Origin: Ascidia mentula
Taxonomy: Eukaryota; Chordata; Ascidiacea; Phlebobranchia; Ascidiidae
NCBI GenBank assembly: GCA_947561715.1
Contig: OX387201.1
Span: 18,552,001-18,616,000 of the forward strand
Length of the DNA stretch: 64,000 nucleotides
Reading direction: 5' to 3'
The notes below the pieces were generated by a model. The model was not told the origin of the DNA. It saw only the letters and a program-made list of their open reading frames with translations, and did not search any database. The position numbers were made by a program, and so were the translations under genes. Shown here one piece after another: positions 1 through 64,000 of this stretch. The stretch's first letter is position 1. Each line of letters starts with the position of its first letter.

Positions 1-3000
1 CGCAAAATTCTTTTTTAGTTCCTACAAATAGAGTAACAGATCAAGTAAAATGTTCAATGATAATTTATCATAGCTGGTGTGTTCACTCTGGAATCAAGAG
101 AGACACAAGATGCAGATCTGAAACAAAACCCAGACATTGACATGACATCCTCTACTTAATGTTGCAGATCCATGATAACTAATGGAAAAGGTTAAGGTTA
201 ACTAAGGGCATGTGACTCTACACCAGGGCTCACCAAAGTATGGTCCACAAGGTTAGTTCATGTGGCCCGCCGGGCTTGCATCCCAAATAGCAAATCAGTT
301 TATCCTATCCCACTATAACATAAATCTTGTTTCTTTTGTAATATACTGACAGGGATAATAGGCTGAAGAATATATTTAATGCAAATATGTATATTGTCTT
401 CTGTACAAAGGAATTTTTTACATTATAGTTGTTCAAATAATACTACCTAACAGATAACTAACAGATCCCAGTACGAACTGCAATTCATAGAATAAAGAAA
501 GATAAACAAGCAACAAAATTCATATTATTGGTCCCCATGCTTATTTATTTTATATGCGCAAAAGAGCCATAATATTCACTGAGAGCTCTTATCACAACAG
601 ACTGTGGCACAGGGCTAGCTGGTAGACAGGCACACAGATTTTCACTTTGTGGTACCTTTTGGTCAATCTTCGATATGTTGAGTACCAAACTAAGTTCCAA
701 TGACCATAGACGAACCACATTAAGCGCACTATGGCCAAACAACTGTAGCCCTGTGCCACAGTCGCCAGCTGCACTGATGAGACCTTACAGGTCGAATCTG
801 TCTGCAGCTCTCATTGAATATTATGGCTCTTTTGCGCATATAAAGTAAATAAGCATGGGGACCAATAATATGAATTGTGTGAGCTGCATACAGATGGCCA
901 TTGTTTCAACCTATAAAATATTATTAGTGCAGCTTGGTGTGGACAATCTTACCATGGCAGCACTGATGAGACCTTGTGGGTTGAAACAGTGGCCAACTGT
1001 ATGAAGCTCACAAAAAATAATATATTGAAAATGGAATAAGAAACCTAAACCATTTTGCTGTAATTACCTGATTAAGTTCAAACATCTCGAGGTATTTTTC
1101 TTTGAACGGGTCAGACTCTCTCTCAACATTTCACCATTTTCTTTCGATAACTTCTTGCTTAACTTCAGATGTTGCTAAGCTTGACTCACTGCACGGCCAT
1201 GTAAGGCTTTAAAGTTCTGGATGTTCTCTAATTCCAAAATCTGAAACAATGTGCATTTGAAATGTTATACAAATCGAATTATGCTTGTCTTTGTAAGAAA
1301 ATGTAATTGAATCACTTGATGTTATGTTTGTGCAGAATGATCTACAGTTTTTGCAAACGATTGTCTTTTACAACATTTCAGTGTCATGCACTTATGTTGT
1401 TTAATCAATTACAAAATCATTGTACATTTCATCAGTAAATACTTCACGACCAAATGATAAATACTATGTTTTATACAGTAAGCATCATTATGATGCAAGC
1501 AAATCTTTGCTTTGAGGTGTGAATATGTAAATGATGACAGGACAAAAAACAAATATTTTACTAGTTTCAAGTTTTCTTACCCCGTTATCCATAAGTTCAT
1601 GGTATTTCGCTGCTAACTTCTTTTCATTTTCAAAGTAGGTGGCATCGTGTTTCCTCTGAAACAAAAGTTTTATTTAACACAAAAAAATATTTGCTATGCA
1701 AGAAAATTTAATGCATAAACCCACATGCAATTTCAATTATCCCAATTGCTAACTGCGATATTAGGATATGTTTGTGCAGTAAAAATCAAAACAATTACTT
1801 TGAAATAATTTTTGAAGAAAGATTTTTCCTCCTCTGCCTTTTCAATAAACTGACTTTCCATTTGTTTCCTCAACGTTGCATTTGCCCAAAGTTGCGACGA
1901 AGAGAGAATTCTTTTTCCAGACTTCAAACATTTCTTATGGCATTCTTCAAATGGTTCTTCCATTGCAAAGAGAGCTTTCAAAATCAAAACACGTTCAATG
2001 GAAACAGCAAAATACAAATGTCTGAAATGAATAAATATTATCCTTGTTGTCCGGCTGATAGTCACAACAAATTGACCAACGAAGAACGTTTTTTTTCTGT
2101 ATTTCCATTTAATCAGCTTAATATAGAGTTCAAAAAGTTGCCACAAGTTTCCACAAATATAGTAAATTGATTGATTCAACATTACAAGGAAACTCACCAT
2201 CATGCTTTCCCTGTAGCTGCTAACAGCATTCGATTGTAAGCAGTGCATTACATTCTGAAACAAACCATATATTAGAATATAATATTTTTGTACAGTGGTG
2301 CACATAAAATTCAGAATAACTCCAGGCAATCATGATTACCTCTTGGTTTTTTGCACTTTCAATCTCACTGATAATTACATCTCTTTTTTCTTGCAAAGTC
2401 AAATTGAAACTCAGCATTTGTTGATCTGACAATGATTGAACGACTCTTTTTTAACTACTAATTTTGTTCGAAGACTTTCGCCATGTTAAAACCAGTATCC
2501 ATTAATATAACAAAAGCAAACAATAGAATTTTTCACCCCAAACCACTTGAGAAAACTTTGGGTCCAAAGCTGTCTCAAGATGTTGTTTTGCTTCATCATT
2601 CGCCAAAGAATGTTGCTGAAAAACATCATCCTTGCATGTGCATTCATGTTCCTGCAAAAAGCGTTAAGTTTTAATGTCATCAGATAGCATTTAATTGTTA
2701 ACAAACATACAACAATCACCATCTTGAAATAATACCAATCACCAAAGCATTTACCTTCATTTTACTCAGATAAATTTCCAAAGCCTTTGAAAAAATTGCT
2801 TCCATTTCACCCGACTGAAAACAAATAATGACGCAGTATGAAGAACAATAAATTTATTCCAACCTATGATTTTTAAGTAGAAGTGTGAACAAAATATGCA
2901 GTGTCATAAAAAAGGATATGATGTGGATGAGGTGCATATTTTCAATAACTTGAAAGATAGTAGGAAAATATACGTAAAAAAGGTATAACGGAGCAATGAA

Positions 3001-6000
3001 CAAGTCAAGCAAAAATCACCTCTTTTCCAAAATACATGACTTTGTTAATATCAGTTTATCATGTTAAACTAGGGTGTGTCACACATGTGTCTCACGATGT
3101 CATCAATATTATTAAGATGTCATCAAACATTAATAAACATTAAGGCTGCAGCCTTTTAGTCTTCCACATACATTTTGGGTTGAAATATAAAGCCATAAAT
3201 TGTGAAGGTTTGTGACTATTTTATGCTTTGTTCTAAGGCTGCAGTTTATGAAGGTTAAGTTCAGGGTGGCAAAGCTATTTAGTCTGAAGAGTTGTGACTG
3301 TATTACCGTAATCTATGGTAATATTTAATCAATTTTAGGGAACACAGAGTTAAACAAGTTATTTATTTTTAAAGTTTTGTCCAATCCCTATAACTTACTG
3401 TTTTGCTTCCATCAACTGGTAGTGTGTCATAAGTGCTTTGCGTTTGCTTTAAAACCTTTCAAAATAAAAAAGTTAATAAAATAATTAGCACATCTTCACA
3501 ATCTTGAACACCATCATGATGTAACAAAGATTTCATTCCTTAACAAACATTAACAAACTTTTCACATAAATGTTAGTAAAAGAAAAATCCATAAACGAGG
3601 CATTTTTCTCACTCCAAGCAGTAATTTCTTACACAGCTCAGTTTCATGTCATTCCGTTGTAGCTGTTTGTAGTTGTTTGTAACACGCTTTAGTGCAACCT
3701 AAATAAAATATTAGGTGACAATCCAAATTTTTGGATGTAAAAATTACACTACAATCAAATAAAAGTTTATTGGTTACTTACCAGCTTTCTTTTAAAGTCA
3801 TCCTCAAACATTATCTTGTAACTGTTTGTGTATGTTCCCAATGCACTGATACCACTTTGATACCAACCCAGGTGTCTGAAGTCTTGTATTTTTTCAAATC
3901 TTCGTACTTTTCGAAGATAAAATCCTGAGCATTTGAGGTAATATTTTCATATGATGTGTCAACTGACATGATACCCTGAAGCATTAGTTATGATGTAAGA
4001 CCACATACAATAATGCACAGTAAAAGAGAAAATACTGCACAAGTTTTCCAACATTTTTTTTCAAATTTTAGGCAAACATTTAGAGGCCAATCTTACAATG
4101 ACCATTATGAAATGTCTTAAATACAGGTAAAAGAATAACTTTACACACACACTTCTGTTATGCTTTTGATATAGTCTTCAATTTGAAGCTCAATGGCACG
4201 AAAATACTCATGTCGGGCTGTGTCCTGCGTCAAAACCAGTTGTAAATGTAATTAAGTGACCAAAAGTTGAAATAGGATCAGTTATGAGGTAGAATATTCA
4301 TAATGTCAGAAATGGGAAAAAATCAAAACAGGATCCAAACAGAAGTGAAAGAGGTAAGTTGCGTGATTAAGACAGAAACATTAACCGATCATGCAGTAAA
4401 TGCATTAAACATTGCACAACCAAACCAAAGAATCTATGTGTCAAGAAATGTGCAATTGATATAGAGCATCAAATACTAAAACACAACAAGTGAAAACCAA
4501 CCTCCAAATAAAGCCTTCCTAGATCATAGTTTCCGTCGTTCATGGATTTCATGTATCGCTCGATCCGTCTAAAAGTTTGTTTTCCATTTCTTTCTGACAT
4601 TGTCCAGTGTGCGAAGCTTTTTCTTCTGTTCTCGGGGCAAATTGGTTTGTAAGCAAACTGGCAGACCACCTTCATGTAGTCGACAGGAAGATCTTTAAAA
4701 CCACAAATTACAAATATGCAATTTGTAAGCAAACGATACCATTTATAACTATAGTTTACATATTTTAAATCTTTTTATTAAATTCCAGTGCAAGTTAATG
4801 CACAAATAGTGGAACAACTTTTTGAACAGGACGTGTACAATGCAAATACATGCATGATAAAAAAATTTTGTATCAGAACATAGAAATATTGGAATGCTGC
4901 AGACAGGGTGTGTGCATTACTGTTTCGACCTGTAAGGTCTCATCAGTGCAGCTGTTGACAGTGGCACTGTGCTAGCTTTTACACTAGCGGGCACACTAAT
5001 TTCCACTTTGCGGTACCTTTCGGTAAACGTCGATCTGTTTGGTACCCTATACTAAGTACCGAACAACAGAGACGACGAACCACTGTGGAGCGAACTATGG
5101 CCAAACGGATCTAGTGATAAACGCGGTAACCGATAGTGATAAACGCAAAAACACCAATGCAATATATGTGAAAAAAAAGCACCATGGCCAAACGGATCTT
5201 ACCTTACAGGTCGAAACAGTGCGTGTACATACCCTGTCTGCAGCTTTCCAATATTATGGCTTTTTTCAAACAAAGAAATATACGCCACAGAACCAACCTT
5301 TTGAGTGCATAACATCCTTGACTGAAGGCAGAGTGTAGCACATACAGCTATTAAATGCTACAGAAAGTAGATCAAAGGAATATTCTGAGGTGGAATATTT
5401 TGTCAAAACTGTTTTGAGATAGTCATTATTTTGTCCATATTTGGGGCCTTTGTATTCATGGATGACAAAAACCAATTCCTTGCAAAAACAAACATTTATA
5501 AGTAATTTTTTACAATGCAACCAGAAAACCTGTGAATTACAAATAATTTTGTTTCCAATATCATTGAATGTATCGTATATATCACATAATATATCATGTG
5601 TTTGACATATTTTAATTATACCTGCAATATAGAAGTGAATCCATACCATTGAATTTTCTTTGCATAATCCACAAACACCTGAGAATAAACAGAACAGATA
5701 CAAAAAAATATGCACAAGTGGTTATGATAAATTATAGATTTGATATATAAATGATATCATAGGCGTCGATTTTTCAAAGTTTTGTAAAATATTAAGGGTA
5801 GATTATGGGTTCAATACTAAAGGATAAATATTAAGTCATATACCAATATATTAATCCAATTGTAATTTTTATTCTGTGGAATGTTTCTAACATACAAACT
5901 TCTCCAAACCTTCAAGTGGGACAAATCCGATTCTGTAATCTCCTCTAGTACATTGATAACAATAGTGGAAGCCATGGCACCAGCACATTGCAAAATACAT

Positions 6001-7531
6001 TTGTTTGAACTAAATGTTTTTTTATTCAACTCCAGAGTCAGCATAGAAAAACAACGAAGCTGGTTGAAAAATAAAATGGATGGTGCTTATTTATATTCTT
6101 TATGTTTAAACTTGTTATCGTGCACATAAACACTTTGGTAGATTTACTAGTTGTGAGTAAGAAGTTTAGAATGACACAAAATCAATATAACTGTCTTCAA
6201 GGCAAAAAATATTTACTGGAAAATTAAAAATGTAAATGTGGACATTGTGGACACAATTTACATATTATCTAACCACAAAATCAGCAATATGAATTGTAAT
6301 GGAAATACGAAATTATAAAGATATGAAGATTTGATTGCACATTTTTTTTGACACCAAGATCTCTTGATTCAAAATATTTTTTTTTTAACATTCAAAAAAA
6401 ATGGAAGTGATGACAAAAAAAAAAATCTCTGAAAATAAGCATCTCTTGTAAATACATCAGTTATTTTTGCAAATCAATGCAACAAAAATAAACAAAGTAA
6501 AAAAACTAGTACTTCTTAATGCTTAATGCAAATTCAAATTTTACTACTTCTACTTACAAGCTGATCATCCTCTATTGGACAACAAATGGGGTTTCCTGCA
6601 AACAGAGACCAGTTATTCTATCAAGTTGTCTGATGGGAAAGTTTTTTGCATAACAGTGCTGCTTGTATCGCTGGAAGATTGCATTAGTTGGTGCCTGTTA
6701 AACACAAAAATCAATAAAGCCCTCATGAACTTTGGTGTTTCAGCAATGGAGTCAACCATAAGTGAACTTTAGACAGGGCCACTGTTTTACATTATTAATG
6801 GATGTTTTCACATGGATATTTGATGTTCAACAACATCACTAGACACCAACCTGCATTGTTGAAAACTAATATGTTTGACAGTACCCTGCTTTAGCTTGTC
6901 CAAAGTGTTTGAACGGAATAGTTGACTTACTGTTAAATGTCTTGTCTGTTTCATGTACTCCAAATACACAAGAAAGAAAACTTTCTTTGACATTTCATCT
7001 GTTCCAAAAACTCCCACATTAACAAATCCATCACCGGCATGATCGAATGCTGCCTGAGCATAATGAGGAGTCCACAAATGTCTGTTTGGATTATCCTGAT
7101 GATGGACCAACTGTCGCACTACAAATAAACACAGGTTAACTTGATCAAAAAAATGTAAACTGGTGAAAGCAGATTGGATAATTTTTGTATGACTTTTGAT
7201 TGTGAGGATGAAGTGCAGAATAGCAAACACTTTTCGTATGTTAATGCATTGGGTCTTTTTTGTGCAGATAATCAGTAAACATTTTAAGACTTTCTTTCCA
7301 TCTGGTAAAAGTGTATGGGATAGGAGAAATTGTAATTCATGCCTAGTAGGCCTTGGGTGTCTAACACATGATTTCAGAAAAACAAATTGCTTTTTGACAG
7401 GAAAAAAGCTTGGTTCGTGCATTTTATCCTATGTCACAAATTTTTTTTCCAAAAATCACAAATATATAATATACGTCAAACCACAAGAAAAAGTTTCAAA
7501 AATACTTACGAAGCATGTCCTTAGATCCCAT
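1..7531 (-). CDS. Gene X: multi-exon gene of unknown family, 3' end beyond the window
   Basis: Reading the minus strand, exons with clean AG/GT borders follow one another. Exon 1 (7531-7510) encodes MGSKDML. The next (about 7121-6929) includes the stretch HLWTPHYAQAAFDHAG. Later exons lie near 6.69-6.57, 6.00-5.88, 5.68-5.62, 5.48-5.30, 4.69-4.50, 4.23-4.15, 3.87-3.78, 3.69-3.62, 3.46-3.41, 2.82-2.76, 2.66-2.51, 2.40-2.33, 2.26-2.20, 2.01-1.80, 1.65-1.58, 1.24-1.19 and 1.11-1.06 kb. The 6.0 kb exon is Cys/aromatic rich (CWCHGFHYCYQC). Exons below 3 kb are charged and helical and look like coiled coil. I do not recognise the family. The C-terminal helices are only faintly like those of guanylate-binding proteins, and no P-loop is visible. 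Joins near 6.6 and 3.8 kb are uncertain in frame. A second copy of its 5' end lies at 58.9-59.7 kb. Confidence 0.55.
523..885. repeat. Inverted-repeat element E1 carrying a hammerhead-like segment
   Basis: The left arm (523-640) returns in inverted orientation at about 745-880; for example, TATGCGCAAAAGAGCC at 552 matches GGCTCTTTTGCGCATA near 826. The inner core (about 604-740) is shared with the element at 4882-5262, so this is a dispersed family. The right arm contains an extra segment with a hammerhead-type core (767-809) that the left arm lacks. No transposase is present. It lies downstream of the last gene X exon seen (about 1.06 kb). Confidence 0.7.
767..809 (+). ncRNA. Degenerate hammerhead ribozyme, stem III missing
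   Basis: The 5' stem I strand AGCTGCA is followed by the core CTGATGAG, the stem II hairpin ACCTTACAGGT, then CGAA, then CTGTC and the 3' stem I strand TGCAGCT. Compared with the complete copies at 4896-4954 and 56812-56864, the segment forming stem III is deleted and the GAAA box is incomplete, so cleavage is not expected. Confidence 0.6.
883..933 (-). ncRNA. Degenerate hammerhead-like sequence
   Basis: On the minus strand the stem I strands GCTGCA and TGCAGC are perfect. GAAAC and the CTGTA cleavage-site region are present, but the box that should read CTGATGA reads CTAATAA and the stem II region is altered. Two invariant G positions are changed, so this is probably inactive. It sits head to head with the copy at 957-1008. 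Confidence 0.5.
957..1008 (+). ncRNA. Hammerhead ribozyme-like sequence, core intact, stem I weak
   Basis: Core boxes CTGATGAG and GAAAC are present. Stem II (GACCT, TGT loop, GGGTT) can pair with G-U wobbles, stem III is ACAG with CTGT, and the cleavage position is A. Stem I (GCAGCA against TGAAGC) pairs poorly. Activity is doubtful. Confidence 0.55.
4896..4954 (-). ncRNA. Complete type I hammerhead ribozyme
   Basis: On the minus strand every part of the type I fold is present in order. The 5' stem I strand is GCTGCA, then the invariant CTGATGA box, then stem II with its closing G-C pair (GACCT, TAC loop, AGGTC), then GAAA. Stem III pairs ACAG with CTGT around a loop of about 13 nt. The cleavage-site C follows, then the 3' stem I strand TGCAGC, a perfect 6-bp complement. 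Both termini lie at stem I, which defines type I. It is in sense orientation inside an intron of gene X, between the exons at about 5.30-5.48 and 4.50-4.69 kb. The fold is seen directly; activity is inferred from the conserved core. Confidence 0.85.
5201..5244 (+). ncRNA. 3' half of a hammerhead ribozyme
   Basis: Stem II (ACCTTACAGGT), CGAAACAG, CTGTC and TGCAGC are present, but the upstream CTGATGAG box and the 5' stem I strand are replaced by a duplicated core segment of the element. It cannot fold as a hammerhead by itself. Confidence 0.65.
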
Positions 7532-7559
7532 TTTTAATTTTTGCTTCCCATAACTTCAA

Positions 7560-9265
7560 TCAAGTTAAAATTTGAATCTACAAACACCGTTCGGGGTTTC
7601 CCCGTACGTAAGAATAAATCATTTTCATTAATAGTTATTTTTCATGTCTTGAGTGCGATTAGTAAAAAAATTTTATTAAAATCATCTTACATAGAAACAA
7701 GTCTGTCTTTTCCTTAAATGCTTTCCTTTAAATTAATACATAACTTGCTTTCTCCTGTGTGAAAAAAGTCTCACGCTTGATTGCGTTTGTCTGCTTCCAG
7801 CACTTCTTCTTCCAAAGTTTTTCCTATGCGTGATCGAGGTGCCGTGCGTTGCTGCTTGCTGTGCTGATAATATACTTGTTACGACGCAAGGTTATTGTAA
7901 GTCGTTTACGTTATTTGCTAAAAAAACACATTACGTTATTCGCTTAAAAAATCTTCGGTAGAGCGGAACCCTGACCTTTCAACTCGTCGCCATTGATTCA
8001 GTAAAATGAGGAACTGAATTTGTGCAATCTTTCAAGTTTGCTGTGAAGCAACTTGTTTATTGGTTCCTTTGCTATAGTTAGCCATAGATTTATAACAAAT
8101 ATTCTTGGAAATGTAGCTGAAAATGTTTAACGTAAGGTTAAGCAGTAACTTTAGGTTTTGGTTGTCCAGAAGCAGAAACAAAACTGTTTGTCAAATCGGG
8201 TTGCTGATGTGTGGGATTGATGCTCGTGATATTTCACGAACTTCAGCTGTTGTCGCTAATGGAAAAACTAATCAAACAGTTGATGCACTTCTTAGTTTTG
8301 TTGTCAAATATCTGCAACTGTAGTTAAAAATTTAAAATGATTATTAGAAAGCAACAGACAGCTTCTATGTGCATGTTTGGTATTGCCTACTTCAAAAGGG
8401 CACGTTTGTCAACGTAATGTAAGTTAGATTCAAAATGCGGTTTAATACTGATGACAATATTGTTATCGCTAACGTAAACTATAACACGATGTCGAATTCT
8501 TGTATTTACAAAGCATGAATCGACACATCAAAAAGGATATACTGCCCCAATAACAGAGCAAATCCGTTTATTTGGGGCAAAAGAGCAATCACATTCTTTT
8601 CGTTAAACTGTAGAAAATACGAAAGTTACAGTGCGCCAAAAACGTCACACTTTACTGATCACATCTCACGTAAAGTTTTTCTCTTGTGTGATGCTATTAA
8701 CGCAACGAAGAGAATAGCGTGGCGTGCAGTTAAAGCTAGCTAGTTCAACCTTTTCGGCAGAAGAAACACATACAGTTTGCATATGATTTCACGAAACACT
8801 TAACAATTAATTTATGATTTTGTTTTCTTTTAACGTTAGCATAACGGACATAGTCATGTTTTACCTTTTTTGACTTTGTTTTAAAGGAGTAGTGTTGGTC
8901 GCTTATTTATGCTACTTGCTAGAAATACTCACCTGTTTTGTCACGTATATTATTTGTAAAAATTAGATGCTAATATTACGGAACACCAGTTAGTGTGACA
9001 TGCGGGTGTTACGACGCAAACCTATATGGGGCTTACAAGCTACCAGTACCCAATGTGTGAAAGTAAACCATTAATGAACGCATTTAAGGATTTCTTTAAT
9101 ATTTGCCTGCATTCGTTTATTCCCGCAAAACATATAATTCACAGTAAAGCTCACCATGCACTTAGAACTACTGTAAACCGAACAACGCTTAGGAGGCCAC
9201 ATGTTTTCCACACGGCCCTAGAAAATACGGGGCCAGGAAGAAGTGAAATCATTTTGATTTCCGGT
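7560..9265. other. Intergenic stretch, no gene seen
   Basis: This is AT-rich sequence between the 5' end of gene X and the start of duplication unit A. The first about 100 bp upstream of the gene X start is repeated at about 59.68-59.75 kb. A 66-codon ORF at 8123-8323 has no recognisable features and no supporting splice context, so I do not call it. Confidence 0.5.
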
Positions 9266-9269
9266 ATAA

Positions 9270-10060
9270 TATCGAAATGCGCGCTTGGCAACAATGAAAA
9301 CCACTGTATAGCGCGACGCACACCTAATGACTAGCGGGTCATTCACGCAGCACTCATTGCACCAGCCAATCAACGACTTGCACGTGAACCAATGAAGCGT
9401 TACAGGAAATCCAATTAAGCGGTATGGGATACGGAAATAAATCCAAAAGGGAATTTGATAAAACGTGAGAGCAGGAAACCGATGAAAAACAAAAGAATTG
9501 TGCAATGTGTTGTGCGCATGGGTAATAAAGACTGCTTTAAATAAACAACACAGATAATCAAAGAAAGCAAAAAGAAAAACATTAGTGCCGTGTGTCATTT
9601 TCGCCACACTTGATAAGAATGTATGAGTTAAAAAGTCATCTGTCTTCCGTGTACATAAGGTTTGTTTGTCAGCGGTGACTGAAAATGTTCCAGCGCATTC
9701 AGCTTCGCTTTTATGTTTTCTGAACAAACAAATCGGGAAACTGGATCAGCCAAAGTTCAGACCTGCCATGAAACAACATGTTTGTGTCACGTAAGCGGCG
9801 TTAAAAGCACTGTTTTTTCCTCAAGACCAATAAGTAGTCATGCAAAGTAAAGTGCAAGTACATATATTATCCATATGGCGTATTTTAAAGATTCAAATGG
9901 TGTTGATTTTGTGATATCTAGAAAGAAATATTTATGAGCAACAAACAAGAAAAAGTTGGGCAATATACGAGAAAATATTTCAAACAAGCGAATGTGTGTA
10001 GACAGGTCATTGCGGAAACAAGCATGACTGTACTGAAAATTACTCCTCCGGAATGTAGTG
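9270..10060 (-). pseudogene. Broken membrane-protein-like ORF (copy A)
   Basis: The minus strand matches the open 196-codon ORF at 45440-46030. Here the reading frame is interrupted several times; only the C-terminal part (9727-9218) stays open, with hydrophobic segments such as FLFAFFDYLCCLFKAVF. The family is not recognised. It could be a decayed multi-pass membrane receptor, which is a guess from hydrophobicity only. Confidence 0.35.
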
Positions 10061-10505
10061 CAGGCCTACATTATACGCTGATTTGAAGATCAATACCAAT
10101 CAATAGAGTTTAAAGTGTATGTAGTCGGCTCAACACCAATGTTAACAAAAACTGCTCGTTACCGGGGGTAAACATCGTTTTTTATGTTGTACAACAAATC
10201 TGAGTCGTGTCGTGACTCCAGTATCAACACAGGAAAATTATAGTAAGCTTTAAACTTCAGCGAACTTAGTACATAGTCGATAAACTGTACTTTAAGCTTT
10301 TCGAAAATCCTTTTTAATGCCAATTTCATTAATTTGGAATAATATCAGCAATAGCACTTTAAAAATCGACCCAGCATCATCATAATACTTATTTTCTTTT
10401 GTTTTTTGGGGGGAATACTTTTATGTTTACTCAATAGCGCCACCTATAGTTAGCGTCATCAGTCGTCTGCGCAACGATAATTGAGATCGCAAACTAGCCC
10501 AGATA
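9270..10505. repeat. Segmental duplication, left high-identity block (unit A)
   Basis: It aligns almost base for base with about 45320-46527, including noncoding stretches such as CAATAGCGCCACCTATAG (10437 and 46452). Similarity stops abruptly after AACTAGCCCAGATA at about 10505 in A and 46527 in B, just before the two NLR genes. Confidence 0.85.
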
Positions 10506-10776
10506 ATAATTAGATTATTTTGATTTAGAAAAAATATGAAGCGAATATTTCAACAGTCGATAAAATCTTAACCTATGTAAGGATCCTGACGTGTTAATTT
10601 GTTTGGCAAAAGTGTGTCCATGACCTTGTTGACCTAATTTGTACAGCATTAGGATTTAGACATTGTTTGGCTAAACCTAATTACAATAATGTGATTTTGT
10701 TGACAGCTGAATTGTTTGTTACTTTTTGTTAAATTGTGATTTTCTTTCTGGGGCTAGCCTTAAACCAACAAGTATC

Positions 10777-13700
10777 ATGGGCAACAGAGAAAGCAAGATG
10801 CAAAGAACGTCTGACACAAAATGTCAGAATGATTCTCAAATCAAACAACAGAAACCAGGTAAGATGAGTTTTGATATCCATATCTAAAACACACATTCAA
10901 CGTTTGTTTGGTTGGCATATTGCAAGTAATTTAAACAACACTTAAATTCAATAAGTTGGCAGTAATAAGCACAACTGTTTGGCCAAACTTTTATATTATT
11001 TCTTTCACATCATTGCTGTGATCAGAAACCAAAGTAGAAACCACTGAAATATAAAATTTCTGTAATTTACCCGGTATGCTGGTGAATATTATAAGACTAA
11101 TAAATTCCAAGCTAATCTGACAGAACTTATTATTAAGCTAAGTAACAAAGTTTTAATTTTTCGAGGTCCATCGCAGCAAGTATTAGCACAGGGGGCAAGC
11201 ATGTCCGACAGCATTGTTGGAGTTCAAGGTGATGTCAACATAACCAAAAACTACTACAGTCAAGGTATGTCAATCCAAGGGTATTGCAAATTAATGCAGG
11301 GTAAGACAATTTGAAAATATTCTTTTTTAATCAGATTCTTGAGCTTTCTGGTTATGTTACCTGAACATTTACTTAAGTGCCAATTGATACACATAATATA
11401 AAGTTATTTTGGTTCATGTGCAAAGTTCAATTTGAGCTGATTTTATGCTGACAATATTCAACTTACTGAACATTTAGGTACACCAAGCACAACAAAAGAT
11501 GACGAACAAAATGAAGGTAAAATATTGTGATCTATTTCAACAACAAGAAAACATTCGTATTGTTAAAATTTCAAAATATTATGGTGTTCATAGCCTATAT
11601 GTTTGCTATGTCATAAGAATTTTTACATAATTTATAAAACGGCATGCTTTGTTTAAAGGGATGCCAACCCCTACCTTAGAGGTATTGGTGATGTAACAGT
11701 AATGTTAACACAGTAAATCACCGTCTACCGTAATATCTCAGCCTATCATTGCGATGGGTCACAAGGAAAATCAGTGGGGTTTGGGGTTTTAAAATAATTT
11801 GTGGGGTTTTAAAATAATTTTCTGACAATTCAGTTTTTTGTTCGTCAAAACTGTGCACCTTCATTCAATCAAATGCAGAAATGTAAGGTAAACAGAACAA
11901 TACACTGCAATAACGTAACAATAATTAATGATGAACCTGAATTTAAATGGTTTTGGGAGGAATTTCTGATGACTTGTGTTTTTTAATTTAGAAAAAGTGC
12001 AGCAAGAAGCCATCGAAATCATTAAAAGTCGACATAATGTACTAAAGACTGTCATGTCTCTTCCTGGTTTAAGAGAAGATGGAATCCCAGATGTTAATCC
12101 AAAACTGGAAATACTTGACTTTTACAAGGGTATTGATCCCAAGAAAGAAGATGAATTTGTGCCATCAACAATGAGGGACAGTGTAAATAAAGTTAAAGGC
12201 AATCCCACAACATTTGAGGAATTGCTTACTGCAATTCATGAAGGTCACCAGTTTATCGCATTTGCAGGAGCACCGGGCGCGGGAAAAACTTCGTTATCCA
12301 AGAAACTGCTGAAACACATCAAAAAGGGGTATTTGATGTTACACCTAACCTTCATGAATATAGACTATGGTGATGACAAACTTACACTTCAAGAGCTCCT
12401 ACTGGACAGGCAGTTCCCTGATACCAAGCAAACTGTCCTTAATGCTGCATTCAGATGGATGAAGCAAAACCAAGAAAAGTGCATTTTAGTATTTGATGGT
12501 TTGGATCAGGCAACATGGTCACTGGAAAATGTAAAGCAAATTAATACAGATTACAAAACTCTGTTTACAGTTCAACAGCTTGTTGCGAATCTCTGCAGCA
12601 AAACCCTGTTCAGAAAAGCAACATTAATCTTTACATCACGTCCACATTCCCTGCTTGCCATTCCTGTGGGACTCCGTCCAAAATCTACCATTTATGTCCA
12701 CGACCTTGCTACAGAAGACATGAAAAAGCTGTTTTACTTCTATGCTGACGAAAAAGCAAGTGAACTTTTCAAAAAACTTAAAACTGAATCTCCACAATTG
12801 CTTAGTTTTTGTCACAATCCATTGCTTTTACAATTTGTCTTGTATGCCTGTTTGTTTGGTGACTCAGACAGTTTTAACACAATTACCAACTTATTCAATG
12901 CAGTATTGCAACAATTTAATGTATCCGAATATGCAAAGGGCAAGAGCATAAACTTTGTTATAAAAGCCCTTGGCAAAATGGCCTACAATGGAATGACTCG
13001 CCGCACTGTTGTGTTTAGCCATGCAGACCTTTCTGCAGTGGACCTAGAGCACATTAATGTTCAGGATGTGATAATTAGGCTTGTAAAACACTCTTGGTTC
13101 TCACATCGTAAAGTTTTCGATGGTTCCCAAACTTTCTTTTTCTTTTCACATCAAATGTTACAAGAATTTATTTGTGCCTTTTACATTTCTTTTTTTATGC
13201 CTGTTGAAGAATTTAACCAAATCATTGATGAGGTGGTGGAAGTTCCACACTGGGCCATGGTGCGACGATTTGTATGTGGCCTTTTGCTTGGACAGAAACG
13301 TCGTAAGCTTGACATTAATTATTTTTACAAAATTTTTCTAATTTTGCTAATTGTTGTTTTGCAAGTGGTGTCGGGAAGTCATCCTGCTGAAGGAAATTTG
13401 GAGTCTGAATGTGACGGTGGTCTTGCTCGCTCTGTGACAGATTCCAGGATTCAGGAAAAAGGTATCTTTGCTATGTAAACCTGCAACACATATTACCTGG
13501 TTTACAATATGTGCAACACAAGCTTTCTATTTGTGTAACATTTGAAAATATTTTTTGAAAACAGTGATTTATCAATCACATTATGTGCATATTCACAGGT
13601 TACAGAAATTAAACAGGGATGAACAGTATATTTGCAAAAAAAGTTACACATATATTCCGCTATTTAGTGGCATGCATTTATTTAAAAATTGGAAGCTCCT

Positions 13701-15568
13701 GCTTCTGCCCCAAAATGAAAACTTTATCAACATAACTCCGTATCTTGGGTCCAATTGTGTTAAAATTTTTATTTGCAAATACAGGTTTGCATTTAAAACA
13801 CATGCCATGTTTTAAAGTTTCAGGTAATGCCTTAGGGCATTGAATGATTTGACATGCAAACGCCACACGAAAACGATAGCAATGTCAAATAATTGCATCC
13901 ACATATTTTAATGTTAAGTGACCAAGCATAGCTGTACCGATGGTGTTTTGAGTTTAATTTTACTGCACACTGAGGTTAGACATGCAGTGTTTTTTTTTTT
14001 TACCTTGAGGAGTCCCATCTACAGGGCCACGGACTAGTACCGGTACATTTTCAACCTGTCCTCCCAACTTGTCGGCTAGGATTTTGTGTGGTACACGCCT
14101 TACAAACACGCAACTATAAATACAGGTTGGGCACTTGTGCCCATCCCCAGTAAACTTTAGCATGGTATTGTTTTTGCTAAGGAACTCGTTACTGACACTA
14201 CTGCGTTAGACATGTAACATGAGTGTACTTGATTCATTTATTGGTGGCTTTACTGCGTTAAATAGCGTTTAGCTCGTACAGATAATATCTGTGTTTGCGC
14301 AAAACATACAGGTAGAAATAATTCGTCCAACCAAATACATGTCAACAGTTTTATTGCAAATGTTGTTGTTTCTTGTTTTCCAGACAAAAGTGCGAAATTA
14401 TTGGATGCGCTTTCAAGATATCTCCAATCTCAACCCATGCAATACGATCTACTGAGTAAGTAAATGATATGAATGCCAACAGTTTAATGCGTGTTTGTAA
14501 ACACAACATTTATACGCGTAACAATGAGTAGGTTTGTTACGTCACACAACCATTGTTTGAACCGAACACTCAATGCAGTTTTTTTTAGTTGGGATTAAAT
14601 GTTGTGGAGGAAAGACGCGTTTATTTCTGTCGTGTAATTTTTATATTTTCTGATAATTTAAACGTTTTATATTGGATTGATTTGTTGGTTCTTGTGTTGA
14701 TTAAATCCGACTTAAACGTGGGGAATTCTGTGCAAGAATAAAGTAAGTTTTAGTTCAAGTGATTTTATTAAAACTGGAAACCAGACATCTGCTTTTTTAA
14801 TAAACTTTCTTCTGTTTTATTTCAGATTTATTTCTGGATTTGAAGGAAATCCAAAAACGCCACCAAGAAAAACTCGCCAAGTTTTGTCCTCCGGGGTTGA
14901 ATTTTACCGGAACCCGACTTCACTCAATCGTTCAGGTTTTGGCGGAATTTTTACCAAAAGTTACAAGAAATGATTTGGGGCTGGTGCTGGAATATTGCGA
15001 CCTGAATTCCGAAGATTTAACGATTATTTGTGAAGCAATAAAAAGAATGAAACCAAAGGTTTGTTTGTGTTTTTATTTATTTTGTAACCAAGATTCTGTT
15101 TTAAATTCCTGACATTTTTTGCAAAAGTTTATTTATTTAAAGAAAAAAAACGAAATCGTTTTAGTTTTGGGATAAAATGTTGCTTCTTCCTGGTTCGAAA
15201 TGTATAGAAATATTTCCAACAAACAATGTTTTTATTTTAAATAGTTGGAAATTCTCTTCCTGAGTGTAAACAAGTTTCGCGGAAAAGACGACGGGAAAAA
15301 AATTTGTGAGATTTTACCGAAGGTTGGGGAGGAGTTGGATCTGCTTCAGTGCAAAATGGATCCGGAGTCGGTTAAGATGGTGAAGGCAGCACTTGCTAAT
15401 ATGGAAAACCCTGTGAGGATTTAATTTATATTTGTATGAAAACATTTATTTGTGAAATTTCATAAAATTAAAACTTTTTGTGACTTTTTTCAGCCGCTAG
15501 TTTGGGGTTTGGTTGAAGTTCAACAGTTCCTCCCCTCATCCGATCTAGATTCCAGTGATTCGGATTAA
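10777..15568 (+). CDS. NLR-A: NACHT and leucine-rich-repeat protein
   Basis: Nine exons with consistent phases (10777-10858, 11166-11264, 11478-11516, 11992-13302, 13366-13461, 14384-14455, 14826-15058, 15245-15412, 15494-15568) give about 724 residues. The N-terminus MGNRES fits an N-myristoylation signal. Exon 4 holds the NACHT NTPase: Walker A GAPGAGKTS, Walker B ILVFDGLDQA and a sensor-type FTSRPHSL. Exons 7-8 give leucine-rich segments (LEILFLSVNKF, ELDLLQCKM), and the tail is acidic (SSDLDSSDSD). NACHT-LRR proteins are intracellular immune sensors that oligomerise through the NTPase. No CARD, death or pyrin domain is seen; the short N-terminus contains DSIVGVQGDVNITKN, shared with NLR-B. 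The start was chosen because exon 1 has the same length (82 nt) and phase as in NLR-B. It converges on the TPP2 remnant. No break is visible. Confidence 0.88.
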
Positions 15569-15636
15569 AGCAGAATCTCAACACGAAAACTATTTCCTGT
15601 TCCCGAATTATTTGTGTTTTGTTTTCGTGATTTCAA

Positions 15637-15642
15637 GAATAA
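15637..15642 (+). terminator. Polyadenylation signal AATAAA of NLR-A
   Basis: AATAAA lies 69 bp after the stop codon and is followed by an A-rich stretch. It is also present downstream of NLR-B. Confidence 0.6.
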
Positions 15643-16058
15643 ATGATTTTTAACAAAAAACAAAAACTCTGACATTTTATCCCAAGCGTCACTAAGCAAC
15701 ACTTAAACTTAAACCGTGTCACTAGAGGTATTATAAAAAAAATAGAAATAATAGTCGAATTAAGATATAATTTTGTGGCAGATTTCTTACAAAATTTTAT
15801 GTGCGCAATGTTTTTTTGCACTTCAAATATAGAAATTTTATACCATTGATTTAGAAGTTTATTAATTTATACATATTCATTTAAAAATTGTTTAGAATTT
15901 GAACAACGAGCAGAAGTTGATATTAATTTATCATTTCGGTAAAGACATTTGGTTGGAAATTGTGCAAGATTTTTCGGTTTCCAGTTACCGATGTGTTGCC
16001 GTGCATTTCTATGTTGTGCTCGATCAGATACGCAAACATGCAAGGTTCTTAACTGAAG

Positions 16059-16884
16059 GCCGCATATCAGTATTAAATCCCAAAAATCTAGTTTTGAAGG
16101 CTATCACCATTAATACCCATACTGAGTGATTTGCTTTTTTGCCAACAACAATTCCTGTGGTCAGTGACCCATGAAGATCTACTGGTACTATTCATAGAGA
16201 AAAAAAATTGATTGCAGCTGCATCCGCCAAAACACAGCAAGGATCTGAGGAGCCTCCAGGAGGATCTTTTGTCCTATAGGATAGCAAAAACAGTCCCAGG
16301 GGGCAACCAAAGCAACTTTCCTGTGACAATTTTTTTTGCCATTGCGTAGAAAAGGGTTAGGGCCAACATTAAATTGCAAATTGGATGAGGTTTTTGTGAT
16401 TCATTTTTTCGCAAAACCATCTTACATTTTTTTGCAGCCAATTTAGCTAAAATAATGACTAATCGGGGGCCTAAAAGACCCCTAGGTGGTGCTTTAAGCA
16501 ACTATCTTGCAACTAATTTTCACCTTACTGCGTAGCCAAGAGGCGGGCCTAACATAAAATCACAAATTAAGGTATACTTCTGTGATTCAATTTTGAGCTA
16601 CATCCCCTTGAACATTTTGGTGGTTTTTCAACTAAACTTTTCACAGCACCCTGCACCAAACGTCTGACTGACTGAGAAGAGCAAAAAATGCACTAAAACT
16701 GCACTAAACACGCTGAAAATCGCCCTGGCTACACCACGTGACTTCTTGCTCATTCAACCAGAAAATTGACCCCAACGCATCACCGGTTGCCTTGTGACGG
16801 AACTGAGACTATCTATGACGCAGGAGTACAAGACGGGCATTCCCCGCGGGCAAAACTATTTTAATATAATTACTGATATGCGGT
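16059..16884. mobile_element. 826-bp non-autonomous inverted-repeat transposon, present only in unit A
   Basis: The ends are inverted repeats, CCGCATATCAGTA on the left and TACTGATATGCGG on the right. The element is flanked by CTGAAG at 16053-16058 and 16885-16890, a 6-bp target duplication. Unit B has a single CTGAAG at 51436-51441 with no insert, so B is the empty site. No ORF of note lies inside. The superfamily is not recognised. It inserted after the A/B duplication (or was lost precisely in B, which is less likely). Confidence 0.85.
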
Positions 16885-16889
16885 CTGAA

Positions 16890-17979
16890 GCAGCCAAAAA
16901 TAAAGGCGAATATTGCGGAAAACAGATATGCCATTTTATTTGGATAATAAAAGTAAAATACATTAATAATCTTTTTGCTGATCATGGAATCTCAGAGTTG
17001 TGCCCATCAGTGATTTTGTATTAGCCTCCAAACACTTTTCTGCACATTGCCTTTTGTTATTCGAACTGCTTTATCAGCTCCCACAAAGCTGACTTTTCCC
17101 GCCACAGAACATGCAGTCATTCACCAATCCTGACCGTACATTACTTTGAATCAGCTGTAACGTCTTTGTTTTACAACTGAGCAATTTGGAGAGGGCCTTC
17201 ATGTGTTACCAAACACCAGCAATTCTTCTGGCAAATAAAGCAAAACTGCACGAATGTGGGTACATGTAGAGAACCTGAAACACTACATTGTTCAAGGCAT
17301 TAATCGTGAAATGGGAATTTTTACCAGACTTTCGACAAAAAATATTAACGTGCCACTCGCGCAAAATAATATTAGATAAAGGGTAGTTTCCAATTCAACT
17401 GCTTCGCACATTATACAGCAAAGTTTTGTTTAACCAACCAATGCTCCATCTTAATTTCCTTGTGATTCTGGTACTTTGTTAGCAACCAAACATTGCAAAT
17501 TGAGAAAAGGACAGAATTTTTCTACACAAAAGTGGAATTATTGTACGATCATCAGAAACACCACGTTTGGTTACAACAACGAGAAAAAAAACATTGGTAG
17601 AAACGTCTCTAGAGAAGGGTGTAGGCAATTACCTTCAATATCCATTGCGCAAAACACAGAAAGCAACAATTGCTTAAAAACCCACATCCCCGTAAAATAG
17701 GTTTGCGTGGAAGTTGTTTCGCTGTCAATTAAAAATCAAGAATAATTCCACAATGCAGTCGAAAAATAAAGTTTTGCAAATAATTCATAAATTATGTGAC
17801 ATAAAATTTGGTGCCTATGCGAGCAGAATATGGCCGTAAAAACTGATTCAGTGAAACAAAGTTCAGATCTCTGCCAGTAAAAACAGAAATTGAAATTTAG
17901 ATAAAAGCAGCGACAAACTGCGATGGACGACGGGAATAAACCGCAACAAACAGCGGCACACAATACACGTTGTATCGCT
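16890..17979. other. Intergenic stretch between the convergent NLR-A and TPP2 remnant
   Basis: Noncoding sequence, nearly identical in unit B (about 51.44-52.53 kb). The short ORFs inside are shared only because the duplication is recent. I see no gene or RNA signature. Confidence 0.5.
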
Positions 17980-19153
17980 TTAAAATGGAATGAATGAGGC
18001 TGGGTATTTTATTGGAAGGGACATCTCAATGTATTGCGCCACGTATTCCCAACCAAGTTTGCGACAAATCTGCAACAAACAGTGGTAAGTTCAAACAACA
18101 CAGCTCGAAAATATGACAAACATCACCTGCAGTTTATTGCTTTTTATGCAACAACAAGTAAAACTTATTGTATTTTATTTTTATTACATTTTGCATTTCA
18201 ATGATATTTGTCGAAATTGGTTTGCTTTAAACCTGTACTTAAATACCTGTGTGGTTCTAGAAATGATTCAAGCCTTGTTTTCTAATTATAGACATTTGTT
18301 TAAAACCATTTTTGATCAAACAATCATGTTAGGTCGCGCACGAGCGACAAGTTTCTTGGGTACAAAGCTTGAAGTGAATTTCTTGCGTGTAAATAGTTTT
18401 AAGATGTCCCAAAACACAGGTGACGTAACACGTCCATATTAAGACTTGGATACAAACCTCAATAAGTTTCAAGTCAGTCTCTTTGCATTTCTTGTCGTCG
18501 CTTTGTTTAAGCAGAGCTCGGGCGGCCAGACCATATTTCTTATTGGCGACCGCGTGTTTGAAAACAAAAGGCAGAACCTGGAAACGACAAAAATGTCATT
18601 AAAAGCTTGCACTGGTGTTGTTTATACTGTGTATATGTGCTGGTACTCTGTATAGAATGAATTGAACATGATGATCTTCTCTTAACTATTGGTATAACAT
18701 GCAAGTGTCAGTTAAGACGACAAGATCATAATAGCGCTTATGTTAATTTATACTTTCCATCCCACCTTGCTCTCGTTCATGTCCGCAAACATTTGCAACC
18801 TTTCGAAAGTTTCTTTAAGTTGTTCGCAAACATCACCATAAGTTGTTTCACAACCACCAAGATTGTCAGCGCCCTCATGCGGTTCATCTTTTCAGAAAGA
18901 AATGTGTTTAAAACACAACTGGTGTATTCAATATACAGTAAAATATGTTACTAAGCTACAAGTATAATTGCAGCGATATAAGCATGAATCAAAGATAATA
19001 AAGAGACACCTGTGGCTTCACTTTTTGATCTTTCTTCCCTCGCTGTGTCAAGTTGAATCATTTTATCTGCGAGAGCACAACCTTTATACACGAGGGATCC
19101 AATGAGATGACATCTCTGTTTTTCACTTTCACTGCAAAGGAAAATGCAAATGG

Positions 19154-20034
19154 GTCATTCCATGTCAAATCGCCTAAAACCATCTTAATTGTTCTACTGG
19201 CCCAACCAGGAGGAAACTTGTTGGACCACTGAAGGAAACATTTCGTGTGTGATAGGAACACAATTATTGGCCTTATTAAACATATATTATAACAGAAGAG
19301 GAACAATTTTCAGAATGTGGATGAAGTGGGTGCTATGTATTTATGAATAAGGTTTATTTTCTGTGTACCTTGAGAAAGGAAAACAAGTTTGTTGTGCAAA
19401 AACATGAATTAGGAAAAATTGAATTTCAATGCACTAAAATTGCCCTATTTGATACCACAGCTTGTGGGAAAATTACAGTATAACATTTAATATTCCATGC
19501 TGTGTATAAAAACAAGGTATATCCCAAATTACTCATGCATGACCAAAAGAGATGTTTCTTGGCCAATATTATCTTCATGAAGCGATTTAACAAGAAACCA
19601 AAAACTTTTACCACTTCAATGATTTGATATGTTGTAGCTGTAAGCAGTATGTTATTAGACCTAAAAGTTAACCATCTGACGACCTCTGGGTCACGAATCA
19701 GGCCAGGTCAAATTCAGGGTTACAACAAAGGTCAAGAGGTCATTGTAAGAGGGAAACAAAAAAATCAAAACTGATTATACAGACAATTCTCTTTCAAACA
19801 ACACCAAAGTCATAAAAATTGGCCAAGTAGTTTTCGAAATAAAGGGGTTAAAGCAGAAGGCAAACCCCTGAACTTTGCCCCCAAATGACAACTGTAGGGA
19901 AACATAACTCTTGAACCAATGATCTGAGTGAACTAAAATTTGGCATGAGTGACTGTGCCATAGTACTTAACACATATGTTTCATCTACATTAAAGAGGTT
20001 TAGGTCATTTTGTGATGATTTAACATGGAATGAC
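19154..20034. mobile_element. Inverted-repeat element in a TPP2 intron (unit A)
   Basis: GTCATTCCATGTCAAATC at 19154 is matched near 20017-20034 by its inverse GATTTAACATGGAATGAC, with one mismatch. The interior is noncoding. The same element lies at the equivalent intron site in unit B (53699-54627), so it predates the duplication. No clear target duplication was seen, and the family is not recognised. Confidence 0.5.
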
Positions 20035-23000
20035 TTAAATTTATGTAATATTGATTGACTTGCAAGCAATCGCTAAGTTGCATTGCAAATATACACACAT
20101 ATATACTGTATTAGAATATTATTGACATAACATTATATTACTTCTACAAGCTCTTCGCATGAAACGTTTTACACAGAAATAGAATTTTAACGTATCACAC
20201 TAGAGTTAAATGGTTGCCAGTCTGGTGGTTTACCTCTTTATGGAAGCAGCATCTGGTCTTGGGTCGCACTTAATCCCAAGGTTAGCTGATAATTGATGAG
20301 TATCAATACGAGATATAACTTCATCAGCCGTCTCTATTATTTCATCTAATTTCTCCTCTCTTGTCTACAAATGCATGAGCTTAATGATGGTGAAAAAATA
20401 ACTTTTATTTTCAAAGTATTCCCAGGAATTTTTACAAATTAACCTGTCTTATAAAAATTAATGATTACCTTTGTCGCTTTAAGTGCTTGTAGTTTAGCCA
20501 TGTAAAGAGGTATGTGTTTACCCCAGTCCAACCTCAGTTTATTAAACAAGTCCAGTCGTTCTTGTCTGTCACGGAATATCAAAGTTTAGGATATAATCGT
20601 GTCAGCAATGATTTTGTTAATTATCGGATTTGGTTACGTCATACTTGGCAACCCAGGAAATTTAAAGGTCTCTGATGTCATCCTCCCACTAGTTGAAGCT
20701 TTTGTTTGATTTCTTTAAGTTTGAGTTGCGGTTAGTTTTGTTCTTGCTCGGTGGGTCGATCAGGACCTACGTGAATTTGTGTGTGTACTGCAGGAAACAA
20801 GATAGGCAACATATAAGATTTGAACTCTACTGATTTAGATGCAGAAGCCAAGGACATCATCTATATGAAAAAAAGTAATAAAGACAAAAGGTGAATTTCT
20901 ACATAGTTTGTTATTCTACCCCTTCAGAAATCTTGGACCTTTTTCCTCTATACAAGCTCTGTTAACAATGCACATTGCTTCAGAGGAAGATAAATTGAGT
21001 GTTTGAATTAACACAACTTACTGCACGTTTTCCAAGCTCCCCTTTTGCCATGCTCATCTGACCAATCAGGTACTGTCCTCCAGTCACATGCTTTGGTAAT
21101 CTGAAATATTTAAAAGTGATTTAAATGTTGTTTAGCGCTTGTCACATGACAAACAAACCAAACAAACACAATCTTACTTGTCTTCTTGTAAAGGAGCAAC
21201 ATAGAATGGAAATGGATGTCCAGGAATCACTGTTTGATTCGACATCTTGTTACTTCCCATCAACGCGTCTCTGTGTGTGGAAAAAACATCCAGTGATATT
21301 GACGATGACAGCTTGGCTTTCACCACTAGTGCGGCGTCCTTGAGTCGGTGTAGGGCATCCCTCGATGAATGGGAGACTTGTAAGCGTATTGTGTATTCAC
21401 CTTTGTCCAATTTGATTGGGTACTGTAAGATAAATACATGCATAATAGTCCAATATCAACTGTGTCTAATTACAAATATGATATGTAATCACTATAATGA
21501 ATATACCTGGTGAGGGTAAGCGTCCCCTGCACCCACAAAGCACTTGTTGGAATCAAACATCAACCATATCTGACTGTTATATTCATTCTCGTACAATAAA
21601 TCCGACAACATGGGAAAGGATATGGTGACTTCAGATGACTTTGTCTGCAGACAATTTATTGTGAGTTAATAAGTTACAACAGTAACCCCAGTGATAGATG
21701 CAGGTAATGAGGCTGCTCAGTTTAAAACTTCACAAATTTATCATAAATTGTTTTAGGTTTATGCGATAATTTCGTAAATAAAACATAAACAGTTTTAAGT
21801 CTCTGTTGATTCAAATCAACCACAGTCTCACCACATGCAAAGGGTATGTGTTGATCATCTCATATGTTGGTTGATCTCCAAGAACATGATCTCTAGCTGA
21901 TAATGGACGTATACAATGATCAGTTGCTCTCAGGGGTTGTACAACGTGTTTGAGGGTTATAGAGGGTGAGATATCTTCTCTTTCCAATGAGCAAGCTTCA
22001 AGGCGATGAATTCCGTTGGCTGCATGCTGGGAAGGTTCATGACTATGTTACTTTCTGTATTTACTTCATCTTGGTTGTACAACATGCTCCTGGTGAGGTT
22101 TGAACCAACAACCTTGACTACCGTGGTTCACCAATCAGAGTGAATGAAGTGGTCGGTTGAGGTCCAGTTCATATATTCTGTTTTATGAGTCAAATACATA
22201 AATATTGCACTCACCATAACCAAGTTGTTGCTAACGGTAAGCCCACGAAATTTGACGTCATATGAAATGGAGACGTCACCTAAACTTGACCACCAACGAG
22301 CGACACAGAGTTCTACTGTGATCCCAGACTAAAAAGTAAAACACATTAAGTAATGCAAAACAATGCATGTAGAGGTAAAAAAACTACAAATGCTAGATAT
22401 TATATAATATTATTGTGCACAAAGGCGGGAATTGTTACCTGAACAGCAAACGCCTGCTCTGTGGAGCCACCTGCTGGAACATTTACGAGTTTGTAAAACT
22501 CTTGTTCACGAAATGCTCTTTGAGGTCGAATATTGACGCAGTGTAACACGAATCTTGCTGACTGATCGATTGAGTGATTTCTCAAAGTCATTTCTGTGGG
22601 AAAAGTAATTGTCTGATCCTAATATAAGAGTCAATACAAGCCTCAAGCAAGCTGTTGCTAAGAACTAAAAAATACATTTTCAGCATAAAGTTAATTCTAG
22701 GTTGAATCTGTGCATTTGTCAAATCCTGACCTGCCCATGTTGCACCTTCAGGTACATGGAAGAACTTTCTTGCTATCTGTCCAGGTTTAAACGTTCGTTG
22801 TTCTTGTTGAAGTCGGTAGTTGGTGAGTTGATCAGTTCTTGACAAAGATATCTCAGGTTATAAGTTTTGTGAAATTATTCATTCATTGGGAAACGAAGTC
22901 AAAAAAATTACAATAAATTAATCATAAAAAATAAAATTAATTAAAAGAAAGGAAACTGAAGGCTCTTACTTTTCTGGTTTAATGACAGTGACTGGCAGAG

Positions 23001-24274
23001 TGAAAAGTACTCCTGCATTCAAACGCTTACTGTTGCAACCTTGAACCTGGGCATAATGTACACCTGGAGGTAATCCTCTTGGATCCACCTGAAAATACAA
23101 CCAGATGATGATTTAATTTAAACAAACATGAATTAAATCCATACAACAGATCAACATCTTTTCAGTAACATTATTTACCTGCTGTTTGTGTACCCATATT
23201 GTTAAAGTCTATTCCAAAACATCATTTCAAAATGTGTTGGACAAACTACCCAGGGCTGGTCACTGCATATATGACAACTAAATTCTATCTTTTCCTCAGA
23301 ACCTAAAGATTTGAGAAATGAATGTTCATCCGCAAACACAGACTATAATGAGGGCTTGACAACTGTTTGATATTTTAGTGCTTACTTGCTGAAGAGTGGA
23401 ATTTGGGTTCGACAGTCACACTGACAGAACGTGGTTTCAAACAATCTTCATAAGAACGTAGATAAATTCCTGCAAACAAGTTAAATATTATGTTGATCTC
23501 ATGGATCTTGATAGAGAGCTGAAAGTGAGAAACTATACAGGTTGCAAACAACAATTTATCTTAAACTATCAACAATTACCTTTTCCTGATTGTGGAAGTG
23601 AAATGTCAAAAGATATCTTGTTTTCTGGTGCAGCATCATTATTTATTATATATTCAAATGCTTCATTTACCTTAAAAATGTGAGATATAAATTATATGTA
23701 ACTTCCCAGTATATTCATATCAGCCTACCTGTAAAAATCCATGACCCTGAGCAAAGCATTCAATAGAGCTTTGTTTTGATGCTGTGTTTTGTATCGCGCG
23801 ACGTATACTGTATGGAGTATATTGTATTTCCTGAGCTTTCAATGCCAAAACATAGCAGTAATTTTATTCTTGAATCTGCACAAAGCAACAATTAAAAAAT
23901 AAATTTTAGTTGCTGAACTATTTTAATTTTAATTTTATCTACCAGAGATACAAAGTTAAATTGCACCAATTTCACAACTATTTTAACTAATTCTCTACCA
24001 ATATTTACTTAGGTTTTTGATTTATAAGTTTCTGTCCAAACCAGATGAAAATCTACCCGATAAAATAAGTGCAATTGCACCACACGCATTTGGTGAAGAC
24101 ATTGAGGTTCCATTCATTAGCTGACTCCCGCGTAAGATCCAATCATGTTTGGAAAAAACTTTGTGACCCAGTGTAAAAGTATCTTCCATTTGGAACAGAG
24201 GTGGTGGCGCCACCTGGTGCTGATATGGACACACCACGTGCTCCATTCTATGGGGCGCCGTTTTGAAAAAAATT

Positions 24275-24520
24275 ATCTTGCCGCAACATAGAGCTAAGTT
24301 GCGGCAAGATAGCTAAGTTGCGGCAACATAGTGCTAAGTTGCGGCAAGATAGCTAAGTTGCGGCAACATAGTGCTAAGTTGCTGCAAGATTGCTAAGTTG
24401 CCGCAACATAGAGCTAAGTTGCGGCAACATAGTGCTAAGTTGCGGCAAGATAGCTAAGTTGCCGCAACATAGAGCTATCTTGCCGCAACTTAGCACTATG
24501 TTGCCGCAACTTAGCTATAG
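24275..24520. repeat. Left repeat arm of the DDE transposon
   Basis: This is a tandem array of about 18-20-bp words alternating CTAAGTTGCGGCAACATAG and CTAAGTTGCGGCAAGATAG, with inverted copies at the inner end so that the arm can also fold on itself. It is complementary to the array at 26833-27297. Confidence 0.85.
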
Positions 24521-24625
24521 AAATGATAAACGTAAACTGTTATCTGTGCATATTCTAGGGGCGACATCGGAAGCAAGTTGATGTGGAACAGCTCAAGCAA
24601 CTTTTGGTTCTAAGAATAAAATTTA

Positions 24626-25511
24626 GTGATATATGCCGATTGCTTGAAATATCCAGACCCACATTGAAACGAGTTATATGTGAATGTAATTTGGAAAAAC
24701 CAACTTACAGGTATGGCAGGTGGAAATAACTTAGTTAAAGCTTTATTTAACTGGTGTATATCTATCCTCGTGCAGTTCAATATCAGATCAGGATCTTGAC
24801 ACCATATTACGAAATGTAAAAGGAAACCATCCTGCATCTGGGGAAGTTATGGTAAATGGACACCTCCAAGCACAGGGTATATTTGTACAAAGGAAAAGGC
24901 TTCGATCTAGTTTGCATAGAGTTGATGAAGAGGGAATAAAAGCACGACAACTTACAACCATTGCCAGAAGAAAATATACAGTTCCATGTCCTAACTACAT
25001 TTGGCATATAGATGGCACTCACAAGTTAATTAGATGGAAGTTTGTCATTCACGCTGGAATAGATGGATACAGTAGGTTAATTACCTACTGCCACTGCTCA
25101 GATAACAATAAGTCAGTGACTGTTTTAAACTTGTTTGAAGAAGCTGTGGATAAATTTGGTTTGCCACTAAAAATTCGAAGTGATTTTGGTGGAGAAAATG
25201 TTCATGTGTGGAGGTATATGTATGAAAGAAGGCTTAACAGCAAATCTGTGGTTACTGGAAGTTCAGTGCACAATCAACGAATTGAGCGACTCAACAGAGA
25301 TATTAATTCTCAAGTTGTGAATAGGTTTCACAATGAATTCTCATACCTTGAGGAGTGTCACATATTGGATATTATGAACTCTGTACATCTTTACTGTCTC
25401 CATTTTGTGTACAAAGATATCATAAACAAAAGGTTGGCGGAGTTTGTAACTGCAACAAACCACCATGTCCTTTCAACTGAAAATTATCAATCACCTTTGC
25501 AACTTTTTTGA
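24626..25511 (+). CDS. Transposase with integrase-type DDE core
   Basis: An upstream exon (about 24626-24710, helix-turn-helix-like [15 protein letters not shown]) is spliced through GTATGG...TGCAG to the main exon 24776-25511. The catalytic triad is visible: the first Asp in [12 protein letters not shown], the second in [10 protein letters not shown], and the Glu in [12 protein letters not shown]. The preceding sequence [17 protein letters not shown] is typical of this integrase family found in many animals. Cut-and-paste transposition in the nucleus is the expected role. The first coding exon was not identified, and the C-terminus appears to continue in a shifted frame to about 25797, so the copy may be slightly damaged. 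It converges on the companion gene. Confidence 0.8.
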
Positions 25512-25650
25512 CATGAATCGCCACCTATTACAGTTTCAGGCGCTAAACCCATTTGATGAAATTGATAATAGTGACATAATATACCCAAGTACTAGCAATG
25601 TTGATGTTGAAACAAATTTGTTACAATTGCCTGAAGGTGTATTACAAAAC

Positions 25651-26770
25651 TTAAATGATGCAGTACGTCAAGAAAGTAACAGTATGAACAAGTGCAAGCA
25701 CAGCTCTTGCATTCCATATAAATCCATCCTCAGATACTGCCTTCGTCAACAAATTAAGGTCTGGTTTGAGCAACAAGTATTGAAAAGTGGAAAATGAAAT
25801 GAAGCAATCTTTAAAAGCGTCGATGATGGCTGTTTGCATTTCAGTCATATTCCATACACTGTTAATTTGTATAACATGGTGTAATCCCATTGTCTTCATC
25901 TTTTTTTGACATCTTGGTATTGTCATAAACCAATCACCATTTATTCTTTGTATGCCTTGTGAAAATTCTTGAAGTGGAATACATACAACAATTCTTGAAC
26001 AAAAGTGATGTCTATCAGTTTTTTTGTATTTGAGTTTTCGACCACCTTTAACTGCAACTGGTTTCCACCTTTTTCCTGTCGAGTTTAATGGACAGAAAAC
26101 TCTTTTACACTCCTGCAAAAATTAAAGAACAGCATAAGAATATTACATTTACTGCATAATGCTAGCCAAGTTATTTTTACTAGTTGGAATGTTTTTGGAT
26201 ATGCTACTTTTGGATATACCATATGTTACGGGCACATCAAAGCTAAATGTTATGCAATCTACAGCAGTAAAGTAAATTACTTACTGGTTGAAAGTCATCA
26301 CCATCATCTACAAAGGTGGAATAGCTTGTTTTATCAGCCCCAAAGATACGGTCACCACTACCTCTGATTTCATTTTGAAAGGAAGAATTCTGTCAACAAA
26401 GCACACAGTGGTTCGAAAGAAAAAAATACAGTAGTTAACTGCGTCCCCAGTGACAGGGTATACAACTTGGCATGATATAAACTTTTTCGTGAGTTTTACC
26501 TCTATTGGGAATAACACATTTCGAACATGAAATTAACATTTGTTACTCACTAACAATACTAATGTGTTTACCCGACCCCTAAGGGGTACTTACAATTTTG
26601 GGGGGTTTCTTTACTTTTTCCAACTGGCCTTTAGGCAGTGCAGATCCAGAAGATGAGGCAGATTTGCAATCATTGTCCTGTTCGCCTCGGTCCCTCGCCA
26701 AGGTATTAACAACTGTGGCCAATCTTTGCACCGCCTCTTCCAACTCCGTATATTCGCTCTTGGTTTCCAT
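25651..26770 (-). CDS. Companion protein of the DDE transposon
   Basis: Three minus-strand exons: 26770 to about 26593 (starting METKSEYTELEEAVQRL, coiled-coil-like, donor GTAAGT), about 26399-26287 (acidic, GADKTSYSTFVDDGDDF), and about 26114-25651 (ECKRVFCPLNSTGKRW through MTEMQTAIIDAFKDCF and EDGFIWNARAVLAL). The last part resembles the N-terminal region of HECT-type proteins that often accompany this transposase family in fish and invertebrates; that link is from memory and tentative. No HECT domain is present here. It probably assists transposition, but its function is unknown. Confidence 0.6.
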
Positions 26771-26832
26771 TACCTACGTTACCTTATTAAAAATATATAT
26801 TAAATATAACGCGATAAAAAGCGCCGGCAAAT

Positions 26833-27297
26833 TTTTAGCTAACCTGCGGCAACAAAGCTTTATAATGCGCAACTTCGTTATCTTGCAGCAACTTAGCTCT
26901 ACGTTGCGACACATTGACTCTATGTTGGGGGAACTTGGCTGTCTTGCAGCAACTTAGATATCTTGCAGTAACTTAGCTCTATCTTGCGGCAACATATCTA
27001 TCTTGTAGCAACTTCGATCCATGTTGCGGCAACTTAGCACTATGTTGCCGCAACTTAGCTATCTTGCCGCAACTTAGCACTATGTTGCGGCAAGATAGCT
27101 CTATGTTGCGGCAACTTAGCTATCTTGCCGCAACTTAGCACTATGTTGCCGCAACTTAGCTATCTTGCCGCAACTTAGCACTATGTTGCCGCAACTTAGC
27201 TATCTTGCCGCAACTTAGCTATCTTGCCGCAAGATAGCTCTATGTTGCCGCAACTTAGCTATCTTGCCGCAACTTAGCTTTATCTTGCAGCAAGTTA
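26833..27297. repeat. Right repeat arm of the DDE transposon
   Basis: An array of TAGCTATCTTGCCGCAACT and TAGCACTATGTTGCCGCAACT words, with degenerate copies toward the inner end. It is the inverted counterpart of the left arm but about twice as long, so the arms differ in repeat number. Confidence 0.85.
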
Positions 27298-27669
27298 ATA
27301 TTTTTCAAAAAGGCGCCCCATACCATTCACACTAAAATGTGATTCAATAACATTTTAAATATTAACACAAGGTAACTAACAACAAAAAACAAGTTGTTAT
27401 ATTGCTTACCATGGGCACATTGACGACCATGTGTATTGGTTGCTAGGCAGTTTTTCATCGAACATCGAAAGTCATCGAATATTCTGCTGTCATCATGTCA
27501 GGAAATACTTACGCTCCCATACCAAAAAAAGATAAGGAGGTTGAGAACCTTTATTGTGCGTGTAAAGAACCGAATGCTGTGAAAAATCATGTGAATGATA
27601 CTGAAAAGAGAGACAAGTCTACTAACAAATCACAGGCACTACAAAGAAACATTTCTTTTTTTTAATGCA

Positions 27670-28350
27670 GACATAAGTGTTGTGGGCTCGTCGTGAATGG
27701 GGTAATGAACAGCCCAGGCATCACCAATGTTGTGGAATAAACCAACCCAGTTAAAGAAATCTGCAAATGTTCTTTTTGTGCAGTGCGTATTTCCGACATT
27801 GCTCAACGCACCTAATCCAACCAGTTGGATTTGTTAAGACGAGCCATGCTCGCATTTTAAGGTAACGAAACAAGCTCTCTGCAAATCCACTGGCTTGTGG
27901 GTGATAGGAAGATGTGAATTTCCCGATCTGAACACATGTAGGCTGGAATATCCAAACAGGAAATCCAATGATATACAAAATCCCGGCACAGGTGATTGCT
28001 GTGGCAACCTGCATTGGAATTGCCTCTGGCAAGCGAGTAAAACGGTCTACCACCATGAGTAAATACATCTTGCCTCGACATTGTGGTAATGTCCAACTTT
28101 GTTGGGTGTGATGTTGTATAGTTTGGGTCTCTGACATGAAAACAGCACGTCCATGTTGTTGGGACAACCGTGCGCGGATTACCGAGTAATACGTCGCATA
28201 ACAGCGTAAAACTTGGGGAGCAAATCTCAATTTTGTAAAGATGAAGGCTTGTCAATGCTGTGCAATACGCCTGCACGTCATCGGTTTGTTGCGCAGTTGT
28301 CAAAGCTTCAAAGTTGATATCCTGGAATGAAGTGTACAAAGTAGGCATAG
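27670..28350 (-). pseudogene. Ty3/gypsy-like integrase fossil
   Basis: The minus strand keeps recognisable integrase-core words such as CRGKMYLLMVVDRFTRLPEA and SSYHPQASGFAESLFRYLK, typical of gypsy-class LTR retroelements. It is old and broken in several places, with no LTR seen next to it. A related copy occupies the right end of the window (about 63.7-64.0 kb). Confidence 0.75.
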
Positions 28351-28359
28351 TAACACGCG

Positions 28360-28480
28360 AAAGGGCATTACAATTGATTGTTGCTCAAGCACGTGTACTC
28401 TGCTATTGGGCTTTCTGCAAACCGGCGATTCGATACTGAAAAGTCGTTTTCAAACTGAGAAAAAACTCCCAAACACTCAT
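28360..28480. repeat. Short dispersed repeat shared with 62.2 kb
   Basis: GCAAACCGGCGATTCGATAC and its surroundings (about 100 bp) recur at about 62205-62300. Both copies lie near gypsy-like fossils, so this may be a piece of the same element. Confidence 0.6.
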
Positions 28481-28955
28481 CTCATCCGACCTGAATAATC
28501 TCAAAACTAAATCGGGTTGTAGGGAGGATTTGCATCGACTCACAAATTCGTATTATTGCTTCAATGCTTGTTGGTTGCCCTGGTGGCGTATTTTCTAAGT
28601 CATTTTATCCGCTCTGCGACGCTGTGGAGCCATCCTTAATATGACGACTGCTGCGCTGTCTTTCTTTGCCTCGTGGGGAAACTGTCAATGATCAACGTCA
28701 TACATGCAGAAGGCATTGATATCATTTTGTTACGATACAGAAACTGACAATTCAGGCTGGTGAGAATACATTGGCTAGGGTGACTGAGGAAACGTCATCT
28801 AAACGGTTTTTAGCAGTTTAAGCTTTGTATGAAAATTAGGTAGTCGACAACCTCTGAACGCTGTATTTAGGTAAGCTTATGAGGAGGGCTATATTTATTG
28901 AAACTATATCCGATTGTGTATGAAGCTTAAAGTATTTGATTGCGTTTGTCTTCGT
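28480..28955. other. No gene seen
   Basis: Noncoding sequence between the gypsy-like fossil and the long direct repeats. No ORF, RNA gene or repeat boundary was recognised. Confidence 0.4.
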
Positions 28956-28959
28956 TTTG

Positions 28960-29470
28960 TCGTTTTTGCAGAAAATAGATTCTTGCAATTTGCATTAAAC
29001 CCTCCATTAGATATATACGCGTACGGTATTTTATCACTAACGATGCATTCGAGGCTTTAGTCAACAGGAGAATTTTTCTTATGTTTAAAACACAGTAACA
29101 AGCATTTTTAGTAACGACACCAATGTGTCTTTTATGAGTCCGCATCGTTAATTGTGTTAATTTTTAAGTTTCGAACAACGCTCACATTTATCGATAACTT
29201 TTCCTCCGCAGCAACTTCGTGTTTTTGGATCCAAAACGAAACAGAAAAGTATAAATTCAAGAAATAAAAGTGCAAACGTCCATGCGCTCGCGACGTTCCA
29301 TCAGTTATTTACACAAATCGTAAACAGGGAGGAGGAAAAGTTCAAACCTGCCATAAAACCTAAGGGTTTTGTCACTTTAAATAGATAACGAAGCAAAAGT
29401 CGCTTTATCGCTGAGTGGAGTTGTACGTAAATCCACTAAAATCAACCACTACCTCAACCAGACATCCAAC
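28960..29470. repeat. About 500-bp direct repeat, first copy
   Basis: It matches 36560-37110 closely, including AAACGTCCATGCGCTCGCGA in both. Shorter parts recur at 33.60-33.77 and 41.74-41.93 kb. Similarity ends at the phrase AACCAGACATCCAAC, exactly where the Polinton capsid fossil begins in this copy. Confidence 0.75.
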
Positions 29471-30510
29471 CTAATGAGCTGAGTCGTAGCCTAGAGTCGC
29501 CACCCGGAGAACCGGTCAAGAAACGCAAACGCAAGAAGGCGGCTGACAAACGCAAGCGCATACGTGGCGATATTTTCTCTTGTGGGATGGCGCTGATCAA
29601 CGAGCGCTCGATGAGCTGTGCGAAAAGTGAGTTGGATTTATTCGCGATGAAGTCCACCCAGACTGGTGTTTCGTCGTTGCTCCTGTCCGAATATCTGCCT
29701 TTAGCCGCGGTAACAGACGCTGGACCGTATGATTTTTACATTGCCGCCGACGGGGAGCACTACATCGACTTCAACAACAAGCTATTATCTTGTACGGTGC
29801 GCATTACCAATGCGGATGGTACAATCCTGGACGCCGATGTCGCAATGGCACAGTCGAACTGTTTTGCACACGCGCTCTTCAGTCTAATAGAACTGTCTCC
29901 ATTGCATTGATTCCGGCCAGCAACAATTATACATACAAAGCTTATATCGTAACCCTCTTATCTTTGGATCCGAAGCGAAGAACACACAACTGACCACGTC
30001 GCTTTGACACGCGGATGACGCGGAGCTCCCTGACGCGTGGCAATAGCGGGTTTTAAATTAGTCTCGCGTGGGCAGTAGAGAGTCGAAATGCTGTCTAAAC
30101 TTCACTGCGATATGTAGCCTACCAGTGAGAAACGGTGTCGACGTGCGCCTTTCTCTCGCGCGTGGCAACGATCAATTCGCCGTCATGGCGGCCGCCGACC
30201 CCAGTCTGAAAATCAAAGTTATCGATGTCCAATTATTCGTTCGCAAGGTGAAGTCCTTCGCCACCATCGCCACTTAGGCGCATCAGAAAACACTCCAATC
30301 TCACTCGGCCGTGTACCGACTGCGTCGTTCGGAAGTTCGCGTATTTACAATAGCCGGCGGGAGTTTAACGACTGTGTGCGATACACTCGTGACCGGGCAG
30401 GTTTCTGTCAGGGTTGCTTTGGGTTTTGTGGACGGTGTCGCTCACAACGGCGCTAGGGAACGAAATCCAAAACTTACTATGTCGGCGTGCACGCTAAAAT
30501 ATTTTTAATT
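29470..30510 (+). pseudogene. Polinton (Maverick) capsid-gene fossil
   Basis: The plus strand preserves words of the widespread Polinton capsid-type protein, such as KSELDLFAMKSTQTGVSS, GEHYIDFNNKLLSC and VIDVQLFVRKVKS. It is broken in several places and partial. Together with the polymerase fossil at 37.6-39.7 kb it probably marks one old Polinton, now dispersed by repeats. Its local base composition is more GC-rich than the surroundings. Confidence 0.75.
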
Positions 30511-30519
30511 CTGCCAATC

Positions 30520-30900
30520 TTTTACAATGGGGCCCAACATGCTAAATCTCGTTTCGCAGTTAATTGTAAACATGTTTTCGCTCAAAATACATTATCGACT
30601 CCTAGTGTTTTTGAATAAGATTAATTTCAGAAAGAATTTATCTTTTTTGATTGTTGTTAAACATATTCACAAGCCAAACATATATGTCTTCTTCTGTTTT
30701 TGACAAATCGAGCCCACCACTTGTTCGGTGGCCTTCACCGCCGGACCGACCTGCACCCAGCAGACCATTTATGTTTGAATTTGTGATATTTTGCGACAGA
30801 TGTGTTTCAGACTGCACCCGAAATTATGGATGAGACGGGCTGCGCAACGAGTTTAAAAGGACCCAGCGGGCCATAAAAAAATACAATAAAAAATATAAAA
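30520..30900. other. No gene seen
   Basis: Sequence between the capsid fossil and the long direct repeats. No recognisable feature. Confidence 0.4.
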
Positions 30901-32000
30901 AAATGATTCCGAGCAAGGCGTGCGCTTAATCGTTCAAACCAGGACAAGCTACCTGTCTGCCACAACATGCTGGTGTAAAGACGAACAAACTTTAACGAGC
31001 TCTCTGTTACGACGCCAAACCTCGTTTTAGGAAACATGCGTATGATGTGTAGGGTTAATATTTCGTTTGCTTGTTTAGGAACTGCTCATGGCCACCAACT
31101 AAATCTCCTTGTTAGTTTTCTAATGCTAAATGCTCATATTGTTTGAGTAATAAATGTAACAATCGAGCTTGCATCGAATCACTATTCGTGTTTGAACGTT
31201 TTGCGTGAACCAAAAAAGCAATAAGTCTATATTTCAACTCTGTATAAATAAACCACACCTAGGCATAAAAAGTTTGCCTAGAATTTTGTCATCATGTCGT
31301 ATACAGCGTGAGCATGGTAACCAGCAGCTTGAATTTCTGTGTGCCAAGATCCACCAAATGGCCTCGATTCGCCGCTAATGGGTTTTTAGTGGGCAGCTTA
31401 AAAGGGAGAAGAATGTGCTTTTGTTGATTGTTAAAAGCTAGAAAGCAAAATGTTGAAAGCAGGCATTTATACGCAAAAACACATCTACAAACACGGAAGG
31501 CTTTCTACTCATAACAATGTTTGGTGTCTACGGGGAGCAGGGGCAGAAATATCTGGAAAGTGTCGGTAAACTGGGGAAACTATGCGTGTTTTTGTCGTTT
31601 AGTGATGAAATATACACATTTATATATAACGACTCAAAACATTCTCTTGTTCCTGTCAGTTTGTTTGTTCTTCTGACGACGGTTGTGTAGGTTGTCATTT
31701 GTTGAATCTGACTTCATACGAAAGTTTCAGCTAACAATGAGCTTTTTCGGGCGTTGGGTTAAACTGTTACGAGCTGGAAAACCAAACGTTTTGTTTCGCG
31801 TAGTCAGCCGACCTCGAGGATTACCGAGCAGTTTTAACGACGGAGGTACGAAATAGTGGTAACTTATTAATTCATGCTCCAAAGAACCGCCCACGCTTTG
31901 CGCAGCAACCACATATTGTGTAAAAATAAGCAAGTGAAATGTTAAAAATTGGCCCATAAGGGGCATTGCGCAAAACTTCATGATTTGATGCATTGCAAAT
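30900..32000. repeat. About 1.1-kb direct repeat, copy 1 (copy 2 at 34900-36120)
   Basis: Shared landmarks occur in the same order and spacing: CTGCCACAACATGCT, GTTTGAACGTTTTGCGT, GTGTCTACGGGGAGCAGGGG and CAATGAGCTTTTTCGGGCGT. There is no coding signature in either copy. Confidence 0.75.
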
Positions 32001-32129
32001 ACAATAGTTTGTGCCATGGTAAAAGGATTATTTGGCCACAGTAATGGCAAACATTCCTTGAGTTTTAAGCTTTCCATTTTCATTTTTTAATTAAAGCAAG
32101 TCGCTTTTCCCATCAAATAAAAAGTGCCA

Positions 32130-34720
32130 TAATGTCAGTTGTTGGTCGGACTTTAACGTGAGAAATTGCTATCAACTTCGCATTGAAATTAATCGTTAAA
32201 CCAGGACCAGCAACCTGCCAGCACCAACATGTTCGTGTAACGACGAACAAAGTTTAAGGACCTAACTATTACGACGTCAACCTCGTTTTTGGAAATTTTC
32301 GTGTGACGTGTGGCGTTAACATTCCGTATGCTTGTTTAGAACTGCATATTACCGCCACTACACCTACTAGTAAGATGTGTGATACTAAAATCCGACGTAC
32401 TTAAGGTACTTTAAATACTTTAAATACCAACTAGAAATGTTGCTAGAGGAAAATGACTTTAACAGGTGAAAAATGACTTTAAAAAATGAGCTCGTTACTA
32501 TGCTCAAACCTTTTCGAAAATGACCCTTGAAACCGTTTAGTAGTCAGATATGAAAGTACAATCAAATCCGTCATCATTCCTTTGTGTTATATAAATTTGT
32601 TCACCATTCCTCACAATAACTGTGTAAGTTGTCATTTGTTAAAAATGAATTTATTGGTTTTTCTGTCGCTATGGTAGGAAACAGGTAGAGAAAAACAAGC
32701 TTTTGCCGACGATGGGTTCAAAACTATTACGAGCTGGAAAGATAAACATTTTGTTCCGGGTAACTCGTCAACCGACATCAAAGTCGGGATAATTTTCAAC
32801 GTAGGTACGAAATACCTTGGGCACGCGTGATCCTCGATTTTTAACGCGTGATTCTCGATTTAAAAAGAAAGAAACAAGTAAACGAGTCTGGCGCGAACCA
32901 CATGTTGTGTACTAAAAGTAAACAAATACGGAGCATTCAGGTTTGATGTGTTTCAGTGATTTTAATCTTTGTCATATTACGTATCGCATAATACAAGAAA
33001 CACGCGACTTTATACCAACCCGAATGTGTATGAAGCAAGAGAAACACTTCCAGACAATTTACTTTTGGAAAGTCAAGAAAAGTTTTTGAATACTTGATAC
33101 AATCGTGTAGTTTGCCAAAATCTAATATATTCACATTTTGCAGACTTATATTGCGCATTAGGCTTGTCCACAACGACCAATTTAGCTGTACAGAGTTAAC
33201 CGGTTTTCGCTCGCAGAGCAGCAAAACTTGAAGGCTTATGGATAACATTGCCATGAACCATCAGCAAAGAATCGACAAATTAAAAGCCTATTTGCGCCCA
33301 AACTGCACTAAAGCACACAAGCAAAACAAAACGAAGCAGTTTATATGCAGTGACCATACATACTTCTAATCACTTGTTATTTTGTTTCACATGTTTAATG
33401 TATGTGCGTATGAAAAACTACTATTTTAGGACGCCACTCTACACCAATATAACGTTCTCACGGCCAATTGCGTTTTTCTCGCAGTGTAGCGTACGTCCCG
33501 TGACTGCCTGTTTATACTGGCAAACGTTGGCGCTCGTTGGCCATTTTTTCAGTGCAATATGCATTTAAGTGCTGATTTGGGGTCTATGGATTACTGCATA
33601 ATTAGATTTAAACTCTCTATTAGATATATGCATAAACAGTATTTTATCACTAACCATGTGTTCGAAGATTTAGTCAACAGGAGCAGTTGGAATTTTTGTT
33701 ATGTTTAAAACACAGTAATAAGCATTTTTAGTAATAACACCGATGTGTTTTATATGTGTTTTGGATGAGTTAGCATCGTTCCACCAGAAGCAAGATGGTG
33801 ATTTTAAATGCAGTTTTGTAGCCCGGTGAACAAACGTTTAATGCTGTATGATCTCAATGATTAAAACGTATCAGTTACGACACATTAATTCTAACTGTGT
33901 CAATTTTTAAGTTCGGAATGCAAAAACAAACGCGAAAGTTTTCGTGTAAAACAAGTTTTAATATTCATTAAGGCAGATGAAAATATTTTTTGGATGAAAT
34001 ACGTTTGTAAACATTGATCTCGTATTTTAACATATCACACATAAATTTGTACTAGGATCTAGAGTAGCACTTTATCACACATTTATCAAGCCGATACAGT
34101 AATGTAATTGTGTTATTGGTTATTTCAGTAGCCACTTTTAGCTTACAGAATCTAGTACACTTTTTATGTATTCTAAAATCATAGAGTGTCTTATCCTATG
34201 ATGTAAGATCAATTTTTATTCCACAACACTTTGCAACCATGAGATTTGTTTGTGGTGGTTGACGCAAACGCTTCAATCAAGTTGGGTCACTTGGAAGGAA
34301 AAGTTTTTACCTCGTTAAAGCTCGCAGAAACCAAACATAATGAGCTTTCATGAACAAGGACATTGTGTAGGTTGTCATTTGTTAAACCTAAAGAGGAAAG
34401 TTTTTCTCTCGCTAAGATAGAAAGTAGGTAGAAACGGAGAACAATGAGCTTTTACGGGCGATGGATATTAAATTGTTACGAGCTGTAAAACAAAACGATT
34501 TGTTCCGCGAAACTTGTCAACCGACCTCGATGATTTGTCAAGGACTTTGTACGTCGTTATGTTCCAATATGATTATTCCTTATCACTGCAAATACGTGAG
34601 AAATAGTCCCATTATACCTTGTAATACTCATGTATGGACGGGTACATTCTTTTTCTGCTTTTGGTTTGTTCGTCATGTCTGACGACGATTGTGTAGGTGA
34701 TCATTGATTAAACCTGATGT
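32130..34720. repeat. About 2.6-kb direct repeat, copy 1 (copy 2 at 39830-42720)
   Basis: Long colinear similarity with 39830-42720, for example CAGTGATTTTAATCTTTGTC, GCAGTTTTGTAGCCCGGTGA, AACATATCACACATAAAT and CCAATATGATTATTCCTTAT in both. It follows the 1.1-kb repeat, so the middle region is a decayed array of units of about 3.9 kb. No gene was seen. Confidence 0.75.
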
Positions 34721-34899
34721 ATGAAGTTTTTTTCTCGCTGAGATAGCAAGCAGGTAGAAACGTTGAAATTAAATTAAATCGAAAAAGACTTTTGGAGTAT
34801 TTTGGTTGAAATGTGTAGTTTTTGCGCTCTTTTCTCCTGGAGTCAGTTTATTGTTTTTTTCTAATATGGGACATCCCAGTGCTTTCAACTTCGCATTGT

Positions 34900-36120
34900 A
34901 ATCGATCGTTAAACCAAGGCCAGCAACCTGCCTGCCACAACATGCTCGTGTAACGTCGAACAAAGTTTAACGAGCTCATTGTTACGACGCCAAATCTCGA
35001 CTTTGGAAACTTTCGTGAGACGTTAACATTACGTTTGCTTGTTTAGTAACTGCTCATGGCACCAACTAAATCTCCTTGTAAGTTCTCTGATGCTAACAGC
35101 TTATGTAATTACTGTAACATATTAAATACCAAAGCTCCTACAATATCGTGGATTAGATGTAAAATCGAGCTTGCAGCGAAGCACAATTAGTGTTTGAACG
35201 TTTTGCGTAAACCAAAAAAGCAATGAGTCCATATTTCAACTCTGTATTAATAAGACACAGCTGGACACAAAAAGTTGGCCTTGAATTCTGTCATTATTTT
35301 GTATACGACGAGAGCACAGATTTTTAGTGAGCCTTAAAAGGAAGAAGAATGTGCTTATGCTGACGATGTACTTTAAATTGTCAAGAGCCAGAAAGCAAAA
35401 CGTTAAAGGCTGGCATTATTTTTAGTACTACACAACGGGTCTTTTGTCAACAATTTTGATAAATATTATCGTTTCGATCGCTATGCAGCAGCCCTCACTG
35501 GGATGTATAAAAGCAAATGTGTATAAAAACACAGCGTGGTCAAACGTCGTAGCAATAAAACTGAAGAAAGAGTAGATCGAGGGGAAATGAAGAAAGATAA
35601 GGAAAGACGGCAAAAACACATCTGAAACCACGGAAGGCGTTCTACTCATAACAATGTTTGGTGTCTACGGGGAGCAGGGGCAGAAATATCTGGCAGGTGT
35701 CGGTAAACTGGGAAAGCCATGCGTGTTTTTGTCAATTAGTGATGAAATATACACATTTATATATAACGACTCAAAACATTCTCTTCTTCCTGTCAGTTTA
35801 TTTGTTCTTCTGACGACGGTCGTGTAGGTTGTCATTTGTTGAATCTGACTTCATAAGAAAGTTTCAGCTAACAATGAGCTTTTTCGGGCGTTGGGTTAAA
35901 CTGTTACGAGCTGGAAAACCAAACGTTGTTTCGCGTAACTCGTCAATCGACCTCGAGGATTTACGAGGAGTTTTACGACAGAGGTACGAAATAGGGGTTA
36001 CTTGTTAACTCATGCTCCAAAGAACCGCCAACGCTTGGCGCAGCAACCACATATTGTGTAAATATAAGCAAGTGAAAAGTTTAAAATTGGCCCATTAGGG
36101 GCATTGCGCAAAACTTGACA
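34900..36120. repeat. About 1.1-kb direct repeat, copy 2
   Basis: Second copy of the repeat at 30900-32000. It is followed at 36.17-36.77 kb by a shortened version of part of the 2.6-kb repeat. Confidence 0.75.
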
Positions 36121-36559
36121 AAAAAAAACATGATTTTATGCATTGCCAATAAAATTTAAAACAAATTAAATTAAAAGCCAATTTGTGCCCAAACTGCACT
36201 AGAGCACACGAGCAAAACAAAACGAAGCAGTTTAAATGCAGTGACCATATATACTTCTAATTACTTGTTATTTTGTTTCACATGGTTAATGTATGTGCGT
36301 ATGTAAAAGTATTGCTTTAGGGCGCCACAGAATGCGACTTCAGTCTACACCAATATAACGTTCTCACGGCCAATTGTGTTTTTTTGCAGTGTGGCATTAG
36401 TCACGTGACTGCCTGTACATACTGCCAAGCGCTGACGCTCGTAGGTCATTTTTTTTCATTCTATGTTAAGTCTGCTTCTAATTTCGATTGTAGTGCATTT
36501 AAGTACTGATTGGGGTCTCAACAGTTTTATCTGGCAACATAAAGTATTTGATTGTGTTT

Positions 36560-37110
36560 GTCGTCTTTTTGTCTTGTTTGCAGAAAATACATTCTGGCAA
36601 TTAGAATTAAACATTTCATTATATATATACGTGTACGGAGTTTTATCACTAACAATGTATTCGAGGATTTAGTCAACAGGAGCAGTTAGCATTTTTGTTA
36701 TGTTTGAAACACAGTAACAAGCATTTTTAGTAACGACACAAATGTGTTTTGAATGAGTCAGCATCATTAATTGTGTTAATTTTTAACTTTGGAAAAACTA
36801 TCTCGCTCACATTTATCGATATATTTTCCTCCGCAGCAAATTGGTGTTTTTGGATCTGAAACGAAACAGAAAAATATAAATTCAAGAAATAAAAGTGCAA
36901 ACGTCCATGCGCTCGCGACGTTCCATCAGTTATTTACACAAATCGTAAAAAGGGATGAGGAAAGTTCAAACCTGCCATAAAACCTAATGGTTTTGTCACT
37001 CTAAATAGATTACGAAGCAAAAGTTGCTTTATCGTTAAGTGGAGTTGTACGTAAATCCACTAAAACCAAACCCCATCTATATTAACTTTCATGTCAACCA
37101 GACATCCAAC
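36560..37110. repeat. About 500-bp direct repeat, second copy
   Basis: Direct match to 28960-29470. In this copy the repeat is followed by another instance of the dispersed ATGAG.TTTTACGG module instead of the capsid fossil. Confidence 0.75.
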
Positions 37111-37184
37111 GTAATGATCTTTTACGATGGGAAGCTGTTTGCGTCAACCACCACGATAGAAAGCAGGTAGGAAGGGACAACAAT

Positions 37185-37315
37185 GAGATTTTACGGACGT
37201 TGGGTTTTAGGTTATTACGAGATGGAAAACAAAACGTTTTGTTCCGCGTAACTCGTCAACCGACTTCGAGGATTTAACGAGGGTTTTTTTACTACGGAGT
37301 TACGAAATACTGGGA
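37185..37315. repeat. One instance of a dispersed 115-230-bp module
   Basis: The module begins near ACAATGAG, continues with TTACGAG.TGGAAA, CGTTTTGTTCCGCG and TCGTCAACCGAC, and ends near TACGAAATA. Other instances lie at about 31.74, 32.70, 34.44, 35.88, 40.77, 42.49 and 42.78 kb. Most instances have an ATG in the same place, but the following frame is not conserved. Confidence 0.65.
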
Positions 37316-37607
37316 GAAACTTGTTGATGCGTGTTCCCAGACACGTAACCTAATAGAAGCAACCGAAACAATTTTAGTCACGACGCTTTCCAGCATACTG
37401 TGGTTTCATGTGGCTACGTCTAACATTGTCAAATTTTCAGGTTAGAATGCTGATTTGGGAACACGAACGTTTTATCTGTCAGCAATAAGGATTTGATTCT
37501 GTTTGGTATTTTTACAGAAAATATATTTTACAGAAAATATATTTGTAATTTGGATGCAACTTCATACAAACGCGATTGTGCAACGTCTTACGATAACATG
37601 ACAGTAA

Positions 37608-39690
37608 TTAATTTCTTATAATGTAAGTGAGATTTTCAGGCCGAGACGTTGTCAGAAGACAGTTTGCGTACATTGCGCCTATAAGCATACTTCGTTTGGC
37701 TTTCAAGAGACCGAGTTCCTCGGCGAAAGCGGACATGAGAGGACCGACATATCCGCGGCCCACCTCAGCAGACTTTAAAAATATACTAAAGTCGTCATAT
37801 GTCTGCCATAATTCGCTGGGGACGTGTATGTTACACTCCACGGCTCCTGATTTGATTCAAGGTGCCAACAACATCCATGAAAATTGTGTGGTGTTCAAAT
37901 CGCCGGCATAACCGCCAATCGGGACACGCTGCCGCCGAAGACGTACTTCACCTCGGTTCATTTCCCGTTGTGCATAGATCGAAAAGCAAGCGCCAAGCCA
38001 GCGATTCGTACGCTAGGAAGCCAAAACGCGCTGAACGGTCGACGCTAAATCGTCAGTTATTCTCGTCCAGTGTGGTCACATGATAAGGCCCGACAGGTAT
38101 GGCCAGAGACGTACAATGCAGGTACAAGGAATTTGCATCCCAACCAATAACAGCCTTGCAAAGTAAGGCGTCTTGACCGAATTTCAACGCTCGCGTTTGT
38201 GGAAACGGGAAAATATCATCGCCGGGCCACCTCGCAGAATATCTAGAATCAGATGGAATAGGTGCTTGTGTCGGCGGGGAAATAGCGCATAGCATACGTC
38301 ATCATTCGTGTCAATCATATCACGCATAGCGGATTTTTAAGACAGCCCCGTTAGTGACACGCCGTCTTTGAGCATATCGATGCCCTTTCGCATATACAAC
38401 GAGCGGAGATTTCGAATGGCCTCAACGAATGAAGTGACGTCCAGCAGGTTGTAATGAATAAGAAAGTCCTTCAGTGTAGACATGTCCCGTTCCTTCCACA
38501 CGCGTAAACAACCGTCGTAGACCTCTTGAGAAATGCCTTTACACTTTAGCTTGCTAAAAAAAGGCCTCTTTCGGTGATAAACAACGCAAGTTTAACTTGG
38601 CGCAGTGTAATTTCGCGCATCGAGAATAGTAAATCGCTTGGTTTGAACGCATAGGAAGTTGCTGGCTTTCTTTGGAACGAAAGTGATATTATCTTCTTGC
38701 AACGATCGAATGAACCATTTTCGCGTTATTGGAATATCGTTGCGAGCCGAATTGCATCCAATCACGGGGATGTTTTGCAGATAACATAGAAAATCGTTTC
38801 GCACACTTCGTACGGGTTTGCGCCCTGTCCGGGGTCAATTGCGAGCGCCTGTTTCACTTTGGCTTCTAGCAGGGGAAACGACCAATGAAAGCGTTAGCGC
38901 TTTGTTCTGTATTTGACCCAGGTAATTCATGAACCTGTCTATCAACTCCTGCGGTTGGCCTGTTGTGACGAAACACTCGTCCTGTTCGAACCCAGGTACG
39001 TCGCTGCACACGGCAACGCTGAGGGAAATGTGTACAGTTTGGCATTCCGTTTTATCCGTTCGTTCGGGTAAATTATGCCGACTCAACATCGCCTCGAAAT
39101 AGCAAATCACAAATGGATAAAAGCGCTGTTGCGGCGGTAACGTCAATGGCGCACAGTTGCAATTGTTCAAAAATCGTTGGCCTGATGAAAAATGCGCCAC
39201 CTGGAAATATCTCACGTGTGACAAGAGAACACGTTTTCAGGTGCTGCGCACAACGGTCAGTCCGAGTAAAGGTTACTTTGCACATCGGGCAAGCAAAGTT
39301 CGATGCGCAGGTAGGAAAATCCGTGTCGAGATTGAAATGGTTGTTTGTTAAATCCAGGTTCATGATGGTGTTGCGTTTTTTCTAAACGCGTAGAAAACTT
39401 CGGTATAAAATTTCGCACACCTCGTCGCTTTTAGCCTGAAAACGTTGATATTTAAACCAAAGCACGCTTCGATTTGAGGTAGAGCGCTCAAGCGTGCACC
39501 TCGGAAGTTATCAACACATTTTTCGCCGGAGAATTTTCGACATAACTTGGTGGCGATGCGACCAAGGCTATCGCCCTGTGGCAGCTTTAGGTGCGATGCG
39601 ATACATCGAAAAAGACAAAGGTTGTCTGTGATCGGTCGAACGTCAATCGTTTTATGAAATGTGATGAGACCGGTGTCCCTGAGATTCTCT
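37608..39690 (-). pseudogene. Polinton (Maverick) family-B DNA polymerase fossil
   Basis: In minus-strand order there is a zinc-finger-like N-terminal segment (CPMCKVTFTRTDRCAQHLKT), an exonuclease-domain part (IPVIGCNSARNDI), a polymerase-domain part (IGWDANSLYLHCTSLAIPVG) and a C-terminal part (VPSELWQTYDDFSIF). These match the protein-primed PolB of Polintons. It is broken in many places. It is more GC-rich than its surroundings and probably belongs with the capsid fossil at 29.5-30.5 kb, in opposite orientation. Confidence 0.8.
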
Positions 39691-39829
39691 CCTCTGTCAC
39701 CTATACACTACTGATGTTTACGCCAAATATTTTTATATTAATATTAGAAAATCAAAATGAGTAAAGCTTTTTCCCTCCCCGTAAATTTAAGTTTATTGGT
39801 TTATATGTAAAGTTTTGCACTCATTTCCC

Positions 39830-42720
39830 TTATGTCAGTTGTTTGTTTGATTTTAACGTGAGACATCGCTTTCCACTTCGTATTGTAATTAATCGTTAAA
39901 CCAGAACAAGCAACCTGCCAGCACCAACATGCTCGTGCAACGACGAACAAAGTTTAACGTGCTCACTATTACGACGTCAAACCTCGTTTGGAAACTTTCG
40001 TGTGACGTGTATCGTTAACATTCCGTATGCTTGTTTTGAACTGCATATGACACTGATTATCTATTTGTAAGATGTGTGACGCTAGGTGCTAACGTAGATA
40101 AGGTAACAACTTTAGATATCTTGCATTTCTATAATGTTGCATGAGAATGACTTTTTAAACGAGGTAATATGCTCAAGTCGTGTTTAAACCTTTCGTGTCA
40201 ACCAAAAATTACCAGAAGTTTACATTCTAAATCTGCATTAATGAATCTTAGCTGGGCACAAAATTATTGGGCTTGTTCCGCTTTATGTGTGTCAAAACCC
40301 ACCAGGTGGCATCAATTCACCACAAATGATTTATAAGAAGGAAAAAGTGTTGAAAAGCCCAATAATTCTGGCAAATATTTGTGGCAACAACAGGCCTATA
40401 AGTGCTCAGTTTAACATTATGTGGACAGCAAATATTATGAATATGTTGTAATGTTAGTCGCCAAACCGCGCATTGTTGTTCCGTGGATGAAATACACAAC
40501 TTGTGTTCTCCTATTTAACCACATTTAATGAAAACTTCATAAGGGTATAAAGAATGGTTAATATACAAAATATCGCGGATATACTTTGGTGAAAATGACC
40601 CATGAAACCGTTTATCAGTCAGATATGAAAGTGTACAATCAAATCAAGGCTTCTTTTGCACCTTTTAAGTTTATTTCACCATGTCTTGCTATAACTGTGT
40701 AGGATGTCGTTTGTGAAAAATGAATTAAAAAGTTTTTCTGTCGCTAAGGTAGGAAACAGATAGAGAAAAACGAGCTTTTGCCGACATTGGGTTTAAAACT
40801 ATTACGAGCTGGGAGATAAACGTTTTGTTCCCGGTAACTCGTCAACCGACATCGAAGTCTTTTTACGACGTAGGCACGAAATACCTTGGTCAATTTTTAA
40901 TGCGTGATCCTCGATTTAAAGAGAACGGAACAGATGGTGTCTGGCGCTAACCACATGTTTTGCCAACAAAAGTATACAAATTGGAGAAATCAGGTTTGAT
41001 GCGTTTCAGTGATTTTAATCTTTGTCACATTACGTATCACATACTACAAGAAACACGCGACTTTATACCAACCCGATTTTATATAAAGCAACCAAAATAA
41101 TCTTGACAAGATCCAGACAATTTACTTTTAAAAGTCAATATAAGTTTTTAAATACATTACACAATCGTGCCGTTTCCCCAAATCCAATATATTCACAGAC
41201 TAATATTGCACATTAACCCTGTCCACAACGACGCCCAATTCAACGTTAAGATAACTGGGATCTGTAGATTTTTACCGGTTTTCGCTCGAAGAGCAGCAAA
41301 ACTTGAAGGTCTGTGGATGACATTGTCATGCACTTACAGAAAAGAATCGACAAACTAAAAACCAAATAGCGCCCAACTGCACTACAGCACATAAGTAAAA
41401 CAAAACGTAGCAGTTTAAATGCAGTGACCATACATACTTCTCATCACTTGTTATTTTGTTTCACATGATAGATGTATGTGAGTATGGAAAACTATTACTT
41501 TGAGAAATCCACAGATTGCGACATCACTCTACACCAATATAACTTTCTCAAAGCCCATGTGTAGCACATGTCACGTGACTGCCTGTTGATATTGCCAAGC
41601 GCTGGCGCTCGCTGGCCAATTTTGTTCGTTCTATGTCAAGTCTAATTCTGATTATTGTGCATTTAAGTGCTGATTGGGGGACTCATAACTTATACTTGGC
41701 TGCATAAAAGGTTTGAATGTGTTTGTCGCTTTTGCAGAAAATACATTCTGGCAATTTGCATAACCCTGCATTAGATATATACGCATACGGTATTTTATCA
41801 CTAACGATGTAATCGAGGATTTAGTCAACAGGAGCACTTCGCATTTTTGTTATGTTTAAAACACAGTAACAAGAATCTTTATTGATAACACCGATGTGTT
41901 TTATATGTGTTTTGGATGAGTCAGCATCGTTCCACGAGAAGCAAGATGGTGATTTTAAATGCAGTTTTGTAGCCCGGTGAACAATCGTTTAATGTTGTAT
42001 GGTCTCAACGCTTAAAACGTATCAGTTGCGCCAAACTTTAATGTCTTTTGGAAATAGTTGATGAGGTCCGATAAAGGCAAATGTGATAAATTAGTTCAAA
42101 CTCAAGTCTGTACGCCTGATTGATTCAAACTGTGTTAATTTATAAGTTTCGAATGCAAAAACAAAGGCGAAAATTGTCGTGTAAAACAAGTTTTAATATT
42201 CATTCAGATAGATAGAAACATTTTTGGGATGAAATACGTTTGTAAACATCGATCTCGTATTTTAACATATCACACATAAATTTTGCTGGGATTTAGAGGT
42301 AGCACTTTATCACACATTTGTCAAGCCGATAGAATAATGCAATTGTGTTATTGGTTATTTAAGAAGCCACTTTCAGTTTATTGAATCCAGTACCTTTTTT
42401 ATGTACTCTAGAATCATAGAAGTAGAGTCTTATGCTATAATGTGAGTTCGATTTCAATTCATATGATTATTAGCACTGCTAAAACACCAACTATATCATT
42501 AGGCTAAAAGATAAACGTTTTTGTTCCGCGTAATACGTCAACCGACCTCGATGATTTATCAAGGACTTTGTAGGTCGTTATGTTCCAATATGATTATTCC
42601 TTATCACTGCAAATACGTGAGAAATAGTCCCATTGTACCTTGTAATAGTCATGTATGGATTGGTTCATTCTTTCGCGTACTTTCAGTTTGTTCGTCATGT
42701 CTGACGACGATTGTGTAGGT
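39830..42720. repeat. About 2.6-2.9-kb direct repeat, copy 2
   Basis: Second copy of 32130-34720, with small insertions (for example near 42.03-42.12 kb). No coding signature. Confidence 0.75.
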
Positions 42721-42779
42721 TGCCAATTGATGTTTTTAGTTTTTTCTCGCTGAGATAGCAAGCAGATGGAAACGGAGAA

Positions 42780-43660
42780 CAATGAGCTTTTACGGACAAT
42801 GGGTTTTGAACTGTTACGAGCTGGAAAGCAAAACATTTTGTTCCGCGAAACTCGTCAACCGACCTCGAGGATTTAACGAGGATTTTTTACGACATAGGTA
42901 CGAAATAACCTGGGCAACTTGTCAACGCATGGTCCCTGATTTGAAGCGAACGGTACAAGAGTCGCGCACCAACATATTGTGTGAACAAAGTAATCTAATG
43001 GGAACATTCAGGCACATGTGTTGCATTGTAGTGGTTTGAATCGATGCCACTTTACATATTGCATAACACAGACTCGAAAACTTTAACACGGTCAGCAACG
43101 ACGCTTCGCCCGTAAACATGAAAATTGTTCGTCGGATGTGAAACTCGTATTGTTCGTTGCGCCTTGGAAAGTTCGCGTACTTTTGATTGTCGGCTGTATT
43201 TGAACCATACAGAGCTGTTGTTTTAATATAAGAATTGTTTCAACCAACAGAGTTTAGCTGCACTTCAGAGTTAGGTGTGAGATTAAACAAAAGTGTGTTT
43301 ATTTATTTATTTATAAATCGATAAACTTCATGCGTCATGTTTGTTTTGTTATTTGTATGTGTTTGGAAGGTTAAAAAGGGTGAGTGATTAAGTTTTACTA
43401 GTAGCAGGTAACTGGTCCTTTTTAACGTGAAACTGTTTTGTATGAGAGACGATGATTTAGGTTTATTTGGTGAAATACTAAACTTGTTCGCTCGTTGGCC
43501 TTAAACCCAAATTACATCTAAGTTGTCGCAAAGAATTAAAGCTGTGACATAACGTCCACATGAAAATATTTGTGAATGAAGATTTTGATTTTTCAAAAAC
43601 CTAGTATTAGTGTCATTTGTCATTTTCGCCACATTCTCCCAACCTAAAGAATGTTTCCGT
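42780..43660. other. No gene seen
   Basis: Starts with a further instance of the dispersed module (42.78-42.91 kb), which happens to be open for 85 codons. The rest is noncoding and unrecognised. Confidence 0.4.
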
Positions 43661-43879
43661 TGGGGCTATGTTTCTGTCGATCAATAAAACTCGGTTTGCT
43701 TGCGTTCCCTAACAGGGTCGGTTAATATCCAACTGGTCGCCCAATCAGAGAGCACCGGGCTCTGTTTGCTTGCGTTCCCTAACAGTCCAACTGGGTCGGT
43801 GAATATCCAACGGGTCGTCGGTTTGCATCTTTTTGCTTTTTGGGACACAAACGTGGCCACACGCAGGTAGGCCAATGAT

Positions 43880-44380
43880 CTCTACTCCATCTTACTGATT
43901 GGATCGCACACTTTGGTCTTCAGGGAAGGTCTCGGTTGTGGGCTTCATTCGATGGAAGTGAATCGTTTGCTTTTTACCAGCCGCGTCCTCGATGATATAG
44001 TTGGCGGGGTCGCGGCCACTTTGACAACGCGTTAGGGTTATTTGAAAGGTCGCTGCAGCTTTTGCATTTTCCCACCAGGACTGCTGGGTCCGTGATTAGA
44101 ACTTAATCACCGACTGAATGAAGTCTCCCGTGTCAATCGTATTAACTTGTAGTCGGAGACGCATCATTTCCTCCGTTAGTTCAAAAGAATCGCGTAAACG
44201 ATAGATTTCGGCTTCGTATGATATCTCGTTCCCTTTTCCGACGTTCCCCCAACCAAATCTACGGACAGTTGTAGTGGTCGCCCTGTCAAAAGCGTATTGG
44301 GTGGAAATACCCAGACTGATACCCTGATGCGTTTTTTTTATGATATTGACACTCGATATAGCCCCGACAAAACTATTCTA
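43880..44380 (-). pseudogene. Ty3/gypsy-like pol 3'-end fossil
   Basis: The minus strand reads words typical of the region after the integrase core of gypsy-class elements, such as YEAEIYRLRDSFELTEEMM and GKKQTIHFHRMKP. It is broken and has no LTR that I can see. It is separate from the copies at 27.7 and 62.9-64.0 kb. Confidence 0.6.
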
Positions 44381-45310
44381 CTTTTTCACAACACCTGTAC
44401 CTATAGTTGCCTTTCGTCGACTTTCGATAAGGTTTATGCGATTCCTAGATGCCCACCTCCGAGCGCGTCCTCTTGTAGTGCAACAGTAACCCCTTGTCTT
44501 AAACTTAGAGGGAGAACTACTTTAAGTACAATCTTTACCCCGGAATCAGTTTCCACGCACAACTCCTTTCCCTTTTGCATTAGTGAAGTAAAGAGCGATC
44601 ACCAATGTCGAAAAGAAGCGTCTTAAGGACATGAAGAAATGAACGTCCCGTTTCCCCCGGGCGATTGCACGCGCCCTGTGCTTCGCGTTGCCTCTCTGAT
44701 CGTCCGGCATTGGTCCCATGGTGCAAGGCTCGTTTCTTTAGTTCTTTTTATTCGACTGCATAGAGGTTGTCCTCGCCATCCTCTATAGACCATTTTATGT
44801 CATCGTTGATGGATGCCAGGAACAAATGTTATTTAACCTGATCCATCGCTTCGATACTTTCGCAGCACAATTCGAAAGTTGAAATATTCCACTAGATCAT
44901 CGCCAGATCACAGCGGAGGTGGTTGTATTTAAACGTTAAGACTCACTGTAAAAAGACCGTTATAAAAAGACACCACACCCGGGTATTGCTCAGTGGGTGT
45001 GGTGACAGGGCCCTGGCTGATCGGCAAGTTATTACGCAATAATCTCGACAGCGCGGGAATTGAGCATAGTGAGATTTGAGGGGCGACCCCTTATTACTAA
45101 ATACAACCCTATAGAGACCCAAATAAGGTCATTACCCTAACCCTGTCTACCTAATTCAGAGATAGCCCGGAACCTGCAATAACGGCTCACCATTGAGGCC
45201 AAAATACCTCACACTATGGTTTCACTAAACGGGCATCTGACTTTAATAAAACAAACTGGTATCAAAAAGTGCGATGAAAATTACCCACAATACCACTGAG
45301 CCCTTCGGTA
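44380..45310. other. No gene seen; GC-richer intergenic stretch
   Basis: Between the gypsy-like fossil and duplication unit B. It may be further retroelement remains, but I recognise no family words. Confidence 0.4.
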
Positions 45311-45319
45311 CAAAATTCT

Positions 45320-46527
45320 CTCTTGGCAACAACCACTGTATAGCGCGACGCCCATCTCAAAACCAGCGGGTTGTTCACGCAGCACTCCTTGCACCGGCCA
45401 ATAAACCAATCAATGACTTGCATGTGATCCAATAAAGCGTTACGGGATGTGGCAAACGTAGAAATAGACAAGAGCGCAAAAATAATACAAAGGGGCAATT
45501 TGGTAAAACGTTAGTGCAGGAAACCGATGAAAAACAAAATATTGCAATGTGTTGTGCGCAAACGTAATAAAGACTGCTTTAAATAAACAACAGAGATATT
45601 CAAAGAAAGCAAAAAGAAGGGCATTAGTGCCGTGTGTCATTTTCGCCACACTTAATAAGGATGTATGAGTTAAAAAATCATCTGTCTTCCGTGTACATAA
45701 GATTGGTTTGTCAGCTGTGACGTCAAATGTTCCAGCGCATTCAGCTTCGCTTTTATGTTTTCTGATCAAACAAATCGGGAAACTGGGGAAGCCAAAGTTC
45801 AGACCCGCCATGAAACAACATGTTTGTGTCACGTAAGCGGCGTCAAAAGCACTGCTTTTTTCCTTAAGACCGATTAGTAGCAATGCAAAGTTAAGTGCAG
45901 GTACATATATTAGCCATATGGCGTATTTTAAAGATTCAAATAGTATTGAATTAATGATATCTGGAAAGAAATATTTATGAGCAATAAACAAGAAAAAGTT
46001 GGGCAATATACGAGAAAATATGTCAAACAAGCAAATGTGTGTAGACAGGTCATTGCGGAAACAAACATGACTGTACTAAAAATTACTCCTCCGGAAAGTA
46101 GTGCAGACCTACATTATGCTGATTTGAAGATCAATACCAATCAATAGAGTTTAAAGTGTATGTAGTCGGCAAAACACCAATCTTAACAAAAACTGCTCGT
46201 TACTAGAGGCAAACATCGTTTTTTGAGTCGTGCCATGACGCCAGTCTCAATTCAGGAGAATTATGGGAAACTTAAAAGTTTAGCGAACTTAGTACTCAAT
46301 AAACTGTTGTTTAAGCTATTCGAAAATCCTTTCTAACACCAATTTCATTAATTTGGAATAATATCACTAATCAACACTTTAAAAATCGACCCAGTATAAA
46401 AACAATACATAATTTCTTTTGTTTTTTGGGGGGAATATTTTTATGTTTACTCAATAGCGCCACCTATAGTTAGCGTCATCAGTCGTCTGCGCAACGATAA
46501 TTGACATCGCAAACTAGCCCAGATAGC
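45320..46527. repeat. Segmental duplication, left high-identity block (unit B)
   Basis: Counterpart of 9270-10505; small indels only. The block ends at AACTAGCCCAGATA, after which the two units cannot be aligned by eye until the NLR exons. Confidence 0.85.
45440..46030 (-). CDS. Hypothetical hydrophobic protein (copy B, open)
   Basis: A 196-codon minus-strand ORF starting MFDIFSRILPNFFLFIAH, with several hydrophobic segments (YAIWLIYVPALNFALLLIGL, LLFAFFEYLCCLFKAVF) separated by a Cys/Lys-rich stretch (CLIRKHKSEAECAGTF). It would be a multi-pass membrane protein if expressed. No family is recognised and no flanking exons were found. The duplicate at 9.27-10.06 kb is broken, so this may be a chance-open remnant. 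Confidence 0.35.
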   Translation of the reverse strand: MFDIFSRILPNFFLFIAHKYFFPDIINSILFESLKYAIWLIYVPALNFALLLIGLKEKSSAFDAAYVTQTCCFMAGLNFGFPSFPICLIRKHKSEAECAGTFDVTADKPILCTRKTDDFLTHTSLLSVAKMTHGTNALLFAFFEYLCCLFKAVFITFAHNTLQYFVFHRFPALTFYQIAPLYYFCALVYFYVCHIP

Positions 46528-46889
46528 GACCGAACTTAGTAAAAAGTGTTCTTTAACTTTGGTAAACTGTAAACATCTACTTAATAAAAAAAAGTAATTT
46601 CAGAAGGGCATTTAACATAGAATTTCTTACTTGTTATTGTATGCACATACTGTGGTAGTTTCTGCTACCAGCGTTGGTGTGTGAGATTAATGCTGATAAA
46701 CAACCAAAGTGAGTTGTTGGCGGTGGTAGATATTTTGGTGATATGGTCGTTGACTTATTTGCAACTATATGACAAAATCTTATGTTAGTGATACTGAATG
46801 ACTTTAGTTCTGTTTTTGTTTGCAGTCAAAATTTTTGTTATGTTTTGATATTGCTTCACATTTGAAAAAAGCTACAGCCAACACTCATC

Positions 46890-49800
46890 ATGTCGAGTCC
46901 TGAAACCCCGAGGAAACCAATGCCAGACACAAAACGTGTGGCCGATTTTGAAACAGAACCACAGAGACCAGGTAGGAAGTGGGTTTGAACAACTAATTTC
47001 TCAACAACGTTATGGTACTATTGTTCAAAATAACTCATTTCTGCAGTTTCTGCGCTCCTCTTTGCTTGATATCTATTAAATTAGGTGTTTTACCAGGTCC
47101 TTCACAGCAATTATCAACACAGAGAGCAAACATAGTTGATAGCATTGTTGGAGTTCAGGGTGGTGTGAATATAACGAAAAATTTCTACAATACACCAGGT
47201 ATTACAAATACACGTCATAGTTAACAACCACTGGACATGCCCATAGAGAAAAATATCCATTTGTAAATTATGTTTATGTTCCGTTTTTAAAGTTAGCAGC
47301 TTTATAGCTCAAGTGGGTAATTGCACAGACTTCGATTTATATAATTCTGTTGCAAATTCAAACAAAGACAAGTAAACAAATATGTAATGTTCTCTGTCTC
47401 CAACTGGTGTTAAAATATTGTGGTGTACTTGAGTAGTTCAGTTTTCTGCTTACTGAAAATAGAATATTTTTGTACTAAGATTCATCAAAGAGCAAAGCAG
47501 ATGATCAACAAGATGAAGGTAAAGTAATATGATTACTGTAACTCATAGGTTAGGGATACATTTAAAAAATTTAGCCCACAAAGATTTTTAATCAGAAGGG
47601 GTGGCAATTAGTTTTGGTCGCATACATTTTTGTAAGTACAAAATTTTTGCAAAAATTTATTGAAGCAGTGTCTACACCATACCATAAAACAAATAAAATG
47701 TTTTTGTTCTCCCAAAACTTAGCCAGTTGAACTGAAAACTTGGAATAACATCTTGCTACATAAAGTGTGTGTTCACTGGTCTTTTTTGCCTGCAGAGAAA
47801 ATGCAGCTCAAAGCCATCGAAATCATCAAAAATCAACAGAATGATCTTAAGGCTGTGGTTCCTCTTCCTGGTTTATGTGAAGAGGGAGTTCCAGATGTCA
47901 ATCCATCCCTAGAGGTCATTGACTTCTACAGAGGCGTCGATACCAAAAATGAAAGGTCACATTTGCCACCAACAGCAAAGGACAAAGTGGATCAAGGTCA
48001 GGGCAAACCCCTAACATTTGAGGAGTTGATTTCCACAATTGAAAAAGGTGATCAATTTCTTGCAATTATTGGCGCAGCGGGGTCAGGGAAAAGCACCATG
48101 TCCAAGAAACTGTATAAACGCATTAAAAAGAAGTATTTGGTGGTGCATCTAAGTTTCATGTATTTAAACTTTGGAGATGAAAAACTAACACTGCAAGAGC
48201 TTCTACTTGATAGACAGTTTCCTGATGTTGAACAAACTGTACGAGATGCTGCATTTAAATGGATGAAAAAAAATCCCCATAAATGTGTTTTATTATTTGA
48301 TGGATTAGATCAGGCAACATGGTCACTAGAAAATATGACAGCTATAAGTGCAAGTTACGAAAATTGTTTGACAGTTCAACAGCTTGTTGCCAATCTGTGC
48401 GGAAAAACCTTCTTCAAAAAATCATCTTTGATATTTACGTCCCGCCCCCATTCCCTGCTCACAATTCCTGTGGAAATTCGTCCAAAATCCATCATTAATG
48501 CCCATGATTTCTCTGCAGAAAACATGAAAAAGCTTTTTGATTTTTATGGTGGTGAAAAAGCAAGTGAACTGTGGACAAAACTTGAAACTGAATCTGCAGA
48601 AGTGCTAAATTTTTGTCGCAATCCATTACTTTTGCAATTTGTTTTGTATGCCAGTTTGTTTGGTGACAAAAACAGTTGTGGCACAATTACCAACATATTT
48701 AATGCTGTTTTGCAACAACTTGATGTGTCAGAACATACGAAGGACAAGGATACAAACTTTGTGAAAAAAGCCCTTGGCCAAATGGCGTATAATGGAAAGG
48801 CTCGTAAAACTGTTGTGTTTACCCATACAGACCTCTCTGAAGTGGGTCTTGATTATATCAAAGTACAAAATGTTATAATCAAACTACCCAAGTATTCCTG
48901 GCTACCACAGCGAAAAGTTTTTGATGGTGCCGAAGCAATTTTTTACTACACACATGAAACTCTGCAGGAATTCCTCGGGGCTTACTACATTTCCTTCTTC
49001 ATGCCAGATAAAGAGTTTGACAAAATTCTGAAAGAATTGGTTAGAAACGCAGACTGGGCCATGACGCGACGGTTTACTTGTGGCCTTTTGCTTGGAGAGA
49101 CAAGTGGTATGTAAAGCAGTCAAAACCATTGTTATATAAATTACATTTGCTTTAGTTGATATATTTGTTTACTATACAGCTACAAGAAGTGACAATGCTG
49201 AGGCTGGTGTTGGCAACGTCACAGATTCAGGAAGTCAGCAAACAGGTATGCAGACCAATGTTGCTCACATTTTTACACTTATGGTATGTCACCAAAATAA
49301 AATCATATCTTTTCATCCACATAAGTCAGTACCATAGAACCACGTGTTAATGCACGTAAAGCTTGAATACACAACTGTACAGAAATGACAATTACATTTG
49401 GATGCAAAAACATTAAGTAAAAGTCATTTGTAAAGAAAAATTCATGTCTACAATTCTATTTTTCCTAAAAATGTGTTTGATTTTCCAGGCAATAGTGGTA
49501 ACTTATTGGATGCACTTTCAAGATTTTTCCGTTTGCATCATGGAGTGTTGCGTGAGTACACGATATAAATGCAGATTGGATTTAAGCTTGTTAATGCACA
49601 GGTTCCGCTCAGCTTTAAGAAACAGTTGCTGTATTTCTAGAAAACAAAGGCAAAAACAAACCGTCCTACCAAATACATGTCAACAGTTTTATTGCAAATG
49701 TTGTTGTTTCTTGTTTTCCAGACAAACGTGCGAAATTATTGAATGCACTTTCAAGATATCTCCAATCTGAACCCAAGTATTACAATCTACTGAGTGAGTA

Positions 49801-50906
49801 AATGATATGAATGCCAACAGTTTAATGCGTGTTTGTAAACACAACATTTATTTGCGTAACAATGAGTGGGTTTGTTACGTCACACAACCATTGTTTGAAC
49901 CGAACACTCAATGCAGTTTTTTTTAGTTGTGATTAAATGTTGTGGAGGAAAGACGCGTTTATTTCTGTCGTGTAATTAATATATTTTCTGATAATTTAAA
50001 CGTTTTATATTGGATTAATTTGTTGGTTCTTGTGTTGATTAAATCCGACTTAAACGTGGGGAATTCTGTGCAAGAATAAAGTAAGTTTTATTTTAAGTGA
50101 TTTTATTAAAACTGGAAACCAGACATCTGCTTTTTAAATAAACTTTCTTCTGTTTTGTTTCAGATTTTTTTCTGGATTTAAAGGAAATCCAAAAATGCCA
50201 CCAAGAAAAAATCGCCAGGTTTTGTCCTCGGAAGTTGTATTTTTACGGAACCCGACATCACTCAATCGTTCAGGTTTTGGCGGAATTTTTACCAAAAGTT
50301 ACAAGAAATGATTTGGAGCTGTTGCTGTGGAATTCCGGCCTGAACTCCGAAGATTTAACGATTATTTGTGAAGCAATAAAAAGAATGAAACCAAAGGTTT
50401 GTTTGTGTTTTTATTTATTTTGTAACCAAGATTCTGTTTTAAATCCCTGGCATTTTTTGCAAAAGTTTATTTATTTAAAGAAAAAACACGGAATCGTTTT
50501 AGTTTTGGGATAAAATGTTGCTTCTTCCTGGTTCGAAATGTATAGAAATATTTCCAACAAACAATGTTTATATTTTAAATAGTTGAGAGTTCTCTACCTG
50601 GAAGGAAACAAGTTTCGCGGAAAAGACGACGGGAAAAAAATTTGTGAGATTTTACCGAAGGTTGAGTGGAGGTTGGATCTGCGTTTGTGCAAAATGGATC
50701 CAGATTCGGTTCAGATGGTGAAGGAAGAACTTGCTAATATGGAAAACCCTGTGAGGATTTAATTTATATTTGTTTGAAAACATTTATTTGTGAAATTTCA
50801 TAAAATTAAAACTTTTTGTGACTTTTTTCAGCCGGAAGTTTGGGGTTTGGATGAAGGTCAACAGTTCCCCCCCTCATCCGATCCAGATTCCAGTGATCCG
50901 GATTGA
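46890..50906 (+). CDS. NLR-B: NACHT and leucine-rich-repeat protein
   Basis: Ten exons with consistent phases (46890-46971, 47097-47198, 47480-47518, 47796-49106, 49180-49245, 49489-49551, 49722-49793, 50164-50396, 50583-50750, 50832-50906) give about 736 residues. Exon 4 is exactly 1311 nt, as in NLR-A, and holds Walker A GAAGSGKST, Walker B VLLFDGLDQA and FTSRPHSL. The LRR part reads LRVLYLEGNKF and LDLRLCKMD. The tail is acidic. The N-terminus is MSSPET, without the glycine needed for myristoylation. The short exon NLLDALSRFFRL (49489-49551) looks like a duplicate of the following exon KLLNALSRYLQS and has no counterpart seen in NLR-A. All splice phases close without a break, so it looks functional. 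Confidence 0.88.
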
Positions 50907-50975
50907 AGCAGAATCTCAACACGAAAACTATTTCCTGTTCCCGAATTATTTGTGTTTTGTTTTCGTGATTTCAAA

Positions 50976-50981
50976 AATAAA
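50976..50981 (+). terminator. Polyadenylation signal AATAAA of NLR-B
   Basis: Located 70 bp after the stop codon, in the same context as for NLR-A. Confidence 0.6.
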
Positions 50982-50999
50982 TGATTTTTAACAAAAACT

Positions 51000-52529
51000 C
51001 TGACATTTTTTCACAAGCGTCACTTAGCAACACATAAACTTAAACCGTGCCACTAGAGGTATTATAACAAAAATAGAAATAATTAGGAAATGAGACATAA
51101 TTTTGTGGCAGATTTCCAACAAAATTTTATGTGCGCAATGTTTTTTTGCACTTTAAATTTAGAAAATTTACATCTATGATTTATAGGTTTAATATTAAAT
51201 ACATATTCATTTTAAAATTGTTTAGAATTTGAACAACGAGCTGTAGTTGATATTAATTTATCATTTGTGCAAAGGCATTTGGTCGGAAATTGTGGGCCTG
51301 GAAATCTGCGTTATTTTACATAATGCCTGACTGCTTCATTTCTCGGGTTTCCAATTGCGTTGCAAGTTACTGATGTTTTGCCGTGCATTTCTATGTTGTG
51401 CTCGATTAGATACGCAAACCTGCAAGGTTCTAAAACTGAAGCATTAAAAAATAAGGGCGATTATTGCGGAAAACAGAATTGCCATTTTATTTGGATGATA
51501 AAAGTAAAATACATTGATAATCTTTTTGCTGATGATGGAGTCTCAAAATTGTGCCCATCAGTGATTTTGTATTAGCCTCCAAACACTTCTGCACATTGCC
51601 TTTTGTTTTTCGAACTGCTTTACCAGCTCCCACAAAGCTGACTTTTCCCGCCACAGAACGTGCAGTCATTCACCAATTCTGACAGTACATTACCTTCAAT
51701 CAGCTGTAACGTCTTTGTTTTGCAATTGAGCAATTTGGAGGGGGCCATCATGTGTTACAAAACACCAGCAATTCTTCTGGCAAATAAAGCAAAACTGCAC
51801 GAATGTGGGTACATGTAAAGAACCTGAAACACTAGATTGTTCTAGGCATTAATTGTGAAATGGGAATTTTTACCAGACTTTCGACAAAAACTATTAACGT
51901 GCCACTCGCGCAAATTAATATTAGATAAAGGGTAGTTTCCAATTCAACTGCTTCGGACATTACACAGCAAAGTTTTGTTTAACCAACCAATGCTCCATCT
52001 TAATTTCCTTGTGATTCTGGTACTTTGTTAGTAACCAAACATTGCAAATTGAGAAAAGGACAGAATTTTTCTACACAAAAGTGGAATTATTGTACGATCA
52101 TCAGAAACACCACGTTTGGTTACAACAACGAGATAAAAAAACATGGTAGAAACGTCTCTAGAGAAGGGTGTACGCAATTACCTTCAATATCCATTGCGCA
52201 AAACACAGAAAGCAACAATTGCTTAAAAACCCACATCCCTGTAAAATAGGTTTGTGTGGAAGTTGTTTCGCTGTCAATTAAAAATCAAGAATAATTCCTC
52301 AATGCAGTCGAAAAATCAAGTTTTGCAAATATTTCATAAATCATGGGACATAAAATTTGGTGCCTATGCGAGCAGAATATGGCCGTAAAAAACTGATTTA
52401 GTGAAACAAAGTTCAGATCTCTGCCAGTAAAAACAGAAATTGAAATTTAGATAAAAGCAGCGACAAACTGCGATGGACGATGGCAATAAACCGCAACAAA
52501 CAGCGGCACACAATACACGTTGTATCGCT
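51000..52529. other. Intergenic stretch between convergent NLR-B and TPP2-B
   Basis: Noncoding, nearly identical to unit A except that it lacks the 826-bp element and has about 50 extra bases near 51.30 kb. No gene seen. Confidence 0.5.
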
Positions 52530-53698
52530 TTAAAATGGAATGAATGAGGCTGGGTATTTTATTGGAAGGGACATCTCAATGTATTGCGCCACGTATTCCC
52601 AACCAAGTTTGCGGCAAATCTGCAACAAACAGTGGTAAGTTCAAACAACACAGCTCGAAAATATGACAAACATCACCTGCAGTTTATTGCTTTTTATGCA
52701 ACAACAAGTAAAACTTATTGTATTTTATTTTTATTACATTTTGCATTTCATTGATATTTCGAAATTGGTTTGCTTTAAACCTGTACATAAATACCTGTGT
52801 GGTTCTAGAAATGATTCAAGCCTTGTTTTTTTAGTTATACACATTTGTTTAAAACCATTTTTAATCAAACAATCATGTTAGGTCGCGCACGAGCGACAAG
52901 TTTCTTGGGTACAAAGTTTGAAGTGAATTTCTTGCGTGTAAATAGTTTTAAGATGTCCCAAAACACAGGTGACGTAACACGTCCACATTAAGACTTGGAT
53001 ACAAACCTCAATAAGTTTCAAGTCGGTCTCTTTGCATTTCTTGTCGTCGCTTTGTTTAAGCAGAGCTCGGGCGGCCAGACCATATTTCTTATTGGCGACC
53101 GCGTGTTTAAAAACAAAAGGCAGAACCTGGAAACGACAAAAATGTCATTAAAAGCTTGCACTGGTGTTGTTTATACTGTGTATATATGCTGGTACTCTGT
53201 ATAGAATGAATTGAACATGATGATCTTCTCTTAATTACTGGTATAACATGACATTGCAGTTAAGACGACAAGCTCATAATAGCGCTTATGTTAATTTATA
53301 CTTTCCATCCCACCTTGCTCTCGTTCATGTCCGCAAACATTTGCAACCTTTCGAAAGTTTCTTTGAGTTGCTCGCAAACTTCACCATAAGTTGTATCACA
53401 ACTACTAAGATTGTCAGCGCCCTCATGCGGTTCATCTTTTTGGAAAGAAATGTGTTAAAAAAGCACAACTGGTGTATTCAATACACAGTAAAATATGTTA
53501 CAAAAAGTATAATTACAGCGATATAAGCATGAATCACAGATAATAAAGAGACACCTGTGGCTTCACTTTTTGATCTTTCTTCCCTCGCTGTGTCAAGTTG
53601 AATCATTTTATCTGCGAGAGCACAACCCTTATACACGAGCGATCCAATGAGATGACATCTCTGTTTTTCACTTTCACTGCGAAGGAAAATGTAAATGG

Positions 53699-54627
53699 GT
53701 CATTCCATGTCAAATCACCTAAAACCATCTTAATTGTTCTACTGGCCAAACCAGGAGGAAACTTGTTGGACCACTGAAGGAAACATTTCGTGTGTGATAG
53801 GAACATAATTATTGGCCTTATTATTCTGAACCTATATACAGTAACAGAAGAGGGACAATTTTCAGAATGTGGATGAAGTGGGTGCCATGTAATTATGAAT
53901 AAGGTTTATTTTCTGTGTACCCTGAGAAAGGAAAACAAGTTTGGAGTGCAAAAAAATGAATTAGGTACTTACAGAAGTCATGAATGCTCTGTAGGTTGGA
54001 AAAAATGAATTTCAATGCACTAAAATAACTCAACTGCCTTATTTGATACCACAGCTAGTGGGAAAATTACAGTATAACATTTTATATTCCATTCTGTGCA
54101 TAAAAACAAGGTTTATCCCAAATCACTCATGCATGACCAAAAGAGATGTTTCTAAGCCAATATTATCTTTATGAAGCGAAATAACAAGAAACCGAATACT
54201 TTTACCACTTCAATGATTTGATATGTTGTAGCTGTAAGCTGTATGTTTTTAGACCTAAAAGTTAACCATCTGACAACCTCTGGGTCATAAATCAGGCCAG
54301 GTCAAATTCAGGGTTACAACAAAGGTCAAGAGGTCATTGTAAGAAGGAAATACATAAATCAAAACTGATTATACAGACAATTCTCTTTCAAACAATACCG
54401 AAGTCATCAAAATTGGCCAAGTAGTTTTCGAAATACAGGGGTTAAAGCAGAAGGCAAACCCCTGAACTTTGCCCCAAAACGACAACTGTAGGGAAACATA
54501 ACTCTTGAACCAATGATCTGAGTGAACTAAAATTTGGCATGAGTGACTGTGCCATAGTACTTAACACATATGTTTCATCTACATTAAAGAGGTTTAGGTC
54601 ATTTGGTGATGATTTAACATGAAATGG
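53699..54627. mobile_element. Inverted-repeat element in a TPP2 intron (unit B)
   Basis: Counterpart of 19154-20034. The left terminus GTCATTCCATGTCAAATC is intact and the right terminus is slightly diverged. Confidence 0.45.
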
Positions 54628-56784
54628 CCTAAATTTATGTAATATTGATTTACTTGCAAGCAATCGCTAAGTTGCATTGTAAATATACACGCATATATAC
54701 AGTATTAGAACATTATTGGCATAACATTATATTACTTCTAGCAGTTCTTCACTTGAAATGTTTTACACAGAAATAGAATTTTAACGAATCACACTAGAGT
54801 TAATTGGTTGCCAGTCTGGTGGTTTTACCTCTATATGGAAGCAGCATCTGGTCTTGGGTCGCACTTAATCCCAAGGTTAGCTGATAATTGATGAGTATCA
54901 ATATGAGATATAACTTCATCAGCCGTCTCTATTATTTCATCCAATTTCTCCTCTCTTGTCTACAAATGCATGAGCTTAATGATGGTGAAAAAATAACTTT
55001 TGTTTTCAAAGTATTTCCGGAATTTTTACCAATTCACCTGTCTTAAAAAATTAATGATTACCTTTGTCGCTTCAAGTGCTTGCAGTTTAGCCATGTAAAG
55101 AGGTATGTGTTCACCCCAGTCCAACCTCAGTTTATCAAACAAGTCCAGTCGTTCTTGTCTGTCACAGAATATCAAAGTTTAGGATATAATCGTGTCAGCA
55201 ATGATTTTGTTAATTATCAGATTTGGTTACGTCATACTTAGCAACCCAGGAAATTTGAAGGTCTCTGACGTCATCCTCACACTGGTTGGAGCTTTTGTTT
55301 GATTTCTTTGAGTTTGAGTTGCGGTTAGTTTTGTTCTTGCTCTGTGGGTCGATCAGGACATACGTGAATTTGTGTGTGTACTGCAGGAAACAAGATATGC
55401 AACATATAAGATTTGAACTCTACTGATTTAGATGAAGAAGTCTAGGACATCATCTATATGAAAAAAAGTAACAAAGACAAAAGGTAAATTTCTACATAGT
55501 TTGTTATTCTACCTCTTCAGAAATCTTGGACCTTTTTCCGCTATACAAGCTCTGTTAACAATACACATTGCTTCAGAGGAAGATAAATTGAGTGTTTGAA
55601 TTAACACAACTTACTGCACGTTTTCCAAGCTCCCCTTTTGCCATGCTCATCTGACCAATCAGGTACTGTCCTCCAGTCACATGCTTTAGTAATCTGAAGT
55701 ATTTAAAAGTGATTTAAATGTTGTTTAGCGCTTGTCACATGACAAACAAACCAAACAAACACAATCTTACTTGTCTTCTTGTAAAGGAGCAACATAGAAT
55801 GGAAATGGATGTCCAGGAATCACTGTTTGATTCGACATCTTGTTACTTCCCATCAACGCGTCATGTAAATATGTAATCACTATAATGAATATACCTGGTC
55901 CCCTGCACCCACAGAGCACTTGTTGGAATCAAACATCAACCATATCTGACTGTTATATTCATTCTCGTACAATAAATCCGACAACATGGGAAAGGATATG
56001 GTGACGTCAGATGATTTTGTCTGCAGACAATTTATTGTGAGTTGATAAGTTACAATAGTAGCCCCATTGATAGGTGCAGGTAATGAGGCTGCTCAGTTTA
56101 AAACTTCCTAAATTCATCATAAATTGTTTTAGGTTTATGCGATAATTTCGTAAATAAAACATGAACAGTTTTAAGTCTCTGTTGATTCAAATCAACCACA
56201 TTCTCACCACATGCAAAGGGTATGTGTTGATCATCTCATATGTTGGTTGATCTCCAAGAACATGATCTCTAGCTGATAATAGACGTATACAATGATCAGT
56301 TGCTCTCAGAGGTTGAACAACGTGTTTGAGGGTTATAGAGGGTGAGAGATCCTCTCTTTCCAATGAGCAAGCTTCAAGGCGATGAATTCCTTTGGCTGCA
56401 TGCTGGGGAGATTCATGACTACATTACTTTCTGTATTTACTTCATCTTGGTTGTACAACATGCTCCTGGTGAGGTTTGAACCAACAACCTTGACTACCAG
56501 GGTTCACCAACCAGAGTGAATGAAGTGGTCGTATTAGGTCCAGTTCATATATTCTGTTTTATGAGTCAAATATAGAAATATTACACTCACCATAACCAAG
56601 TTGTTGCTAACGGTAAGCCCACGAAATTTGACGTCATATGAAATGGAGACGTCACCTAAACTTGACCACCAACGAGTGACACAGAGTTCTACTGCGATCC
56701 CAGACTAAAAGTAAAACACATCAAGTAATGCAAAACAATGCATGTAGAGGTAAAAAAATACAGTTCTTGGATATTATATAATAT

Positions 56785-56873
56785 GATAAGCAATGTGGAG
56801 CCAATATAGTCAGCTGCACTGATGAGACCTTTTAGGTCGAAACAATGGCCATCTGTCTGCAGCTTATACACAA
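56785..56873 (+). mobile_element. 89-bp hammerhead-bearing insert with 12-bp target duplication
   Basis: Unit A has a single ATTATATAATAT at the equivalent site (about 22398). Unit B has it twice, at 56773-56784 and 56874-56885, with 89 bp between. Most of the insert is the complete ribozyme at 56812-56864. A long, AT-rich target duplication and no inverted-repeat ends point to RNA-mediated insertion (LINE- or Penelope-type priming) instead of cut-and-paste; the mechanism is inference. Confidence 0.85.
56812..56864 (+). ncRNA. Complete type I hammerhead ribozyme
   Basis: Stem I strands AGCTGCA and TGCAGCT are perfect 7-bp complements. Between them come CTGATGA, stem II (GACCT, TTT loop, AGGTC), GAAA, a short stem III (ACA with TGT around AATGGCCATC, itself self-complementary at AT/AT and GG/CC) and cleavage-site C. 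All invariant core positions are present. It is antisense to the TPP2 remnant and lies in one of its introns. Confidence 0.85.
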
Positions 56874-57374
56874 ATTATATAATATTATTGTGCACAAAGG
56901 CAGGAATTGTTACCTGAACAGCAAATGCCTGCTCTGTGGTGCCACCTGCTGGAACATTAACGAGCTTGTAAAACTCTTGTTCAAGAAATGCTCTTTGAGG
57001 TCGAATATTGACGCAGAGTAACACGAATCTTGCTGACTGATCGATTGAGTGATTTCTCAAAGTCATTTCTGTGGGAAAAGTAATTGTCTGATCCTAATAT
57101 AAGAGTCAATACAAGGCTCAAGCAAGCTGTTGCTAAGAACTAAAAAATATATTTTCAGCATAAAGTTAATTCTAGGTTGAATCTGTGCATTTGTCAAATC
57201 CTGACCAGCCCATGTTGCACCTTCAGGTACATAGAAGAACTTTCTTGCTATCTGTCCAGGTTTAAACGTTCTTTGTTCTTGTTGAAGTCGGTAGTTGGTG
57301 AGTTGATCAGTTCTTGACAACGATATCTCAGGTTATGAGTTTTGTGAAATTATTCATTCATTGGGGAATGAAGC

Positions 57375-57760
57375 AAAAAAAAAAGTAGTACCAGAGGGAT
57401 GTTAGTTGACACAAAAAAAATTGCCAGTTAACAAAAGTTTGAACGCGCGTTACTCGGCCACCTTACGAGGTAGCGACATGATATTTGTACACGATATAGT
57501 TCATAGGCTGAAGTTTGTAACGATACCAAAATTATTAAAAAAAAATATATTCATATGCGGTTATGAATATGATTTGCGTATTATGACATAAGTTGCGAAA
57601 ACAAGATTTGCTGGCAAAATTTTAAAGCAGAGCATTCTACGCGCTTAAACCTTTCAAACGAAATAAAAATTTTTGAAAAATTCGATAGTGGAAGTGAAGA
57701 AATATGAATTCATATTTTACAAACATGAAAAAACTGTGGTACGATGTACACTTTCGTCGA
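57375..57760. other. Unit B-specific stretch of unknown origin
   Basis: It replaces the TPP2 exons found at 22.96-24.25 kb in unit A. It begins with an A-run and contains no recognisable coding sequence. It may be a fragment of another repeat brought in at the rearrangement. Confidence 0.45.
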
Positions 57761-58934
57761 TAAAACCTTGCACAAACCTTGGCCCAAGCTGTTCTTTTGC
57801 AAAAACAATCTTATACCTTGTGTCAACATCTCCACTACCTGTTGCGTCAATGATGTCGACAATCTTGGGTCTTCCATCTGATGTAAACTGGAAGAACATA
57901 GGTGGTTATTTCCTAATTCCTTAATTTCAGAGTTGGTAACATTTGATAAAAGGTAAGTTGATACATAATTTGCACATATGTGTCCGCGCAATAGGGTTTT
58001 GAAAAGTTCTTAATTTGCACAGGGAATCGTTCCGTCATTTATAGAGTGTATGGATGTTGCACAGACATCTATTTTTATGTCAATGTTTTATTTTTTTTCA
58101 AGAGTTCTCCAAACTAGGAACAATATTAATGCACACTCCAGAAAATTGTCAACATGTCAACAATTTACTTACACCAGATATTTTTCTCATTGTGGCAAAA
58201 CCACACAACACAGCATAAAATCGATCATTAAAAGGTGCCACCTGTTGAGCCGCTGTCAACAAACTTGGACCATTGTTGCCAACACTTGACACAAATATAA
58301 GATTGTGTTTGGTGACGGCCTCTTCTATAGTGGAGCAGATTTTACTAAAAAACACACATGACAAATTCAATGACATGTAAGTGATAGGTGACATATTTCT
58401 TACCCAGCCCCCGGCCAGTGGCACGCTTCACCATAACTGAGGTTGGCAAGATCACATCCCAGACGAACAACCTCTGATAACTGGAACACAAATATGTATA
58501 TAAGTTAATATATGAAATTACAAGTACACAGAAAATAGTAACCGTCTGTTCCAGCTGTTTTAACAATACAGAATACAAAACAAAAGCTACACATTTTACA
58601 ATAAACAAATTATCAAACTGACCCCTCTGATTAAAGCTCCGGTCTCCATGGTAGCAAGTCTGGAATCAACAATCTCGATAGCAACAATTTGTGCACCAGG
58701 TGTAATACGATTTTTGTCTGCTTTACCCGCAAAGTTATGGCTACAACATCACCCAGGTAATCGCCCAGTAGTTATGCCTTCAACATGCATTCCATGTGAC
58801 CCTAAAGGATATAAAAAACAGATGAGACTTCACAATATACTTAGGCGATTAATACAATTAGCAACAACACACAGAACTTTTCCTTCTTCATAAATGTTCA
58901 CGGAGAAGTTGAACATAGACATTGTTAAAAATTA

Positions 58935-59740
58935 TTATTGAATATTTTCAAATGGATGCTTGATGTGCAACAACATCACTAGTCACCAAGCTTCACTGTT
59001 GAGAACTGATATGTTTGACAGCATACTGCTTTAACTTTTGCCTGTCCAAATTGTTTAAGCATCACCATATTTGACTTACTGCTTCATGTACTCCAAATGC
59101 ACCAGAAAGAAGAATTTCTTTGACATTTCATCGGGTGCAAAAAATCCCACATTAACAAATTTTATAACGGCATAATCGAACGCTGCCTGGGCATAATGAG
59201 GAGTCCACAAATGTCTGTTTGTATTATCCTGATGATGGACCAACAGTCGCACTGCAAATAAACACATGTCCATTTATAAAAAAAATGTAAACTGGTGAAA
59301 GCAAATAATTTCATGCATGACTTTTGATTGTGAGGATGAAGCGCAGAATAGCAAACACTTTTCGTATGTTAATGCATTGGGTATTTTTTGTGCAGAATAT
59401 CAGTAAACATTTTCAAATTTCCTTTGGTAAAAGTGTATGGGTCAGGAGAAATTCTAATTGATGGCTACTATGTCCTGGGTGTCTCACAACTAAATTTAGA
59501 AAAACAGATTGCTTAATGGCTGGAAAAAAGCCTGGGCCGTATATTTTAATCAATGTCACCAAATTTTTTTTTAAAAAAGCTCATAAAATTTAATGTACGT
59601 TAAAACACACGAAAAGGTTTCAAAATACTTACAAAGCATGTCCTTAGATCCCATTTTTAATCTTTGCTTTCCACAACTTAATTTTTGGATCCATGAACAC
59701 CGTTCGGTGATTCCCCTTACGTGAGAATAAATTATTTTCA
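58935..59740 (-). pseudogene. Duplicated 5' fragment of gene X
   Basis: It matches 6790-7640: exon 1 MGSKDML (ATG at 59654) and exon 2 with HLWTPHYAQAAFDYA and EYMKQ followed by GTAAGT. Only these first exons are present; the sequence then joins directly to a TPP2 exon at about 58930. Without the rest of the gene it is a fragment. It shows that the ancestral order was TPP2 next to gene X. Confidence 0.75.
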
Positions 59741-59744
59741 AAAA

Positions 59745-60195
59745 TACTTGTTTCCTTATGTGATATATATGGTTGTGGAACGATCTTGTGATTACCAATC
59801 TGAAATAATGGTGCGTCATCACCTTCAAGGCAACCGCTGAGTTGTGCAATATGTGAGGTTTATGTATCAACTCTATGCCTAACCTAATATTATCTCACAT
59901 AGGAACGAGTCCGTCTCTTCCGCTTTTCTTCAAAAGAATACGTAAATTGGTGATTGCAAGAAATATCTCGATTAGACATGTTCTCGTTTCTTCCTTCGCC
60001 GATTAGCGTTGTGAAGTATGTAGATAGGCCACAATTAGAAGTTACAAAAAATACAAAAAAGTTTTCCTGAAAATGCATGGCAGAATGGGAAAAATGGTGT
60101 TTTTGGTTAGTGTTGACTTTCATTAGCCCAAAATCGGTGTGTTTCAAAAAGTCAGGGAATTTTTGTTGTACATTGAAAGTATAGTAAATATGTAT
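59745..60195. other. No gene seen
   Basis: Upstream flank of the gene X fragment. The stretch near 59.88-59.95 kb resembles 7.69-7.75 kb upstream of gene X. No other feature. Confidence 0.4.
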
Positions 60196-60199
60196 TTCA

Positions 60200-60998
60200 C
60201 GGTGTCGGTGTACCTGGTGTCGGGGTATGTCCCCGCTGGGTGACCGTGGGGTACGACTGCGTCTCGGCCTCGCACCTAACGGATCCGACTGAGTCTCGTT
60301 GGCAACTCGGCCTCGTAGGCAACTTGCCTTCTCTATCTCAAGGTTTACTGTTGGAGTTAAAGAACTCCTTTACACAAGTCTGTGCGTCTTCTAAATAGTC
60401 TAACTCCCGACTAAACACATACATCCACCAAGCTTCAAGGTAGTCCAAAGTTGTTCATAAATCCATTTATTGATATAATCTAACGAATAAATCCAAGTAC
60501 AGTACAATTGGGGCTCCTATACAGTGTACTAAAGAAGAACCAACAGCCTAAACCCTTACACAGCAACAGTTAAAACACACTAATTTGGCAGGCGCTAGTT
60601 GCTCTGCTTATATAGTCTGCGGTTGGCCACACGTATTGATACCTTATTTGGAGTTGTTGCGCAACTTCAATGCAACCTGAAGTTGACCGATTTGGTCGAT
60701 TACGTCAGTTATTTATATGGCTTAATTAACTAAGTGCCGTAATAGGTTATTTATGTATAGGTAGACTTTGTTTTCAGAATAACTAAAAGTAGTTGTGTTT
60801 ATTTTAGCTTTATTTATCATTTGCGAAAGAAGTACTTGTGTTTAAATTAACCTTATTTATTATTTGCCAAAGAAATGCCCGTAATTATTTTAACTTGATT
60901 TACGTAGTTAGTTTGGTTGCCTAAGTTACCTATATGACTTCATTGCCCAAATTACATGGTTTATAACACATCTATAATGTGGCTGCTTCTACCGGCTA
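60200..60998 (-). mobile_element. Solo LTR-like fossil
   Basis: Read on the minus strand, the segment starts TGTAGCCGG, has a TATA-type CTATATAAGC, then a polyadenylation-type AATAAA, and ends near ACACCGACA: a promoter-plus-polyA layout typical of an LTR of about 800 bp. No internal region, primer site or target duplication could be confirmed beside it, so it would be a solo copy of unknown LTR family. Confidence 0.5.
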
Positions 60999-60999
60999 C

Positions 61000-62200
61000 A
61001 ATTTTTTCACCTGCCAGCAGCTCGGTAGGTTTTTCCTATTAAATTGTCCGGTCAGGAATTGACCTAAACCGGAAATGAGTTCTTCTTTTTTCCCATGTCG
61101 TTTTATTGGACATCACAACTTGGACATGCGTTGAACGCGCGATTACAGTGACTTTGGTTTTAACTCTCGGTCATAATATAGTTATACGCTTTGGGCCTTT
61201 TATAGTATATACATGTGTTGTGTGGCGACAATACACAAAACGTAATCAGTAAGTTTCAACTGAGGCACTGCCCGTTAAATATTCACTGACATTTTGCAGT
61301 ATTAGGCGTGTCACGTGATTCTAAATTAGTCGTTTGGCGGATAACATAAGCCCCATAGCCCTATATTGCTCCATGCACAATATTGCATCACATTTCAATT
61401 GCCGCTTCAAATATTTATCAGTATAAGTAACTACAGTATCCTTTAAGTTCATTTTGTAAGTCTTGGCGTTCGTGATTTCTTTGCATCTAAAAGTACACGT
61501 TTACATTTAGGTTTTAAACAGTTACCACACTTCAGGATTTTTGGTGGAAGTTACTCAAGCTCCAATGTCATTTTGTTATTCAGAGTTGCGTCGTCGCTTT
61601 ATTTAGTCACAATAACTTCGATGAACGCCAAAACAGATGCTTAGTCAAGCGAAACGCCGTCCCATTCATCTCTTCTCGCTCAGCGTTCAACAAAAATACG
61701 GAACTAATTTTACAAAGCATTGATCGAAGTTAGTTTGTGAAGATAGCTTGGCTTGCTTCTTTATTTGAAAGCTGGTGGAAAAACAAGAAGCTAAATTCTG
61801 TTCTGAGATAGGTGTGATTTTAGACTTGTGGCATTAGACTTACTTAGGTCATAAATGTTTTGTTATTTGGTAAATGTTTTCATGTGACATTGAAGCTGGT
61901 GAGATAATCTTCAGTCTATCGCAGAAGTAGAAAAATTACTTATAGTAATGTTACTTTCAGATACTTCAGTTTATTAAGAGTTTCAACCTAATACAAACAT
62001 AATATGTTTCTGTGATGAGTCGCCGCTCTATGAAAAAGGGCATGTTAGGGACTTACACTGAATGAAATAATAGCTCGTAGCAGTGATGGGTCTATTCAAA
62101 TTAATAAGCTTATACATCAAGAAAAGTGCAATTACATCCTATGCGTTTTCACAATGAATATAGTTTTTCAACCTGTCTGTTGTACGTCACTTCGATTTGA
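61000..62200. other. No gene seen
   Basis: AT-rich noncoding sequence without recognised repeats or genes. Confidence 0.4.
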
Positions 62201-62449
62201 TTGTTGCTTAAGCACGCGTGCTCTGCTATTGGGTTTTCTGCAAACCGGCGATTCGATACTGAAAAATCGTTTTTAAACTCAGTAAAAAAAACGAAAGCAC
62301 ATAGTTGAATAAGGTTTTCACGTGACGCCTTTAACATGGCGGTAGTATTTAGCTGCCGAATTTTAATTCGTTTGTATGCAAAACAAACATTTGGCAGGCG
62401 AATACCTGTCAAAGATAAGCTTAAATCGTGTCGTCATTCGCCAAAACAG

Positions 62450-62660
62450 TTTTAAGAACGCCTTTTTCCCGTTACGAAATTTACCTTCCTGTAACGAAAA
62501 TTTTGTTCCCAAAACGTAAATTCCGTTCCCATAACGAAAATTCCGTTCCCATAACGAAAATTCTGTTCCCGTAAGGAAAATTATGTTCACGGGTGAAAAC
62601 TTTGTTTCCAAAAGTGAAATTCTGTTGTAATTAGAAAAATAATTTTCCCGTATCAAAAAT
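62450..62660. repeat. Degenerate short tandem array
   Basis: About ten imperfect copies of a 19-20-bp word of the form TTCCCATAACGAAAATTCCG. The best-preserved copies lie at about 62515-62575, and the edges are decayed. Confidence 0.7.
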
Positions 62661-62869
62661 TTTGTTCACATGTTGTGCAAGAGCGGTGGCACCATTTATT
62701 TTTATCGCCTTGAAACGAGTGAATACAAAGGGCCAAAATACATGCAAAAAAGCACACTGTACGCTTTGGCGCAATTTGATTATGGCACGATCCAAACTGT
62801 CGCCAGGGCACCCCCTCCAGAAGCGGGCAGTTGTTACGTCTGGCAACGTTTTGGTGGGCGTAAGTGACG

Positions 62870-64000
62870 TCGAGTTCTTCTGGCAGCCGGGACGTACTAC
62901 CCAAACCGGAACGGTGCTGGTATCAGCCGATCAATGGATACGTATTGTTTGCTACGGTCAATATCAAGCTTAAACGTTTCGGCCGCTAACTGCACCACTT
63001 TCCACAGCCCGTCGTAAGAATCCGCCAAAGGAGGTTGTTTCTCGGCAAATCGGTACATGGTATCAAAGGAGGTTGTTTCTCGGCAAATCGGTACATGGTA
63101 TCAAAGGAGGTTGTTTCTCGGCAAATCGGTACATGGTATCAAAGGAGGTTGTTTCTCGGCAAATCGGTACATGGTATCAAAGGAGGTTGTTTCTCGGCAA
63201 ATCGGTACATGGTATCAAAGGAGGTTGTTTCTCGGCAAATCGGTACATGGTATCAAAGGAGGTTGTTTCTCGGCAAATCGGTACATGGTATCAAAGGAGG
63301 TTGTTTCTCGGCAAATCGGTACATGGTATCAAAGGAGGTTGTTTCTCGGCAAATCGGTACATGGTATCAAAGGAGGTTGTTTCTCGGCAAATCGGTACAT
63401 GGTATCAAAGGAGGTTGTTTCTCGGCAAATCGGTACATGGTATCAAAGGAGGTTGTTTCTCGGCAAATCGGTACATGGTATCAAAGGAGGTTGTTTCTCG
63501 GCAAATCGGTACATGGTATCAAAGGAGGTTGTTTCTCGGCAAATCGGTACATGGTATCAAAGGAGGTTGTTTCTCGGCAAATCGGTACATGGTATCAAAG
63601 GAGGTTGTTTCTCGGCAAATCGGTACATGGTAAGGTCTCCGATCTTTTGTAGAATGGTAGGGACGAACACATTAAGCTTTTTGGAACCCCTTCGCGGACC
63701 TTCTTGTGTCTCGACATGGGCGTCAAAAGTAGCTGTTTAAGAGGTATTCTTAATGCAAGAAAAAGCGTTGTGGGCTCGTCGTCGTTAAGTGGGGAAATGA
63801 TCTGCCCAGGCATCACCTATGTTGTGGCATAACCCATCTCAGTGAAAGAAATCTGCAAATGTTCTTTTGGTGTAGTGCGTATTCCAATAGTGCTCAACGT
63901 AGCTAATCCAACCAGTTAATTCCGAAGTGCGGTCTACGATCTGAAGACATGTAGGCTGGAATAGCCAAACAGGAAATCCAATGATATACAAAAGCCCTGA
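62870..64000 (-). pseudogene. Ty3/gypsy-like pol fossil, continuing past the window edge
   Basis: The minus strand has integrase-region sequence at the right end (related to 27.67-28.35 kb) and, further downstream, the post-integrase words ETFKLDIDRSK and VSIDRLIPAPF typical of gypsy-class pol. It is old, with several breaks. A 38-bp tandem array has expanded inside it. Confidence 0.7.
63027..63632. repeat. 38-bp minisatellite, about 16 identical copies
   Basis: The unit contains AAAGGAGGTTGTTTCTCGGC followed by AAATCGGTACATGGTATC. Fifteen full copies and one nearly full copy show no differences that I can see. Because 38 is not a multiple of three and the unit has no stop in any forward phase, long ORFs of about 190-230 codons appear in all three plus frames; these are artefacts. 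Perfect identity implies very recent expansion, or an assembly or copying effect. Confidence 0.92.

What the first reader, a model, noticed from the sequence alone, without database searches (positions are those of the whole stretch)
56785..56873. Hammerhead ribozyme caught as a discrete 89-bp insertion with a 12-bp target duplication
Unit A is an exact empty site, so the insertion boundaries are visible directly. An insert that is little more than a ribozyme, with a long AT-rich target duplication, suggests that self-cleaved small RNAs are being reverse-transcribed into the genome, as for retrozymes or ribozyme-bearing Penelope-like elements. Such a minimal mobile unit would be unusual.
Basis: partly seen in the sequence, partly recalled or inferred. 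Interest (0 to 1): 0.87.

Follow-up and report, generated by a model that had tools for sequence, protein, structure and literature searches.

The report
Ribozyme retroelement inserted Penelope-style
The 89-base insert is real: it is one of hundreds of copies, many of them cut short, of a small element with a self-cutting RNA motif in a sea squirt genome, and its two ends sit in the DNA as those of Penelope-type retrotransposons do, which were suspected but not shown to move such elements.

Summary
Confirmed: an 89-bp hammerhead-ribozyme insert (56785-56873) with an exact 12-bp target duplication; unit A has the empty site. The genome matches Ascidia mentula kaAscMent1.1.

It is not a minimal mobile unit. 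It is two end fragments of a 285-bp tandem retrozyme fused head to head: a 22-nt reversed piece (end 'Y') and a ribozyme piece (end 'X'). Y lies 30 nt beyond X in the monomer. The ribozyme-to-X stretch has 333 exact genome copies.

Of 43 parsed insertions, 39 have exact target duplications of 10-16 nt (null 1 of 1806). All 30 two-ended copies pair one X with one Y, from 76 bp to 1.8 kb. Targets show a symmetric AAY-(12-13 bp)-KTT motif. Arms of one insertion share variants (permutation 1 of 20,000).

In the same genome, 7 of 7 Penelope-like (PLE) arrays with both ends read show the same plan: head-to-head, a tail of about 30-42 nt on one end only, 7-13-bp repeats. This fits published PLE biochemistry. 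Best reading: PLE machinery inserts retrozyme RNA by reverse transcription from both cut strands. The helper PLE, circular RNA and ribozyme activity were not shown.

The parts
56773..56784 (.). left copy of the 12-bp target duplication (ATTATATAATAT)
   Evidence: alignment with unit A
56785..56806 (-). Y arm: 22 nt, reverse complement of the 30-nt 'tail' that follows the ribozyme in the tandem monomer; outer end Y
56807..56873 (+). X arm: ribozyme-bearing piece ending at X (GCTTATACACAA); the script counts 61 nt, or up to 67 if a 5-nt deletion beside the junction is allowed for (by eye)
56812..56864 (+). type I hammerhead: stem I 56812-56818/56858-56864, CTGATGA 56819-56825, stem II 56826-56829/56835-56838, short stem III 56842-56844/56854-56856, cleavage 56857^56858
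   Evidence: sequence, by eye; sub-threshold Rfam matches; energy of the fold
56874..56885 (.). right copy of the target duplication
22399..22410 (.). empty target site in paralogous unit A
56878..57093 (-). open frame over the neighbouring exon of a tripeptidyl-peptidase II-like gene (the frame runs on into the intron); the insert lies about 40 bp into that intron, antisense to the gene
   Evidence: Pfam TPPII_GBD E 1.9e-5 (25.3 bits, under the cut-off of 27.3) here and E 1.4e-7 (32.1 bits) in the frame 57063-57332; splice donor read by eye

Best explanation
The insert is a doubly truncated, head-to-head copy of a non-coding 285-nt hammerhead retrozyme, put in place by the machinery of a Penelope-like element. 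A GIY-YIG endonuclease cuts both target strands before xTT, mostly 12-13 bp apart, leaving 3' overhangs. Each 3' end primes reverse transcription of retrozyme RNA, one from start site X and the other from start site Y, 30 nt downstream of X. Each cDNA runs for a variable distance, sometimes over several monomers, and the two cDNAs are joined in the middle, often at microhomology. Filling in the overhangs gives the target duplication. Here both cDNAs stopped early (22 and about 61-67 nt). Shown: ends, target duplications, X/Y pairing, symmetric target motif, shared variants between arms, the same plan in PLEs of this genome. Inferred: the PLE protein as helper, the order of steps, the overhangs, a circular template, and ribozyme activity.
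For: Empty site and target duplication. 333 exact copies. 39 of 43 parsed insertions have exact duplications of 10-16 nt (mean 12.6 over the 40 with at least 9 nt), against 1 of 1806 mismatched flank pairs; duplications 82% AT, flanks 63%. 30 of 30 two-ended copies pair X with Y; 11 of 11 in the less biased C1 set. All 13 single-arm copies are in that set: 7 end at X (6 by script, L046 by eye), 6 at Y. Target motif: T at the second and third positions after the right duplication in 27 of 30 each (p 8e-11 each); AAx before and xTT after together in 12 of 30, expected 0.33. Arms of one insertion share variants: pooled mismatch 1.15% own against 2.59% other loci, permutation 1 of 20,000, 12 loci. 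Junction overlap of 3 nt or more in 12 of 30, random 5.2%. 12 of 60 arms exceed one monomer; all 30 X arms (48 nt or longer) run past the ribozyme cut 16 nt from X. 7 of 7 PLE arrays with both ends read have one tailed and one untailed end and flanking repeats of 7-13 bp, with GIY-YIG matches on opposite strands. One PLE frame (L065, 799 aa) has RVT_1 and GIY-YIG domains. The PLE protein PAc cuts and extends both strands, prefers ATT, and starts at two adjacent internal sites (PMC11167929).
Against: Against 27 stretches downstream of GIY-YIG matches the monomer has only short matches of up to 17 nt, apart from a separate diverged ribozyme copy in L076, so the helper family is not identified. 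The retrozyme's AAY...KTT motif is not evident in most of the 7 PLE arrays. One PLE array (C67) has only a 7-bp repeat, within the range of chance. Four of the 30 X/Y calls rest on short or imperfect Y matches of 8-16 nt (L020, L022, L024, L054). L046 and L047 lack a convincing duplication. No RNA data, so expression, circularity and self-cleavage are untested. The hammerhead fold is not the minimum-energy fold (-15.1 against -17.4 kcal/mol; -11.5 against -15.4 for the window copy). No LINE insertions of this genome were examined as a control.
Confidence: 0.82

Rival explanations
1. The 89-bp form is itself the mobile unit: a processed small RNA of about this length is copied and re-inserted.
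For: A discrete insert with clean boundaries and target duplication; 14 head-to-head copies of 76-99 bp were parsed, though most were picked by likeness to the 89-mer.
Against: Junctions differ (15 different among 16, the repeated one a segmental duplication). The same outer ends bound inserts up to 1823 bp. The left 22 nt are an inverted piece of the longer monomer.
Confidence: 0.04
2. LINE-type target-primed reverse transcription with twin priming mobilises the retrozyme.
For: Twin priming makes inverted 5' pieces flanked by target duplications (recalled for L1; abstracts in the listing).
Against: Twin priming is expected to give a variable inner start for the inverted arm (recalled). Here the second end is fixed at Y (m23-32) in 30 of 30, the two starts lie 30 nt apart as in PLEs, no poly-A end was seen in the copies printed, and 7 of 7 PLE arrays have the same plan.
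Confidence: 0.08
3. Self-priming (snap-back) of one cDNA, as suggested for PLE palindromes in Adineta, makes the head-to-head form.
For: Proposed in PMC3846280 (passages); head-to-head is the orientation seen.
Against: The two arms stop at unrelated places: within 15 nt of each other in 2 of 30, about 3 expected by chance (31/285 per insert). Snap-back does not predict a second fixed end Y.
Confidence: 0.06
4. A DNA transposon (MITE-like) cut-and-paste element.
For: Both ends carry GCTTAT-like inverted motifs (by eye) and target duplications of similar length.
Against: Single-arm copies truncated at varied points still have target duplications; tandem multimers and variable interiors; no longer terminal inverted repeat seen by eye.
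Confidence: 0.02

Closest known systems
Metazoan non-LTR retrozymes with type I hammerheads (Cervera and de la Pena 2020, PMC7229834; abstract, sections 13 and 17 and passages seen)
   Same: Non-coding tandem units of 150-450 bp (here 285), type I hammerhead per unit, under 50% GC (47%), target duplications longer than 4 bp.
   Different: Those are described as tandem repeats; 'inverted' does not occur in the main text. Here 30 of 43 parsed copies (11 of 24 in the less biased set) are head-to-head with fixed, paired X/Y ends, and short fused-end copies are common. Host is a tunicate.
Penelope-like elements, Penelope/Poseidon type (PMC11167929 parts 1-2 of 4; PMC3846280 passages)
   Same: Head-to-head arms, optional ~30-40-nt tail on one end, both strands cut and extended at AT-rich sites, two adjacent internal start sites, hammerhead motif in the pLTR.
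   Different: The retrozyme has no ORF for RT or endonuclease, no sequence in common with the PLE ends tested, and a hammerhead with a stem III.
RAGATH-1 hammerhead (Rfam RF03152)
   Same: Sub-threshold match.
   Different: 17.1 bits against a cut-off of 56.3; the match runs across the inverted junction, so it is not good evidence.

Membership tests
metazoan non-LTR retrozyme | type I hammerhead with intact core | tested here: met
   core, stem I and cleavage site intact in 60 of 71 motif copies picked by pattern (the pattern itself requires part of the core, so badly damaged copies are not counted); activity not tested; Rfam scores below cut-off
metazoan non-LTR retrozyme | tandem units of 150-450 bp, one ribozyme per unit | tested here: met
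   285-286-bp spacing over five consecutive units in L051, inserts up to 1823 bp
metazoan non-LTR retrozyme | no coding capacity, GC below 50% | tested here: met
   GC 47.4%; longest stop-free stretch in the tandem 94 codons, not tested for coding signal
metazoan non-LTR retrozyme | target duplication longer than 4 bp | tested here: met
   39 of 43 at 10-16 nt
metazoan non-LTR retrozyme | expressed as linear and circular RNA | not testable with these tools
   no RNA data
Penelope-like element (as member) | ORF with RT and GIY-YIG domains | tested here: not met
   285-bp unit without a long frame; so it is not a PLE, only integrated like one
PLE-type integration (how it works) | head-to-head arms with a tail on one end only | tested here: met
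   30 of 30 two-ended copies; 7 of 7 PLE arrays of the same genome
PLE-type integration (how it works) | both strands cut at an xTT motif | tested here: met
   27 of 30 at each T position, symmetric, inferred from insertions; not clear in the seven local PLE arrays
PLE-type integration (how it works) | template recognised by a named PLE protein | not tested
   helper not identified; no similarity to 27 stretches

The most novel reading that the evidence does not exclude
PLE-type integration is a coordinated two-strand reaction in which the two start sites have a division of labour: one per target strand. A protein dimer held on one (perhaps circular) RNA starts one cDNA at X and the other at Y, reads the RNA from both cut ends, and the cDNAs are joined in the middle. 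The 'tail' of PLEs is then the footprint of that pairing, and retrozymes are its smallest natural substrates.
Probability: 0.42. Interest if true: 0.82.

Novelty: new variant of a known kind. Interest (0 to 1): 0.68.

Why it matters
Who moves animal retrozymes is open: PLEs have been named as likely candidates from co-occurrence, shared hammerheads and tandem copies (PMC7229834 section 17; PMC7761336 passages). Here the insertions themselves carry the PLE signature, base by base, in a chromosome-level assembly with many closely similar copies. The strict pairing of the two start sites also bears on how PLEs finish insertion, which the one biochemical study I read leaves unresolved (PMC11167929, parts 1-2). 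Both points become testable with short RNAs and a purified PLE protein.

Tried and rejected
Rfam on the window, on 56600-57050 and on L065+L051: no match above cut-off, and none even at E 1 in L051, which holds several copies; the family had to be recognised by motif and copies. BLAST of the monomer against PLE ends: no shared X/Y sequence; helper not assigned. An F6-type PLE copy in L048 4549-4783 sits in a site that reads AAC-13-GTT by eye: a single lead, not counted. PDB search of one exon frame: no match; Pfam settled the gene. Paper searches for ascidian or tunicate hammerhead elements: one search found none; one search listed 12 of 2,079, of which the Didemnum vexillum genome paper (PMC8704543, passage) reports 9 type I hammerhead loci without more. 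Searches for retrozyme with Penelope, or with target-primed reverse transcription, listed no title or abstract reporting this signature; most listed papers were not read and the library lacks most subscription journals. Clusters dropped before the counts because their best match was under 80 bits: L020 204-314, two in L022, one each in L045, L048 and L062, and L038 (broken copy). L009-L028 were mostly chosen by likeness to the 89-mer and are biased towards its junction, so arm stops near m2-9 and m219-227 are not interpreted. The less biased set (L012, L026, L027, L045-L064; 23 loci, 24 inserts) holds every exact 55-mer place listed on C1 up to 19.38 Mb; one search listed only the first 100 or so of 333 places. 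A Y/Y copy whose arms do not reach the ribozyme would be missed.

Full report
Observation. Aligning units A and B shows one large gap of 101 bp at the site: in B the 12-mer ATTATATAATAT occurs at 56773-56784 and 56874-56885 with 89 bp between; in A it occurs once, at 22399-22410. The insert holds a hammerhead core with a 7-bp stem I, a 4-bp stem II, a short stem III and a GTC cleavage site (by eye). Rfam scores it only below threshold. The gene is tripeptidyl-peptidase II-like on the minus strand; the insert sits in an intron, antisense to it.

Genome. The assembly that holds the window has 195.84 Mb in 79 contigs. Its nine large contigs (lengths) agree with the nine published chromosomes of Ascidia mentula kaAscMent1.1 to the second decimal of a megabase or within 0.01 Mb, and the longest is 27,920,005 bp in both (PMC11109543, passages). 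The published totals are a little larger (196.98 Mb, 95 scaffolds), so the copy held may be filtered.

What the insert is made of. The 55-nt stretch from the ribozyme core to the right end occurs exactly 333 times in the genome, and 0 times when read backwards. Reading copies with flanks showed a tandem monomer of 285 bp. Its end X (GCTTATACACAA) closes the ribozyme; 30 nt further on in the next monomer lies a second end, Y (CATTGCTTATC). The first 22 nt of the window insert are the reverse complement of sequence ending at Y. So the 89 bp are two end pieces of one longer element, fused head to head.

Boundaries. I parsed 43 insertions in 42 loci. Inserts range from 72 to 1823 bp. Exact direct repeats of 10 nt or more flank 39 of 43; mismatched flank pairs reach this in 1 of 1806. 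The mean length is 12.6 for the 40 with at least 9 nt. L046 and L047 have no convincing duplication. Thirty inserts have two outward-facing 3' ends. In all 30, one is X and the other Y; four of these rest on short or imperfect Y matches (L020, L022, L024, L054). If ends were chosen independently the chance of a mixed pair is at most 0.5 per insert. In the less biased set, every exact 55-mer place listed on contig C1 up to 19.38 Mb (23 loci, 24 inserts), it is 11 of 11. The other 13 inserts are single-arm, cut at varied 5' points, ending at X in 7 (L046 by eye) and Y in 6.

Target sites. With the Y arm on the left, the bases outside the duplication read AAY before and KTT after: T at the second and third positions after it in 27 of 30 each, A at the matching places before it in 24 and 19 of 30. 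The motif is symmetric. The simplest reading is that each strand is cut before xTT, leaving 3' overhangs of mostly 12-13 nt that prime the two cDNAs. The duplications are 82% AT, flanks 63%.

Template. Twelve of 60 arms exceed one monomer, and all 30 X arms run past the ribozyme cut 16 nt inside X, so the template was uncleaved, multimeric or re-ligated. Arms of one insertion are more alike than arms of different insertions (1.15% against 2.59% mismatch; 1 of 20,000 permutations; 12 loci), as expected if both come from one RNA or one source array. This fits rolling reverse transcription of a circle but does not prove it. Two of 30 inserts have an arm stopping within 2 nt of the cut, so run-off from cleaved RNA is at most rare.

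Junctions. Overlap at the fusion is 3 nt or more in 12 of 30, against 5.2% for random junctions; a few involve the self-complementary stem I sequence. Arms meet at unrelated template positions (within 15 nt in 2 of 30), which argues against snap-back priming.

Comparison with PLEs of the same genome. A Pfam scan finds at least 121 GIY-YIG matches (150 of 382 candidates scored), a number of them in long open frames and in pairs facing away from a common centre. The C67 array has two units on one strand and three on the other, with arms identical over 1363 bp at the centre. I read both outer ends of seven arrays: C67, C72 (15.02 Mb), C71, C52, C73, C72 (17.90 Mb) and C69. Each has one end with a tail and one without (39, 34, 30 and 42 nt in the first four; the other three by eye, similar), and flanking repeats of 7 (11 if four bases of the element end are counted), 12, 10, 12, 12, 12 and 13 bp. 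Mismatched pairs among the first four give 5 to 8. Of 27 stretches downstream of GIY-YIG matches, 20 contain a hammerhead-like pattern, by eye mostly without a stem III. No nucleotide similarity beyond 17 nt ties the retrozyme to any of the 27, apart from a separate diverged ribozyme copy in L076, and the AAY...KTT motif is not clear in most of the seven arrays, so the helper remains unnamed. LINE insertions were not examined.

Literature. In vitro, a PLE protein from Anolis cuts and extends both strands, prefers ATT, and starts at two adjacent internal sites, which explains the genomic tail (PMC11167929, parts 1-2 of 4). Adineta Penelope elements have an inverted pLTR, a 31-bp tail optionally on one of the inverted pLTRs, and duplications of 8-10 bp where given (PMC3846280, passages). 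Animal retrozymes are described as tandem repeats with duplications larger than 4 bp, and PLEs are named as strong candidates for mobilising them (PMC7229834, sections 13 and 17), while a review says the repeats show no motif pointing to a helper (PMC7761336, passages). In those texts, and in the titles and abstracts listed, I saw no report of X/Y-paired head-to-head retrozymes; the library is incomplete.

Verdict. The object is a member of the retrozyme kind with a PLE-type insertion pattern not described for it in what I read. The 89-bp form is an extreme truncation. Steps shown are the ends, pairing, duplications, motif, shared variants and the parallel in PLEs. Steps inferred are the helper protein, the circular template, and ribozyme activity.

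Noticed in passing
window 63026-63632: 38-bp unit repeated 16 times with 100% matches, a very young or homogenised minisatellite.
   Followed up: no
window 24278-24517 and 26868-27297: Two arrays of TTGCGGCAACATAGAGCTAAG-like units; one stretch of each matches the other as an inverted copy at 90% (24249-24517 with 27056-27322).
   Followed up: no
L022 2495-2819, L045 2549-2677, L076 508-557: Diverged hammerhead-bearing sequences (76-91% in parts), suggesting further retrozyme families in this genome.
   Followed up: partly
G000 C67:6134028-6146916: Head-to-head tandem array of a PLE with five GIY-YIG matches, open frames of 559-892 aa and identical arms over 1363 bp at the centre, so probably a very recent insertion.
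   Followed up: partly
L048 4549-4783: Single-arm copy of another PLE family whose target reads AAC-13-GTT by eye, like the retrozyme sites; a possible lead to the helper.
   Followed up: no
L038 and L039 (C70:10325379 and C70:10449786): A fused-end copy duplicated 124 kb apart with 99.9% identity over 1553 bp, one copy broken inside the ribozyme.
   Followed up: yes
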